Under the pieces are notes generated by a model, which was given only the letters and a program-made list of their open reading frames with translations, had not been told where the DNA came from and ran no database searches. The position numbers were made by a program, and so were the translations under genes. This document shows positions 1 through 64,000 of a stretch of DNA of 64,000 nt, in pieces. The stretch lies in assembly GCA_025602905.1 (NCBI GenBank), contig JAHLKI010000027.1, positions 186,001 to 250,000 of the forward strand. Direction: 5' to 3'. How positions within the stretch are numbered: the first letter of the stretch is position 1; every line of letters begins with the position of its first letter. Origin of the DNA: Phlyctochytrium arcticum (lineage: Eukaryota > Chytridiomycota > Chytridiomycetes > Chytridiales > Chytridiaceae).

Positions 1-2126
1 GCAGTCCTACGTTGGCACGACGGATGCATTGGTCAAGAAGATTTTTGTCAATGAGTGGGGCGTGGCCAAGGAGAGCGCGAGCGTGCCATCCATTCACAGG
101 GGTGTCTCTGAGTTGATTTTGCGCCAGAACAATAGAAGAAACGAAAGACGCAAGTCCAGGGCAAACCGGTGCTCGACATTGCCCTCACAGTACCTAAAGC
201 CGGTCCTTCCTCTAGCGGCAAATACCCTAGTACTGCGACCGACTAAGCGCCGCCTCACCAAGTTATTTCCAGATGTTGATTGGCTGCAGGTACATTGATA
301 TTTTGAATGGCTCAAATTCAAACAAACAAACTACTTCAAATACTTAGATGTCTGAATTACCTCGAATTTGTTCGTGGGAAACGTCTCACGTGGAAGGTCA
401 ACTTGTGCCCGCGCCAGCCAGACTTCAAGGTCAGACATGCACATTCAAAAGCTCAACACGGCTCTCAGTTTCACACCAGTGGGAGCCAAACTGGATGAGC
501 GCGTAAGTTGCGGCGTAACCGGTGCTCGGGGTCCTCCGTCGTTTCGTATTCAAGGCAAAGTGCGTCACGGTTATGGGCTCTCTATTGCCTGCTCCCGGTC
601 GCGCGCCCCTCTTCTCGCAGCGTTACGTCTGCGATACCCAAAGCTCTGAGCAGCCTTTTACGTAGTGGCCCTCGCCGGAAATAACTGATGCTTTGCCCTA
701 GAAGTGGGAAAGATATGTATCCCGAACGCTTGGAACGAGGCGGTGCATTTAGGGTTTATTGAGGATAACTTGGATGCCTTCCGTACAGCACACGAGAAGC
801 TGCAAGATCTGGAAGAGCTGGTCAAGATCATTCCCGTGGTGCACCCGCCTTCGACCTACTGAAGAAGGTGCATTTGACAGTGGAGATCGCGCAGGAGAAT
901 ATCCACCACCCCAAGTGATACCTTGACCGCGATGTTGACCGCCAGCACGAAACGGGTGCTCTCAAGCTTCATGGCCACTCTATCCAAGCTGCCCTTTGAA
1001 TTGGATGGACCGCTTCCAAGCAAAGGAAATTTCAGGGGGTTCATCATTCATCGCCTTGAAGTGCGGCAACGGCCATCGGTTTCAAAACGCGAGGCCGGAA
1101 AACTCGACGCCCAGTGTAAAGCCTGTTTCGATAAGTCTCAACGAACGACAACCGAGCTCCAGAACGCGGACGGCGGCTTACCCTGGACGTAGCTACAACC
1201 GATTGAGGTCTAAGGGAAACGGCTCAGGAACATCCCACGAGAAAAAGAATGAGATCTGCCTCCGCATCCTCCGAGCATACAACGATGAGATGCTCTGGGA
1301 CGAGGAGCAGGCGACGGTGAGCGCGAGTGCGACGGGCAAATCGGGATGCACCCGCGGGGCCGAGTGGTCACTGAATCCTGGAAAAATTTATAATTTTGTA
1401 TTTAATGAGGTTCAAATATATACACTTGCCCCCAACTTTACTATTATTTGTCGATTTTGCCAGAAATCTTTGAGCGTATCCTTTGGCCTTCTGTCGTATC
1501 AAAACCTCAATGAGACGTCAATTCAGTAGTTGGTTCTGGGTTCTAAAATTCTGGGCAGCTGCCGGACGACCCGTCGGATCAGAGACTCGGAGTATGATGG
1601 AGTTCCAGGGCTAATGCACTGACCAGCCAAATGGCCAAGCCCCTCTTCCCACGCGCGCGTCCGGAGTCCTCCGGAGGACCAATATAACTATTCTCTACTA
1701 AAACTGTTAATGTCAATCCAAAAGATATAGAAACTCCTGCATCCTTTGTAGGTTTGACGGCATGTCCCCCGCGTCGAGATCCATCATGTTCCACGCGCCT
1801 ATATAGATGTTCTCCGCCAACATTTTAATGTTGAGCGATGGGAACTTGTCGTTCTCCATACAATCTTCATCTCCGCCACCACTTTACTATTGATCCAAAG
1901 GAAGTTTTGGAAAACCCCATATCCAAATTTCAACTTTTTCAAGATGTTGCGTTGTCACAAATATATTTTTTTCAACAAAATGGATACAACAACGCTACGT
2001 GTAGTAAAAAAAAAAGTAAAAGAGAATGTCTGGGTCACATAGAAAAAGGAATCAGCACAACAAAAAAAATAGTGAATAAACGTAATAATGCCCGGTTAGA
2101 AAATGAAGTTGAATAGCTGTTTTTTC
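1..2126. other. No supportable gene (window start to ABCA 3' end)
   Basis: Only short overlapping frames are present. One stretch around 703-861 on the plus strand reads as a plausible acidic helical peptide (contains NAWNEAVHLGFIEDN) but ends at a stop with no start or partner exon, so it may be a gene relic. The region from about 1380 to 2100 is AT-richer and holds no coding signal. I recognise no protein family here. Confidence 0.5.
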
Positions 2127-5100
2127 TCAAGACCCAAGCGCATCCTCCCCATCCACCCCAATAATCTGCACAAACACTTCCTCCAGGGTAGTCTCACCCA
2201 ATCCCCATTCCACAATCCCTGCTTCCGTTTTGCCCGCTTCCATTTGGTCAAACACGGCTCCGATACGGGTTGGGGAGCCGTCTGCTGAGGTTGCCGAGGG
2301 GGAGCGGGAGTGAGTTGTAGAAGGTGGCGCTAAGGATTTGGATTTTAAGATGGGTGTGGGAGTCGGGACGGGTCCGCCTGTTGTGGTCGCCAAAGTAGAT
2401 GTATTCTCCTCTTCTTCCTCTTCTTCTTCGACTTCACTATTATACGAACTAGCCGGTGGCGATCCCCCCTTGGGAACTTCATATGCCGCCTGTGTAGCAT
2501 AACTCTCCGACAACACCGCTGCAGGTCCAAGTATCCCCTCCACAAATGCCTTAGCCTTTGGTAAATCCTTTTCCTCATTCACGGAAAACACAATCCGGAA
2601 GGAATTGGCGTAAAGGGATTTCAAGTGGTGCGGGGTCCCGATACATCTCAACGTGCCTTGAGAGACGATCCCGATGCGCTGGCAGAGGACTTCGGCTTCT
2701 TCCATGGAGTGGGTGGTTAGCACGATTGTACGGTTTTTGCGGGCTTCGGTGATGATGTTCCAGATGAGACGGCGGACTTCGGGGTCTAGTCCAGTCTACA
2801 TTCAAAACACGTTAATATGGGTAAAATGACTAGCGAGAAGGGATATTTACCGTAGGTTCATCCAAAAACACAACTTTGGGGTGTCCAACCAACGCAATAG
2901 CAATACTCAATCGGCGTTTCTCACCCCCACTCAGCCCCTTTGTCCGTCGATTCTTGAAGGGTCCATTCAATGCCACAGTTTTCAAACTCTGTTCCACCAC
3001 CTCCGCCTCATCCGCTTTATCAATCCCTTTAAGACGAGCATAAAACAATAAATGCTCTTCACAGGTCAAGTCTTCCCATAGGACATCATGTTGGGGACAA
3101 ACTCCAACAACCCGCCATACACCCTCTCGCTCCGTATTAATATCGTACCCGTCAATGGAAGCTTGCCCGCCCGTGGACTCATAGAGGCCGGTCAGGATAC
3201 TGATGGTGGTAGATTTCCCCGCGCCGTTGGGTCCAAGCAGTCCAAACACCATATTGGATTCGGCAGCCATGGTTAGCGTCTTTAACGCGGTTTTACCCGT
3301 CGGGTACTGTTTTCGCAAGTTTTTGAGAATGAGTGGGTATTTCGGGTCCGTCAAGGAAATAGGTTTGACCCGGTCGCGCTCGGCGATGACGTCCGGGTCT
3401 TCGTGGAGGAGGTACTCGGGGCGAATAAAGTTGGGATCGTTGATGTCTGTGGGAGCCAACCCGCCTTTCCCGCCCTCGAGTTCGTCGTGGTTATTGACCT
3501 GCTGCTTGATAAGTTTAGAACGTCCATTAAAAAAGAAATATAAGAGAGAGATGTTTTACCTTGGCCATATGTTTACGCTGTTTGCGGGTTTTGAACCAAA
3601 GGACCGATTTTCGCCAGCCGTCTCCACCGAGCCAGAACGCCAATGCCATGAGCACAAACCACTCCCAGAGCATAAACATAAGAGCAGTATACACTTCATC
3701 CCCATTCCGAATCATGGAAACCGTGTAGGGCCGTTCTTCGGATCGGTACGAGGCCTGATTGACCACGGTCAGGATACGGAAAAAGGCAAAGGGCGGCCAG
3801 ATAAAGTAGGCTGAGGGAGCCTGACCCCGGGTAAACAACGTATCACCGGCCAACGAGACGAGGACACTGCAGAGCACAACGAGGAAGGTGACAACGAGGG
3901 CCGAGCGGGAATGATTGAATAAAGTCGCAAAAAAGAAGGCAACGGCGACTTGGAGGTGTCCCCACATGAAAAAAATAATGATGAGAACGCCCGCATTCGT
4001 CCGTACAAACATGTCAATTTTGGCAATCCGGCCCGCGACCAAAAACACAATGGCGGCCATGACATGCAACGAGTAGAAATGGATATAATGGGCCAACCAG
4101 TACGTCCACGTCTTGAGACCATTCATCCGCATCATGCCAAATATCCGGTCTTCCTTTTCTTTGACGAGGGTGACGACGAAAAAGGGGAGGAGGAAGGAAA
4201 TGGCAAAGGGGAAAAGGACCCGGCCCATGAATGACGAAAAGGGTAAGACGAATTTCGTGCTGCGGAGCCAGGGGAAGGCGCGGACGCTTTGGGTGATTTG
4301 GGAACTGGCGTGGGTGGCGGGATTGCTGGTTCGTAGTATGGCATTGCTTAATTGGGCTTGTTGGACGAGTTGGCGTTGGCCGGCGGGAGGAAACCCGGCT
4401 GCTTTATCCAGTCGCGTATCAGTCCCAATATGAAAGACGTATTCATAGGCTCGATTGGGGTGATCCAATTTGTTGAATGCGATCCCACCATAAGGTAAAC
4501 TTTTGGTGACTTCAGAAATACTGGCCAGGAATGCGGCCGTGTCAGCCGGCGACGGATCTTCTTCTCGGAGTACAGTCTTGTTCACCGACGACAATTTCTC
4601 CAACACGGCATTGAGCGCCTGTCCAATCGTGACATCCATGTTCCCCGTCGCAGACTCAAACCACGGGATTTGCTCTACACCGTTGATACCCTGTTGATTC
4701 AATGCGACATAGTAGCGGCGTTCAAATGTATCCAGCATGCCGTTGGCTACCGTGGAGGGTTTGAACAGGTCGCCGCTTAAGACTGTCGAGGCATTGGCGA
4801 GCGAGATGGGGATGACGCCTGTGGCGGGGCGGGTGCCGAGGAGTGAGGCATCTACGCCGTCAGCTACCGTGTAGTAGTACCAGGGTCGGAGCTGCCATTG
4901 GACAAAGATGCGGTAGAGATCGAATGCGTTGCTTGAGAGCCATCCGCCCGTGGGTTGGGGTGAGTATGTACTATAGGAGAAATGTCATCAGTGATGATTC
5001 GACCCTGTATAGGACGATATAACGTACCTGTCGAGACGAGACCAATTGGAAGCTGCAGGAATGGCAGGATCAAGCGCATAAATGTCCCCAGCCGTGAATG

Positions 5101-5914
5101 GGTAGTTGGCAGCCAGGTACTCGACACACGGTTTCTGGGACGTAAACCCAAACGCTCCCGACCCCATCTGCGAGACCAGATCCGGAGTTTTCAAAAAATT
5201 GACATGGGAAATCTGCGATAATGCTGCATTCGCAATCTTTCTTCCATTAATCGTATCCCCCGTTTTGGGGACTCCGGGATCATCAATATTGAAAATGGGC
5301 GAATTGACATTATCCAATGCGCGGATATTGGAGCAATAGACGACTTCTTTGATTTCGTTGTTTTTGTCGATGAGACCTTGTATGACGGCGCCGAGGACGG
5401 CCGAGATGATGACCATCATGGCGGGACAGCATCCGACGCAGCAAATGTTGGTGCACATTTGACGTTTTTGGTAGGCGAGGGTTTTTCGGCCTAGGGCGCG
5501 GACTTGGTGACTTTTGGGAGGAATGCGCTTTTCGGGGCGGGTATTTTCGGTGGTGGTGGTGGTGGGGGATTGGACGACGACCTCCAAGGGAGCCCCGGTA
5601 TTGGGGTCCTTCATTGTGTCCTTCATTGGGTGGGTGCTGCAATGGTGGTTCAGTCTCAATTGCTCATATATACTTTCAAGCGGGAAACGTTACCTTGCCG
5701 GTTGTTGGTTGTCGGAGCTGCTGCTGCTGCGAGAGGCGTTCGGCTGGCTGCCGTTTACTTGTTCAAATACCCCCAACTCCGCAAAGTCAATTCCTTCTGA
5801 CTCTTCAAGTAAAGTAAGCCCACTACAACAACACACAGCCCGTTCTGGATCTGCCAAGAAAGAAATACCTGCTTCTGGGATATCCGGGGCGGCGGCGTCG
5901 TGCTGCAGGGACAA
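2127..5914 (-). CDS. ABCA-type half-size ABC transporter
   Basis: Model of five exons: 5694-5914, 5028-5636, 3560-4970, 2851-3501 and 2127-2795, giving about 1186 aa; all four introns are 55-58 bp GT-AG and keep frame. The N-terminus is hydrophilic, followed by one membrane segment (MMVIISAVLGAVIQGL), a long extracytoplasmic loop rich in N and P, then about five more membrane segments, then one nucleotide-binding domain. That domain has Walker A GPNGAGKST, Q-loop CPQHDVLW, signature LSGGEKRRLS, Walker B VVFLDEPT, D-loop TGLDP and switch His in TTHSMEEAE. The TM-then-NBD order and large first loop fit subfamily A; members are typically lipid exporters or floppases. Only one TMD-NBD unit is present, so it should dimerise. 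A low-complexity Ser/Glu-rich tail (about 2290-2460) separates the NBD from a conserved-looking C-terminus. Start chosen at the first ATG of the exon that splices in frame. Substrate unknown. Confidence 0.9.
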
Positions 5915-6363
5915 GGGTTTCGGCAGAACGTCGTCTCCGGATCAGTTGGAGGAAGAGGGGGGGTTTATACACAAAAAGTAAACGGTACGTAAACTTGGAG
6001 AGGAAATAAAATACGATGGATGGGGGAGCGACCCGTACGGGTTTTCCTTTCAAATACGTTTTTCTGGGTTTTTACTCGAGTACAAAATTACTACGAATGT
6101 ACGATTGGCAGAGACTCCACGATTGCTGCCGACAGCCACGACTTTTCCCAATCCTACACTACTCGATGTGAGTCTGTGCCCATTTTTACTATATGCGCAG
6201 GTTCTTCAATCAGATCAGCGGCAGCCTTAGCGTAACCGTCGGCCAAAGCCATCGCCGCGATCTGCTTGTTTGAATTAGGGCTCATCGGGCGATTGGGCAG
6301 GTTTCAGATTGTCAAGGTATTTAACGGTATTATGCTTTTACAGTACAAACAAAAAGTACGAAA
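5915..6363. other. Intergenic region upstream of ABCA gene
   Basis: It separates the ABCA start codon from the stop codon of the next minus-strand gene (caleosin), so it should contain the ABCA promoter and caleosin 3' end. No clear TATA box or other motif was recognised. Confidence 0.4.
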
Positions 6364-7262
6364 CTAGATACCCTTGATTTTACTCTGATTAGCAGCTTCC
6401 TTGGATAGTCGCCGATTTTCCTTTTGCTGCTTGAAATCGGCATCAATCATGTAAAACAGGGTGCCGTCGTAGACCCGCCGAATCTTTTCCTTGGACACGA
6501 GCCCATTCTCATCCTTGCAAAGTAGATACAAAGTCCCCCACTCGAAAATATTGGCAAAGTAGCCAAAGAAATCAAACACGTTGCGAAACTCGCGGTTCAA
6601 GCTGATGAGGTCCCGGAACGAAAGGCCCTTCTTGTCTCCTTTATCAAACTTTGAAAACAGTTCTTCAAATTTCTGCGGAATGTAGCGGCCTTCATTGTCG
6701 TAAGTGCCGCTGTCGCTGCCGTGCATGCACCGATGAATGTTTTTAATGTAGATGGGAAAGAGCGGGTTGGGGATCCAAGAGTCTTGGCTCATGTATGCGA
6801 ATCCGCCGTGGATGATGAGCATGGCGAGAAAGCAAAAGAGAATGTTGAAGCCGATTTTCCAGAAACCCATTAATGTTTCGTAGGGGTAGATGATGCCGTC
6901 CTTGTTGAGGTCGAAAAACTCAATGTGTTGCTGGAGGACCGTCAGGTCTTTCTTATTGTTGTCTGATCCGGCCGGGTGGTCGACATCTGCCGCCTCCGCT
7001 GCTCTTGGGCATCCTTTATCAACTCGTTAGCTCTGGGGACTTTACACCCGAGACAACACCCACCTGGATTGCGAATGAACTGGTCTAGGTCCTCTGGCAC
7101 AGGAAACTGTTTGGTGATGGGCGCCCGGTCGACTGCTGTCGCAAACATGTGGTCCGTGCTCGAATTTGCCTTGGGGACCTTGTTCATTGCGCGGGTGCCT
7201 TCCTTTGGATTGGGCATGGCGGATGTACCGTGCTTGGCGTTTGTTCTGATTGTAGTGCTCAT
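6364..7262 (-). CDS. Caleosin (lipid-droplet heme peroxygenase)
   Basis: Two exons, 7064-7262 and 6364-6986, joined over a 77-bp GT-AG intron, give about 273 aa. Across the junction the protein reads NP-DVDHPAG, then LTVLQQHIEFFD and the calcium-binding loop DLNKDGIIYPYE, the single EF-hand typical of caleosins. A hydrophobic segment (FNILFCFLAMLIIHGGFAY) and a proline-rich knot (PNPLFPIYIKN) follow, the usual membrane/lipid-droplet insertion element. His residues in QQH and IHRCMH match those that ligate heme in the family. The C-terminal half (FDFFGYFANIFEWGTLYLL) is also typical. Caleosins are peroxygenases that oxidise unsaturated fatty acids on lipid droplets or ER. The N-terminal 65 residues are polar and not conserved. 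A lipase/esterase gene lies divergently about 1.3 kb away. Confidence 0.95.
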
Positions 7263-7325
7263 GTCTTGATGTTAATGCTGATGCTGATTGCTAAATGCTA
7301 ATGAGGAAATACTATAGGATTCCAA

Positions 7326-7336
7326 GCTTTATATAC
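7326..7336 (-). promoter_or_regulatory. TATA-like box of the caleosin gene
   Basis: On the minus strand this reads GTATATAAAG, about 65 bp upstream of the caleosin ATG at 7262, a normal distance for a fungal TATA element. Confidence 0.45.
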
Positions 7337-8575
7337 TGCTGCTGCTGGCTGGAGGGAAAGGTAGAGCCCTCGCTGTCAGTCTAAAATAAATAGGACATCC
7401 ATGCCCCGTCCATGCTCCAAAAAGCCAAAAAAGCTCGTGAAAAGTGGAGAGAGTACCTTACCGGTCATGACGTGTGCAGATACCCGATCAAGAACGTTGG
7501 GGCGTGGTCCCCAATCCCAAAAGCACTTCCGGACGGAGGTCGACGACGACGACTAGAGGAATACCATAACAAGGACTCTACATATATGCATTATATAGGC
7601 TGGCAAGGTGTCCAATCACAACTACGAGTTTTACATCTCAGCCAACTTTCAACAAGGTCCAATTGTTCTGCCCAAGCCTGAATTCATGTCAAAGTCACCC
7701 GAAGTCACCCTAGGATTTGAACCCAGACGTCATGAATGATCCACGCCTAATCCAAACAATATCTGTCTTACGCATCTTCCATTGTGTTCAATTGCTGCTC
7801 ATTGCTCAAGCCATCCTCCCCTGCCCTCCCCGCCATCGTTGCATGTATAAATATTCCGCAACGAACAATAAATCGCAGTAAAATCCAGGCTAGATCCCAG
7901 ATTCACTCATTCAGTGCGCAGACAGACTCTCTCAAATATTAAAATCGCCGATGTGCCCATAACGTAAGCAACTATTTAACACGCGCTCAGGGGGAGAGAG
8001 TCCGAAGAGACGAACCCGCAACCCAGCGGTTTGGTTGCCGCTTTTGTCGCGTGGTTTACAGTGGTCTTGACTTTGACTTAACCCCCATACTCGAGTACAA
8101 CCTATGACCTATAACAAAGGATCCCTTTACTTGTTGGAACTGCCGTGAACTGCATTTATGAGCAGATGATGTGCGCGGGGGATATGCATATAAATGGGCA
8201 GTGGGGGAATAGAACTACTCGAGCGAAGTGTGATAAAAAAAGTCATATTACTCTGAAACATCTCTACTCGCATCCCCAGCAAGCGGTAGACCAAAAGACA
8301 CTCCTAAACCCGTATTCGTTCCGCCTATTTAATCCCCGCGGAAAAGACTAGAGTACTCTTCTCCCCTTCAGCACCGACTTTTGTGGTTTTGGCATCCGTT
8401 CAGTGGGCATTCATTGCCCGTGAAAAACGAACCCCCCCCCCCTATCCCGTGGCAAGGGACTATCCTTCTACGAGCGAGTACGGCATCAGCTCATATTATT
8501 TATCCCCGCCGGCGGCATTTTATAAAACGAAAGGCCTGTGGTTCTTTTACCCTCCCATCACACCTCGCAAGAACC
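7337..8575. other. Divergent intergenic region, caleosin / lipase
   Basis: No coding region was recognised. The stretch carries the two divergent promoters. It includes a run of ten C around 8427 and a TATA-like TTTTATAAAA near 8518, about 50 bp before the lipase ATG. A tRNA B-box-like string on the minus strand near 7710-7735 lacks the rest of a tRNA. Confidence 0.4.
8518..8528 (+). promoter_or_regulatory. TATA-like box of the lipase/esterase gene
   Basis: The sequence TTTTATAAAA lies about 50 bp upstream of the ATG at 8576. It is the best core-promoter candidate between the two divergent lipid genes. Confidence 0.45.
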
Positions 8576-11045
8576 ATGTCGATAGCTTGTGGAATGGCTG
8601 CGCTCCCTACGTCCATCGGAACTGGAGATGATTCGTCGTCGTCGTCGTCGTCGTGTTCGTCAACGACCCAGTGCCGAAACTCACCTTTGATTGTCACTAC
8701 AGCGGCCTTTCCCGCCCATCATCAACTACTACAAGGTATACATGCCCCACCAAAAGTCTACTAGAAAACCCCCATATCTGACCATTTGTTTATCATCATT
8801 ACTTTGTAGTGGCATCCCCACCTCCCACGTCTCTCATCTCGGCCAGTTCCAACGCCTTACGCAACTTGGCCTGGCCAGTCTGTCTACCCTTCCGCGCCGC
8901 ATCTCTGGCCTACACGGCCGCCTCTGAAGTCGTCTACCTTGCCGATTTGAGCCGGCACAATGTCGGGAATACCCTGTCGGCCGTTCGCAACTTTTACTGT
9001 CGCCCCGAAAAGACGCGTCCGTCCTGGAATCTCCCATTTCACCTGGTAACGTCCAAAAACGTGTGATACCACACATATGCCCATCAAAGAAACTCACCTC
9101 CCCTTTATATATAGCTCCTTAAAGCGATTAAATCCAACCTAGAATACCCTAATCACACTCTGGGCAAGATTCGCGGTTCCGCCAATTTGCTGGTCGAAGT
9201 GACCATGCCCCGTAATGTCCGCATCACCCCCTTCAAATTCCATATTAACCGGAGCATCCTCCTCGAAACCGAACGCCGCGCGACGGAATACAAGATCCGG
9301 AAAGCGGAAGATCGGGCCCGGCAACCCAACGTATGCGTCCACCATTCATCCGATTGTACTGCTTCATCATCGACATGTTGCTCGGAGCCATCATCATCCG
9401 AAGAACTGGACGATATCGAGTGGCTAGTCCCCGAAGAATGCTCGGGAACCGACCAATACGAATTGACGGGTGAATGGGTCGAGTGGGTCGAATCTGGAGC
9501 GCAAAAGACGAAACAACCAAAAGTTGAACCCCGTGTCATTCTGTATATCCATGGTGGAGCCTTTCTCTGTGGAAGCCCGAAATCGCATCGGTCGTTGGTA
9601 TGGAGGATTGCTAAAGAGACGGGTGCGCGCGTATTTGGTGAGTTATACTACCCCATATTCCTAAATGTCAATTCGTAAATCTGACATTTTTGTGATGTAG
9701 TTTTGGATTACAGGCTGGCTCCCGAACATGCCTTCCCGGCCGCCATCCACGACGCGTATGCCGCCTACCTCTACCTCACCAATCCCACCCACCCCGCCTT
9801 CCTCAAACCCGGCGTCTTCTTCTCTCCCAATCTCCCCGCTCACCAACCCATCCCCGCCCAATCCATCATCGTCATGGGTGACTCGGCCGGCGGCGGGCTA
9901 TCCGCCGGCCTCATGGTCTACCTCAAAGATTTCCTTGTAGATAAAACAGGGGAACCCGTCCACGACATGGTCCGCGGCGGCGTCCTCCTCTCCCCCTGGG
10001 TCGAATTAACCTGTAGTACCGACTCATGGGACTCGAATTACGCTACGGATTATTTGCCCGGGAAACCCTCGACTGTGTTTTATAGCATGTTTCGGGAGAC
10101 GGTGACGCAAGGTGGGCCGCCGGTTAACCCCGTTTATTCGTATTTGTTTGGGGAGGGAGATCAAGGCCGCGAACGACAGTTTTCGGTCAGTGCGGCTCCA
10201 GTGGGCAAGTCCCTTACACCTGCCAAATGTTCCTTGTCGGGATGTACCAGTTGTCCCACTACCCCAACACCTTTTTTGAAAATACCCACTGTCGACATGT
10301 CCCGCCGAGATTCCGGGGTTCTCCTCGACGACGACGGCTCAACCTCCTTCGATGATACCGCATCATCCACCTCCTCCTCGGCAATCGAAACCGAAGCCGC
10401 CCACCTCGCATCCTACATTTCCCCCCCGCCAAAACCCCAACGCCAACTAGACCCCGAAGAAATCGTCTTTCGCATCGCAAAACACCCCCTAGCATCCCCC
10501 ATCTACGCCAAATGTGCGGGTATGCCCCCTATCCTCATCGTAAGTCCTCCTCCCCCCTCTTCCTTCCCCCACCAAAATCCTAATATTTCCAATAATAGCA
10601 ATCAGGAGACTCGGAAATGCTCCGTGACGAATCCCTCTTATTCGCTCACCGTCTCGCAGTCGCCAACCCCGAAGTGCATACCCGGGGCTTACACCGTCAA
10701 GAATTGTATACAGATATGCCTCACGTCTTTCAAGCTTTCACATTCCTCGAATCGTCTGTGACGTCCATCCTCAATATCTCCCATTTCATTTCTCGGTTAT
10801 ACAACTCTGAACTCCCCGTTTCGACACTGGGACTCGAGAAGGGGTTGTATGTCGTTGACCCCAGTTTCCCGCCTACGGAAACTGGCGAGACTACTGTACC
10901 CCATATGGATGTGATGGAGGGGTTACAGTCTGCGTTGGCGGGCGTCAAGGTGGTTTCGGCGGCCGCTGCGGCGGGGGTATGGGAAGATTTGGAACGGAAG
11001 GAGAGTTGGATGTTGGGGGAGGGAATTCATCATCCGTTTTTGTAA
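8576..11045 (+). CDS. HSL-family alpha/beta-hydrolase (lipase/esterase)
   Basis: Five exons: 8576-8735, 8810-9045, 9115-9637, 9701-10539 and 10599-11045, about 734 aa, with all junctions GT-AG and in phase. The oxyanion-hole motif YIHGGAFLCG is near residue 278, the nucleophile elbow GDSAGGG near 366, the acid in GDSEMLRDE near 590 and the catalytic His in DMPHVFQAF near 625. This is the hormone-sensitive-lipase (class IV) layout, with DYRLAPEH between the first two motifs. A roughly 250-residue N-terminal region precedes the catalytic core, and a Ser/Asp-rich insert sits at about 10180-10430 between nucleophile and acid, both possible regulatory regions. It likely hydrolyses short-chain esters, acylglycerols or sterol esters at lipid droplets or ER. 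The caleosin and ABCA neighbours fit a lipid-handling neighbourhood, but that link is inference. The start is the first ATG after the TATA-like box. Confidence 0.92.
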
Positions 11046-11693
11046 ATACAGATTTGTTGGTTTATTTTTTTCTATGTTATAGCTCTTCATACACACACAC
11101 AACAACCAAAATATATCCCAACCCATTTTGCACCGGCAATCAATAATGTCCAAAAACATGACGCGATGATTTTTTTTTCCCACAGCCAATCCCTCGGTCC
11201 ACGCATTCCGCCCATTCACCCTCCATCCAAAAATAAAAACCACGGCGAGACCACGGTTCGGAACGGGATGACCTGTTTGGTCCGTATCTGGGCCGGATAC
11301 GGAGAAAAGGTGACTGAGAATAGGGTAGAATGGGATGGAAGGGGGGTGATGGGGGTGTATGGGTGGCCGTGAGCCGTGGTTGGGGTTTTGGGAATTTGGA
11401 GGATTGTGAGAGTTTTATGGTGGATTTGTTGACATTTTGGAGATGAGGCGGAGGAAATTTGAGTTTTTTGTGGGCGGCTGGACAGAGGAATGAAGTTTGG
11501 ATGATAGTCCTTCAGCACCAGCAACCGGTATCACCCTTCAAACAAAGCAGCCGCTGGCCATTCTGAAATCGCAAAACGACCTATTTGACAACGCGTCACA
11601 TCTCAGGTAACCATTCAGTCATCTACCATCCCTCTATCCAATATGTAAAACATGTAACAGCTCTAATACTATGAGTGAACTACACTATCTACT
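11046..11693. other. Convergent intergenic region
   Basis: It lies between the ends of two converging genes. It contains a short CA run (about 11091-11101) and T-rich 3'-end-like sequence. No gene was seen. Confidence 0.4.
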
Positions 11694-12847
11694 CTACAGA
11701 GTAATAACCATCGGCGGCGGCATACACGACGCTCGTTCCAGGGCCTCAATCGAAAGCGGAAAAAACGGTTCAATCCCATAATCTCTCATCACCCCCGCCT
11801 GATCCTTCAACTCTGACAACTCCTTATCCCAATCCCACACTTCACCACTCTTGAACCGTCGATTGATGAGGCTAGACAACAATTTATCCAGTTTCTCATC
11901 GGAAGGTCGATCCCCTCCATCCCCGCCATCACCTTCCTCGACATACGACAAGATTCTTGCAGAAGTGATTAAATCGTGCGCGGACGATAGGGCGTCGGCA
12001 TCTTTTATGGCCATGATTTTACGGATCCCGGGAATGTATTTACAGACTGCGGCGCTTAATTCGTTATTGGTGATGCCCGTGAGATCCGACATGGTGGTTG
12101 CGTCGCCTAGTTCGTCGAGGTCCATGCACATCTTGTGTTTGAGTTGGGCCGCAAGGCTTTTGGAGGTGGAATGGTTTGGATCGAAGAGGAGGTATTTTAG
12201 GGATGCCGGTGCATCTACAAAAAAAAATCAATAAATTAATTCTGATAAGAAAAAATGAGAGGATGTTTTTTTACCAAACGCTTTTCCGAGTTGATGAATA
12301 TAAGCGACAGCCGCATCCCGTTCCAATTTCACAAACTCTGATTCTTCTTTCAGAGTAGAAAGTTGTTGTTTAAGGGTTGCAATCGTTTCTTCATGGTTTT
12401 GGCCGATTGTTTGATCATGTAGGTTTTGACGAGGGCCATGGCTTCATTTACTACTGCGGTTTTGGTGGGTCGGTCCGAGGGTGAGGGCTTTGGATGATGC
12501 TCGGGATTGGCCATCATCGGTGATGTAGTTGGTTCGGTGGGTGCAATCAGATTGTCCATCGGTGCAGCCGGCTGGGTATCCGTCTCGCTATCTGCTGGAA
12601 TACTAGGACTTTCCCCCTCACCCGCCTGTTCCTCACGCGCACCCGCACCCCCCTTTTCTTCAACTCCCAATTTGCGACTCTCAATCAACCGTGCCAGTTC
12701 CTCGACATGGCGTTTCGCAGCTGCAGTACTCTGTTCAAAATCCGCGTCGAGTTTGAGGCGTTTGGCGGTGGGTGGTTTGGGCGTTGAGTTGGTGAGACTA
12801 GTCGGGGTCTCTTCTGGGGGAGGAGTGGGGCGTTTGTTGGCCAGCAT
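11694..12847 (-). pseudogene. Unrecognised coiled-coil protein, member 1 of a local family; apparent frame break
   Basis: Two coding blocks: 12275-12847, and 11694-12214 after a 60-bp GT-AG intron. The N-terminus is Pro/Ser/Thr-rich with a basic patch (KRLKLD). A predicted coiled coil follows (ATLKQQLSTLKEESEFV), then a conserved helical domain containing LSAAVCKYIPGIRKI, RPSDEKLDKLLSSLI and YGIEPFFPLS. The coiled-coil frame differs by one base from the frame of the first about 140 codons, with the change needed around 12410-12440. No convincing intron fixes this, so I see either a frameshift or a sequence error. A paralogue at 25765-26571 shares the C-terminal domain (LSSAVC, KIKDQYAL, ERPSDPLLDDFL, YGVEPWFP). 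I do not recognise the family and assign no function. Confidence 0.6.
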
Positions 12848-12989
12848 TGGATGAGGAGGACGCGCAGGATGGGGAGATGGGATTGATCTCGTTGACGCGT
12901 TTTTTGAGATGAAAAGTTTGAAAATTTGATGAGGTCAGCAAGAAAATTCAAGCCCGACCTGAGACATGTCTGCGAGCAAAAGGTCAACC

Positions 12990-13990
12990 ACGTCTGGCTT
13001 TTCCGCCAAATACAACCTCTCAAAGGCAGCTCGTCGACTACCACCTCGCCAATAGGTCGAAAGCCATTGGGCATAGGCGGAGGAGGCCAATACCCGTCCA
13101 AGACCAAATATCTATCAAATCGGCTCATTGACCGCACAACACCATATCATTCAGTTCTTGCGACCCCGCGGAGGAGGCCGGCGCTAAAACGTTCGTTCAC
13201 ACCACTACCCACATCTCCCGTTTCTATTGAATAACACGTATCCATGCAGCCATCATTGACCGCACAACCTTCACAAGGCGGCCCATCGTCCAGACCCTCT
13301 GATATCGAGGGACCTCCACTATGCAAAGTTCATCCCCTCTTATTCTGCGGAGGAGGCCGATACCCGTCCAATACGAAAGTGTACACCGCCAATAATGTCG
13401 GGGAACGTGGATTCCTCCATATGGAGATGGAATCTCAATCCTCCCAGGTTTTACTAAAGGTAGGTATGCCTGAGTACCCATCCCTCCTCGTCTTTGTCGA
13501 ATAACATGTATCACGTAGGCCGTTCATTGATCGCACAACATGATCATGTCGGGACCTGCCGAGGCGGCTCGGCGAACCCATCCCTCCTCCATTTTGTCGA
13601 ATAACAGGCCTTTCATTGATCGCACAGCATGGGCATGCCGAGCATGCCGATCGACAGCAACATAATCCCTATCGCCGACCAAGTGACGCTTCGCCAACGA
13701 CATCGTTCCCTTTACCCTCCCCAAACTTAAAACCCCCAATGTCATCCTTTCCGGTTCCGGTAAATATGGGCACGCCCACGTTCCCAATGCGGCCCGGGCC
13801 CTCCCCAGCCGGACTGGGTATCCCAATTCCGTGTCTTCCAGCTCTTACTTTCTGTCTCGCGGAGGAGGTCGATACCCGTCCAAACCCTTTAAAGCATCGC
13901 ATTCAATCTCAACTCGCTAGCGTACAGACTGGTACAACACATTACGCAGCTACTCTCATTCCAACCCCCACTAGCCCCACGAGAGCTACT
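12990..13990 (+). pseudogene. Decayed fragments of the RBMS-like RRM gene
   Basis: Plus-strand frames here repeat pieces of the RRM gene at 35.7-37.9 kb. Around 13660-13790 the frame reads NPYRRPSDASPTTSFPLPSP then FPVPVNMGTPTFPM, almost the same as the linker before RRM1 of the intact gene. The RRM1 entry peptide appears three times in altered form: GGGQYPSKTK near 13080, GGGRYPSNTKVYT near 13350 and EEVDTRPNP near 13865. A 15-bp string equivalent to IIDRTT coding (CATTGACCGCACAAC or close variants) recurs near 13127, 13254, 13527 and 13615. No continuous RRM can be read, so this is a mosaic of truncated copies. Confidence 0.7.
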
Positions 13991-14004
13991 GTTCCCAACA
14001 GGAA

Positions 14005-14334
14005 TTGGGTACGCCACCAGTTTCGCGGGAGGGAGTAGACCCGCCTGCGAAGGGACAGTACGTTTGCGATACCTGCTGTGTCGGATGTCTGCGACGACAA
14101 GATTTGAACAGGCACCAGGCCACCCATCTCAACGGACAGAAACTATCTTCATGCGGCCACCGTGGCACCGGCATCGCCCGCCAGGATGCGCTACATCGTC
14201 ACCAAAAAGGCCGGCAAGTACCAGCTTCGCCACCCTTCAAGCGACCCATTATCCCATCACACCGTCGCCTCTTTGCAACTCTTACACTCACACGACAACC
14301 ACCACAGCAACCAGCCAAGTGTTGGAGGGGATGA
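14005..14334 (+). pseudogene. C2H2 zinc-finger fragment
   Basis: The frame holds one canonical finger, YVCDTC then QDLNRHQATH, spaced C-x2-C-x12-H-x3-H. It is followed by a second finger (CGHRGTGIARQDALHRHQ) that lacks its first Cys. No good start or other exon can be seen, and upstream is RRM-gene debris. It is probably a relic of a fungal transcription-factor gene, though a very small real gene is possible. Confidence 0.5.
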
Positions 14335-14521
14335 GGGGTCTTTAATGTATTTTTTGGCCTGAGATTCCCACCACATTTGTTCTGCTTTGTTATGCGTTGA
14401 AAGAAAATAGAAAAGCTGGTTGTTTTCCTTTCAGTATCTAAACTTTTGTTGTGATATTATTTGTGATTGTTAGGAAAATGTTGAATATAGTAACGGGCTA
14501 CGGTTAGGTGTAGACCGTCCA

Positions 14522-15660
14522 GTGCCCACACATCATGAAACTTCCAAATCATCGGGTCTTGAGAAGAGCTTAGCCTTCACACCGATAGTTTTGAGAAAGG
14601 TTATCATTTCTTCATTAAATGCAGGGTCCAATCTTTCATGGAGTCAACTTTGCGCACATTCTCCTTCAGAACGAGCGGAGGATGGTAACGAGCATCTGGG
14701 TGTCGAACGTTGTGGTTTTCCTGCAGTTGTACACTGCATCAAGTCCTGCCTCGACGTAGCGCACTCGAACAGGCGCTTCGTTTGAATGTGGTGGCGTATC
14801 TCCCAATGCTCCTTCGTCGTGTTGTCCGTGTGACTCAAGAGATCATCGATATTTACGTGGACTGGGGGTCTTTGCAAATCTCGTCTCGATAGTTTTGCAA
14901 ACGTGCCGACTTTGTTCTTTTTTCTTGGTCCCGGGTTCAAGAATTTCACATTGTAGGAAGCTCCGGATGCAAGCACCTCCTCAATCTTCCCAAGGGAGAC
15001 CCACTTTGTGCTTTGCAGCTTCTTTGTCTTTCCAGTTTTCCTATCGGCGATCATTACAATATCCCCGACCTGAAATAAGGAAGAGTCAGTGAACCAAGTC
15101 ATTACTGCGATGAATGGTAACGGTACTCTGACGTACCTTATGGGGAGTCATTTCTAGAGGGTCAAACTTGATTTGCAGTTTCAACTTATATGCGGCATTC
15201 CGGCGTGCACGGTTCCTCATGTTGACTAGTGCCTTCGCATGATTCTTCTCCTTATCTGCGTTAGTTCAGCTTTTGAACTCTTCTCTACCCAGCTCAGGAT
15301 TGCGCAGCCAGTTGGGATCGGTTCTTCCGTGAAACAGCTCAAAGGGTCGGAACCGTGTGACCGAGTGTAGCTCGTGGTTATATGTGTCATAAATGTTTGT
15401 AGTACTTTCTGTAATTCCGATAATTTTACACTTTCATGACGTTGGTTGACTGCGTGCTTGAGGCGCCGATGAAAAGTTTGGTGACTACGCTCGACGATCC
15501 CCTGGGTCTGCGGGTGATATGGCATTCCATGTTTTTGCACAACATTCCAGGCCGTGACGGCATCTTTGATGCATTGAGCAACGAATTCTCCTCCATTGTC
15601 TGAGAGCAAAATATCCGGTTGGCCATACTTTTCAAAGAGACTCAGTAAACGACCTTTTTA
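14522..15660 (-). pseudogene. LTR-retrotransposon integrase fossil
   Basis: The upstream block (about 15226-15660) reads LLSDNGGEFVAQ, then HGMPYHPQTQGIVERSHQTF, the second Asp and the Glu of a retroviral-type integrase core (D-x35-E). The downstream block (about 14644-15240) carries an integrase C-terminal barrel signature, FQVGDIVMIADRK. The two blocks are in different frames, and the first catalytic Asp, RT and LTRs are missing. The sequence differs clearly from the integrase of the neighbouring chromovirus, so it is a separate, older element. Its upstream part stops at AT-rich low-complexity sequence just outside the young LTR at 15785. Confidence 0.8.
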
Positions 15661-15784
15661 TATTTCCTCTTTGAATTTCTTCTTCAAAGAACTTTTAAAT
15701 CTCTCTTTGATCCCGAAAATCTGTATCTCTAGTTCCCACACTGCACTCGTATCATGTTCAATATTGCTAGGTTTTTAACTTCTT

Positions 15785-16071
15785 TGCAATGGGGTCAGGG
15801 GGATCGGTCTGATGAAAGAAAGGGGCTCAAAGAAAAGTAAAATGGACGCTATATGCAACTTCCCAGGTTGCGAGAGTTCGGGTAGTGTAATGGTCGAAAA
15901 ACACTTAAAGTTATGTCTAATGCTATCAGAGTACTTTATGATGGAATAAAACCTGTCACGAGTGTGGCGCGTGCCAGCTCGCGCAGTAATGATTGCTACC
16001 GCTCTCAGGGACCAATGACACATGTCATTCGGCCGCCTGCCGCTAGTATAAAAGAACCAGAACCCGTCACA
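15785..16071 (-). repeat. 3' LTR of the chromovirus
   Basis: It matches 22664-22950 over all 287 bases with two substitutions. On the plus strand it begins TGCAATGGGG and ends CCCGTCACA, so the termini are TG...CA in either orientation. Confidence 0.95.
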
Positions 16072-16081
16072 CCCCCCTCAG
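16072..16081 (-). other. Polypurine tract
   Basis: Immediately inside the 3' LTR the minus strand reads CTGAGGGGGG, the plus-strand primer expected next to the LTR of a Ty3/gypsy element. Confidence 0.75.
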
Positions 16082-16811
16082 ACTCGATTATGAGCGAATG
16101 AAGGAGCTATGAGCGAGTCTCAAGTACAGGGTTCTCCTCGAACAGGCGAATGAGCATAGATGACAGTAATCAGTACAACCTCACCGGCATCCCACATACC
16201 TGACAACGCCAGACGTATGCTAGACCCTCCGGTGCAGAAGAGCAAACCGAACGACGCCAGACGTTCGCTCCTCTGAGTTACACTGACCATTGTCAATCTG
16301 ACTCAAGCACATGTTCAATGAAAGCGGACGCTGAACCCCTCTTCAGCGTAGAGTCAAACTCTCCTTGCCGTCACTCTGGCAAGCTTCTACATATCACACA
16401 TGTAGGGATGGGAATGGTATATGTCTGCTTGCGGTCCTTACTGTTGTAAGTTACGCGTAATGTAAACAAGCCCTCTTGGCTGGGTCCCTCGAAGTCCATG
16501 CATAGACGACGCATCTGCTCAGCTCAGGTTGATCAGACCTACCGGAGCAACGACAAGCGAGACCGCATTGTCGACAAGGTGCAACCTTGGATGTGGGTGC
16601 ACTTCAACTGCTAGGCATGCTGAAGGCGGTGATGGCCATTCATCTCATAGTAGTGAGCCCGGATGGGCGCTGGTTGGGTCATCCAAGGACCAGCGTCTTA
16701 CGTATTGAACCTTCCCACGGTTCAAGATGGAGCCACATTGCTCGCCATCCACGCTCTGTCGTATCCACTCACGACCAGACATATCAGTTTCCCTTCAGCA
16801 CGGACGATCAC
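16082..16811 (-). other. 3' untranslated internal region of the chromovirus
   Basis: About 730 bp lie between the end of pol and the polypurine tract. No open frame of note is present. A CGCCAGACGT-like string occurs twice near 16207 and 16255. Confidence 0.5.
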
Positions 16812-18050
16812 TCATCGACGTCCTCTCTTGCGTGCTGGTTTGGCAGTGGCAGCGGGCACATCGCTCGTGCTTGCCTTGGAAGTGGTTCCGCCCTTTTTGC
16901 GCTTTGCCGAAAGCGGAGGGTTACGGTCTGCCACTGGGGGATTTGCTACTTCCCATACGCCCAGTGCTTCCGTGCCCTCGAGGTGTTTTCGCGGCTCCCA
17001 AGTCGCGTCCTCAGGTCCGAACCCTTCCCATTGTACCAAGTACATCCGCTTCCTGTGACGGACTTTCTCGTCAAGGATGCGGTCAACTAGCCAAAGTTCC
17101 TCTCCATTCACAAGGACAGGATCAGGCGCTTCCACTGAAGCCCTGTAGGCTACGGAGTTCGGGGGCTCCCATGTCTTCAAGATATTGACATGAAACGTCG
17201 GATGAACCATACGCATAGTATGTGGCAACTTCAACCGGTACGTATCAGGATGAGGTCCAAAGTCCTCCACACTGAATGGACCAATCCAATCCTGACGAAG
17301 CTTCTCGGGCAGCTTTCCCAAGGCCGGGATGTGGATCCCCTTACGTTTGAGCAAGACGAGATCGCCCTTGTCAAATTTCAGAGTCCGACGCCCGCGGTCA
17401 TGGTTTCGCGCCTGCACATCTTGTGCATCACGTAGGCGCTGCTGCACGACCCGTTCAGTGTCTCTCAGAGCATCAACGAACTTTGCAACTTGTTGCGCAG
17501 TAGGTGTTGCGATCTGTTGAAGACCTTTCCGCGTGGTAAATTCCCCGAATACCAGCGGTAGACGCCCCTTGTCTATCATGAACGGAGCGAAGCCCGTGCT
17601 TGACGGAGTCAAATTGTGATGGAACTCAAGCATCGGCAAGATGTCCACCCAATTCTTACCGTCAAGGTCTATGAAAGCCCTCAAAATGCTTTTCACAGAC
17701 TTGATCTTGCGCTCGCACTTGCCATCAGTCTGTTGATGACGAGCCGTCGCGACTTCCCGCTTAATGCCCAAGCCGACCGTAAAGGCCTCCCAAAACTCGG
17801 ATAAAAAGCGGCTGTCTCTGTCGCTGACAATCACTTCCGGTGCACCTTCATTCTTGAAGAAGTGCGAAGTGAAGAGATATGCAATCTCTTGGCTCCCCAT
17901 CTCCATGTTACATGGAATCAGATACACACGAGTGGAGAGGTAATCCACTATGACGAGTGCGGCATCGTAATAATCGCCATTATGGCTATCCTTCCCCCCC
18001 ACGATTCCGTACGAGGCAAAGACACAAAGTCCATACCGATCGTATGCCAA
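16812..18050 (-). pseudogene. Chromovirus pol 3' part: integrase core and chromodomain
   Basis: The frame opens inside the integrase core (AALVIVDYLSTRVYLIP, then VIVSDRDSRFLSEFWE and a Glu within HQQTDGKCERKI). It continues through the C-terminal domain (FDKGDLVLLKRKG) and closes with a chromodomain (VDRILDEKVRHRKRMYLVQW, then EDATWEPRKHLEG). A chromodomain at this place defines chromoviruses and directs integration to marked chromatin. A Lys/Ala-rich tail ends the protein. It overlaps the upstream pol frame by about 100 bases but is one frame off, and the change must occur at the C7 run at 17994-18000. Confidence 0.92.
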
Positions 18051-21000
18051 CGCTTGTCAGGCACAGGTAATGAGCGGAGCAACCCCACACCGCGTGATGT
18101 GGTTCGGAAACGTTGACATTGCGGGCATGTGGTAACATAGTCCGAAACGTCGCGTTCCATACCGAGCCAGTAATACTCCTGGAGCAAGCGAGCATAAGTC
18201 GAATGCTTTCCGGTGTGTCCGCCCATCAGCAGGGAATCGTGATAACGCGTTAACAGCGCAGTGCGTAACGCGTCGGGGACATAGCGGCGACCCTCGTAGC
18301 GGAGCAACGAAGCCGGCTTGCCGTCGTTGGTCTGCATACCGAGGTCCTCTTCGGAAAAGCGTCGCTCATGGACTGACATAATCTTCGGCGCTTTCGACTT
18401 TGCCTCCAAACTCTGCCGCATTTGGATAGCAAAGTCGTCCGATCGAAGCAATTTGGCCCACTGCAGGGGGTCGGAAGGAACATCTTCCAGCTGGCCGACC
18501 GCCTGTGCCATATGCTTCCTTGCGCGCTTCTTCGCGCGGGCGGCATTAACCGTAACCTTGATCGTCGCACGATGTTCGGAAAGGTGTGCTGCCTGAACCG
18601 CCACAGCGTTAACCATAACTCGTTGCGCACAATCCGCACAGCGCGGCGCGTAATACGGGTTACGGCTAAGGACATCGGCAACGGTGTTCCATTCACCAGG
18701 AAGGTACTCGATGTCAAAGTCAAACTGTTGGAGAAATTCGACCCAATTTGCCTGACGACGACTCAAATGCTGCTGTTCCTGCAAGTAGATCAGAGATTTG
18801 TGGTCGACGAAAGCGCGAAAATGGCGTCCCATGAGGAACTGTCGGTTTGCCTTCAGCATCTTGACAAGCGCAAGCAACTCCTGCTCATGGACCGGGTACC
18901 GAGTCTCTGCATCTTGCATCTTCCTCGAGAAGTACAAGATGGGACGCAGCCGGGGCAGATCCTTAAACCCTGCAACCGTAGTTGGCAAAGGTGAAGGCAT
19001 AGTGTCATCTGCATTGGCTGGTTGAGCAAGCCATCCTCCTATGGCGAAGCCAGACGCGTCAGTGAACACGTAGACTTCCTTGTCTGGATCGTACGGCGTC
19101 AACACAGGAGCCGTAGAAATCTTCTCCTTCAGCGTCTCAAAGGCTTTGATTTCCGCATCAGTCCACTGCCAGGGCTTGTTGCCAGACTGCAGTTCAGACA
19201 ACGGATGCGCGATCTCAGCATACCTATCGACATACGATGAAAGGTAGTTGGTCAAACCCAGGAAGGATTGAATATCTTTGTAGTTCCGGGGAACAGCAAA
19301 GCTCTGGACGGCTGCAATCTTGCTCTCAGAGATGCGGACGCCAGACTGACCCATCATATGGCCACAGAATTCAATTTCCTGCACAGCCCAAGTGCATTTG
19401 GACGGTTTGACATACAGTGCGCTGGCCTCCAATGCCTTCAGCACACTCTCGACATGGCGCTGATGCTCTTCCAGCGTGTCGGAGAAGACGAGAATGTCGT
19501 CCAAGTACGTGATAATGAAATCATCGTACATGCTTCCAAAGACTTTGTTCATAATCCGTTGGAAAGTCGCAGGTGCGTTCGTTAGCCCAAACGGCATCAC
19601 GGCGTACTCGAAATGTCCAAAGCGGGTTTTGAATGCAGTCTTTGGGATTTCACCTTCCCTGATGCGCACACAATGGTAAGCGTCCTTGATGTCCAACAGC
19701 GAAAACCACTTCTTGCCAACCGTACGGTGACGCAACTCGGCTAAATGCGGCAAAGGGGTACGGTCCTTCTTTGTCTGCCGATTCAACCCACGGTAATCAA
19801 TGCAGCAACGAAGAGTACCGTCCTTCTTTTTCGCAAATAGCACAGCGGCGCCCCACGGACTTGAAGAATGGCGGATCCATCCCTTGGCCAAGAGTTTGGT
19901 AATTTGCTGTTGGAGCTCCTCGAGCTCATCAGGACCCATTGGCCGCAAAGGTACTGACACAGGCGCCTCCTTGCCTTCGATTTCAATCTTGAAATCATCT
20001 TCTCCTCGAGAAGGTGGTAGAGTCTGCAACTCCGCAAATACAGTCTTTGCATATGGGCGTAAGATCGCCAGCAACGGATGATCTGCAGGGATCGAAGCCA
20101 GCGGGTCGGGGACACTGTCAGGGACCTTCAACTCCTGAGTTCCAGTTTCCCGGGCTTGCGATCGGGCTGCACTCACCCGCGCGGAGGCAGGAGCGACACG
20201 CACACGGCCACCCCCCTCAATCCAGCGCTCAACGTCAACTTGTACAGCAAACACCGAGACAAACTCCTTTTTCCGCACACCGCGTAAAAACCTGTCTGCC
20301 CGAAGGAGCTCTGGAATCTGCTTCACTCCAGGAAGCTCCGACGGCGACTTCAGGCGTGAGGAGCTCGGTTTGCAAGCGAAGTAACGCAGAGAACTGGCGT
20401 TGCAGCTCAACTTTCCCGACCACTTGCGTGACACAGGTCGCGCTTCACAATAGTGGCGAGTCCCCTCCTTAGTGAAGGACAGACGGGGGTAATCATCGAC
20501 CTTGTCGATTTGGAGGGATTCAAGGTCCAGGATGAAGGGGAGTCCCAAGATGACATCAACTCGGAGCGGTGCCACAATGAACGGAGCTTCCTGGAAGCCG
20601 ATCTTTTGGCCCACGTTCGTGTAGATCTCCAGGTCACCCTTCATCATACGCGTGGACGTGAATGTTTCCCCGTCGTCACCCCACTCAACCTCAATGGTCG
20701 TGGGAGGAGAATGGGTTGGAAAACCATGTTTCCGAACCCATTTGTCACTGACCATCATCGTGTCACAGCCCGTATCAATGAGCATTCGGGCCATCTTGCC
20801 GTTCAGCTTCCCATGGATCACAAAGGCATATGGTGAGATGGCAGGATCAATCATCCCTGGTGGTGAATGCCTCGGAGTTTCATTTGTGGCGGAAGAACCC
20901 TTCGCGACCTCATTAGGAGCAACCCGAACCACGCCAGACGGTCGCTCACTGCCTACGGTATGCGTAGCTTCTCCTTTCACGGATGAACCTTCGGACGGTA

Positions 21001-21526
21001 CCAACGGATGCAAAGACACAGAGTTTACAGATGATAATGTATTTGTCAAAGTACAAGAAACACTAACATCTAAGGATGGACGGCCTGTGCCGTCTTCGCC
21101 CATCCCCTCTAGTTTCCCGAAGGACCAGTGGCTTTGTTGGGGCACATGCGGGCAACGTGCGCAGTGCTCCCACAGACAAACAAAAGAAGGCCGGGGCCCC
21201 CCCTTGCGGTCTGTTCCCAGACGAACCGCCCTCTTTGCGGTTGCCGGATCCAGAACTCCCTCCGTTCTGACCACTGCCCTTACCACCTTTGTGATAAGGT
21301 GCCGCCTTGCGAGAATCGCGAGACTGAACCGCGGATACACTCGCCTTCTCTCTCTTGGAAGACGATCCGGAAGGTCCAGGGTTGGCGGGATCGGTGGGCG
21401 CGGAACCCTCAGTGGGTGCGCCGGCGGCATAGACATACTTGCCGTTGTTGTCGAGGGAGAAAATCTCCAACAACTCCGATCCAATGCGCTGCAGGTCCGC
21501 CACTGTGGCTGGAGCGATACCTGCAT
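17948..21526 (-). pseudogene. Chromovirus pol 5' part: protease, RT, RNase H, integrase zinc domain
   Basis: Domains in order: aspartic protease with LIDTGCDTMMV and an ILGLPFI flap/end motif; reverse transcriptase with LFAKKKDGTLRCCIDYR, FSLLDIKDAYHCVRI, MPFGLTNAPATFQ and the catalytic YLDD; RNase H beginning VYVFTDASGFAIGGW; and the integrase HHCC zinc domain (H in YHDSLLMGGHTGKH, CPQC). After the first integrase Asp region the frame runs out at the C7 run. About 1190 codons are continuous. The first part (to about 20900) overlaps the gag frame, as expected for a gag-pol frameshift or a mutational break. Confidence 0.94.
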
Positions 21527-22550
21527 TGGCCGACCTCACTGAATGGGCATGACGCAAAATGTCTTTGCCCATAGAAGCCCAGACATGCCCTCCTCGGTTC
21601 AACCCATCCCTGAAAAGGGCGCGAACCTCGGAATCGGGCAGTGGCTCTCCTCCTACAGCCAGTTGGGAGGTCAGACGGTTAAAAACCGCTAGGTACTCCG
21701 AGTAGTTGCTGCATTGCAACCCTCTCAATTGGGCAATAACCCGAGGTCTCGGGTTACGTTCCATGAAGCGACTCCGCAACATCGCTTCAAAGTCCGTTCT
21801 GCAACGGGGGCGAGATGGACCAAGTGAGTCCAACCACGATCTCGCGGCTCCCGTCAGATGACGCTCCATGTACTGCACATAGCCAGTACGCATCCGGTTG
21901 TCGTATGCGGTTCCTGAAGACGGGTGGTCCAGGTAGTCGTGATGACGTACCAAGAAGTCACGTATCCTTTCGGCCGTGCAATCCTCCCGAATTCCCGCAA
22001 AACGAGCCTCGCTCGCCGACTTCTGCAAGGACTTCAGCTCGCTCACTTCAAAGAAGGAGCTGCCTACTTGGGGAGTGGATCCAGGGTTCACCGGCATTCC
22101 GGGTACCTGCGCTTCCTGCTCCCGGAGCTGTCCCTTCAACCGGACTACTTCGTCACGGAGAGCACAGAGCTCTGCCTCGGTCTCGGGGATTGGGCCCTTA
22201 CCCTTGTCCCTGGCATCAGTCGCGGTCAACTTCAACTCCGCAAGGCTTCCGCCAAGCGCTGCGCCAGTCGACCCACGACGTTGCTCAGTGAGGGGTTCCC
22301 CAGCAGGGGGAGAGGGGTCAGCTCCACCCTCGACGTCCATAAGGTCATCGACGGTCTCGCCTTCCTCCAACTCACTTCGCCCCGCGGCAAGGTCCATGTC
22401 GTCCTCTGACTCCATGGCCTCTTCCTCCTTCTCACGGAAAGGTTGTTCGTCTTCCTTCCTCACGGCCTCCTCCTTCTTGTCACGCTTCGACGCTTCACCG
22501 TCGGTGGCACCCTTCTACCCCTTGCGAGTCTTCGAAGGCTTGGAAGTCAT
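21063..22550 (-). pseudogene. Chromovirus gag (nucleocapsid), interrupted by an early stop
   Basis: The best ATG is at 22550, but codon 12 is TAG (22515-22517). The frame then runs open from there to 21063. The acidic N-terminal region and coiled coil (ELCALRDEVVRLKGQL) are followed by a retrotransposon-gag core (GYVQYMERHLTGAARSWLD, then RFMERNPR and YLAVFNRLTSQL). Downstream comes a Gly/Ser-rich tail and a CCHC knuckle whose residues fall in two frames near 21170 (GSTAHVARMCPNK in one, FFCL in another). The knuckle break lies near a G/C homopolymer. Confidence 0.85.
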
Positions 22551-22650
22551 GATACTGGAAAGAAAGAACGAGTGGGTGAGAGAAGGGTAAAGTTCAAAAA
22601 CTTCAAAAACAAAATTGGGAAGCCGACCTTGTTTTCAATCAAACCACGAA

Positions 22651-22663
22651 GGTGGTGCTACCA
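22651..22663 (-). other. Primer-binding site of the chromovirus
   Basis: Directly after the 5' LTR the minus strand reads TGGTAGCACCACC, which pairs with a tRNA 3' end ...GGTGGTGCTACCA. The Ty1 site for initiator tRNA-Met is TGGTAGCGCC, so the initiator tRNA is the likely primer. The same 13 bases occur at 27565-27577 beside another LTR. Confidence 0.85.
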
Positions 22664-22950
22664 TGCAATGGGGTCAGGGGGATCGGTCTGATGAAAGAAA
22701 GGGGCTCAAAGAAAAGTAAAATGGACGCTATATGCAACTTCCCAGGTTGCGAGAGTTCGGGTAGTGTAATGGTCGAAAAACACTTAAAGTTATGTCTAAT
22801 GCTATCAGAGTACTTTATGATGGAAGAAAACCTGTCACGAGTGTGGCGCATGCCAGCTCGCGCAGTAATGATTGCTACCGCTCTCAGGGACCAATGACAC
22901 ATGTCATTCGGCCGCCTGCCGCTAGTATAAAAGAACCAGAACCCGTCACA
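22664..22950 (-). repeat. 5' LTR of the chromovirus
   Basis: This is a 287-bp direct repeat of 15785-16071 with two mismatches. Its outer edge abuts a truncated minus-strand coding fragment. Confidence 0.95.
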
Positions 22951-23349
22951 AGTTCAGAGCATACGAGCCTGTCGCCAACAATCTCGCTGCTGCGGGGATA
23001 ATTCCCAATGCTTCGAGCTCTGTTGGAGGGAAAGACGATCCGGAGATGGATATCTGTCAATTTTTGTGCGGCCCTTTGCAGCACAGGAACGATGCTGCTG
23101 CTGGCGTGAGAAGCCTGTGGAGGAGACTGTATGGTTTTGGTGATGGTGTGGGCGATGGATAGGAGGATCGCGGGAATGACAATGTATGGCTTGCCATTGG
23201 AGGAACTTGTCCCCAAACTTGTCCACACTCGTTGTTGCGCTTGAAATGGGTGGTAAGAAATCGACACGCATCATCTCAAATTGAATTGAAGTGCCTACCT
23301 GGATTACGAAAAAACTCAAAATCCTGCGAACTTGCGACGTTGATGGCAT
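22951..23349 (-). pseudogene. Host gene fragment cut by the chromovirus LTR
   Basis: An ATG at 23349 opens MPSTSQVRRILSFFVIQ, followed by a good donor (CAG-GTAGGC) and a plausible acceptor (TTTCAAG) near 23245. Beyond it, two frames stay open towards the LTR and I cannot choose between them. No family is recognised. The fragment ends where the LTR begins, and no continuation is seen on the other side of the element. Confidence 0.35.
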
Positions 23350-23689
23350 GATTTGGTTGTTTGATGGATTTCTTTTGGGAGATTTTCTTTTGCGATGGGG
23401 AGTGCCTGACAGGTGAAGGGCTGTTTTTATACTTTTTAGAAGAAGGAGGTCCCATCTGGCGGCTGCTGAGCTTCTTGACATTGGTGCTTTCTACTCCACT
23501 GGTATGGAGGAGTTTAACCCTCTCATTTTTTTCTTGGTACGTGTTGGAGCCATTTCATGTAGAGGCAGCCTGCGGCGGGCTCGTGGTTTGATGAGCATTG
23601 ACCGCACGACTGCGCTAAGGCGCATCGTCACGTGTATGTTTCTTGTTTTCTTCTGTATATCATTCCCTTGCACTGTACATTTTTACTCT

Positions 23690-23790
23690 TTACGCTTTTT
23701 CTCTTCCTCTGCGCTAAAGCTAATAACACTACCCCGACTCTCGCACCCTGGGAAGGTGCATTACCGTCCATACCAACTCTTAACCGAAAA
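23690..23790 (+). repeat. Diverged LTR remnant related to the 287-bp LTR, inverted
   Basis: The plus strand here contains CACTACCCCGACTCTCGCAC and then CTGGGAAGGTGCAT. The reverse complement of the young LTR has CACTACCCGAACTCTCGCAA and CTGGGAAGTTGCAT at the same spacing. It is therefore an older, partly decayed LTR of the same or a sister family in the opposite orientation. Confidence 0.7.
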
Positions 23791-25420
23791 CGCTACACAG
23801 CCATCCCGAATCAGCTAGGCGTTTGCGCCCCACAGTGCCGTTCCACTTTTCCAAGGAGGCCGCACTAATACTATTGTTGCAGTCTACACTTCGGCATGCT
23901 ATCTCGAAAGCAACAGCTGCTTCTTCGGGTGGTCTCAGGTCTTTCGACTCTATGTACAGTGCCGCCTTCAGGGCGCCTGCCACGCGCGCCCGTTCAGGCT
24001 TGTCAGATATCTTAGATAGAATCCTGTATAAAACAATGCAGCCGTCGTTAGCAATCGAATAATTAGCCAAAGTCATATCGACATACCGGTTCATTAGGTG
24101 CCATGGGTCTTGCTTCACTTCTATGTGGGGATTTTTTTGTTTGACCAGGCCTTTGACGTTATGAACGTTGTCGGTAATCAGCATTATCGGATGATCCGCT
24201 GATTAAAGATGCTCTCAGCACAAATCATGTTAAAGTTGCAAATCAAGTCTTTCTTACCTGTGGGCGTCCATCCTTCGCGGTCAGCGTTCGCGAGATTTTT
24301 GTCTAACGTTGGTCCTATGTGCTCATGGCTTTCACTGCCAATGAAACCAATATGCAGAATTTGTCCGATTTCATTTTAGACTATATGAAGTCCTTTCATA
24401 GACTCGGTGGTGTTGTTTTTTCCGGTTGCTTCGTCGTACACGCGAATATGGCTGGAAAATTTGTACGCGGCGTCTATGGAAGTGCACTTCTTTGCCAGGG
24501 ACATCGACATTGTGGCTTCTGCAACATCCGGGGCACCTTCAGTGAGTGCCAGCCTACAGTCCATGAGCCCCTTGTCCTCGTAGACGTCCTGCTGCGCCAA
24601 GTATTCGGCTAGTGCGCGTGGAGTGGGGGCGAAGTGTCGGTTCAACCGTTGAAAACTGAGTTTCCATCCTGGCACTGGAAATACCACATAAGTAGGCCCA
24701 TCTTTCGCTTCTCGCGGGCTTTAGGGTGCGGCGATAAGGCTTTAAGCCGTTCGGCCCTACGATGTTATGGTGAATGTCCACTAACAACATCCGCGATAAT
24801 CCCGCCTTCAACTTGAGACGGTAAGGAAAAGCGTTGGCCAAGGATGGGGTGATCTTCCTCATAAATGCTATTGATACCCACTTAAAGTGGGTCTGGTAGT
24901 ACAGAATGCGGACTCTGTAGGAGTGGTTGTCTGTAAATCTGCCGTGAGCGTCCTTCCCTGATAGCAACAATGATTCAGTTCTTGTTTTGAACCGGAGAAA
25001 CGATGACTACTTACTCTTAGGAGTGCAGTTGCCGCAGTGGACGCAGGGAACAATCGATTTATCAAACAAGTTTGCAGGTGTCCAGCGGAAGATGGGGCAA
25101 TCAAAGAGAGCTGCAGTGTTGCGCAATTTGTGGTGATGCTCGGGAAGAATTTAGGATGTTTGATGGTCAAGATCATGAAGCGGTTCCTTGAGATGGTGCT
25201 GATAACGTGTTGTAATATGGTACTCAGGGTATTGAATCATTTCCATATCCCGATTTCCAGTTGGGTTGTGGCGATGGGTATGGTGAGACTCGGCATACAG
25301 AGCGCTCTGGTCGAAGGATGGGTCTTGCTCGTATCGGTTGGCATAGTGTGTTTCCACTCCGCAGATGTAGCACCAAGACCGTACCCGATGCGCGTGTGTC
25401 TGCGCTATTCTGGTCATTCA
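23780..25420 (-). pseudogene. DDE-type transposase fossil of an unassigned fungal family
   Basis: Several minus-strand frames together look like one decayed protein. From the N-terminal side: a Cys-pair zinc region (CVHCGNC near 25040), FRVR/FKWVSIAFM-like helices (24900-24840), CIDAAYKFSSHIRVYD near 24460, FIGSESHEHIGPTLD near 24325, and ITDNVHNVKGL followed by DPWHLMNRYVD (24180-24080). The spaced acidic residues in CIDAAYKF and ITDN suggest an RNase-H-fold (DDE) nuclease. Similar architecture occurs in repeated fungal transposase-like genes, but I cannot name the superfamily. Frames change at least three times and no terminal repeats were found. Confidence 0.55.
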
Positions 25421-25764
25421 TCAACTCCTTCTTTGCCGTACTTTCTTCGGGATCTTCGGCTACAAAAGCAGCAGTGTCGCCTGGGCGGCCATATCCTCCA
25501 TAAACTTCGTCTCATCATGAGACGAGTTCTGAATCAAAGATTGCCCCATTCATCCAAGCAGGATTGGCCTCAAAGGATGCAGTCACAAACCCTGTCATGT
25601 TTAATGAACAGATAAGATGAATCCAATCATCTGTGGCCAGAGAGCGGTTTACAAGCCTGAGTTTTCTGCCAATGTAGATATTTTCTTCTAGTTCTTCTAT
25701 GACTTCTAAATACTTTCTTCTAGTTCTTCTATTTCTTCGATGCGATTCAGTATATGATTTCAAA

Positions 25765-26571
25765 TTATTCTTCTTCTTTCTGGTCAGCCTTGGATAAGGA
25801 ATCCAAAAGCTGAACCGATTTGGGAAACCACGGTTCCACTCCATAACGGGCATGATGTCCAGCTTGAGCTTGTAACTTTGAAAGGTCCTGCTTCCAATCC
25901 CTTTTCCCCGGCCTTTCGCCGCGACTCAATCATCTCTACCAAAAAGTCATCCAGCAGTGGATCCGACGGCCTCTCCCCATACCCGCCGGTCGGGTCCTCA
26001 TCGCAGTAAGAGGCTTCTGCAAGGTACATAATCACACCATACACACTGGCCAAAGCGTACTGATCTTTGATTTTGAGAATATCGCGGACCAGATCTATGT
26101 CATCACACACAGCGCTGCTCAGATCGTCTGATGATACCCATGTCTGGCGAGGATTCCACGCCCTTTTTTGAATAGGGGCGAGTTGGCATGAATCTTCCAC
26201 GCCAATGCGACGGAAGCCTCTTTGGAGCTGACGATTTTCGAATCGGTCAAGAGGGGTTGAAGAAGTTTCGGACGTCATCATCTATGATCCTACATGAGTT
26301 TGGTTTGTTTTGACTTTCAATTGGCATTTTTCGTACCGGAAGCGTGACCTTTTTTGGTAATGTACCGGATTGCAGCATGTAGTTGCTTTTTTTGGAGGGC
26401 ATTGGCCTTGAGAATTTCTTCGGTACTATCGTTGATACTAGCCTGATTGACTGTGTCGGCACAATCTTGTTCAGTCGGAGTTTCTTTGGTTCGCTTGGCG
26501 GAAGACTCTTCAACTGTGTCAGGGCAGGATCGTTTCCGATCTGAGATCGTTTCTGTCGGGAGCTCGACCAT
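25765..26571 (-). pseudogene. Unrecognised family, member 2 (broken paralogue of the gene at 11694-12847)
   Basis: The ATG at 26571 opens VELPTETISDRKRSC, with a basic KR patch as in member 1. The conserved C-terminal domain reads LSSAVCDDIDLVRDI, LKIKDQYALASVYG, ERPSDPLLDDFLVEMIESRR and, after a one-base frame change at a GGGGAAAAGGG run near 25900, RDWKQDLSKLQAQAG and YGVEPWFPKSVQ, ending at 25765. The coiled-coil section also sits in a different frame. At least two frame changes make it a pseudogene unless several introns were missed. The function is unknown. Confidence 0.6.
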
Positions 26572-26715
26572 GATCAAGGTTTTACAAGTGCAAAGAGTTC
26601 AGGGGCAAAAGCAGCGGACTTCGCGATCGGGACTGAAGATTGAGTTTTGTTCTGCAAACCCGTTCTCCACCATTTTGAGGGATCCCCACCATGCTTTTGG
26701 AAGGACCCTTTCCAC

Positions 26716-26980
26716 ATCCCAATTCGGACGTAGCAACGACCAAAATGGGCTACACGCTTCCATTTTGGGGCCAAATGAGCTCAACAAAGGGGTCGCTTGC
26801 GGCAAGACTATCGCAGAGTGGGCGTGCGCGCGCGGGGTGCGGTTCAGCGGTTCAGGAGGAGCCCTTCTACATCCCAATTTGGTCACGAAAAGGCCAAAAC
26901 GGAGCACATCAAATTTATTTTAGGAAGAAATGAGTTGAATAGAGGGTCGTCCCGGGCAAGACTGCTGCAGAGTGGGCGCG
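26716..26980. repeat. Dispersed/tandem repeat, two diverged units
   Basis: Unit 1 (about 26716-26824) runs from ACATCCCAATTCGG to GCAAGACTATCGCAGAGTGG. Unit 2 (about 26869-26976) runs from ACATCCCAATTTGG to GCAAGACTGCTGCAGAGTGG. A third, partial copy ending GTAAGACTACGGCAGAGTGG lies at 35245-35295. The minus frame gives a recurring PFWSLLRPNWDVER-like peptide, so the repeat may derive from coding DNA. Confidence 0.6.
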
Positions 26981-27456
26981 CTTCAGACTACTTCACAAAT
27001 GTGAGCGTGAGAGAAAATGAGACTTTGATCACAGTAAGCAAATTGCAATTCACAGTCCTATATCCGGTGTCTCACAATATTTAAACCCCTGACATGAGGG
27101 ATGCCCAACTTGTTCTACAATACGTTGTAGCGGGCACGCAAAGTTCTAGAGGTGCGAAGCGCTGAAATAACCTCGCAGATATCTTTTATCCCGGAGATGG
27201 TAGTGATGCTTATATACCCCTCGTCCCACAAAATAGGCGAGATATCGGACCCACAAATGTATCTTTCACCGGTATGCCGGTGGTGGTCGCGCGGCGATTG
27301 ACTGTACACACATGAGCAATATTCCGGGTTGTGCATTTGGTGAGGGATGGGTGAGCCGTCACGACCAACGAGCCCTGGAGAGCTTCGTCGGTCCATCCGC
27401 GGCCAGCACATCATAGATCAGGGGAATTTCTTTGATTCTCTTGATTCTCACTCTTG
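26981..27456. other. Non-coding region before the second LTR element
   Basis: No gene is recognised. Just before the LTR lies a short inverted repeat, ATTCTCAC near 27444 against GTGAGAAT at 27456-27463. Confidence 0.4.
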
Positions 27457-27564
27457 TGAGAATGCCGTTTAGGGTTATTGTTGCTATAGTATCACGTCCG
27501 TAGATTAGCCGCTTACCTGTAGTAAGACTTGAACCATAGAAAATACATTTCCTTTGCTTTCTCA
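27457..27564 (+). repeat. 5' LTR (probable)
   Basis: It ends in CATTTCCTTTGCTTTCTCA directly before the primer-binding site. Bases 27517-27564 are identical to 32584-32631. The start at TGAGAATG is inferred from the TGAGAA/TTCTCA inverted ends and the CTTG flank, and could lie elsewhere. Confidence 0.6.
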
Positions 27565-27577
27565 TGGTAGCACCACC
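27565..27577 (+). other. Primer-binding site
   Basis: TGGTAGCACCACC follows the LTR end directly and equals the first 13 bases of the chromovirus site. Both elements therefore use the same primer, probably initiator tRNA-Met. Confidence 0.8.
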
Positions 27578-27736
27578 GTAAGCGTTACGGTCCGAACGCC
27601 CTCAGCAGACGCATCCAACTGTCCTCACCGACCCTCTCAAGAACGTCCTTAGCAGACGCACCCGGCCTCCAGACTCTTTGTTTACTTCCATACGCGATCT
27701 CCCTTACGCGTACGCGATCGTGCGATCTTGCACGCA

Positions 27737-28756
27737 ATGGACCCCGAGCATTACACCTATAATGCCTTTGCAACCCAATCAGCACAACCCTCTCCACAAC
27801 CGGTTGTATATCAAAACGTACCGCCTGCTCCTGGCCTTCCAGATGCAGACCTCGAACGCATTTCCCAGATTATCCAGTACCACGTCTCCAACTCTGTGAC
27901 CCCCATTCATGATTCTCTTCGCAACCTGGAACATCGACTTGTTCAGCTAGAAAGGCCCGCACCGCCCCCGACTTCAGCTACCGCCCAACCCCGTACCGAG
28001 TCCCAGCAGACTGGCCGTGGCCGATACTTCAGATATTATCCTTACACGGGTGGCCCCAATGAAGATCTTGATGGGTGGATGCTTGCCGTAGAGCTAGCTT
28101 TCGCGAAAGACGACACTGCAGAATCCAACAAAGTCAATGTGGTCATCGAAGCCCTCGAAGGATTAGCTAAAAGCTGGTTCGTCAGTAAATTGCACGCACG
28201 AAATGATTTTTTGACCACCCACCGCGTCAATACCCCTGCCGACTTACCTGTTTCCGCATTGACCACTGCCCGCTCTTTGGATGAACCTATATTAGTTGAT
28301 TGGCCGTCCTTCAAAAAAGCCATTCGCCAGCGGTTCACGCCTGTTAACCAAACGGAACGTTATTACCATGACCTTGTCCATCTCAAACATCAAAAAGGGC
28401 ATATCAGCGACTACATTCAGCGTTTTACCCTTCTGGATTCCTTGTTGCGAAATATTCCCCCTGCCGCTGAGAAAATTTACTGGTTCAAGGTTAACTTGCA
28501 TGAATCCATTCGTGCGATTGTGGAACGTGCACACCCACAAACATTGGCCGCTGCGATACGAGAAGCAGAGCTCGCTGAGATGGCCGACACGCCTCTCAAC
28601 CAGCGCGGTAATTCTCATTTGATTACCCCTACATCTGCCCGCCCCACTATACCTTTCCCAAGTCAAGTCCTTAATCCGCCTACCATCACCGGTAGTATTA
28701 CTCCATCCGACCCTTTTGGGACAGCCCCGATGGACCTAGACACTGTTGAGATGTGA
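27737..28756 (+). CDS. Retrotransposon Gag capsid protein
   Basis: An open frame of about 339 codons starts at MDPEHYTYNAF; the ATG is at 27737. The capsid core shows YYPYTGGPNEDLDGWMLAVE, ALEGLAKSWFVSKL, WPSFKKAIRQRFTP and HQKGHISDYIQRFTLLDSLL, typical of Ty3/gypsy Gag. The N-terminal part has a coiled coil (IHDSLRNLEHRLVQLE). The frame closes at 28756, and the zinc knuckle follows only after about 450 bases in another frame, so the original Gag has been split. It belongs to a family different from the chromovirus at 15.8-22.9 kb. Confidence 0.88.
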   Translation: MDPEHYTYNAFATQSAQPSPQPVVYQNVPPAPGLPDADLERISQIIQYHVSNSVTPIHDSLRNLEHRLVQLERPAPPPTSATAQPRTESQQTGRGRYFRYYPYTGGPNEDLDGWMLAVELAFAKDDTAESNKVNVVIEALEGLAKSWFVSKLHARNDFLTTHRVNTPADLPVSALTTARSLDEPILVDWPSFKKAIRQRFTPVNQTERYYHDLVHLKHQKGHISDYIQRFTLLDSLLRNIPPAAEKIYWFKVNLHESIRAIVERAHPQTLAAAIREAELAEMADTPLNQRGNSHLITPTSARPTIPFPSQVLNPPTITGSITPSDPFGTAPMDLDTVEM

Positions 28757-28767
28757 ACTGGAGCAAG

Positions 28768-28937
28768 TGTGGGAAGCTGGGAGTCTTAAGTCATGTAGCC
28801 AATTTTAGATAGATTATTAGTACACGTGAGCATGGGAACGCGTCTCTACGCGTACCGTTGGCGTCGTTAGATAGCAGACTGCTTGGCAGCTTAGAACTAC
28901 AACCGTTTTCTTCTCAATACATTTCTTCATCGCAACA
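28768..28937 (+). repeat. Possible solo LTR
   Basis: A non-coding block starting TGTGGGAAGC and ending CGCAACA separates gag from the zinc-knuckle frame. It has LTR-like ends (TGT...ACA) and promoter-like composition, but no second copy or clear target duplication was found. Confidence 0.25.
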
Positions 28938-28979
28938 ACCAACTAATCGCTCTGCGACCAGTATATGACTATCGTGACC

Positions 28980-29687
28980 AGGAGGTGCCATCAGAGACCT
29001 TGTTACGACAGACACTATCCGTTTCAACGCCCTTGCGAAGCAAGACAACCCTCAGCTTCCGTCCGATGATGTCTTGTTTGGTAACCCGTGGGTCGAAAGT
29101 GACAACAACGAGGAGGAATTATTCGCTTACCACCAACGAGGCCGCGCCCCCTTACGACCTCGAGGAAATTTCAACGAGACAAGTGGCTCGTCATCCTTTT
29201 CTGGCAATTGCTATTACTGCCGCAAATCTGGTCACCGTGTCTTTGAATGTCCTAAACGCAGAAGTGATGCACGCACTGGGAAGTTGCAAAGGTACACATC
29301 TCGAGCGGGAAATTTCAACCCGCGATTCCATTATTATCAAGGCGAACTGGAAGATGACGAGAAAGAAAATTTGAATTTTTTGAGTTTTAATGAACAGGAA
29401 GTAGCACAGTCAGCAGTACCCACGCTTTTGGCTGCGGGACACGTTTCCTTACCCGACCCGACAGCTATGGTGCACGACAAGAAGTCTCCCGACCTAACCA
29501 GCGACTCTCCTACGTGCCTTCAATTCGTGAAGGACTCGTCATCCTCTAATCCCCGTCTTACTTGGGTCGGGCTTGCAGCATTGCCATCTTCGCCTGATGT
29601 GACTTTTCCCGCTCAGTACTTCCACGACAATGGAGCCACACACTGTTTCATCTCGGAGTCTTTTGTGAAGGATCATAACATCCCCGT
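28980..29687 (+). pseudogene. Gag zinc knuckle and truncated aspartic protease
   Basis: The frame through 29074 has a CCHC knuckle, CYYCRKSGHRVFEC (C-x2-C-x4-H-x4-C), then an acidic linker, then FHDNGATHCFISESFV, the N-terminal active-site strand of a retroviral-type protease. The active site is D-N-G rather than the usual D-S/T-G. The protease breaks off about 20 residues later where the palindrome starts, so no flap or second half exists. Confidence 0.8.
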
Positions 29688-29738
29688 TGTCACAGTGCAT
29701 GCTCATAAACCAATGGTTTATGAGCATGCACTGTGACA
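29688..29738. repeat. 51-bp perfect palindrome at the protease break
   Basis: Left arm 29688-29711, spacer AAT, right arm 29715-29738. The arms are exact reverse complements over 24 bases. The centre contains AAACCAATGGTTTA, a string repeated at 29764-29777 and inverted at 30043-30056. It marks the exact junction between retrotransposon protease and AT-rich insert. Confidence 0.95.
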
Positions 29739-29764
29739 GGGGGCGGTTTACCTATTAAGGATTA

Positions 29765-30055
29765 AACCAATGGTTTACTATGAATAGGGCAATCAGGGTT
29801 GCCGCCTGTGAGAAACAGCACAAAACCCCTACAAAACCTGTCAAAATCACACCTTTTTCACCATACACATTACACAGGATAATAAGTATGGTTTACACAG
29901 GATTATCGGATTACACAGGATTACACAGGATTATCCTCACTGTTCAAAAACCGCTCTTAACCCACGCAAAACCTATCAAAATCAGCCATTTTCAAGCATG
30001 TCATTCTTTCCAGATTACACAGGATTATCCTTGCTATTGCAGTAAACCATTGGTT
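29765..30055. mobile_element. MITE-like 291-bp unit with 15-bp terminal inverted repeats
   Basis: AACCAATGGTTTACT at 29765-29779 is exactly inverted at 30041-30055. The interior is non-coding and contains several copies of the string GGATTACACA or close variants (about 29873-29935 and 30013-30030), a short minisatellite. No target duplication was seen directly at the ends. It could be a non-autonomous element or a structured end of the insert. Confidence 0.6.
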
Positions 30056-30194
30056 GAACGATTAAGGGCTTGTATCAGTGCCTCTAGACCACACCATTTT
30101 ATTCAAGCGACAACAACTTTTTACAACAATTTACTACAACAATCTGTTACAACAGTTTATTCTATCCTACTCCGTTTTGACACACGTTCCTCTC

Positions 30195-30500
30195 CACTTT
30201 AAACCTTGTTCCCCAGATCTGCCATGTTTCTGAAAGGTCTGGAAATCACTTTAAACTGTACCATTTTCAGGCATTTCCAATACCTTCAGTAAATGAGTAG
30301 AAAGCCCTATCGACCTTTGGGCACTTTAAATCCTTCTTCTCCCAGATTTCCAGTTTTACAATGCTATGGAAAATCGCTCAAAATTGTACCATTTTCAGAC
30401 ATTTAACACCATTCACCAAATTGAGTAGAAACCCCTATCGACATCTAAGCACTTTCAATCCTTGTTCTCTCACAACTGCCATATTGCAAAGTGCCCAAAT
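30195..30500. repeat. Direct repeats of about 127 bp (2.4 units)
   Basis: Units start CACTTTAAACC at 30195, CACTTTAAATCC at 30322 and CACTTTCAATCC at 30450. Within units, TGTACCATTTTCAG and GAGTAGAAA then CCTATCGAC recur at the same offsets. They are diverged, iteron-like, and sit between the MITE-like unit and the large hairpin. Confidence 0.85.
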
Positions 30501-30542
30501 AACTTACTAAAATACTACCTTTTCTGCCTTTTTTCGATATAC

Positions 30543-30624
30543 TTTGAAAAAGAGGAAAGTTCTCGCAATATTGGACTTACCTATAAGAGTATATCGATAT
30601 TGCGAGAATGTTCCTCTTTTTTGA
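30543..30624. repeat. Large imperfect hairpin upstream of the primase-helicase
   Basis: The left arm (30543-30574, containing AAGAGGAA and TTCTCGCAATAT) pairs with the right arm (30594-30624, containing ATATTGCGAGAA and TTCCTCTT). About 26 of 31 positions match across a spacer near 19 bases. Short CGATAT strings recur nearby. The position, about 200 bp before the gene for an origin-binding-type helicase, suits a replication origin. Confidence 0.85.
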
Positions 30625-30765
30625 ATTTGATATATTGATGATGCGATGATTTTGCCGCGACCGATATCCGCACTATCGCAAACCCTTTTTTTTCGATGTC
30701 TTTTTAGTCAAAAACATGACATTTTCGTCTATATTCATCGCCTTACATTTTGGAGGTATCACCCC

Positions 30766-30774
30766 TATTTAAAC
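30766..30774 (+). promoter_or_regulatory. TATA-like box of the primase-helicase gene
   Basis: CTATTTAAA lies about 55 bp upstream of the ATG at 30828. It is the only core-promoter-like string in the leader. Confidence 0.35.
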
Positions 30775-30827
30775 AGACGCATTCCACATTTATTTTAGAA
30801 ACTAAAGATAGGAAAATTATCTGTATA

Positions 30828-32567
30828 ATGTCAATTAATACATTCCGTCATGTTGTGTCCTGGAAACTTAACTGGGTCGGAAATAACAGTGTTAACAAAT
30901 CGGGAGCACAAGATTATATACTTCAACAACTTACACCTGAAACATATCCAGTTCTTTCATTAACTGAAAGGCGAGGCAGGTTATGGGCTGCTGTAACAAA
31001 AGAACAACTGTGTGGACTTTTGAGATGGAAAGCCGGTGTATATGAAATACTTGTTGCCGATAGAAAGCGCAAAATCTACTTTGATATTGATAAAACAAAT
31101 ATTGCTTTGCAGGATATCAAAAATGTGATCTTGCAAACATTTCCCAATGCTCGAATGCAGATTTCCGGACGAGATGGATCTTGGCGCATCATCCTTTCCA
31201 ACTATTATGCCGATAGCCTCCAAGCAATGGCACCAGTTGTTCTATTTGTTCAACAACATAGAGAACTCGGCTTTGACACAACTGTATATACAAAGAACCG
31301 GAATTTCAAATGTATCAATCAAGCAAAGCCCAATCAACCTGTTCAAGCATATATTGAAGGTGATCAAAACTTCTCTAAACATTTGATAATGCATGACTTT
31401 GACGATGATGCTGTGAATATTGCCGATATGGAATTCCCTCTCTTACCAACACCTGCTATCAAACAAAAGGATGGGACGCCTGTTGGCAAATTGGATCTTC
31501 TTGCTATACCACAACGAACTCTTTCTGTTCCCGATAACTTTGATTGGTTGACTGCTACTCCTCTCGATAAACTTGCAATGATCCCTTGTCCAAAACGCGG
31601 AAGTAAAGATACTTTACAACATGATGTTATGTGGCGAATTCTGGTATGGTGTTATCGCATTGGACTGACATTTGAAGACTTTTGGGCATGGGCGAGACAA
31701 CGCGAACCAGGTGTACTTTTCTACAAAAAGTATCAAAGCGCTTGACAACAATCAGAGAAATATCATGTCTCACCATCCTTTGTGGATAAACTGTTGATTC
31801 GATTTTACCCCAAGATTCAGGAATCAAAAGTTACTCAAAATTTGCGCCAGCATTTTCAATTGCCCGAGGAAGTTATTCTGCCAGGAATTAATGGAGGCTT
31901 CTATAACTGGAGGGATATTTCACCTCCTAAAATGTCACCTAGCGATAAAAAGGATTTTGGGAAGCAAAAACGGCTTGATGAAATGATGCCGCTGCTAGAG
32001 ACTCGGAACCCGCTTCCTAAAAAGTATACCATTCTCACAGGTCCTATGGGCTCTGGCAAAACCGAAGCCCTTATTAATTACTTGAAAATATATGGAAAAG
32101 ACAAACGGGTCTTATGGCTTACTCCTCGTATCACTTTATCTGCCAATACTCAAAAACGTCTTGAGCAAGTCGGTATTTACTTTGTTAATTATAAAACTAT
32201 TGACACAAAGCAAAAGAATGAAGGATATCTCGACACACAACAGTATGTTATTTGTTCCATCCAATCACTTCATTACTTGAATGCCCCTTTCGACATTGTA
32301 ATTGCTGACGAGAGTGAAAGAATTCTCAGTACTTTTGGTGGAGGCGCAACAACACATAGGAGTATTGGTATGAATTGGACAGCATTCGGAAATATTATCG
32401 ACAAGTCCAACAAAGTTATCGTTATGGATGCATTAACAACGAAAACCACATTGAATTTGGTAAAAGGATTTATTCGAAAATCATCCACGGCAATTAATGA
32501 ACATTTAGAAGTTCTCAATACTAGTAAACCACCACGCGAGGAACATGCGCAGCCACGGACCTTGTGA
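30828..32567 (+). pseudogene. Virus-type primase-helicase: AEP primase fused to origin-binding-protein-like SF2 helicase; one internal stop, 3' truncated
   Basis: One frame runs from the ATG at 30828 to 32567, interrupted only by TGA at 31743-31745. The N-terminal half is an archaeo-eukaryotic primase: metal motif KIYFDIDK, then DGSWRIILSNYY where the usual S-x-H has Arg for His, then GFDTTVYTKNRNFKCINQAK, the hD motif and the VY-NRN signature of NCLDV-like primases. After a linker (FEDFWAWARQ), the second half is a helicase with Walker A GPMGSGKTEAL, motif Ia VLWLTPRITLSANTQKRL, then SIQSLHYL and a DEAD-like IVIADESERIL, and VIVMDALTT. This order matches herpesvirus origin-binding-protein (UL9)-type helicases found fused to primases in large DNA viruses. 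The frame ends 46 codons after the DALTT block, so the second RecA domain is missing. AT-rich composition and the absence of introns set it apart from neighbouring genes. I infer viral or viral-plasmid origin. Confidence 0.85.
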
Positions 32568-32631
32568 GTGGAGACCAGGATAACTGTAGTAAGACTTGAA
32601 CCATAGAAAATACATTTCCTTTGCTTTCTCA
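32565..32631 (+). repeat. Right-hand LTR copy, shortened
   Basis: It begins TGAG and ends TTTCTCA. The last 48 bases (32584-32631) are identical to the end of the left LTR at 27564, and the first 19 do not match it. CTTG lies on both sides (32561-32564 and 32632-32635), so it could also be read as a small solo LTR. Confidence 0.65.
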
Positions 32632-32888
32632 CTTGTCTTTGTTGGTTGTCTGGTTCGATCCATTTTATTGTATTGAATAGTACAGTACGTAATGAACTTT
32701 TCGACTGCTGCTTTTCAAGTCTCAAACGCGTCAAGAGATCAATCACCCTTGGCCAGAAATGTGCAAAATCATCCACGCGAACATGAAGCAAACAAGCACA
32801 CCAAATTCTATTCCTTTCCAAACAAAAAAGAAAACGGCAGCAAAATGTTGGGGGAGGGCAGACGAAGGACGCCAACACGACAGTTCTA

Positions 32889-33790
32889 GATCCCTAGCTG
32901 GTCTTTCACCATGCGACGGATTCCCTCCAACGCTTCGACGGTTGCATTCGCGGCGGGGTCGTCGGAGTGGGTGTGGTTCTGGGGAGTGGGGAGGGTGTGG
33001 TGTCGTCCGACTAGTCAAAGTAAAAATGTTGATCACGCATCCTAGGAAAGTGTGGGAAAGGAACATTCTACCTCTCAGGCCTGTCACGTCGTTGATGGGT
33101 CTGCTGGGGTGTAGTACCGGCGGCTTCCCTTGGGGTCCGCCCAGCGGAGCATAACACCAGGTAATCCGTCAACCCGAGCAGCCTTGATTTCGTCCATCAC
33201 CTCTCGGGCCCCCTTTAAGCTCTCGAATTGTGCGAAGCCCACTCGTCAGTCGCCGGATCGACGAGGATCTTTACGGAGAGGACGTGGTATGGGGTGAGCA
33301 GACCGTGGAAGGAGGAATCAGTGAGGGACGCCGGGAGGTTGGAAAAATAGATATTATTGTTTGGCGGGGGATTGTGTGGTTGGGCGGAAGGGAAGTTTGG
33401 ATGAGGAACGTGGTGGTGGTGTGGTGGCATCGGATTCGTGGACTGACGAGATGTCTGGCCAACAGGACCCTATATACTAGGGAACACGCGCGGGTATAGG
33501 CCGCCGTGTGAAAGCGAACGCGGTGACAGTGCGTAAATTCCAGCTTAGGACCTGCTTAGAAATGAGAGCTCACTTCGTTCGCAATCAATCAGTGACGATC
33601 CATACACTCATTAAAAAAACCGTGAAAACAAACCTGATCCTTTACTCCAACCCGTGCGAAACTTGCGGCGTATCCATAACCACGGCCGGCGAGCCGCCTT
33701 TGGATACGGCGGCATACCCATGTTGTGCGATCAATGAAAGGATTTGGAGAGGTTAGCGAGAGAAAGGGGAGAAAGGGGGGAATGCGAATA
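32889..33790 (-). pseudogene. Decayed tandem copy B of the RBMS-like gene (3' half)
   Basis: Pieces equivalent to three exons of the intact gene lie in the same order and orientation: last exon (about 32889-33005), RRM2 exon (about 33065-33470, with PHHHHVPHPNFPSAQPHNP and NIYFSNLPASLTDSS still readable) and RRM1 second half (about 33580-33745). The intron sequence before RRM1 (CATTAAAAAAACCGTGA) is nearly unchanged. Frames are broken and the N-terminal exon is absent. Confidence 0.85.
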
Positions 33791-34049
33791 TATAGGTCAA
33801 AACACGATGGGATCGCGTCGGGCTTGAGAAACGTGCTTATGCCAGACGCGTCAACGCAAACACGATCTGATACAGCACTATCACATTACCGCGGCTGGAC
33901 TTTAGATATTTGAGAAGAGCACGCTACTTCTATTCTTCCTTTCCAATGCAAAAAAACAAACAAAAACGAGACAGCACAACACGAAGCAAAAAGTAGGTGG
34001 CCCGACGACGAACGCCCAGACACAGGACACCAAAGAGAAACAAAGCAAC

Positions 34050-35036
34050 TCAGATACCGAGCTGGTCCTTGACCAACTGCCTGATACCCTCTAATTCTGC
34101 ATCAGTGGCGCTCCTGGCCTTGGGTGATGGTTTGGGCGTCGGTCGGGGGAGTGGGGAGGGTGTGGTGGCGTGAGCTGTTCGGCTAGTCAAAGTCAGAATT
34201 TTAATCGTAATACCAAGAAAGGGTAGGGAAAATCTTACCTCTCTGGTCGGTCTCGACGTCGATACCCTTGTTGGGTTAAGTACCTGCGCCCCCCCCCCCT
34301 TCAGGTCTGCCCAACGGCACCTACACGGCCCGCCTTGATCCCGTCCATTACATCCTTTGCCCCCTCTGAAGCGGGCAAAGCCCACTCGTCGCGAATAGTC
34401 CGTCGCTGGGTCTGTCAAAATCTTTACCGAAAGAACATGGTACGGCGACAGGAGACTATGGAGGGACGGGACGAGTCGGTGAGGCTCGCCGACAAATTGG
34501 AAAAGTAAATGTTGTTGTTGGGTTGTTGCTGGGGGTGCGGGGGAGGAGATGTATATTGCTGGGACTGGACATGGTCGTGGTGGGGTGGCATTGGGTGAGT
34601 GGTGTGGCGGGATACATTCCCGTTCACGACTGGTCCTTATAACACAAGTCAGGCATGATCTAGATATCATTGGGATGACCGTGTGTTATATTGATGATGT
34701 ATGAATTGGGTGGGAGTATTCTGTTGCGCCTATAACCAGAATAGATTGTTTGAGAGTCCAATCCTAATAACAAAATCATATAAAGTCAGTCATTGGTATC
34801 ATGTACGGTTGGATATAAGACACGAACCTGATCCTCGTCAAAATCCTGTTGGGCACAGTACTCGTTTGGTAGAGGTAGGAGTCTGTAAGTGAGGCCGAGA
34901 AGTTGCCGAGATAGTGCAGCATCTCGTCTAATATGGTTTGGGTCAAGGTTTCGAATGTAGGTGTTGGACGGGTATCGGCCTCCTCCGCAGAATATCCAGT
35001 GTAGAGTATGGCGGCATACTCATGTTGTGCGATCAA
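34050..35036 (-). pseudogene. Decayed tandem copy C of the RBMS-like gene (3' half)
   Basis: The last exon survives best (TPSPLPRPTPKPSP then DAELEGIRQLVKDQLGI, ending at 34050). The RRM2 exon (about 34250-34630) keeps SPYHVLSVKILTDPAT and RRVGFARF but has frame changes and a C10 run at 34290. Only traces of the RRM1 exon remain (34780-35036). This copy lies between copy B and the intact gene, so the locus holds three tandem versions. Confidence 0.85.
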
Positions 35037-35665
35037 TGAAATTCTGGATTATCCTAACGAGGGAAAGGGGAGAAAGGTGGGAATGCGAGAGACGGTAAAA
35101 AAGTTCTGGGACGGGGATCGCGTCGGGCGCGTCAGCCCGACGCAGACGCGTCAAGAGCTCTGGGGACGACCTCATCATCTCCGAAACGCCTAGAAGTCAC
35201 AGAAGAACTAGAAGACAATCTCTCCAATCTCTACATTCGCAAAACTCTGCCTGGGGCCAAAACTTGGGTAAGACTACGGCAGAGTGGGCAGGTATATGCC
35301 CAAGAGGGGGCACGACAAAGTACCAGAGTGGTTGCTGCCCAACCTGAAATGTCCAAGGTTACTCTGTTCCAAGGTGGTGCTTGCGGGCCTCAATAATGCC
35401 CATAGTCAAAGGGGCTCTCTTGATGTCCTCACACTCTCACGTACAGCAGTCTTGTTCGCCACGACCCAGGGCGGGAATACACCGCCAATTGGGACACGGA
35501 CAGACCTGATGAACGCAAAGTAAAACACAGGCAGCTAATTCTATTTTCCTTCCGATGCAAAAAAAAAACAAAACAAAACAAGAACAAGAGCGAAGCAACG
35601 TGGGTGGGGGGGGGGGGGGGGGGGGGGGGGGGGTTGGTTCTCCAGACAAATACAAAGAAAGACAA
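35037..35665. other. Spacer with dispersed-repeat copy and a 28-G run
   Basis: At 35245-35295 is a partial copy of the repeat at 26.7-27 kb. At 35606-35633 is an unbroken run of 28 G on the plus strand, 30 bp beyond the stop codon of the RBMS-like gene. That run reads as C28 in the direction of its transcription. Confidence 0.7.
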
Positions 35666-37939
35666 CTAAATACCCAGTTGGTCTTTCACCAGTTGTCGGA
35701 TGCCTTCCAGCTCAGCATCCGTGGCCGACCTCGCCTCCGGGGACGGCGTGGGAGTGGGACGTGGGAGCGGGGACGGGGTGGTAGGGTTTGGGGTGCGACT
35801 AAATCACGTAAATATTAATCGCGTATCCTAACAAACGGTGAAGGAGGATGTTTCTTACCTGTCTGCGCGATCCCGCCGCCTATACGCCTGCTGGGTTGAA
35901 TACCTGCGCCCCCCCTTCGGGTCGGCCCATCTGCACATCACCCCCGGCAACCCATCTATACGGCCGGCCTTCACTCCCTCCATGACTTCCTTTGCCCCCT
36001 CGGGACTTTCAAAGCGGGCGAACCCGACCCGGCGAGAGTATCCCGTTGCGGGATCCACCAAAATTTTCACGGACAGGACATGGTACGGCGCGAGTAGGCC
36101 GTGCAGTGATGAATCCGTCAAAGACGCTGGAAGGTTGGAAAAGTAGATGTTATTGTTAGGCGGGGGGTTGTGTGGTTGGGGGGAAGGGAAGTTGTGATGA
36201 GGGACGTGGTGGTGGTGTGGTGGCATGGGGTTGGTAGAATGCCGGGATGCGTTCAACACCGGTCCCTATACAAAAAGTCAATTACGATCCATACACTCAT
36301 TAAAAAAACCGTGATCACAAACCTGATCTTTTACTCCAACCCGTGCGAAACTTGCGGCATAACCATATCCTCGACCAATTCCTTCAATGGCCTGCCGTGC
36401 GCAGAATTCGGACTGGTACATAACGAAACCATAACCCCGGCACAATCCCGTCGTTCGGTCAATGATAGATTTAGAAGAAACAATGGGGCCGAACCTGATT
36501 ATGAGAGTTAGTAAATGAAGGAAGGGATATGAGGAGGGTGAGACTTACGGTCTGCAAAGATTGAAAAGCATCTCGTCACTCATTGTAGGAGGGAGGTTGC
36601 GAATGTACACGTTAGTATTGCTGGGGTATCTGGCTCCACCACGAGCCGACGACGGAGGGGGGACAGGATGATGCACGGCAGGAACGCCAGCGGCGGGCAA
36701 CATGGGGAACGTGGGCATACCCATGTTGACGGGCACGGGGACAAACGACATCGGGTTGGGGGATGGGACGGGGAAGGAGGTTGTAGATGATGCGTCGCTT
36801 GGTCGGCGATAAGGGTTTTGTTGGTGGTGGGAGGGTGGCTCGGGGGACGAAGAGTGAATGGAGGGTAGAGAGGACAGAGACGTAGCTGCTGTAGCCGATG
36901 CCGAGGATACTGGAGGCATGTGGGAAGTAGTAGCAATGGGAGCCGTCGGTGTTGGTTGGTAATAATACCCACCGTCAGGCGTAGGCACAACGGTCATCAT
37001 CATCACACCCGTTGGAGCGGCGGTCGAGACTGCCAACTGAGGTGCGGAGCCATCTACCAGGGATTCAGCCGAAGACGTTGCTGAGGAGGGGGTAGATGTG
37101 GGTTGGGCGACGTACTCCATGGGATATTCGTAGAAATACCCGGGCATGTTAGGGACCTGGGTGTAGTACGCATATTGCTGTTGGGGAGGGATGCCGATGC
37201 CGGGTGCAGGTACTCCATTCTGAGGTGCAGGGGCCGCAATACTAGAACTGGTACTACTACTTCCCTCAGCGGTTGATGACGAAGAGAGAGAAGGGTCATA
37301 ATATAAAGGAGCCATCTGTTGGGGGACAACGGGATAGTACGGGTTATGCATGACTGGCTGCTGACCGTATTGGTTCATCATTTGCTGCTGTTGAAGATGT
37401 CCCGATTGTTGTTGCAGGAGATGGGCAGCTGGGTATGGTTGCTGCGGCTGGTAGTGCATCGGATGCTGCTGGGGATACTGGCCGTGTCCGTAGTGATAGT
37501 ATTGTTGTTGATGATGTTGGTAGTGATTGTTGTGCCTGCCAACATTCTTTCGACCACCGCCGCCGGTTCCAGCACCATTGTTGCCATGAGGGTGCATGGA
37601 AGAGTTATGGTGGGGACGGGTATGGGGAGGTTGTTGGGAAGTATGAAAGGTAGACGAGGACGACGAAGATGGAGATACGGCAGTGGCGGTTGCATCAACA
37701 GTCTGCTGGAGCTGTTCATCCTGATGATGAGCTTTGTTGCTGTCAGACATGGTGGTCGTCGGCTTGCCCGCGCCAGAGGCTTTAGAAGGAGAAGTAGAAC
37801 GTTGTTGCTGCTGCATTCGATGGGGAGTGGTGGGGGTCGGAGTGGTAGAGGGAGACGTAGGAGTGGGGATACCCGTTGCCAGCGTTTTCACGGCTGCTTG
37901 GGTCGATTTGCTCGACGCTGCTGATGTCGTGGCGGGCAT
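35666..37939 (-). CDS. RBMS/MSSP-like RNA-binding protein with two RRMs
   Basis: Four exons: 36549-37939, 36323-36494, 35859-36265 and 35666-35798, about 700 aa, with all junctions in phase. The first about 440 residues are low complexity (Pro, Ser, Thr, Gln, His, with HHQQQYYHYGHGQYPQQ-like runs). RRM1 (about 441-521) has RNP2 VYIRNLPP and RNP1 LCRGYGFVMY. RRM2 (about 560-640) has RNP2 IYFSNLPASL and RNP1 RRVGFARF, split from RRM1 by a His-rich linker. The short spacing and LCRP-FGPIVSSKSIIDRTTG sequence resemble RBMS1-3 and their fungal relatives, which bind AU-rich or single-stranded nucleic acid and regulate mRNA. The tail ends ELEGIRQLVKDQLGI, a possible amphipathic helix. Prion-like composition suggests condensate behaviour. 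Two decayed copies lie directly downstream. Confidence 0.92.
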
Positions 37940-40899
37940 ATCTGTATCTCTCGATTCTAACTCGTAGAGGGGGTTGCTACTACAATGGAGCTGTCAAATC
38001 TCTAATCTGGCATATGCTGTTTCTAAAGGTGAACTTACAGTCCCTGAATGGAAGGATGTGCTTTGCTTGGCACACCGGTTGAGCTGAGAGAAGTGCTGTA
38101 TACAGCGGGGGTACTAAAGGAAGAAAATGTGAATACCAAAGGCTTGCGAGTCCTGAAGTAACGGACGGAAGGAAGGCAGGAGGGGGGGCGAAGGCAATGC
38201 GACGGCGGTACTACTGCAACCCAGGTGGACGGTATATGCCGCCGCCGATGAGATAGCTTAACTGTAGCGACTATGTGTATAATACGACAAGGCTATGCTA
38301 AAACTACGGTGGAAATACCTTACGACTCAAAGTATGCGATAGACTGGTAAATCTGGAGGGAACAGGTATTGGTTCAGACGAGAGATTTGATGCGACGGGC
38401 TCAGACGGACGGCGCAAGATTATTACCTTTGGGCGGTGGCTGTCCGTTCGGGGCTTATATCCGGCGGTTTTATGATATGTGAGAGTGGTCAAAGACAAAG
38501 ACGGCGGATGCAAGGAAACTACGAGGACAAGGAGAACAGAACTGCAACTACGGGCATCGGGGAATCATATAGGAGCTGCCCCCAAAACGATGGTAAGCCG
38601 GAGAGTTTTGCAACGATCAAAACATTGAAGACACCCAGAGTCTTTAGGCTATGACACTCCAGCGAAACGCGCTCTTGAGAGACTTGAATAACTTTCCAAC
38701 GCGTTTTTCAATTAATATCATACTTGAAATATCCGATGGCTGGAGCGCTGTGAATGCAGCATTGTCCGTCCTATCTCTCTCTCTTACTTTCATACTCTTC
38801 ACCGCCATGTCTTCCTGCAAAGGCGGCCACCTATACAAAGTCCTTCAGAAGTCCTTCTAAATCGCCGAAAGAGGCTTGTCCGCCGTGGAAAGCCCCGCGC
38901 CACAAGTGAACACCTCGGCTAACGTAAGCTATCACACAAGGGACATTATTTTCAACAGTTTTGAACGCCCCCCATGAAAAAACCGCCGGATCTGACTTCC
39001 AGGGGATCTTGTTACTCGCAGGGCTGGGGGGGTCTCGGCATTCTCCTTTGTTTGTACTGCTGTTGCTGGGATCAACCTTGTTGCGCTTTACGCTTTTGTA
39101 TGCATGCGTACTCCTACGGACCTATTATCTGAGGGCATTGGGCGGGACATGAGATCTGGGGGCATTGGTGGGACTATGGGGTATAAGGCTATGTTATACG
39201 GGTGACGGATGAAAGGGATGAAAGGAAAAAGTCGTAAAGGCCGAGTGGGAGGTCCAGCGAGGAATGGGAACAAATGCCAGTGTCAGGAAGGGGCTGAGCC
39301 TCGGTGGATTATATGCGGTAGATGAGATACGCAGATTGGCTGTCTCCTAACTCAGATTCTCACACTCTCTCGCAAAATCCCACACATGCCCCGCTTTCCC
39401 CCCTCAGCTGCACACACCCCACCTGCTTTTCGTTCATCAATGAATCATCATCCGAGTACCGCTCGTCCTTGCCGGCCCTGGTCCCGGGCATCTTTGTGAG
39501 TGTTTGATGGCATGCAAAATAAGCAAATATCCCGTCTCTCGTGCAATGTCACAGAACACACCTTGAACCGGGTCTACAAACCCAAGAGCCGCCTCGCATC
39601 CCATGGGTCAAAGAACGTAGCTTGGTATACGAGTGCCCGTCCCACCAAACTCGAATGATAGATGCGTCGATCCAGTAATACGGGGCAAAGGGATTTTGAG
39701 ACATCTGCCAAACATTTTATCTCGTTACCCAGTCCATTCATATCCATACCTGATGTAACTCCATGCACTATGAGGGTGCTGGAGAGCAGTATCCAAATGG
39801 CTTTCCTCCTCGCTCCCACTCTTTTCAATCTTGACGACAGGTTGGAGTACTGCCACTGCCCGCTCTTGCTATGATGGTTCAGTCATCGTTTCCGCAGGTG
39901 TAGCGTCCTGGATCGCTTACCTGGCAGCTTCACCTGTTCGGCTGCACCTTCGGTTTCAATTCAGCCTGGTGTTTAGGTTTCAGCTTCGGTTTCAGTTGGT
40001 TTGCGGCGATGCGGCGGCATTACGGCCTGGTTTGGAATAAACTTCACAGCCACCCGACCCGTTGTTACATTCACGCATGAAATTCACGTTTCAATTGACA
40101 CGTCGATTGACAGGCCGACCCATCGCGCAGGGGCAAGCATCTCATCGCAAACAGGAGGCCCTGAGGATATTCACCGGCCGTGCTGCAGCTGGTGATCGGT
40201 ATGGTCGACAATGTGATGGGCATTGCTCGGAAGATGCGTGTGTGCTGTTATTCTCGACGCGCCATCTTCGCAATCTGGTATGATATATCTCTACGTATCA
40301 GACCGCAAACCATCGAAACTAACTGGGATGTATTTTAAAGGAATGTTTGTGTTTGCACACGTTGGATGCCGCGAGCTACGCGCACAATGCAGAAGACGCC
40401 AAGCAGCAAGAGTAGGAGAGGAGGAGGAACACTCTCCCCCTCCCATCCAGCAGCAGCACGTCTGAAGGGGAGAGGATTGATGTCTCGTTCGAATAACAAC
40501 CGGGGCGTTTGGTCTCTACATGTTCGACCAAAAACCAGTGACTGACAGGGAAGGGCGAAACACTCTCGACCAAGACTTTGCATCCAAGCATCAAGAGACG
40601 CTGCAATGGGTGCAAAGCACGACAAGAAGCTTGACGGCGCAACTACGTGAACCATAAACAATCCCTACAGACCCAGCACGGCGAACGTGTCCGCGAAGAC
40701 CTAGATTCGGTTGGGGAAATCTTGATGGGTGCAAAGCATAACAGAAAGCTCGACGCGCTCCCTTTTTGGACATCGTGGCATCAATACATCTATAGCGGCA
40801 TACAACGAGAAAGACAAGGTCGATCTGGGTGCAAAGTGGGAGCTGATGAAGGAACTGGCGGCTGGGGCAAACGCATGAAAACAAGCTGACATTTATCCC
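37940..40899. other. Long non-coding region upstream of the RBMS-like gene
   Basis: Nothing is recognised at protein level. The RBMS-like promoter and 5' leader should lie at the left. Between 40600 and 40840 the string TGGGTGCAAAG occurs three times about 103-116 bp apart (near 40608, 40724 and 40827), suggesting decayed tandem repeats. Confidence 0.4.
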
Positions 40900-42000
40900 T
40901 CGGAGCATTGACTTACTGCGACAATTCGCTCAGGAAGCGCCAGCTCTTGAGCGTTAATGGAAAAGTTGGTTGGCCCACCGTACAAGAGTTGAAATATCGA
41001 CGGGACGCCATATCAACTTGCCAATGCTGGAGACCCTCCACGACTCGACAATCGAGGGGACTAATCTAGGGATGATGTTGTATGGGGAGGACTTCATGAC
41101 GATCATCACATTACCGCACCCACCTGAATGAGCACATCGTTCGTTTTGGCTGCACCTGTGAATTCTCTACCTTTGGATTCGAGTCCCTAATTTCACGATT
41201 CAGTATGGGACGCACTCGTAACACCATCACCGCTCCCTTGCATCATCAGCACTGAGAAATTATAAGCTCTTTTGAGCCTGACTGTGGACGAGGAGCCGCA
41301 GCCAGTCCCCACTAGGAAGCGCACATTTCATCAAAAGCTTCCCTTGGCACAGCGGCAGAGACGTACCATGACACGGTCTCCGTCTCAGCTGGCTTCATCA
41401 ACATGGTACAAGATCGCAATTCGCAACGAGCGCGCTCCTGGCACCACAACAAAAAAACCCTACGTTCGTCCACAGTTCAACTCAGGTGTACCTAGGGTCA
41501 GATGAAAGTCGATGACCTCGCAAGACGCAAAGCGGGAAGAGGAGGCTAAAATTGCAAAAAAAAGATACCAGTTGAGGTCCAGCAAAGAACGCGCAACATT
41601 GGGACAATGCCGGAGCGCGTCATCAGAATCGCGTGGCGAGAGAGAATGACCAGGATGCGGGGGCGACAGTATAGATGGCACTACATTATGCAGCGATTTC
41701 GGCCGCACTCGCTTCGATTGGCTTAGAGTCACAAGCGAAAACTCACGTCGGCCGACGCGCCGGGGCCAGAATGGCAGAACTCGGAGGGGCATCGGACGCT
41801 CAAATTCGCCGTGCGGGTCGTTGGAACAAGCAGGTGATGGAAACATCTTATCTGGCAGCATTACCGATGGAGGTTCTCCGGTCGAATGCAGGATTTAGTG
41901 TGGAGGGCGGAGAGTACTTTCTGAAGCGTGCGACAATTGATCCACCGGAGACCTTGCAACAACAGATCTTCCCAGATGTCGAATTTTGGTGGGAGAATTG
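40900..42000 (+). pseudogene. Crypton/Ndc10-type tyrosine recombinase fossil
   Basis: The clearest part (41675-41990) reads KTHVGRRAGARMAELGGAS, then IRRAGRWNKQVMETSYLAAL and FWWENW. The family of Crypton-derived Ndc10/CBF3-like proteins has H-x2-R, then GRW, then Y in this arrangement, corresponding to His, Arg, Trp and the nucleophile Tyr of a tyrosine recombinase. Upstream, weak matches (NGKVGWPTVQELK near 40955) suggest the N-terminal part. Stops and frame changes separate the pieces. Such elements are abundant in early-diverging fungi. Confidence 0.6.
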
Positions 42001-42644
42001 GTATCTGAGTCTATGCCTTCCGAGGAGTCTGACTGGCTATTTTCCATGTAACTTTTCTGTTTCTGTACATACACTTTTTTTTCCCCCTTTTCTTTGTAAT
42101 ATTGGTTAAGTTTCATTTTGTTTCCGCTGTCTACATTTTCCTGCTTGTTCAACCCTGCTGCTGCACGAAACATCGCGATCGTCTTTTTCTACCAACGATG
42201 TCACGGAGCCAAGCGACCGTTGGGATATCGAAGGTCGCCGAAACGAACGTATATAGCTCGAACGTAGCTACAGATGGGGCACTTGTGAAGGTGTCCCACA
42301 ATTACATATCATATTGATTTGTATGGTGGATAAGATGAACTTGTTCGCACAAACCTTGATGCAAAGTGCTACTTAAAACATGAACAAGTACCGATTTAAA
42401 ACTGGTCTATACGTTATCGTTCGTTCGATTGGTGGTGGTCTACGGAATTGGGGAGTGTTTGTGGGGGATTTGGAAAACTGTTGAAATGATCTTGAGGAGG
42501 TTTGTCCGGTTTGTCACCTCAAATTCTGACCTGAATTTTGACGTCCAAAAAAACGACAAATCCCAGCTCCCAGCTCTTGTATTCAACCCATAAACCCACT
42601 ATGCTACGATAGAGAAGATCTAGACACTGCGTAAAGATATAAAA
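42001..42644. other. Intergenic region upstream of HIR3
   Basis: No coding sequence was seen. It must contain the HIR3 promoter. No strong TATA box was recognised. Confidence 0.4.
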
Positions 42645-45600
42645 ATGGTATGTGGACTGTCTCGGTAATCTTCATAACTGGTCGAATTCTAAACAAGCTC
42701 TTCATAGATCCGGTTTACCGTCTTGAACCAACCTGTGGTGAAAGAACCCACCAAGGTTTCCATCGAAGTCAAAGTAAGAAGAGCTTTAAGTCTAATCCGA
42801 TTCTTTAGTCCCGGTGGACTCATAAGAAAAACGCTACAGGTCGAGCAGGCACTGGATACGTATAATCGGGCTCTGGTCCTCCTCAAAGTCAACAAACAGG
42901 ATGACGCCAAAGGGATTCTAGAGGATTTACTCGCCAGTGATGTCCTGAATTCCTTATTGCAGCAGGTTTAAGAAGATGTGGATTAGCAAAACCGGCGTCT
43001 TGATGCTTATTGTTTGTTCAGGCATCTGGGGCTCATAGTTCACCCGCCCATGCACTTCGCTATGTTGTACACAAAAATTATGCGGGTATACTGGAGGAGG
43101 AGGGGGATTGGGAACGGGCACTGGAGCATTACGAAAAGGTACCATTCTCGCGCGATACAAAGCTATCCCGGGCCCGGGGACATGACTGATTTGTATGGTA
43201 TGATAGGCCGGCGACACAGATCCCACGGATGTGGCTCTCTGGTGCAAGATTGGGTCGATTTCTGCCCGGCTCCAGAGGTGGGGAAGAGCCTGTCAGGCGT
43301 TCACAGCTGGTCTGGATCGAGCTGATACGGCCGTATCTCGCTTCGAATGTTTGGATGGCATTGTCAATGTAGGGAAAGTGTCTTTTGACTCGGGGTCTTA
43401 GGTTTAATGGGCAGCTCAATAGGCTTTATATGAAGTGGGAGAGTTCTCACTTTGTATGCGATATATCAAACGAGCGCTCAAGGAAGATTCGTCTTACGCC
43501 CGGGGACTCTGGATCAGGCGACAAATTGTCAGTGAGCATATCCAGGGCCATTCTCTCACCAGGTTAGTACCTTATTTCTTGGTGTTAAATGCCCATGAGC
43601 TTAATCCTTTTCAGCTCGTTTGAGACCGAGATTGGACCGGAAGATATCCTCCAATACTATCAAACTTCCCATCTGGATCGTCTCTTGAGCAATACGGATG
43701 TAGCCAGGAGCCGGTCTGCCAAGTCTTCGGGTGCGTCTGAGTTGATGCATCTTGGTGTTTATTTCATCATAATGCTCACAGTGTGATCTTTCAGGCGTCT
43801 TCGATGTGGTGCGTGAACCTATTGATGTCTCGTTGGCCGACTTGACGTGGCCGGGATTGGGAACATTGTTGATGGGGTTATACGGACAGTTTATGTAAGT
43901 TGGGAAACATTAGCATAGATGCTGGAGGCTGATTTTGGACTGCAATTTCCAGGAAATCCGATGGAAAAAAGGAACAAACCCAAAGTTCGCATAATTTACC
44001 ACTGCGAATTCAAATTGAGAATAAAGAGAGTGAGGTTGAGAAAATGGCCATTGACGAGACTGAGTCGCGTCCAGCTTCGGAATCTGCGGATCTTACCAAC
44101 ATGGAGACGGACGCAGCCGCGGTACCTGATGATGGTCATGGCGAACCTGTTGACCCCATTCCTGAGTCTGTAGTCAGCCCAGAGTCTCTTTGTGAGACTG
44201 CTGCTGAGCCTGGTACAGAACAAGTATCAGCCTCTGTGCAAGATCATGAATTAGCAGCAGCAGACTGCCTCGCCGATCCCTCACCCGATTGTCGTAAACG
44301 CAAACACGTCAACACAGAAGCTGAAGATCTTCGTCGCGTCTCTAAACGCGTTCGTGACCGGGGAGCTGATCAACAACAGCATCAAAACCATCAACACGCG
44401 AATCAGGCTTCCAGTGCCTATCAGGAAGACAGCCTAGACCTTTCCGATATCTTACAAGGATGTCTACCGGACGATTGGTCCCTGTCCTCAACAAGCGAGC
44501 AAGTTCGCCGTCTGATTCCGGACCCAGAGCGATTCTATGCCTATGTGCGTGCCCGAATTCTGGCTCCGACGGTTGCGGGCGATGGACGCAGCCGTGGGAA
44601 GGGCGGGCGAAAGGCGGATGGAAAGGAATTGGGTTCAATGACGATTATTCAGCCGACCTCCATGCAAGTCCCATCATCAACCACTACACAAGACCTCGCT
44701 GATCCATTTATGGCATCCGACACGGTCATGTCATTTGTCGGTCACATAACCGTTTCTCAAGCGGGTATCCTAGACTGTATTCGGGCGTACATCGTTCATG
44801 TTTGTTTCGGTGTTATGGATCCGCGAGAAATGGAGATTCCCGACTCGCACGCGCAACAGGAGTGTAGAGTCGCCCATTGGACACCTGCACTACGGCATCA
44901 GATTGTAGCCATGGTCTTGAGTCTGGAACGAGTGGATTCTGGGTTAGAGTTTTGGCGGCGGATACATGGTTTGGATGGTGATGATGGCGAGACTAGGGGA
45001 TGGTTGTTGCAGCTGTTGTTGGCGCTTGGCGAGATTTTGAGTGACACGGCAGCGCGCAGCGATTTGGAAGCGGCGGAATTGGTGCCGGACGGTGATTCAG
45101 ACAACTCTCATCCGCTCGAAACCATTTCGCTACGTCAAGTCTTGTGGCGGTACGTCGATGCTATATCCGACATGTTGGCCAATTCCTCTCGCTCCCCTGA
45201 CGATGACGATATATACGATGATCTTCGGTGCACATGGTTAAAGGGGCGAACGTGGGAACAAGAACAGCAGTTTGGATTGGCGGCCACGCAGTTTCAGATG
45301 TGTTTGGGTTTGTTGGCCGACCGAGAATGGGTTATTCCGTATAGTGGGACTGAAAATGTCCTGACGCCCACGGTCATTCAATCCAAATTAGTGGGGTTAC
45401 AGGCACGACAGTTTGTTTTGGACGCCGTACATCGGTACGAGGAGGGCGAGTTTGACGCTGTGACGGAATCACTCGGTCGGGTTGTCGTGCTAGGTAACAG
45501 CGGTACGAGTACTGAGGATGATACTATTTCTATTGCGCGTACATTCTTGTTTGAGAGTTGCCCCTATACCAAGCGGACTCAACTCATTGAGTCTCTGCGC

Positions 45601-48600
45601 CAGTCTTACATCCGAAAACAACAGAATGACGGTGCATTTATTTGTGCAGTTCATCTCTTGATGGATACACTGACCCACTTCCATTCCCCGGATGAACCCT
45701 TTGAACCTAAACTGGACCGCGTCAATATCTTGCTGGACCATATCATTGAGTACATCCGGCTCAAGGAACGCGAGCATCCCAGTGATATCTATTGCTGGAC
45801 AAAACTTTTGGAATCCCAACGGTCTTTCTGCGTCGATCCCGCCATGGATTTATATAAGGGCTTCATTTGTGCTGTAATGGTTGGGATGCGCGTTGCGTGG
45901 ATTGCGTACTTGGTTCGCGACGAGATGCCTGCTATGCCCGCTCGAAAAACCTCGATTTTAGCGGGCCGGATCGGAGGAATTAAGACTTTTGTAGTTCGGA
46001 TTTGGATCGTCCTGTTCTTTGTGGCTGGCGCGCAAATGAATACAGTTAACGCGCAGGATGGTTTTACACGACTCAATATCCTCGTGATTGCGCATCGGCA
46101 TATCGGACATGCTACCTGGTGCAGTAAAAGCAACGGGCTTCTGCTCCGTCTCTTACTCCATTACCTCCACGCCCTTCCCGCCATCAATCCCACAACTCCG
46201 ACCCCGGCGGACCTTCAAAAACAATTCGAAATGTTTCAATGCTACTACTGCCTCTACGGCACCAAAGTCGACTCTGAAGTAATTGACCATGCGTCGGTCA
46301 CGCTACCCTTTGAAAAGGACGCGGCAGCCGAGATTATGCGCGCAGTAGCTCCCCATGTTTTGGCCAAACTAGATGCGAAAAAAGGGGTTAGAGGGGTTGC
46401 ACCCGAGATCAAGGCATGTGTCGACAAGATTGGCGAGATCTATGCTGAGCCGCCGTGGGAGATGGCGGATGTGCACCGAAATCGGGAGATTATGAACCGG
46501 ATGTTTGAGATGCCCGTAGACCCACTATCCATCGCACCTCGTCGAAGGGGTACCAGTGGAGGTGGACATGCTACTCCACCCTTAACCCCTATTCCCAACC
46601 CGTCATTAACGCCATCCCCCTCCTCCATCTCACCCATATGTTTTGACATTTACTACCTCCAAGCAAAGCTCCACTACGCAACCTACCAGCTCCGCGTCGG
46701 ATCGCCGTTAGCCAACAACTACTTTGATAAAGCGATTGAATCCCTTCAATCTACTATCACCCAATTCCAATTTGATCTTTGCCTATCCCCTGAGCGATTT
46801 GATTCATGGTTGTCCCTCGGCCAGTGCTTTTCCGCGTTGGTGAGCGAGCATTTAGGGCATAATGCTGTCACGATGAGAGAGATGGCGGGCAGTGTGCGCG
46901 TCTGGCAGCAGAGGGCATTTCAAAGTTTTTCGATGGCAGTCAAGTTGGGACGAGAGTTGGGGATGAGCGAGGAGCGGATGCTTGTCGTATGGAGTGAATT
47001 GGGATATCTTTGTTATGCGATTGCGGCTAAACCGATGAATGGGGTTGCGGGTCAATCTTTCCATTCACGTGCACTCAAGATTTGGCAGGAGCGTGCTCGA
47101 CAATCCCGGTCCGAGGCGGACTCAAGTATCAATGATGGAATGTTGGCCGACCCTCCCTCACCCGATTCTTCCCATCCCAACATTCCGATCCTCCCTATAT
47201 ATGCCCTCGCCTCCTACAGTTTCAAAAAGGCCGCCTTACTAGATCCAACCGATTGGCGGTACCCCTACATGCTAGCCTCTACCGCCATCAAACTCTCTCG
47301 ACCCCACTCAATCATCATAAATCATTTTCGAACCAGCATAGCCCTCGTACCCGACGACTCAGGAATCAAGGAACAGGAAAAGATTTTGGATCCTGTCATC
47401 AAGTTTTTGGGGTACTTGGCGAAAAATTTGGTGGATGGACGGATTGAGGAACGGGAGGTGCGAGGGGCTTTGCAAGGGGTTAAAGATTCGACTGGGGTTA
47501 TTTCGTTCAGTGAGACGAATGGTTTCGAGGGGAATGATACGAATGCGAACGCGTCAGGTGATGAGGGGGTTGTCAAGAGCGAACGGGACGCAGCAATTGA
47601 TCTGATTCGCGATATGCTCGAACGGATAAAAACTATTGACCGGAAACGATGGCAGCATAAGCATCGATTTAGGGTAATGTCCCACCCAGCCGCTTCTCTA
47701 TTGCCTTTCACCTTGCTAAGAGTGATGTTTTTTCTCCCACAAATAGCTGGCCTGGTTAGAATACCATGCCGCCCATTCGCCCCAAACCGCCAAAACAACT
47801 CTCTCAACCCTAGTACGCATCGAGGACAAAACCAAGACCATGATACATTTCTGGAAACCCGAATTCGAGCGCCCCGCCAAACATTTCTTGTACGCGCACA
47901 AATATACCATGTTTATGATTCTGTTGCTCAAGGAAACAGAGGATGTGGAGGGGTTACGACGGGTTTGTCGAAAGATTCGGAAGGCAGAGGATGTCCTACT
48001 GTGGCCAGACCGGGTTTGGCGGTATGCGTACAACTGTACCTATGAGGTATGTTGTTAACGAGAGAGTGCTGTTCCCCATGTACTCACTGCATTTTTGCGA
48101 CCGTTTTAGGTACTTGCCAAATCAATACAAGGACTGCACCGAACCCCACTGTCGGGAACCATGACCAAAACCGAATTTGACGAGCGGGCTCCCGAGATTG
48201 AGACCCGCATGTTTGCCACCCAAGATCCGAAACCCCCGCTCCTATCGGCCATGCTTTGTGCATTCGACCTCAAGAAATTGGATGAGGAGTTTATGGATGA
48301 GGAGGATTTGAATTTGCTGTTGGTTGAATTGTATAGTCTGTTGTTTGTGGAGTTTGGCGGGGTTGGAACAGGAAAGGGTGAGGTTGGGCGAGCCGAGGGT
48401 GAGATGTCCAAGGTTGTCTTTACGGCCAGTCAGGCTTCGGTCGGAAATGAGGGAGGAAATATCAATGGGTTGGGCGACTCGTCTCACGAATCTGTATCCT
48501 CGACAACTGTGATGGCAGCCTCAGCATCGACAACTACCAATGTATCATCCGCTGAACGCGTCAAGTTTACCCATGTTTTACAACGTGTCCTCTACGTTTG

Positions 48601-49137
48601 CAAGAATCCTCCTCATGTAAGTTTTTCTTGCAGTGCTGGCTGCATTCGGCACTCTATGATCTTTTGTGTTTGACCGTGCGGTTTTTTTCGTTATGACAGG
48701 TCAAACAGGATGTAGCCCCTCAAGAAGAACCAGCGGCGGCACCCACCGATTTGAACGGCCGGGATATAGATAGTGGAGGCAAGGATCCCGCTGCAATGGA
48801 GACCGATAAAGCCGTTGTTTCACTCACGAGTGAGGTGGATGATCACCTTATACTTGTTGGTGGCGTCTCAGACCAAAACGAGTCGGTGGAAGATTTGCAA
48901 GTGAATAGGGACGCGGATGGTCTGACGAACGGTTTCCATCCGGAAGCGAGCGCAGCAGCCGTGGATGACACGGAGCTTGGCGATAGCTCCCAAGTTGACA
49001 GCTCCCAGATTGAGGAAGACAGACAACATGAAGCAGGTGGAGGGGTTGTAGACGCGATAACTGTGGATGTGGACCAGACGGCGCCATCGGACGTGGCGGA
49101 CGACGAGATGAAAATAGATAGTTCTAGTAATATTTGA
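42645..49137 (+). CDS. HIR3: HIR-complex subunit Hir3 / CABIN1 homologue
   Basis: Twelve exons: 42645-42647 (ATG only), 42708-42773, 42840-42965, 43022-43138, 43207-43368, 43423-43562, 43615-43730, 43795-43894, 43953-47673, 47747-48046, 48110-48616 and 48700-49137, about 1931 aa with every junction GT-AG and in phase. The protein starts MIRFTVLN, like CABIN1 (MIRI-LN). It then has TPR-like repeats: ALDTYNRALVLLKVNKQDDA, HALRYVVHKNYAGILEEEGD, DVALWCKIGSISARLQRWGR and ALYEVGEFSLCMRYIKRALK. A basic, acidic-patch region with KRKHVN follows, then a very long helical-repeat body with FWRRIHGLDGD, YYLQAKLHYATYQLRVGSPL and WLEYHAAHSP. Hir3/CABIN1 scaffolds the HIRA complex that deposits H3-H4 outside replication and silences histone genes. 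The C-terminal about 150 residues are acidic and low complexity. A piece of this last exon is duplicated at 52.4-52.6 kb. The single-codon first exon is unusual but fits the family start. Confidence 0.92.
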
Positions 49138-49551
49138 CCGTGTACAGCATCGCAACAGACTTGGAAATCCAAAATTTCGGGGACGCCTTAATCCACCCGT
49201 GATCGTATACCCTGCTCGGGTTCCCCTCTTACAAACATATTGCACATGCGAGCAGTTTTAAAATACATGGGCACTGATGCCGAGTTGAAAGGTCAGAGAT
49301 TGTTTGAACAGGCTGCTGGTTTAATGCGCGCTGTGCAGCAGCCTACATCGGCATTTCTGGATATGTGGGAACAACCTCCTTGGCCCTGGACTGACTTGCA
49401 CCACCCGCTACTATCCGCATCAAAGTGCGCATTCTGAAGGTCCAAGTGGAAACTCTCCTCCCGAGCCGTCGCTCGATCTACCCACCTACCCCCCATCATT
49501 ACTGACTTCCAGACACCAACATAATCTGGCCAGAAACCGTAGCTAGCTAGC
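49138..49551. other. Convergent intergenic region HIR3 / PIG-A
   Basis: It holds the two 3' ends. No gene was seen. This stretch is absent from the duplicated block at 52.4-53.5 kb. Confidence 0.4.
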
Positions 49552-51572
49552 CTAGGGATGGGGCTCGTGCGCAGAACCGGCGTCGAAGGATTTGGATGAG
49601 ACGGACAGTCTGTTTGCACAATGGAATCGGTTGTATTTTGTAGCAGTGTATTCCTCGGTGCACGCCCTAAGGAACGCCGCATGCCGGAACGTCTTAGCAA
49701 CATCAATACTCGTCCGTGGAACCCACCATTCCAAAAACTGCCAGAAAAGGTAGTCTACAGCTACTATCATGACGGCGATCACACCGGCGAATACCCCACA
49801 ATCGTAAAACCTGTATGTGAAATCGCGTTAGGTTGCATGTCGCAATATTCATGTGACTAAAAAACAAACCTTTGAAATCGCTCTATGAGGGGGATAGGTG
49901 GCTCGTGGATGATGGTATCGTATACCTGGATGTGTGGTTACTTTAGTTTCCTTGTCCGAAATAGAATGGGACGACTTTGATGGACGTACCAATTCCGTAC
50001 GCTCAGCCACATCCGTCCAGTTATACATGTTCTTGACACGTTGGTGAAAGACGTCTGCATCAGGTGGATTCGTTACAACTATTTGAATGGCTCTTTCCAA
50101 AGACCGAAATATCTCTGGTGATTATCGTCAATATAAGGAATGCGGTTGTACGTGAGAAAGTAAGATGAGGAACAAACCATCGCCAATGGGCTCTGTAAAA
50201 ATCATCATATCTTCGGGCAAAACTTCAGGAACTCCTCCTACTTTGGTGGACACAACAAGGAGGCTGTGTGCATAAGTATCAGTACAATGAGCGTCTTGAA
50301 ACCGACCGTGATTTATTACCCGCAACTCGCTGCCTCGACGATAGCAATGCAGAACGCTTCCGTCAATGATGTATTTAGGAATATATTCCCTTGAACCAAG
50401 ACCTTTGGAAAATGAGCCAGATTAGTCAAATTTTATGAGGAGAAAAATGGCGGCGAAAGTCGTACGTCGCGGACATGGGCATGATTGACTGGGCCAAGTA
50501 AACGGACTCGACCGTGTAATCCGTGCTTATCTTGCATTTCTTCCAAATCGGTACGTTTTGGTCCATCGCCCGCTAAAGGCAGAAGAGTCAACAAGGGACG
50601 CCAAAGCGACCAGAGCCCTTATGCTTACCGATGAGAAAATCCGTATTAGAATATGCCTCGCATATGCGCGGTATCACCTGAACCATCAAGTCGACTCCCT
50701 TACGATAGACCAGCCGACTAGCAATGACGATCGTGACTGAATTCACAGTCTTGAGTAAGTTGGGCAATCGAAAGCAGCAATTATGTTATCTACTTCGGTC
50801 TTTGGATCGCGCGGTGACATCCGGGGTGAAGTCGGCGGCAACGACCGCATTCGGAATGACTGATACGTGGTCTGGCTCTATTGATGCACGCAGTACGGTG
50901 TTCTCTTTACTGTATACGTGTACCATCGACAAACTTCATCAGGCTTCTGGTGACTGGTTGTTGTGTATGAGAGTACCTACCTCGTATGGGATACGCAAAT
51001 GACATGACTGACATCCGAGAGGGTAAATTTGAGTAATTTGTTGGTCAAGATACTGCTCGCGTCCTCGAATCCAAACAGGGAATGGTCCGTGAAGCAAGCT
51101 GGCAGGCCCATGGTTCGTGCATGCAGTATCGACTCGTGGCACATGGAGGAAAACGCCTGATTCAACGAGCAGGCAGATGATGAGAGTTGGATTCGGGAAC
51201 ACAGAAAGAATAACAAATACCCCGTGCCCGTGAACGACGTCGATGCATTCTCGAATCAGAATATATCGGAGTAGTGGGAAAAACGAATATATTGTTGGCA
51301 AAGAGACTTGATCAAATACTAGCCAGTGCGGGAGATGATACACTTTGACGCCGGAAGTGAGGTATCGTACACCCACGCGCTTGCCGTAATTGTGAGTTAC
51401 GATCACCACCTGGATGTCAAATGCTGGTCAGAGAAAGGCTCAAACTGGTACCTTTGCAACAGGATCTGCATGCATGCTTTACCCTATGTCCTCGCAGTAT
51501 CAATCGTTGGGAAAGGTGGTATATGTGCGCTTCCACACCACCCATGTTGGGGTAGAAAAAGTCTGACACCAT
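49552..51572 (-). CDS. PIGA: PIG-A/Gpi3, GPI-GlcNAc transferase catalytic subunit
   Basis: Eleven exons: 51483-51572, 51221-51409, 50981-51156, 50794-50909, 50629-50736, 50466-50572, 50320-50402, 50178-50263, 49990-50114, 49870-49925 and 49552-49810, about 464 aa with all phases consistent. It starts at the conserved [14 protein letters not shown], then [93 protein letters not shown] and the GT4 donor-binding [15 protein letters not shown] with its E-x7-E pattern. A single membrane anchor ([20 protein letters not shown]) lies near the C-terminus. The enzyme transfers GlcNAc from UDP-GlcNAc to phosphatidylinositol on the cytosolic ER face, the first step of GPI-anchor synthesis. The length is usual. 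A few residues may precede this ATG in an unseen exon. A decayed copy lies at 52.6-53.5 kb. Confidence 0.95.
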
Positions 51573-51850
51573 GCTAAATGAGCGGAATAGACTTGGTCAG
51601 TATGCATATCAGGAGGTATCTGGACTGCTGCTTTACCATATATTGACCATGGTCCGTGTAGAAAGTGTCTGATCTATGGAAGATTGCACGGTCCAAAATA
51701 GGGTCCAAAATCTTTGAACGTTGTTTGTCATAACGTGGCTGGGGAGGAGAGGCTGGATCTTTCCCAGGACCTTTCCCTGCATCCTTTCCCATCCCTCGGT
51801 CGATTCCCTCCTACTTCATAACCTACTTTACTGCAAAAGAAACAAGCAGA
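51573..51850. promoter_or_regulatory. Divergent promoter region PIG-A / small membrane protein
   Basis: A 278-bp gap lies between head-to-head starts. Its PIG-A side is duplicated at about 53380-53500. Confidence 0.5.
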
Positions 51851-52333
51851 ATGCCAGAAACGACTTTTCGCTTCCTAGTAAACTTTTTACCGGATGACGG
51901 CTACAACTTGAAGTTGGACACACACGAACACTGTCTGGGAACTATCAAGATGAAAGTCCTCAAGCACTTACGGGACGCCTCTTCCGGCCCCCTCCCCTCC
52001 CCTAAACATCTGATTCTTCGGAATCATTTTACAAAGAAAGTTATCACGCAGGAACAGCTCATGTCAGCTACAATCGCCGAGGTCTGTGGCACTGACCGCA
52101 TTTTCGAGGTTGAGCGAGATAGGACAAGCACTGTGCTTGCTGCGTGCTGTACTCCGCCAGCTCAGCTGCTATTGATAGCGGTACTATCCGCTGGCCTTCT
52201 CCTCCTCCGCTGGTCCATCGCCGGGACGTGGTCAGAAGCGTTCAAACTTTGGGCGAGAGATATGATCTCTGCTGCAATCAGCGCGTTGATATTCTTCATT
52301 GTGCAAAGGTTCTTTAACAATTCAGACAGTTAG
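51851..52333 (+). CDS. Small two-TM protein, possibly ubiquitin-like N-terminus (unrecognised family)
   Basis: A single-exon frame of 160 aa. Residues 1-90 form a soluble region with a beta-rich start (FRFLVNFLPDDGYNLKL) and a helix/loop pattern (IKMKVLKHLRDA, then LILRNHFTKKVITQEQLM) that could be a ubiquitin-like fold. That is only a guess from pattern. Two hydrophobic segments follow: about 103-121 (PAQLLLIAVLSAGLLLLRW) and about 134-153 (MISAAISALIFFIVQRFF). A diverged homologue of the second half occurs at 54935-55351, with the same LILR-x-F-T-K and EQL motifs and two TM segments. I do not recognise the family. Conservation of the pair suggests a real gene. It is divergent from PIG-A with a short shared promoter. 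Confidence 0.65.
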   Translation: MPETTFRFLVNFLPDDGYNLKLDTHEHCLGTIKMKVLKHLRDASSGPLPSPKHLILRNHFTKKVITQEQLMSATIAEVCGTDRIFEVERDRTSTVLAACCTPPAQLLLIAVLSAGLLLLRWSIAGTWSEAFKLWARDMISAAISALIFFIVQRFFNNSDS

Positions 52334-52359
52334 CAAGCTGTGGAATGGATATCGAGGGA

Positions 52360-52590
52360 AAATTTGCAATTGAGTAGAGATGTGATTGAGTTGACGAACA
52401 GTTTCCATCAGGAAGCGAGCGCAGTGGCAATGTATGAGACAAAGCTCGCGATAGTTCCCAGATTGACGGATCCACGGAAATCAAGTAGATGGAAGGATTG
52501 CAGACGCGCTCACCCTGGTCATGGACCAGACGGTTACAATGGAAGTGGTGAACGGCGAGCTGAAAGTAGATAGTTCTAGTAGCATTTGAC
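52360..52590 (+). pseudogene. Duplicated fragment of the HIR3 last exon
   Basis: Matches the end of HIR3 (48890-49137): TTTCCATCAGGAAGCGAGCG corresponds to TTTCCATCCGGAAGCGAGCG, and the end AGTTCTAGTAGCATTTGACC corresponds to AGTTCTAGTAATATTTGACC. It lies in the same orientation relative to the PIG-A copy that follows. Confidence 0.85.
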
Positions 52591-52599
52591 CGTAGAGAT

Positions 52600-53510
52600 G
52601 GAGATTTTTAGCAGACCCGGCGTCGAATGATTTGAATGGGACGGACAGTTTGTTTTGCATAATGAATCGGTTGTATTTTGTAGCAGTGTATTTCTCGGTG
52701 TACGTCCCAAGGAACGTTGCATGCCGGAACTTCTTGGTTACATCGATACGCGTCCTTGAAACCCACCATTCCAAAAACTGTCGCAAAAGGTGTCTACAGA
52801 TACTATCATGACGGGCAGTTACACCAGCAAATACCGACAATCTTGAACCTGTTTGTAAAATCGTGTTAGCTTGAATGTTCATGTGACTAAAAAACAAACC
52901 TGTGAAATCGCTCTATGGGCAATCTGTTGGCCAATATACTGCTCGCATTCTCAAATGCAAACAGAGAATGATCCGTGAAGCAAGCTGGCAGGTCCATGGT
53001 TCGTGCATGCAGTATCGACTCGGGGCACATGGAGGAGAATGCCGATGAAGAGAGCCGAATTTTGCGAGCAAAGAACACAATGAATAACTATACACCGTTC
53101 CCGTGAATGACATCGATGCATTCTCGAATCAGAATGTACCGATGGATTATTGGTAGAGAGACTTGATCAAGCACTAACCGGTGCGGCAGATGATAGATTC
53201 TAACGCCGGAGGTGAAGTCTTGTACACGATCACCAGCTGGATGTCAGATGCCAGTCAGAGAAAGACCCAAGTTGGTACCTTTGCAACGACATCTGCATAC
53301 CCTATGTCCTCGCAGTATCAATCGTTCGGAAAGGTGGTATAGGTGGGCTTCCAAGAAGTCGGGCACCATGCTGAATAAGCGAATAGACTTGGTCAGTATG
53401 CATACCAGGAGGTATCTGGAATGCTGCTTTACCATATATTGACCATGATCCTTGTAGAACTTGTATGATCTATGATTTTGTGGAAGACTGAATTGCAAGG
53501 TCCAAAACGC
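52600..53510 (-). pseudogene. Decayed tandem copy of PIG-A
   Basis: Segments match exon 11 (52605-52850), a piece of exon 10 (about 52900-52918), then jump straight to exon 3 (from about 52919), part of exon 2, and exon 1 with upstream DNA to about 53500. Exons 4 to 9 are missing. In exon 1 the FFYPNMGGV region is lost while [15 protein letters not shown] remains. Frames are broken throughout, so it cannot make the enzyme. Confidence 0.88.
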
Positions 53511-53639
53511 AAAACCGTGTGCCAATTTGCCAAAGGATTAGTGGCGTAGCCACCAACCGGTCCTTGCGAGAATCGCGTCGGTCGGCCACTCCCGTCCAGA
53601 CGTGTCAATACGGATGCCATCTGGGATGCCATCTACACA

Positions 53640-54934
53640 GTAAAGCCAATGACTTCGGAGCGTCTCCATAAGGCTGAAGAGCAATGGAAGGCAGGGAAAA
53701 AGGTGGACGACTTGGATGTTCATATGCTGCTCAGCGAGTTGACATCTTACGGCCACCAACACTCGTTGTCTGAAATCGACTTGCTGGCTTTATGGGCTGC
53801 CGAATATTTGGTTCATGATCAACCCCAATGACTTAACCAATCCCGTCAACATCCGCTTATCATTGCACCGGTCCTACGACTCTCAAGGAGCCAAAGAGAA
53901 AATTGCTGAGTTCTCCCGGAGTATCCATTTCTTACATTACGTTGTCCAGGACCCGGTCAGCTCTGCTATTTTTTTCAAACGTGAGATAGATCTCTTTTTC
54001 AAACACTACGTCCGCCTCGGAGAACAGAGTATCTTTGGAAAAGTCTCGGCATACCACGGTCTTGTTGAGACAAATGAGCGCGGGGCTCTTCATCTCCACG
54101 GAATGATATGGCTGCATGTCAACGATCGTCTTCCGGATCTTCACAAAGACGTGCTCATTCCCGAAAACACTGCCTTTCGAGACGAGGTCCTGGCCTGGGT
54201 GCAAGACGTATTCCGCGAGGTTTGTCACATTTTCTTTCACTTGAATATGGATATATCGTTGATTTTTCTTTTACAGCATACTGACTCCACCATCGACCAC
54301 TTTCGAACACAAGGCTTGGGACGATATCCACGACCTCATGTCTTCTCCTAACTGGCTTGAAGACAATTTTTCCGACCTTGCTAATTCACAGGCGCTGTGC
54401 AGCCAACATCATTCTTGCATGGCGAACTGCGTCGTTGAAAGCTGTCCTGACTGATGCCTCCCCTTCCTCCAACCCCAAACCCAACTGCCGATTCCGCTTC
54501 CCCCAATCCCTACATGACACTACCCACTTTGATGGAAATGGCGACCTTCGCATGAAGCGCGATAATGGCTTCATCAACCGGTACAACGCTACTATGGCAA
54601 TTGGACTTCGACACAATCACGACATTTCGTTTATGAACTCCACCTCCCAATGCCTGTCTATGATCTATTATTGTACAAACTATGCCACCAAGCTCCAAAC
54701 CCCTATGTACAAACGTTGGCACAAAAAGTTTACGATAGTACTGCTGCCCCTACAACAGACACCTCCAACGACCCCCCAACAGAAACTCCTCTTAATCCCG
54801 TGCACTCGTCATCAAGGCAATTCTTCATGAGGTGGTCTAACAAAATCTTCACAGACACCGAAAAATCCGCCGTCGAGGTTTGCTATACACTGCTCGGCCG
54901 AGTTGGAGTTCGCTTCAACACATTCGTGGGAAAA
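53640..54934 (+). pseudogene. Helitron Rep (HUH) protein fragment
   Basis: Three frames together give the Helitron N-terminal and Rep domain: MINPNDLTNPVNIRLSLH, then QDPVSSAIFFKREIDLFFKH, FGKVSAYHGLVETNERGALH with the HUH-type metal pair in LHLHGMIWL, then CRFRFPQSL, MKRDNGFINRYNATM, LRHNHDISFM and MIYYCTNYATK, and TEKSAVEVCYTLLG. Helitrons use this domain to nick and rolling-circle replicate their DNA. The tyrosine region is partly preserved (YYCTNYATK), but the helicase half is entirely absent. A GT-AG intron-like gap is at about 54220-54276. The right end runs in frame into a two-TM protein sequence. Confidence 0.85.
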
Positions 54935-55351
54935 TGTGTACCTAGACACGATTTACAACAGGATGAAAACTTTGATGACCTGATCCTTCGAAGTAATTTT
55001 ACCAAGCAAGAAATTACGGAAGAGCAGTTGGTAGGGAGCACTCTCCCGACTTCCGCATCGACGTGGAAGCAGGTAAAAGAACATCGTTTTAGCTTACTGT
55101 ACCATATTGCTTATACCCAGTCACCAGACACCTCGGCGGGACTGACTGCCTCCCTCGAAACCAACAAACTGTTGGTATCGCTGCTTGCTCTGTCCGGATT
55201 TTCCTTCATACTATTTCTGGTCCAGTGGACCATTACGGAAACCGCAATCATGGCCCTCAAGACTTCTGTAGCAACCCTGATTGGCGGAGTGGTCAGTGCT
55301 TTGTTTGTGAGCACTATGAATGGATTCACCCAAAGAAATCTCCTACCATAG
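54935..55351 (+). CDS. Second two-TM protein copy, fused in frame behind the Helitron fragment
   Basis: The frame open from 54650 to 55351 passes from Helitron sequence (SAVEVCYTLLG) into sequence homologous to the second half of the gene at 51851: DDLILRSNFTKQEITEEQL against HLILRNHFTKKVITQEQL, then two hydrophobic segments (LLVSLLALSGFSFILFLV; ALKTSVATLIGGVVSALFV). The part 55072-55122 has good splice signals (CAG-GTAAAA ... CCCAG) and a length divisible by three, so it may be an intron. Its divergence from the first copy is much greater than that of the neighbouring PIG-A copy. Whether the chimera is transcribed is unknown. Confidence 0.5.
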   Translation, partial: CVPRHDLQQDENFDDLILRSNFTKQEITEEQLVGSTLPTSASTWKQVKEHRFSLLYHIAYTQSPDTSAGLTASLETNKLLVSLLALSGFSFILFLVQWTITETAIMALKTSVATLIGGVVSALFVSTMNGFTQRNLLP

Positions 55352-55988
55352 TTCCTTGATGTCCTATACACAGTATGCCTGCTCCCAGTGCTCCGCTCCG
55401 GTCCCCTCCCGCCCGTGACTTCATTGGATTTTGCCGGATTTTGTGAATTAAATAAATTAAGAATCGCTGTATGCTGCAGTATGCATCAGTGATTGCATAA
55501 CATAATCAACCGGCTGAACTTGATCCGCCTTAGGTTTATTGAGAATCATGAAGAGGTGATCTCTACAGTACATCCACGTTCGCTATTCGATGAGATCCAG
55601 ATTCTCCAGTGTCATACGTAGAGTCGGGGTTCAGTATCCGATCTAGTGTAAGGAAAAGGAAACTTTGGAAGTATAGTTTATATAACAAGGCTAGCAGGGA
55701 CAGGATTCGATAGACTTAAGTAGGTAACTTTGTTCGGTGTAGAGTACAGTATGTCTATCATTCACAGTACGACAGTATGTCTATCATTTTCATCAGCGGT
55801 TCTCCTCCCCGAAGCCGTTGAATTATCACTTTGAATTAAACGCGCCAGTCACGGCCAGTGACATTCTGCACAGTCTCAAATTCAAAATATTGCTCCAGCC
55901 CAGAGCCGAATGGCGTACGGTGAATCAAATTTCTCCCCACGGCACACTGTATAACGACTTTTTCTACCTCTAATACATTGGTCTCGTG
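55352..55988. other. Intergenic region upstream of the TBC gene
   Basis: AT-rich, with a direct repeat of the string GTATGTCTATCATT near 55749 and 55775. No gene was seen. Confidence 0.4.
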
Positions 55989-58063
55989 ATGGCAGCAACC
56001 ACAAAGGGGGAGCAAGAAGCGGACGAGCCGGTGAAATCCCCGGCAAGTGCGTTGTCGTCAGTTCCATTGAGTCCTGAGGAAGACGACCGGTTCGCAGGCT
56101 CAGCCTTGGTGCAGCCCCCGAGTGATAGTGGAGACGACTCTAAGGACCTTACCGGTACTGACTTACATTCGTTGTTGGAGATTATCTGTTGCGCGTCTTT
56201 ACTCATCAAATGAACTTTGCGATGATTCGAATAGCGTCGGGCTTCATTGTTGTGGAGGCACCAAAGAACATGGGTCCGGTGATTAAACCCCGAACCAGTA
56301 GTCTGAAAACAACTGCAGCAGCCACTGCCTCTACTCGTAGTGTTTCGCCGGATGCTGGATCATGGACAGCTTTCATCAAGAACCGAACTGGGCTTTTTGG
56401 TGCGGTCAGTACCCCGAACGGTTCGCGAGGTGGAGGATCGGACTGGGAGGGAGAAGAGGACGAATACCCGTTGTCAGCAAATGGCCCAACCACATTCTTG
56501 TCGTCTGATCTCGATGACAAATCTGTACAGTACTTACTCTCTCGGTTGGAAATTGAAAATCAGGCGTTGGCTCTCAATCCAAAGACTATTTATGTTGATC
56601 AAGGAAATATTTGTGGATATCAGCCAACATTACAGGCACTCACGACCACATTCACCGGTGGCAGTAACGATCAGTGTCAACCGGACCAGGCAGATATTGA
56701 TTTTTGGAATTCAATCTTGGTACAGGAAGACCCCGCTGCACTGCAAAAGATTCCACATTTGCTTACAGCGAGGGTCCGTGCTGGTATTCCTGCAGATATG
56801 CGCTCTCGCATCTGGCAAGTTCTGGCTGGTGCTCAGACAGACCGATTCAGTCACGTCTATCCGGTACTTTTGCAACAGGAAAGCCCATATGAGCGCATCA
56901 TTCGCCGCGATATACCTCGGACGTTTCCGCGGGTTGAAATGTTTCGTGAAGAAGGCGGCGAGGGACAAGCCAAACTCTTTCGTGTTCTCAAGGCATATAG
57001 CACTTATGATTCCGATGTGGGATACTGTCAGGGATTGAGTTTTGTGGTTGGGCCATTGCTCATGCAAAACATGTCAGAAATCGAAGCATTTGCAGTGCTG
57101 GTTCGCTTACTCGAAGAAAAGTCGGTACAGCATCAGCATAACCGCGTCTATGCCCTGCGCACGCTATTCTCTCCCAATATGGAGGGACTTCATCAACTAC
57201 TCTTTCAACATAGTGAACTCGTGAGAGATCATCTCCCGCAGCTGTTTGCTCATTTCCAAGCCCACGGAATTACGGCCACGATGTATGCCTCCCAATGGTT
57301 TCTGACCCTGTTCACCTATCATTTCCCCCTTCCCTTGGTATTCCGTTTGTTTGATATCCTATTTGCTGAAGGTGCGCGAACGACGCTCCTAGCCGTCTCG
57401 CTTGCTATATTGAAACGCAACGAAGCCCGCCTGCTTCAGGAGGAAGAATTCGAAGGAATTCTGGAGGTGTTAAAAGGTGATCGCTTATTGGAGGCGTATG
57501 AGGTGGGCGCAACCGAGGCGGTTGTGCGAGATGCGATGGCTGTGCACGACCTGGTCTCTGAACAGAGGCTGATCGAGCTAGAGCAGCGATGGACAGATGA
57601 TCAGCGGAAACGAGCGGTTTCAATATCAGAAGCGGAGTTGTCTGCCCTTCAAGCACTGATTCGGCAGCTAAGGGCCGAGACCAGCCGCAATCAGCATGCC
57701 TTGGACCAGAGTGCCCGGGAGATTCAGCGCTTGCGAAAGGTTAACCGAGAGCTGGAGGAAAAACTTAGTTTAGTATCGTCTGCTTCAGATCCAACATCAA
57801 TCCCGACGGGTGTGCCAACACAAACGTCGACTGCAGTGGATGCTCCAAGGGACAAGTCTAGCCCAACCTTGCCCAATGCAGAGAATGCCTCTCGCTCAGA
57901 AATCGCAGTCAGTTCCGTAGTACTTGAGGAGCCACCCGCACAAGGCACAATCAGACTCTCTGACCTGGATGCACAATCTTCCCAAGACTCAAAACCCATT
58001 CTGGCCGATACCACATCGCTCCCTCCTCTTCCTCCCTCTCCTACAGATGACCAATTCGTTTGA
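55989..58063 (+). CDS. TBC-domain Rab GTPase-activating protein (Gyp5/EVI5-like)
   Basis: Two exons, 55989-56154 and 56235-58063 (80-bp intron), about 664 aa. An acidic Ser-rich N-terminus leads to a TBC domain from about residue 234 (RAGIPADMRSRIWQVLAG). It has the Arg finger in RRDIPRTFP (about 278) and the Gln finger in GYCQGLSFVVGP (about 318), the two catalytic residues of TBC GAPs. It continues through YASQWFLTLFTYHFP and VFRLFDILFAEG to about 470. A coiled coil follows (about 500-560, ELSALQALIRQLRAE; IQRLRKVNRELEEKL) and a Pro/Ser-rich tail. TBC plus C-terminal coiled coil resembles EVI5, RABGAP1 and yeast Gyp5, which inactivate Rabs in exocytic or endosomal transport. The Rab partner is not deducible. 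Confidence 0.93.
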
Positions 58064-58390
58064 GTTTTAACATTTCCAGCAATCAATCTCTCCTTCCATT
58101 TACATGAGAACTCTGAATTGTGAACGACACCACAGGTCCGGCGTACTGACCTTTTGACGCGTCTTTACGCACGAGGAAAAGGCAAAATCTGGTTCTGTCG
58201 CCCAAAAGCGTATCGCAAACTTTTCGAACATTCCTACGTTTCCGGTCTTCTTCATTCTTGTCGCACCCTTTGCATCCTTTCTTAGGTTACGACTCATATA
58301 GTTTTTCTCTTCTTGTAGATTATTTTTGGGACTGTCTATGTAAATAAGTTCTTGTACGTTTAAGAAGACATCCGTTTTAAAATGTATACA
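58064..58390. other. Convergent intergenic region
   Basis: It holds the 3' ends of the TBC gene and the F-box gene. Nothing else was seen. Confidence 0.4.
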
Positions 58391-59817
58391 TCAAGATTCA
58401 CGTTTGCTGGTTGGCACGCCCCCAATGGCTTTCCACATGACTTGCGCCCGTTTCCGCGACCGTAACTTTTTGTTCTTGGATTGCAGAGCAACCCAGATTC
58501 CGTAAGGCCAATTGACACTCGATGCCTCGCTTCTATCGCACTCAAAAATCGCACATTCGCCAAGAATAAGATCAATGCAGGCAAGCTGGTCGAGACTTGA
58601 CCAAAGCATCAAGATTGTCTCATCGTCGTTTACATGACACCCGCCATATGTCATGATAAAACTTTGCATCAGGTCGATTTCACAAACAATTTTGCTCGTC
58701 CTCAGGCTGACCACGGTGATCTTTTGTCCGCCTTCCGGCATTCGGACCACCAAAAGATGGAATCGAGTCATAATCAAGAATATAACGTCGTGGACTCCAC
58801 TCATCTCGGGGATAGTTGATATAAATTCTCCAGTGAAAATGGATCGAAGTTCGATCCCAAATTTATCGGCCAGGTCCGGTCGATCCTCAGCGTCATCTCC
58901 TTCTAGTAGGGCTCCATACGCACACGCAACTATGCAATCATTGAGAGCGACGTCAACCACATGATAGGGTAAGGTAGCATTCCATCTTATCGCTGGTGAT
59001 GGCAGTGATAAATCCCAGAGCCGGACCTGCTTCCTGGCATCAATCACTTCGTGTGGATCATCGGACCAACGGGGATTGAAGCACGCATACATATCACCGC
59101 ACATTTGCCCTTGGCAATACTCGTCATTGATAGCACGAAATCGAACGCGGTGTGTTGCATCGCTTGGGCTGCAGAAACTAACCACACCGGCACCTTCATG
59201 TACAGGCACGACTTTCGATCTCACTACCCGGTGGAGTCGCGGTTGACGTGGAGTAGTATCCGCTAGTAAATGTCTTGACGGTTGCGTAATAGAGTCCTGT
59301 TTGATATCAAGCACATTGACATGCGAAAGACCGGTAACTGCGTAGATCACACTTGATCCCACTGCTTGCGTTTGAATATAATCTCTTGTATCAGTTGCAC
59401 TATACGAATCCATTATGATGACACTTGCATCTGGAATACAAAGTTCAGCAAGTGTAGAAATACATGGTTTGCTGTCAACAGAAACCAACCTTGCTTGACT
59501 TCGATGCCTGCCGTTACAATAGGAGCCAGGGCGGAGAATTGCTTTGGTTTCTCAGGAGCCAGCGTCTCTGCCGTGAGCCGTGGTAGAACAAAGTTCCAAC
59601 AATGATTCACCCGGACCAAGTCTTTCCATGTTTCGCAACTGAGACGGTGAGGAAAAGTGCCCGGGAGAGGGGAACTGTCCAAGGCGTGGTGAGCCCAGAG
59701 TAAGTTGACATTGTCCTCGAGAAGTCGCTGCCAATCACGACAGACACATTCTGCTCTTCCCAGTGTGCGGCTATCCAGAAAGGAGAATACTCTTAGTGCA
59801 ACGTCTGGCACATCCAT
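58391..59817 (-). CDS. F-box protein with a WD40-like repeat region
   Basis: Two exons, 59490-59817 and 58391-59430 (59-bp intron), about 455 aa. The first 45 residues are an F-box: VPDVALRVFSFLDSRTLGRA then CVCRDWQRLLEDNVNLLW. The rest has repeating beta-strand patterns (SVIYAVTGLSHVNVLDI, QVRLWDLSLPSPAIRW, VALNDCIVACAYG, VVSLRTSKIVCEIDL) ending near TILMLWSSLDQLACIDL, as in a beta-propeller. Such proteins link a substrate to SCF ubiquitin ligases through Skp1. The propeller assignment is inference and the substrate is unknown. It is transcribed away from the next F-box gene across a 146-bp gap. Confidence 0.8.
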
Positions 59818-59963
59818 CCATATTCAGGTTTTTGGCGATCCCAAACAAAGTTGAATTGAAATCTGGCTACGATCACCAGCAGCTGTACTCTCAAAATTTC
59901 TACGGCATGACGAGCAGAGGACACTACTTATTGAATAGCCCAAGAACGACTGTCTCGCAGTGA
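59818..59963. promoter_or_regulatory. Bidirectional promoter between two F-box genes
   Basis: Only 146 bp separate the two divergent start codons, so the genes very likely share regulatory DNA. No TATA box was recognised. Confidence 0.6.
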
Positions 59964-62825
59964 ATGACTAGACGGAAGCCAATCGAGTTGTCCGAGACTT
60001 TGCAAAACAAACGAACCCGAAAACCTTCTCCTGAAGCTGGACGGATTGTGTATGCACCACCAAAAGACCCTCCCCCAGATCTAGACCACATCAAAAGGCC
60101 TAATGACACAATATATGCACCTCCACCCTGTCCACCACCACCATCATCAATTGATTATGCTCATGTATGGAGAGTTCGTGCCCTGACGTTGGGTGTCTGC
60201 GCACATCTTTCCGATGACTTTATCAGCGAAAGAGTACTGCCTTTCTGTGATGCCAGTGTAAGCTAACAAACATTGAATGCTACCAACGTAAACTCTTCTG
60301 ACTCGGGCCATAGGACTTGAACAAGCTAGCTGCTGTATCAAAAGGCTTTTACCAATTTGCGCGTGATGATCAGTTATGGAGGCGTTTGTGCCTGAGTAAA
60401 TGGGGCAAAGCTAGTATCGACAACGGTGGATTATGCTTCAAGGGAACTTGGAGGCTGACATACTATTTCCCTGGGTCCGTACAAGAGTCTGAACAGAGCA
60501 CGTTCATGCGGGCTCAACTCAGTATGTCACAACTCATTTCGGGTAAATCCGCCGCCATTATGGGAATGAGTTGTCCTTGAAATTAACGACACTCTCGATC
60601 AAGGCCTGCCTGATTCGCCATATATGCGAGCAAAGTGGTCACGCTGCCACATGTCGCTGACTGACTTCAAGCCCACCAATTACGGTGGAAATGAATTTGA
60701 GACCACCATAGCCCGTATTGAGGGAAATATTATGACGAGCGAGACATTCCAAGAGGAGTATGAATCTCTGTCAAGACCTGTCATGATTCTCGGCCTCGCC
60801 AAGCGGTGGATGGCCATGCAAACATGGTCAATAGATGCCTATAAAGAAAAGGTATGCGTGTATCACATTCACGAGATCTCCAAGGCTTATATCCGAGTTT
60901 AAAGCACGGCAGTACTCTGTTCAAAGTAGGGAATGAATATGGGCATCCGCAAACCGTCAAAATGGCATTCGGGGCCTACATTGACTACATGTCCACGCAG
61001 CATGATGAGTCTCCTCTGTATGTGTTTGATGACAAGTTTGCCCAGAAGGCCCCTGAATTAGCTATGGAATATGCCGTACCCGATATTTTCTCGGAAGACT
61101 ACTTCAGTGTCCTTGGAGAGGAGCGGCCTCCCTATAAATGGCTCGTGGTAGGTCCCGCTCGCTCGGGAGCATCGTGGCATGTTGACCCGATGGGCACATC
61201 TGCCTGGAATACCCTCATTTCTGGCCATAAGCGCTGGGCATTGTATCCGCCCCATTGCTCTCCGCCAGGTCTAAGAGAAGACGATGAGGTTCCGCCATCA
61301 ACGCTACTATGGTATTTGGAAGTATACCCGCACCTTCCCAACCACTTGAAACCTATCGAGATTCTTCAAGAACCGGGGGAAACCATTTTTGTTCCAGCTG
61401 GCTGGTGGCACGCGGTGCTCAATTTGGATACTTTCAACATTGCTATTACGCATAACTGGTGCGGTCGATGGAACCTCCCTTCAGTTGTAGAAGAGTTGGT
61501 CTCGTCGGAGAAGGCGTCACATAAACTTGTGAGTGGTACATTCCATACTGTTCCGTATCTCATTATACTAACTTACTGGATGACGATAGCTCTTGAGTAG
61601 GTTGCAGCAAAATCTAGTGCGGGAGAAACCGAATCTCAACAATGTTTTCCAAAAGTTTGGTACAACAAGGGATCCTTATGTGCTGGCTGAAGGCTACGCA
61701 GCGAGGAATGCCATGTGTGAAGGATATGTATCAGACTCTGACAAATGGTTGCCACGACTGGCAGATGTCCTTGCTCGAAAAGGAATATGCACCTCCCTCT
61801 CCGAAGATGCAGTCGAGCCGCTTTCTATGGGTGGTGACAATCCCATTTTTCTACATACGGACTCTGACTTGGTTGTCAAGTTTTACTCTCACTTTGGCCA
61901 TGGCTTGGCTTCCTATGTCGCGGAAAGCACAGCACTTGCGGCTATTGCCGGTCTTGACGCGTCAAATCCCATTAGGATGATTTGCCCCTCGTTGGCAGAT
62001 CGTGGGTTACTTTACCCGCCAAATAGTGATAAATGGTCCTGGCCGTATAGTATTCAGAATTTTGTGGGCGGCCCTCTGACGCAAGCTGTAGGCGAAGTCT
62101 CGGACAGATTCAGTGGGCAGGATTGGAGGGTTCTGACGGAATGGCTTGGTGATTGCTTGAAAGGCATTCATACATGTGGTATCTCGCAGAATCCCAGTCT
62201 GGATTCCGGATTGGCTGAACCAGAAAGGACGTTATCTGCATTCATATCCCGCCGCCTGGAGTCTGCTGTCGCAGATCATCAGCGCTGGGGTCATCTACCA
62301 CCTCACCTGCTACGGGATTTACCTTCTTACCTTCGTGAGGGATCTGCTCTATTAACCAGCACGAGAATGTTTCTTCGTCGCTGTGGCATTCGTCCCGCAA
62401 GCATCTCACATGGAGATCTTTCCGGGGGAAACATTCTGGGCAAATTATCTTACTCCACAGATGATGAAGCACTCGGGCCCCCTGATATTTGTAAGACACC
62501 CACATGGACTCCGACTCATCTCATCGACTTTGGCGACGCGTTCATCTCTACCAACCCAGAAGCTGAGTGCATGGATCCATTTTGGGACCTCGCCATCTTG
62601 TACTCAACGACATTAAAGTGCAAGCCAGAGTTGTTGCGTACACTGTTGGGTGTATATTGCGGAGGAGATGGATGGACTTGCATGCAGAGGGAGATCCAAC
62701 GACGGCTCTGTCTTTATACGATCTTGTGGGATTATGAGGCGGGTGTCAAGGGCATGAAGCGGCATGTCGCTTTGAGTAAGTTGGAGAGTTGGAAGCAAGT
62801 GGAGGAGGTCGTCTTTGCTTTATAG
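59964..62825 (+). CDS. F-box / JmjC oxygenase / APH-like kinase fusion protein
   Basis: Five exons: 59964-60257, 60314-60521, 60571-60851, 60905-61528 and 61590-62825, about 880 aa with all phases consistent. The N-terminus is basic and Pro-rich, then an F-box-like region (ISERVLPFCDAS, LNKLAAVSKGFYQF, LWRRLCLSKWG). A JmjC domain follows (about 200-470): iron ligands H-x-D in ASWHVDPMGTSAWN (about 353) and the distal His in VPAGWWHAVLNLD (about 429), with GHKRWALYPP between. From about 480 an aminoglycoside-phosphotransferase/choline-kinase fold has catalytic ISHGDLSGGNIL (about 742) and metal-binding HLIDFGDAF (about 781), after SDLVVKFYS as the ATP-lysine strand. JMJD6-type JmjC proteins hydroxylate or demethylate proteins. 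The three-domain union suggests coupled hydroxylation, phosphorylation and SCF recruitment, but that is inference. All visible catalytic residues are intact. Confidence 0.92.
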
Positions 62826-64000
62826 ATTTAGACCACTAGACTTGAAGGACAAAATCTCTGTCCTTGGGCTCATACCAAGCGGTCCAAGCTGGGTTATATC
62901 CATAATCACATTTTGGTTGCTGCTTCGCCGCATTTTACCTTACTTCTAATCTGCATGCCAATTCCTCTCATTTTTCAGACATCATACTACAGTAGTATGC
63001 CTAGTATGCAGCTCGCGACATTGTCGCTCTTCGGAGCCATCGCGCGTTTTGCTGACACAACGCGGTTCGCGTCGGGGGACTCGCGACATTTGGCGCGTGA
63101 CGCTTCATCATTAGGCGACATTATTATTGTGGTGTGTTTCTTTCCGGCGATAGCCTTGCTATCGATGTTCGATTGTGCCAAGGGTATGTACTCGAGTATA
63201 TGCACCGCCCGATACATTCCGAAATACATTCAAACTCCGCTGCTCCCGAAAAATGGTATCATATCTTCATTCAAAGTCAGAGTTGCCGATGAAACCCTCG
63301 CACCGTCTACAGTGCTGGTGCGTGTATGTCTCTACATGTGTATATGGCGCGATGGACAGCGCTGATACAATAATATGTTTTGCGGCCGGGTATAGCTGGG
63401 TAACGGCGCGAACGCCGGAGGGGTTCGCAACCCTGGTAAGGCCCCCAACTGCGCCAAAATCTATCACCTGAATTGAACACATTTCCAAATGTAAAAAGCT
63501 GCTGCGTTGGGCGGGTTGTATAACGAAAAGTTTTGCTTGTGTCAATTGCGAATTTTATTATTGCTTAAATTCTGGCAAGAACTGCACAGTCCCTGTTTTG
63601 CATTGCTTTGTTTGGACTCCTGGTCGTCGCCGTCTTATGTGACCCGCGGGAAAGACCTCATTTTCGGGCTATCTCTGGGCTACTGGCCTTTATCGCTGCA
63701 AGGGTTGTGCACCCCACAAAGATCCCGTCCTAGACTCCGATAGCCGTATTTGCGGCTATATAGTCAGTACGCAAGTTTCTTGATCACGACACACACACAC
63801 ACACAAGTTTTTACAAGCTCTACCATCCCGAGTTATAACCGGAAGCCAACCTCATTGCATCAAACTTCAAGTCAACTACTCGGCATTCAAACTTCAACTC
63901 AACTGCTCGGCAAACCTGCGAAAGTGACTTCGCTAGGCGTACAGTACCCAAGAACCAGCACCAATGGTTATTCATTCCATTGCTGCTTTTGCCGGCCGTC
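62826..64000. other. No supportable gene (window end)
   Basis: Several frames of up to 150 codons exist but none has family-like sequence or splice partners. A CA run lies at about 63789-63805. A short GC-rich hairpin near 63400-63445 (GGCGCGAACGCC, GGGGTTCGCAACCCT) resembles part of a tRNA but has no acceptor stem. Confidence 0.45.

Follow-up and report, generated by a model that had tools for sequence, protein, structure and literature searches.

The window, the whole 64,000-nucleotide (nt) stretch of DNA analysed here, derives from Phlyctochytrium arcticum, and genome searches refer to the 31.5-Mb assembly of this chytrid, whose contigs are denoted by C-numbers (C3, C45 and so on). It contains the left side of a Ty3-like long terminal repeat (LTR) retrotransposon, followed by an AT-rich insert and a short LTR remnant (Table 1). 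On the left side, Pfam matches to Ty3_capsid (1.7e-8), Retrotrans_gag (3.4e-6) and RVP_2 (2.1e-4) lie above their cut-offs and a zf-CCHC match (4.7e-4) slightly under it; with the LTR match on C3, they agree with the LTR, gag, zinc knuckle and protease start named in the original prediction from the letters alone. That prediction had called this side normal, which holds for its domains but not for gag, split by a dispersed repeat. Of the two LTRs, gag and pol that characterize Ty3 elements, the window lacks pol and has only part of the 3′ LTR. In a sister LTR copy on C3, the protease frame runs on in frame past the position matching 29687, with no insert there. The C3 copy thus reads through the left junction and fixes 29687|29688 as an insertion edge within the protease frame, the exact boundary that comparison with an empty LTR element had been expected to give.

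The insert opens with a 51-bp perfect palindrome, as predicted. Its arms of 25 compare with 9 for the runner-up perfect palindrome in the window and with 7–9 in 20 mononucleotide shuffles. The AT-rich interior (GC 0.385 for 29688–32533, against 0.499 and 0.522 on the flanking sides), the inverted repeats and the large hairpin were likewise found; the predicted direct repeats exist, but their period is 128 rather than 127 bp.

Downstream lies a replication gene, in which a single frame holding primase and helicase parts is interrupted by an in-frame TGA at 31743–31745. The helicase part matches Herpes_ori_bp in Pfam (2.1e-14), consistent with the origin-binding type foreseen for it. A Pfam search of the primase part returned no families, but its AF2 model matches AEP primases, with low scores (best TM 0.42/0.55, ~15% identity), and three columns that we take to be the AEP catalytic motifs (DxD, SxH and a later Asp) are conserved in A1/A2; the window copy deviates from conserved motif II. 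The proposed AEP label therefore stands on fold and motifs, not on a Pfam family, and the proposed primase–helicase gene on a single frame, although this is interrupted and its helicase truncated. Poxvirus D5/E5, PrimPol and herpesvirus-type AEP primases share the fold of the window piece, whereas structural scores are low and the window AEP is fused to a UL9-like helicase. Scans of a viral contig set with the AEP–UL9 protein, singly and as an alignment, gave no relative, tblastn against phages gave one weak match and nothing more, and PADLOC gave weak helicase matches only.

On the right, the insert had been thought to end directly in the last 48 bases of the LTR. The LTR end is present, but an unrelated 50-bp repeat lies between, the tail of a retroposon-like sequence whose 5′ ends vary among two other loci (L051 and L058) and the window copy. 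A later deletion at this junction is the best explanation for the absence of pol. The window copy also lacks a right end, a target duplication, a capsid gene and an integrase gene: in tblastn with open reading frames (ORFs) of 110 aa or more, taken from 10 loci of relatives, only the replication gene and terminal-region frames matched in the window, and no major capsid protein was found there. The copy is broken: most of its small terminal gene is gone, a single in-frame stop interrupts the replication gene and the helicase is cut short.

Table 1. Features of the interrupted retrotransposon and its insert (window coordinates)
Feature	Coordinates	Strand	Basis
5′ LTR, 108 bp, TG...CA	27457–27564	+	Matched at both LTRs of the sister copy (C3:1009433 to 994759)
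Leader and Ty3-type gag frame	27565–28756	+	Ty3_capsid and Retrotrans_gag matches
267-bp dispersed repeat splitting gag	28744–29010		At least 18 other places, 16 over ≥200 bp; not in C3 copy
CCHC knuckle and protease start	28978–29687	+	zf-CCHC, RVP_2; frame broken at 29687
Terminal palindrome of insert, arm 25, centre 1 nt	29688–29738		Edge set by C3 sister copy
Subterminal repeats of insert	29739–30200		29688–30200 is 96–99% identical on C29, C84, C86, C45
Site where four siblings hold most of a 113-aa gene; absent from window copy	30200–30294		93 bases against 432 in C45
Tandem repeats, period 128	30195–30482		Repeat comparison within window
25-bp stem with 25-nt loop, 5′ of replication gene; candidate origin	30547–30621		Five-copy comparison
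AEP primase part of replication gene	30828–31745	+	305 aa (P0001), motifs, fold; ends at in-frame TGA
N-terminal part of UL9-like (Herpes_ori_bp) helicase	31746–32533	+	Herpes_ori_bp match; C54 similarity ends at 32533
3′ tail of 5′-truncated retroposon-like repeat, 50 bp	32534–32583	+	Eight copies read: common end point, flanks differ
Last ~48 bp of 3′ LTR	32584–32631	+	32581–32631 is 98% identical to 27514–27564

The outer arms of the palindrome occur at 40 places in the genome; a looser pattern finds 88 places, and its reversed control 0. Rather than a switch point inside one layout, as originally read, it is the terminal repeat of the insert. The unconstrained inner arms of the 40 palindromes (17 distinct inner arms) are complementary at 503 of 505 positions; several of the 40 have common flanks and are not independent insertions. 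Perfect terminal palindromes measure 41–64 bp, their outer edges read TG...CA, and either side of a palindrome offers an identical end. Relatives of the insert on C29, C86, C45/C84, C54, C58 and C10 lie in unrelated flanks, and palindrome-ended relatives range from 1.7 to 25 kb. Exact 5-bp duplications flank three of the five pairs examined (GAGCC on C58, GAGAG on C25 and CAGAC on C10), the first weakened because C58 sits in a tandem array; the C4 pair matches at four of five bases, and the C8 pair has no duplication. The latter (C8:317129/330579) was rejected as an element, as its second palindrome stands alone. Among 46 palindromes in the fetched loci, 14 have no interior recognized by the search pattern; none of these 14 is flanked by an exact duplication of more than 1 bp, although at least two (C27:308263 and C73) have element sequence at one side. 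A piece of the AEP gene is found 3 bp beyond the palindrome on C15 and, twice, on C6, so that the palindrome is not the outer edge there. These cases and the 14 palindromes without recognized interior weigh against the reading given below. Of the TGTGACAG and TGTCACAG forms of the palindrome, the first was scanned for in the viral contig set and gave no match.

The largest relative, a 25-kb element (C4:900741–925880), has terminal inverted repeats (TIRs) of 1.45 kb with 96.7% identity and a virus-type gene set: a D5_N replicase, an integrase with rve (2.1e-13) and Chromo (1.1e-13) matches above the cut-offs, a Pox_A32 packaging ATPase (PF04665, 6.9e-10, above the cut-off), a fibre-like match and two adjacent capsid-like frames of 181 and 255 aa, for which the capsid label is weak (Capsid_N, E 0.016, under the cut-off). 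The first of these frames has 48 genome matches, 31 of them within 6 kb of an ATPase match. A scan of the viral contig set gave no relative of the C4 ATPase, and a 549-aa C4 protein has relatives in Spizellomyces punctatus. No PolB family was found among 30 ORFs scanned (10 each from C58, C10 and C4). A tyrosine-recombinase label assigned by eye found no support in Pfam, NCBIfam or PHROGs, and a TVpol label placed by eye on the replicases of C34 and C4 is not counted as evidence.

These observations make it very probable that 29688–32533 is the left end of an element of Polinton-like virus (PLV) type, inserted in the protease frame of the Ty3-like element and then truncated. The PLV-type element would have inserted into the LTR retrotransposon, and a later deletion at the retroposon-tail junction would have removed its right part, pol and most of the 3′ LTR. 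The integration of a virus-like replicon with pol missing, one of two scenarios in the original prediction, fits the C3 empty site and the palindrome-ended relatives. The other, in which LTR retrotransposon and replicon form one travelling unit with the primase–helicase in the place of pol, accounts for the order LTR, gag, replicon, LTR in the window and is otherwise highly improbable. It is contradicted by the C3 sister copy, from which the insert is absent, and by relatives in unrelated flanks; comparison by eye of the matches listed shows gag and insert together nowhere else, and in the window only ~48 bp of the 108-bp LTR remain at the 3′ end, a foreign repeat intervenes and the replication gene is disrupted. 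What the composite represents is the wreckage of nested insertions, in which the Ty3-like element, alike to Ty3/Gypsy in LTR, gag, CCHC knuckle and protease start but with pol lost, serves only as a landing site. Fold-back repair could in principle have made the palindrome from gag–pol sequence, as the left arm adjoins the protease frame and remains open in it, yet an identical palindrome lies in other flanks on C29, C45/C84 and C86 and C3 departs from the left arm beyond the first bases, leaving this origin hardly credible at all. Misassembly was rejected as the main explanation, and is unlikely at the left junction, because the identical palindrome-to-interior boundary recurs on other contigs.

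PLVs are described in PMC7805220 as integrated elements of tens of kilobases with TIRs and 5–7-bp duplications, one of them in S. punctatus, that carry rve or tyrosine-recombinase integration, primase–helicase, ATPase and capsid genes. The palindrome-ended relatives resemble PLVs in size, TIRs (C4, C10 and C58), short duplications, integrase, primase–helicase and ATPase, with the capsid-like frames a weak likeness. They differ from these PLVs in their perfect terminal palindromes with loops in both orientations, in the fusion, in some of them, of AEP to a UL9-like helicase, and in the 4.8-kb TIRs of C10, which hold the replication gene; the window copy holds none of the capsid genes. Maverick/Polinton elements share the rve integrase with chromodomain and the TIRs, but have a 6-bp target duplication according to PMC12747079, against the 5-bp duplications and lack of PolB among the scanned ORFs of the chytrid elements.

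The inserted parent was either a virus or a satellite with the same ends. A capsid-less satellite or transposon with palindromic ends, borrowing a PLV integrase and capsid, is a possible though somewhat doubtful parent. The 1.7-kb C25 element, which carries two palindromes and shows a 5-bp duplication, favours it, and the C58 and C10 interiors contain no capsid-like match, which leaves room for a parent without capsid genes. Against it, 5 of 16 AEP–UL9 loci have a capsid-like or ATPase match no further than 15 kb away (expected, 5%; three of the five are fragments outside palindromes), and on C45, whose element ends were not read, AEP–UL9 (3505–6126), rve (12531), ATPase (14911), capsid-like (16826) and 113-aa (19274) genes lie together.

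The central loop of the palindrome is present in both orientations in all five testable arm groups, and in these groups loops are inverted between loci that agree in arms and interior but differ in outer flanks; at three ends (C34, C8:317129 and C30:333728), other loops occur in flip-flop groups. To this extent the terminal palindromes point to hairpin-end replication, a reading on which we are evenly divided. They may instead be integrase ends only, with loops inverted by host recombination at inverted repeats; this is quite possible, given the TG...CA edges, the same end on both palindrome sides and the palindromes without recognized interior. The five groups of inverted loops argue against it, and integrase ends are not known to require such long perfect symmetry. 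Under hairpin-end replication, the palindromes would fold into hairpins by which a linear genome that has no protein-primed polymerase copies its ends, turning the central loop over. An rve–chromodomain integrase would join the outer edges of the palindromes to the target. From sequence, then, these elements might, with equal chances either way, represent a chytrid PLV lineage with flip/flop hairpin telomeres, an AEP-primase/UL9-type or D5-type replicase and no protein-primed polymerase, which reuses its palindromes as integrase ends.

How PLVs without a protein-primed polymerase copy their linear ends is a question that the many integrated flip-flop-palindrome copies, all in a single small fungal genome, open to testing. 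Hairpin telomeres, if real, would give PLVs a pox-like copying of linear ends and link small PLVs to poxviruses and phaeoviruses, whose termini are hairpins. As a dead nested fragment, the window element is of interest only as a clue. Poxvirus termini flip-flop between two inverted-complementary loop forms (PMC8956199), phage N15 is a hairpin-telomere replicon (PMC12624138), and phaeoviruses have a telomere resolvase and, internal in the provirus, a telRL-like palindrome (PMC13236599), whereas the chytrid palindromes lie at integrated ends and no resolvase was identified in the chytrid elements. Long palindromes are common to all, a likeness of presumed working, the chytrid ends being known from their sequence.

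The AEP–helicase protein would replicate the element, perhaps starting at the nearby stem-loop. In five copies of this stem-loop, two of them nearly alike, 96.8% of cells are paired, against at most 57.6% when slid, and the stem covaries, with eight pairs altered on both sides; of the five covariation measures, that for further pair types was not above shuffles (223/500). The 113-aa gene (positions 471–809 of the aligned C45 stretch) encodes a protein with no family above the cut-off, no fold match at E 0.001 (model pLDDT 79.4) and, in a search of limited sensitivity, four database relatives, all from P. arcticum. In 23 of 73 cases, a listed palindrome is found no more than 1 kb from the gene (expected, 0.43%).

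In the 31.48-Mb assembly (91 contigs) of the chytrid fungus Phlyctochytrium arcticum, where the window occupies C27:186001–250000, the locus combines an LTR, gag and protease start with a palindrome, a primase–helicase gene and an LTR end (see table), confirming the replicon-like segment within an LTR element that the original prediction described. Pfam profiles identified Ty3-type gag, a CCHC motif slightly under its cut-off and the protease start downstream of the LTR. The gag is interrupted by a 267-bp repeat (28744–29010), which matches 18 other genome places and may be the solo LTR of a different family. A sister copy of the retrotransposon on contig C3 (1009433 to 994759, minus strand; both LTRs, ~97% identity across three blocks) lacks this repeat. 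It continues in frame beyond the equivalent of window position 29687, with a sequence unlike that of the window and its own stop after 42 codons; thus, an insertion edge lies at 29687|29688. By sequence, the C3 copy represents an empty site but not an intact element. Its span of 14.7 kb is long for Ty3, and it therefore probably holds further insertions.

Coordinates of features in the window and of related palindromes and loops
Feature	Position	Remark
LTR, 108 bp	27457–27564	TG...CA; Ty3-type gag follows
Terminal palindrome, 51 bp	29688–29738	start of insert
Stem-loop	30547–30621	between subterminal region and replication gene
Replication gene	30828–32533	single frame, broken by TGA at 31743–31745
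Repeat tail, 50 bp	32534–32583	last 50 bp of dispersed repeat
Second palindrome of C4 element, 80 bp	L062:1237–1316, L064:6641–6720	C4:901536, 925041
Arm group 1 loops		CTT: C11, C54; AAG: C49
Arm group 2 loops		T: C30:303708; A: C58, both ends
Arm group 3 loops (window's)		A: C27, C29, C45/C84; T: C86
Arm group 4 loops		T: C10, both ends; A: C20
Arm group 5 loops		A: C30:335559; T: C44; arms with one base difference

On the right, the repeat tail is followed by the final ~48 bp of the LTR. The eight other copies of this repeat that were read have a common end point and different flanks, and its 5′ ends are unequal in the window and two other stretches (L051 and L058), a pattern typical of 5′-truncated retroposons. 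Insertion of the element followed by deletion, an inferred order, would yield the present right side with no joint mobilization. We therefore reject the proposal that retrotransposon and replicon moved as one unit, as the C3 copy is empty at the site and insertion plus deletion suffices; the alternative, that the replicon inserted into the element, is supported by the edge at 29687|29688, and pol was probably lost in a later deletion. The composite itself is ordinary, and the unusual part is the termini of the family. Further right, 32886–33453, 34052–34613 and 35666–36249 are successive diverged copies of one stretch (first versus other two, 63% and 69%).

The insert, probably the left end of a Polinton-like virus (PLV)-type element, opens with a perfect palindrome; the second-longest in the window has an arm of 9, and 20 mononucleotide shuffles gave arms of 7 to 9. 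Its outer arms with 14–40 free bases between them occur at 40 genome places (reversed-pattern control, 0), which are not 40 separate insertions, as some have common flanks (for example, C41/C63, C45/C84 and C64/C88/C89); a looser pattern gave 88 (control, 0). The free part is self-complementary at 503/505 positions (central 4 nt excluded) across 17 distinct inner arms, and thus the sequence varies while symmetry is kept. Inward lie subterminal repeats with 96–99% identity on C29, C84, C86 and C45; these copies have a gene of 113 aa that is mostly absent from the window, which has 93 bases where C45 has 432. Among five copies of the stem-loop, two almost alike, both partners have changed in 8 base pairs, and 96.8% of cells are paired, versus no more than 57.6% after sliding. 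Of the five covariation measures, four exceed nearly all shuffles (reached by 0, 6, 0 and 0 of 500); the fifth, further pair types, shows no excess (223/500).

The first part of the replication gene (P0001, 305 aa) has no Pfam match. Its AF2 model (pLDDT 88.7, 31 sequences) resembles AEP primases (MPXV E5, 3.0e-8; human PrimPol, 4.9e-8; VACV D5, 4.9e-8) and also an HSV-1 helicase–primase chain (1.8e-4), with modest TM-scores (best 0.42/0.55). The second part matches Herpes_ori_bp (2.1e-14), the UL9-like helicase. We take the window gene to be dead, judging from a departure at a motif II residue kept in at least 90% of aligned relatives, the in-frame stop and loss of the helicase end at 32533. 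An open AEP–UL9 frame on C54 (941 aa, reaching the contig end) has 54 relatives at E ≤0.001; those with organism names belong to Phlyctochytrium, Borealophlyctis, Spizellomyces, Geranomyces, Powellomyces, Rhizophlyctis and Thoreauomyces, presumably all chytrids.

Of five candidate pairs of inverted palindromes examined, four enclose elements, on C58 (17.9 kb), C10 (22.8 kb), C25 (1.7 kb) and C4 (25.1 kb); the fifth, on C8, was not a pair. Exact 5-bp duplications flank those on C58, C25 and C10, and four of five bases match at C4; because the C58 element lies within a tandem array, its duplication carries less weight. At the array edge, 280 bp off this element's left end, is a palindrome without recognized interior (C58:50292). 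The C10 element (L059–L061, C10:1700–24600) has 4.8-kb inverted repeats (99.4% identity). In each repeat, a frame (734 aa or equivalent) matches Prim-Pol (6.6e-20), D5_N at cut-off and DUF5906 under cut-off. The interior of the C10 element holds host-like frames, including a Ras-like and a weak GNAT-like one, possibly cargo. The C58 element has D5_N, DUF5906, DUF3223 and Chromo over cut-off and rve under it; in the C4 element, D5_N, rve, Chromo, HNH_3 and Pox_A32 are over cut-off, and it also has a match to adenovirus fibre and two frames that are capsid-like, with a Capsid_N match under cut-off. In both C4 terminal repeats, a second palindrome separates the 113-aa gene from the replicase.

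One side was recognized as interior at 32 of 46 palindromes in fetched loci, and loops were read from outside to inside. An arm group was testable if its loop was not empty and it had two or more insertions whose outer flanks differ; there were five such groups, and each of them showed both loop orientations. A random single-base change gives the complement 1 time in 3, or ~0.012 for the four single-base groups treated as independent; the exact three-base reverse complement (CTT/AAG) has a chance of 1/63. Exceptions are ends at C34, C8:317129 and C30:333728, with nearly identical arms but other loops. Scans of 30 ORFs from C58, C10 and C4 found no PolB family; therefore, if linear, the elements need another means of copying their ends. 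Hairpin-end replication would turn the central loop over, giving both orientations, and we infer by analogy that the family's ends may be copied through hairpins.

Parvovirus hairpin-end replication gives such loop inversion. It is likewise described for poxviruses (PMC8956199). For phaeoviruses, PMC13236599 describes a telRL-like palindrome lying inside the provirus, together with a telomere resolvase. PMC7805220 reports a PLV from Spizellomyces punctatus, as well as TIRs and 5–7-bp duplications, and Fungi were excluded from PMC10120064. By word search, 'palindrom' and 'hairpin' are absent from the main texts of PMC7805220, PMC10120064 and PMC12220804; in PMC12747079 'hairpin' occurs once, about a giant virus. 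Among the titles and abstract openings listed, none describes palindromic, hairpin, flip-flop or closed PLV ends; subscription papers and preprints lay outside the search, so absence is unproven.

The 14 palindromes without recognized interior have no exact flanking duplication >1 bp; at least two adjoin element sequence on one side (C27:308263 and, by eye, C73). Those with no recognized interior on either side include C8:330579, C40:203480, C23:433192, C7:1690 and C41:59470, as well as C63:32936, C2:6665, C14:63449, C1:451264 and C29:40270; flanks are common to C41/C63 and to C40, C23 and C7.

Genome-wide, the 113-aa gene has 76 matches, the ATPase 49, the capsid-like piece 48 and the integrase piece 55, many of the last short or weak. 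For 31/48 capsid-like matches, an ATPase match is no more than 6 kb away (1.7% expected), and in 23/73 cases the 113-aa gene has a listed palindrome at a distance of 1 kb or less (0.43% expected). Five of 16 AEP–UL9 loci have a capsid-like or ATPase match no more than 15 kb away (5% expected), three of them being fragments 3 bp outside palindromes (C6, C15). Match positions on C45 give the order AEP–UL9, integrase, ATPase, capsid-like and 113-aa gene over 16 kb. The window's gene type thus occurs beside a virus gene set; the window's own parent may have lacked a capsid, because a genome search with the capsid-like piece found no match inside the C58 and C10 elements. The AEP fragments ending 3 bp outside a palindrome are C6:103003–103544, C6:127688–128229 and C15:729112–729653; the two on C6 are in mirror image, and the inverted repeat there extends past the palindrome.
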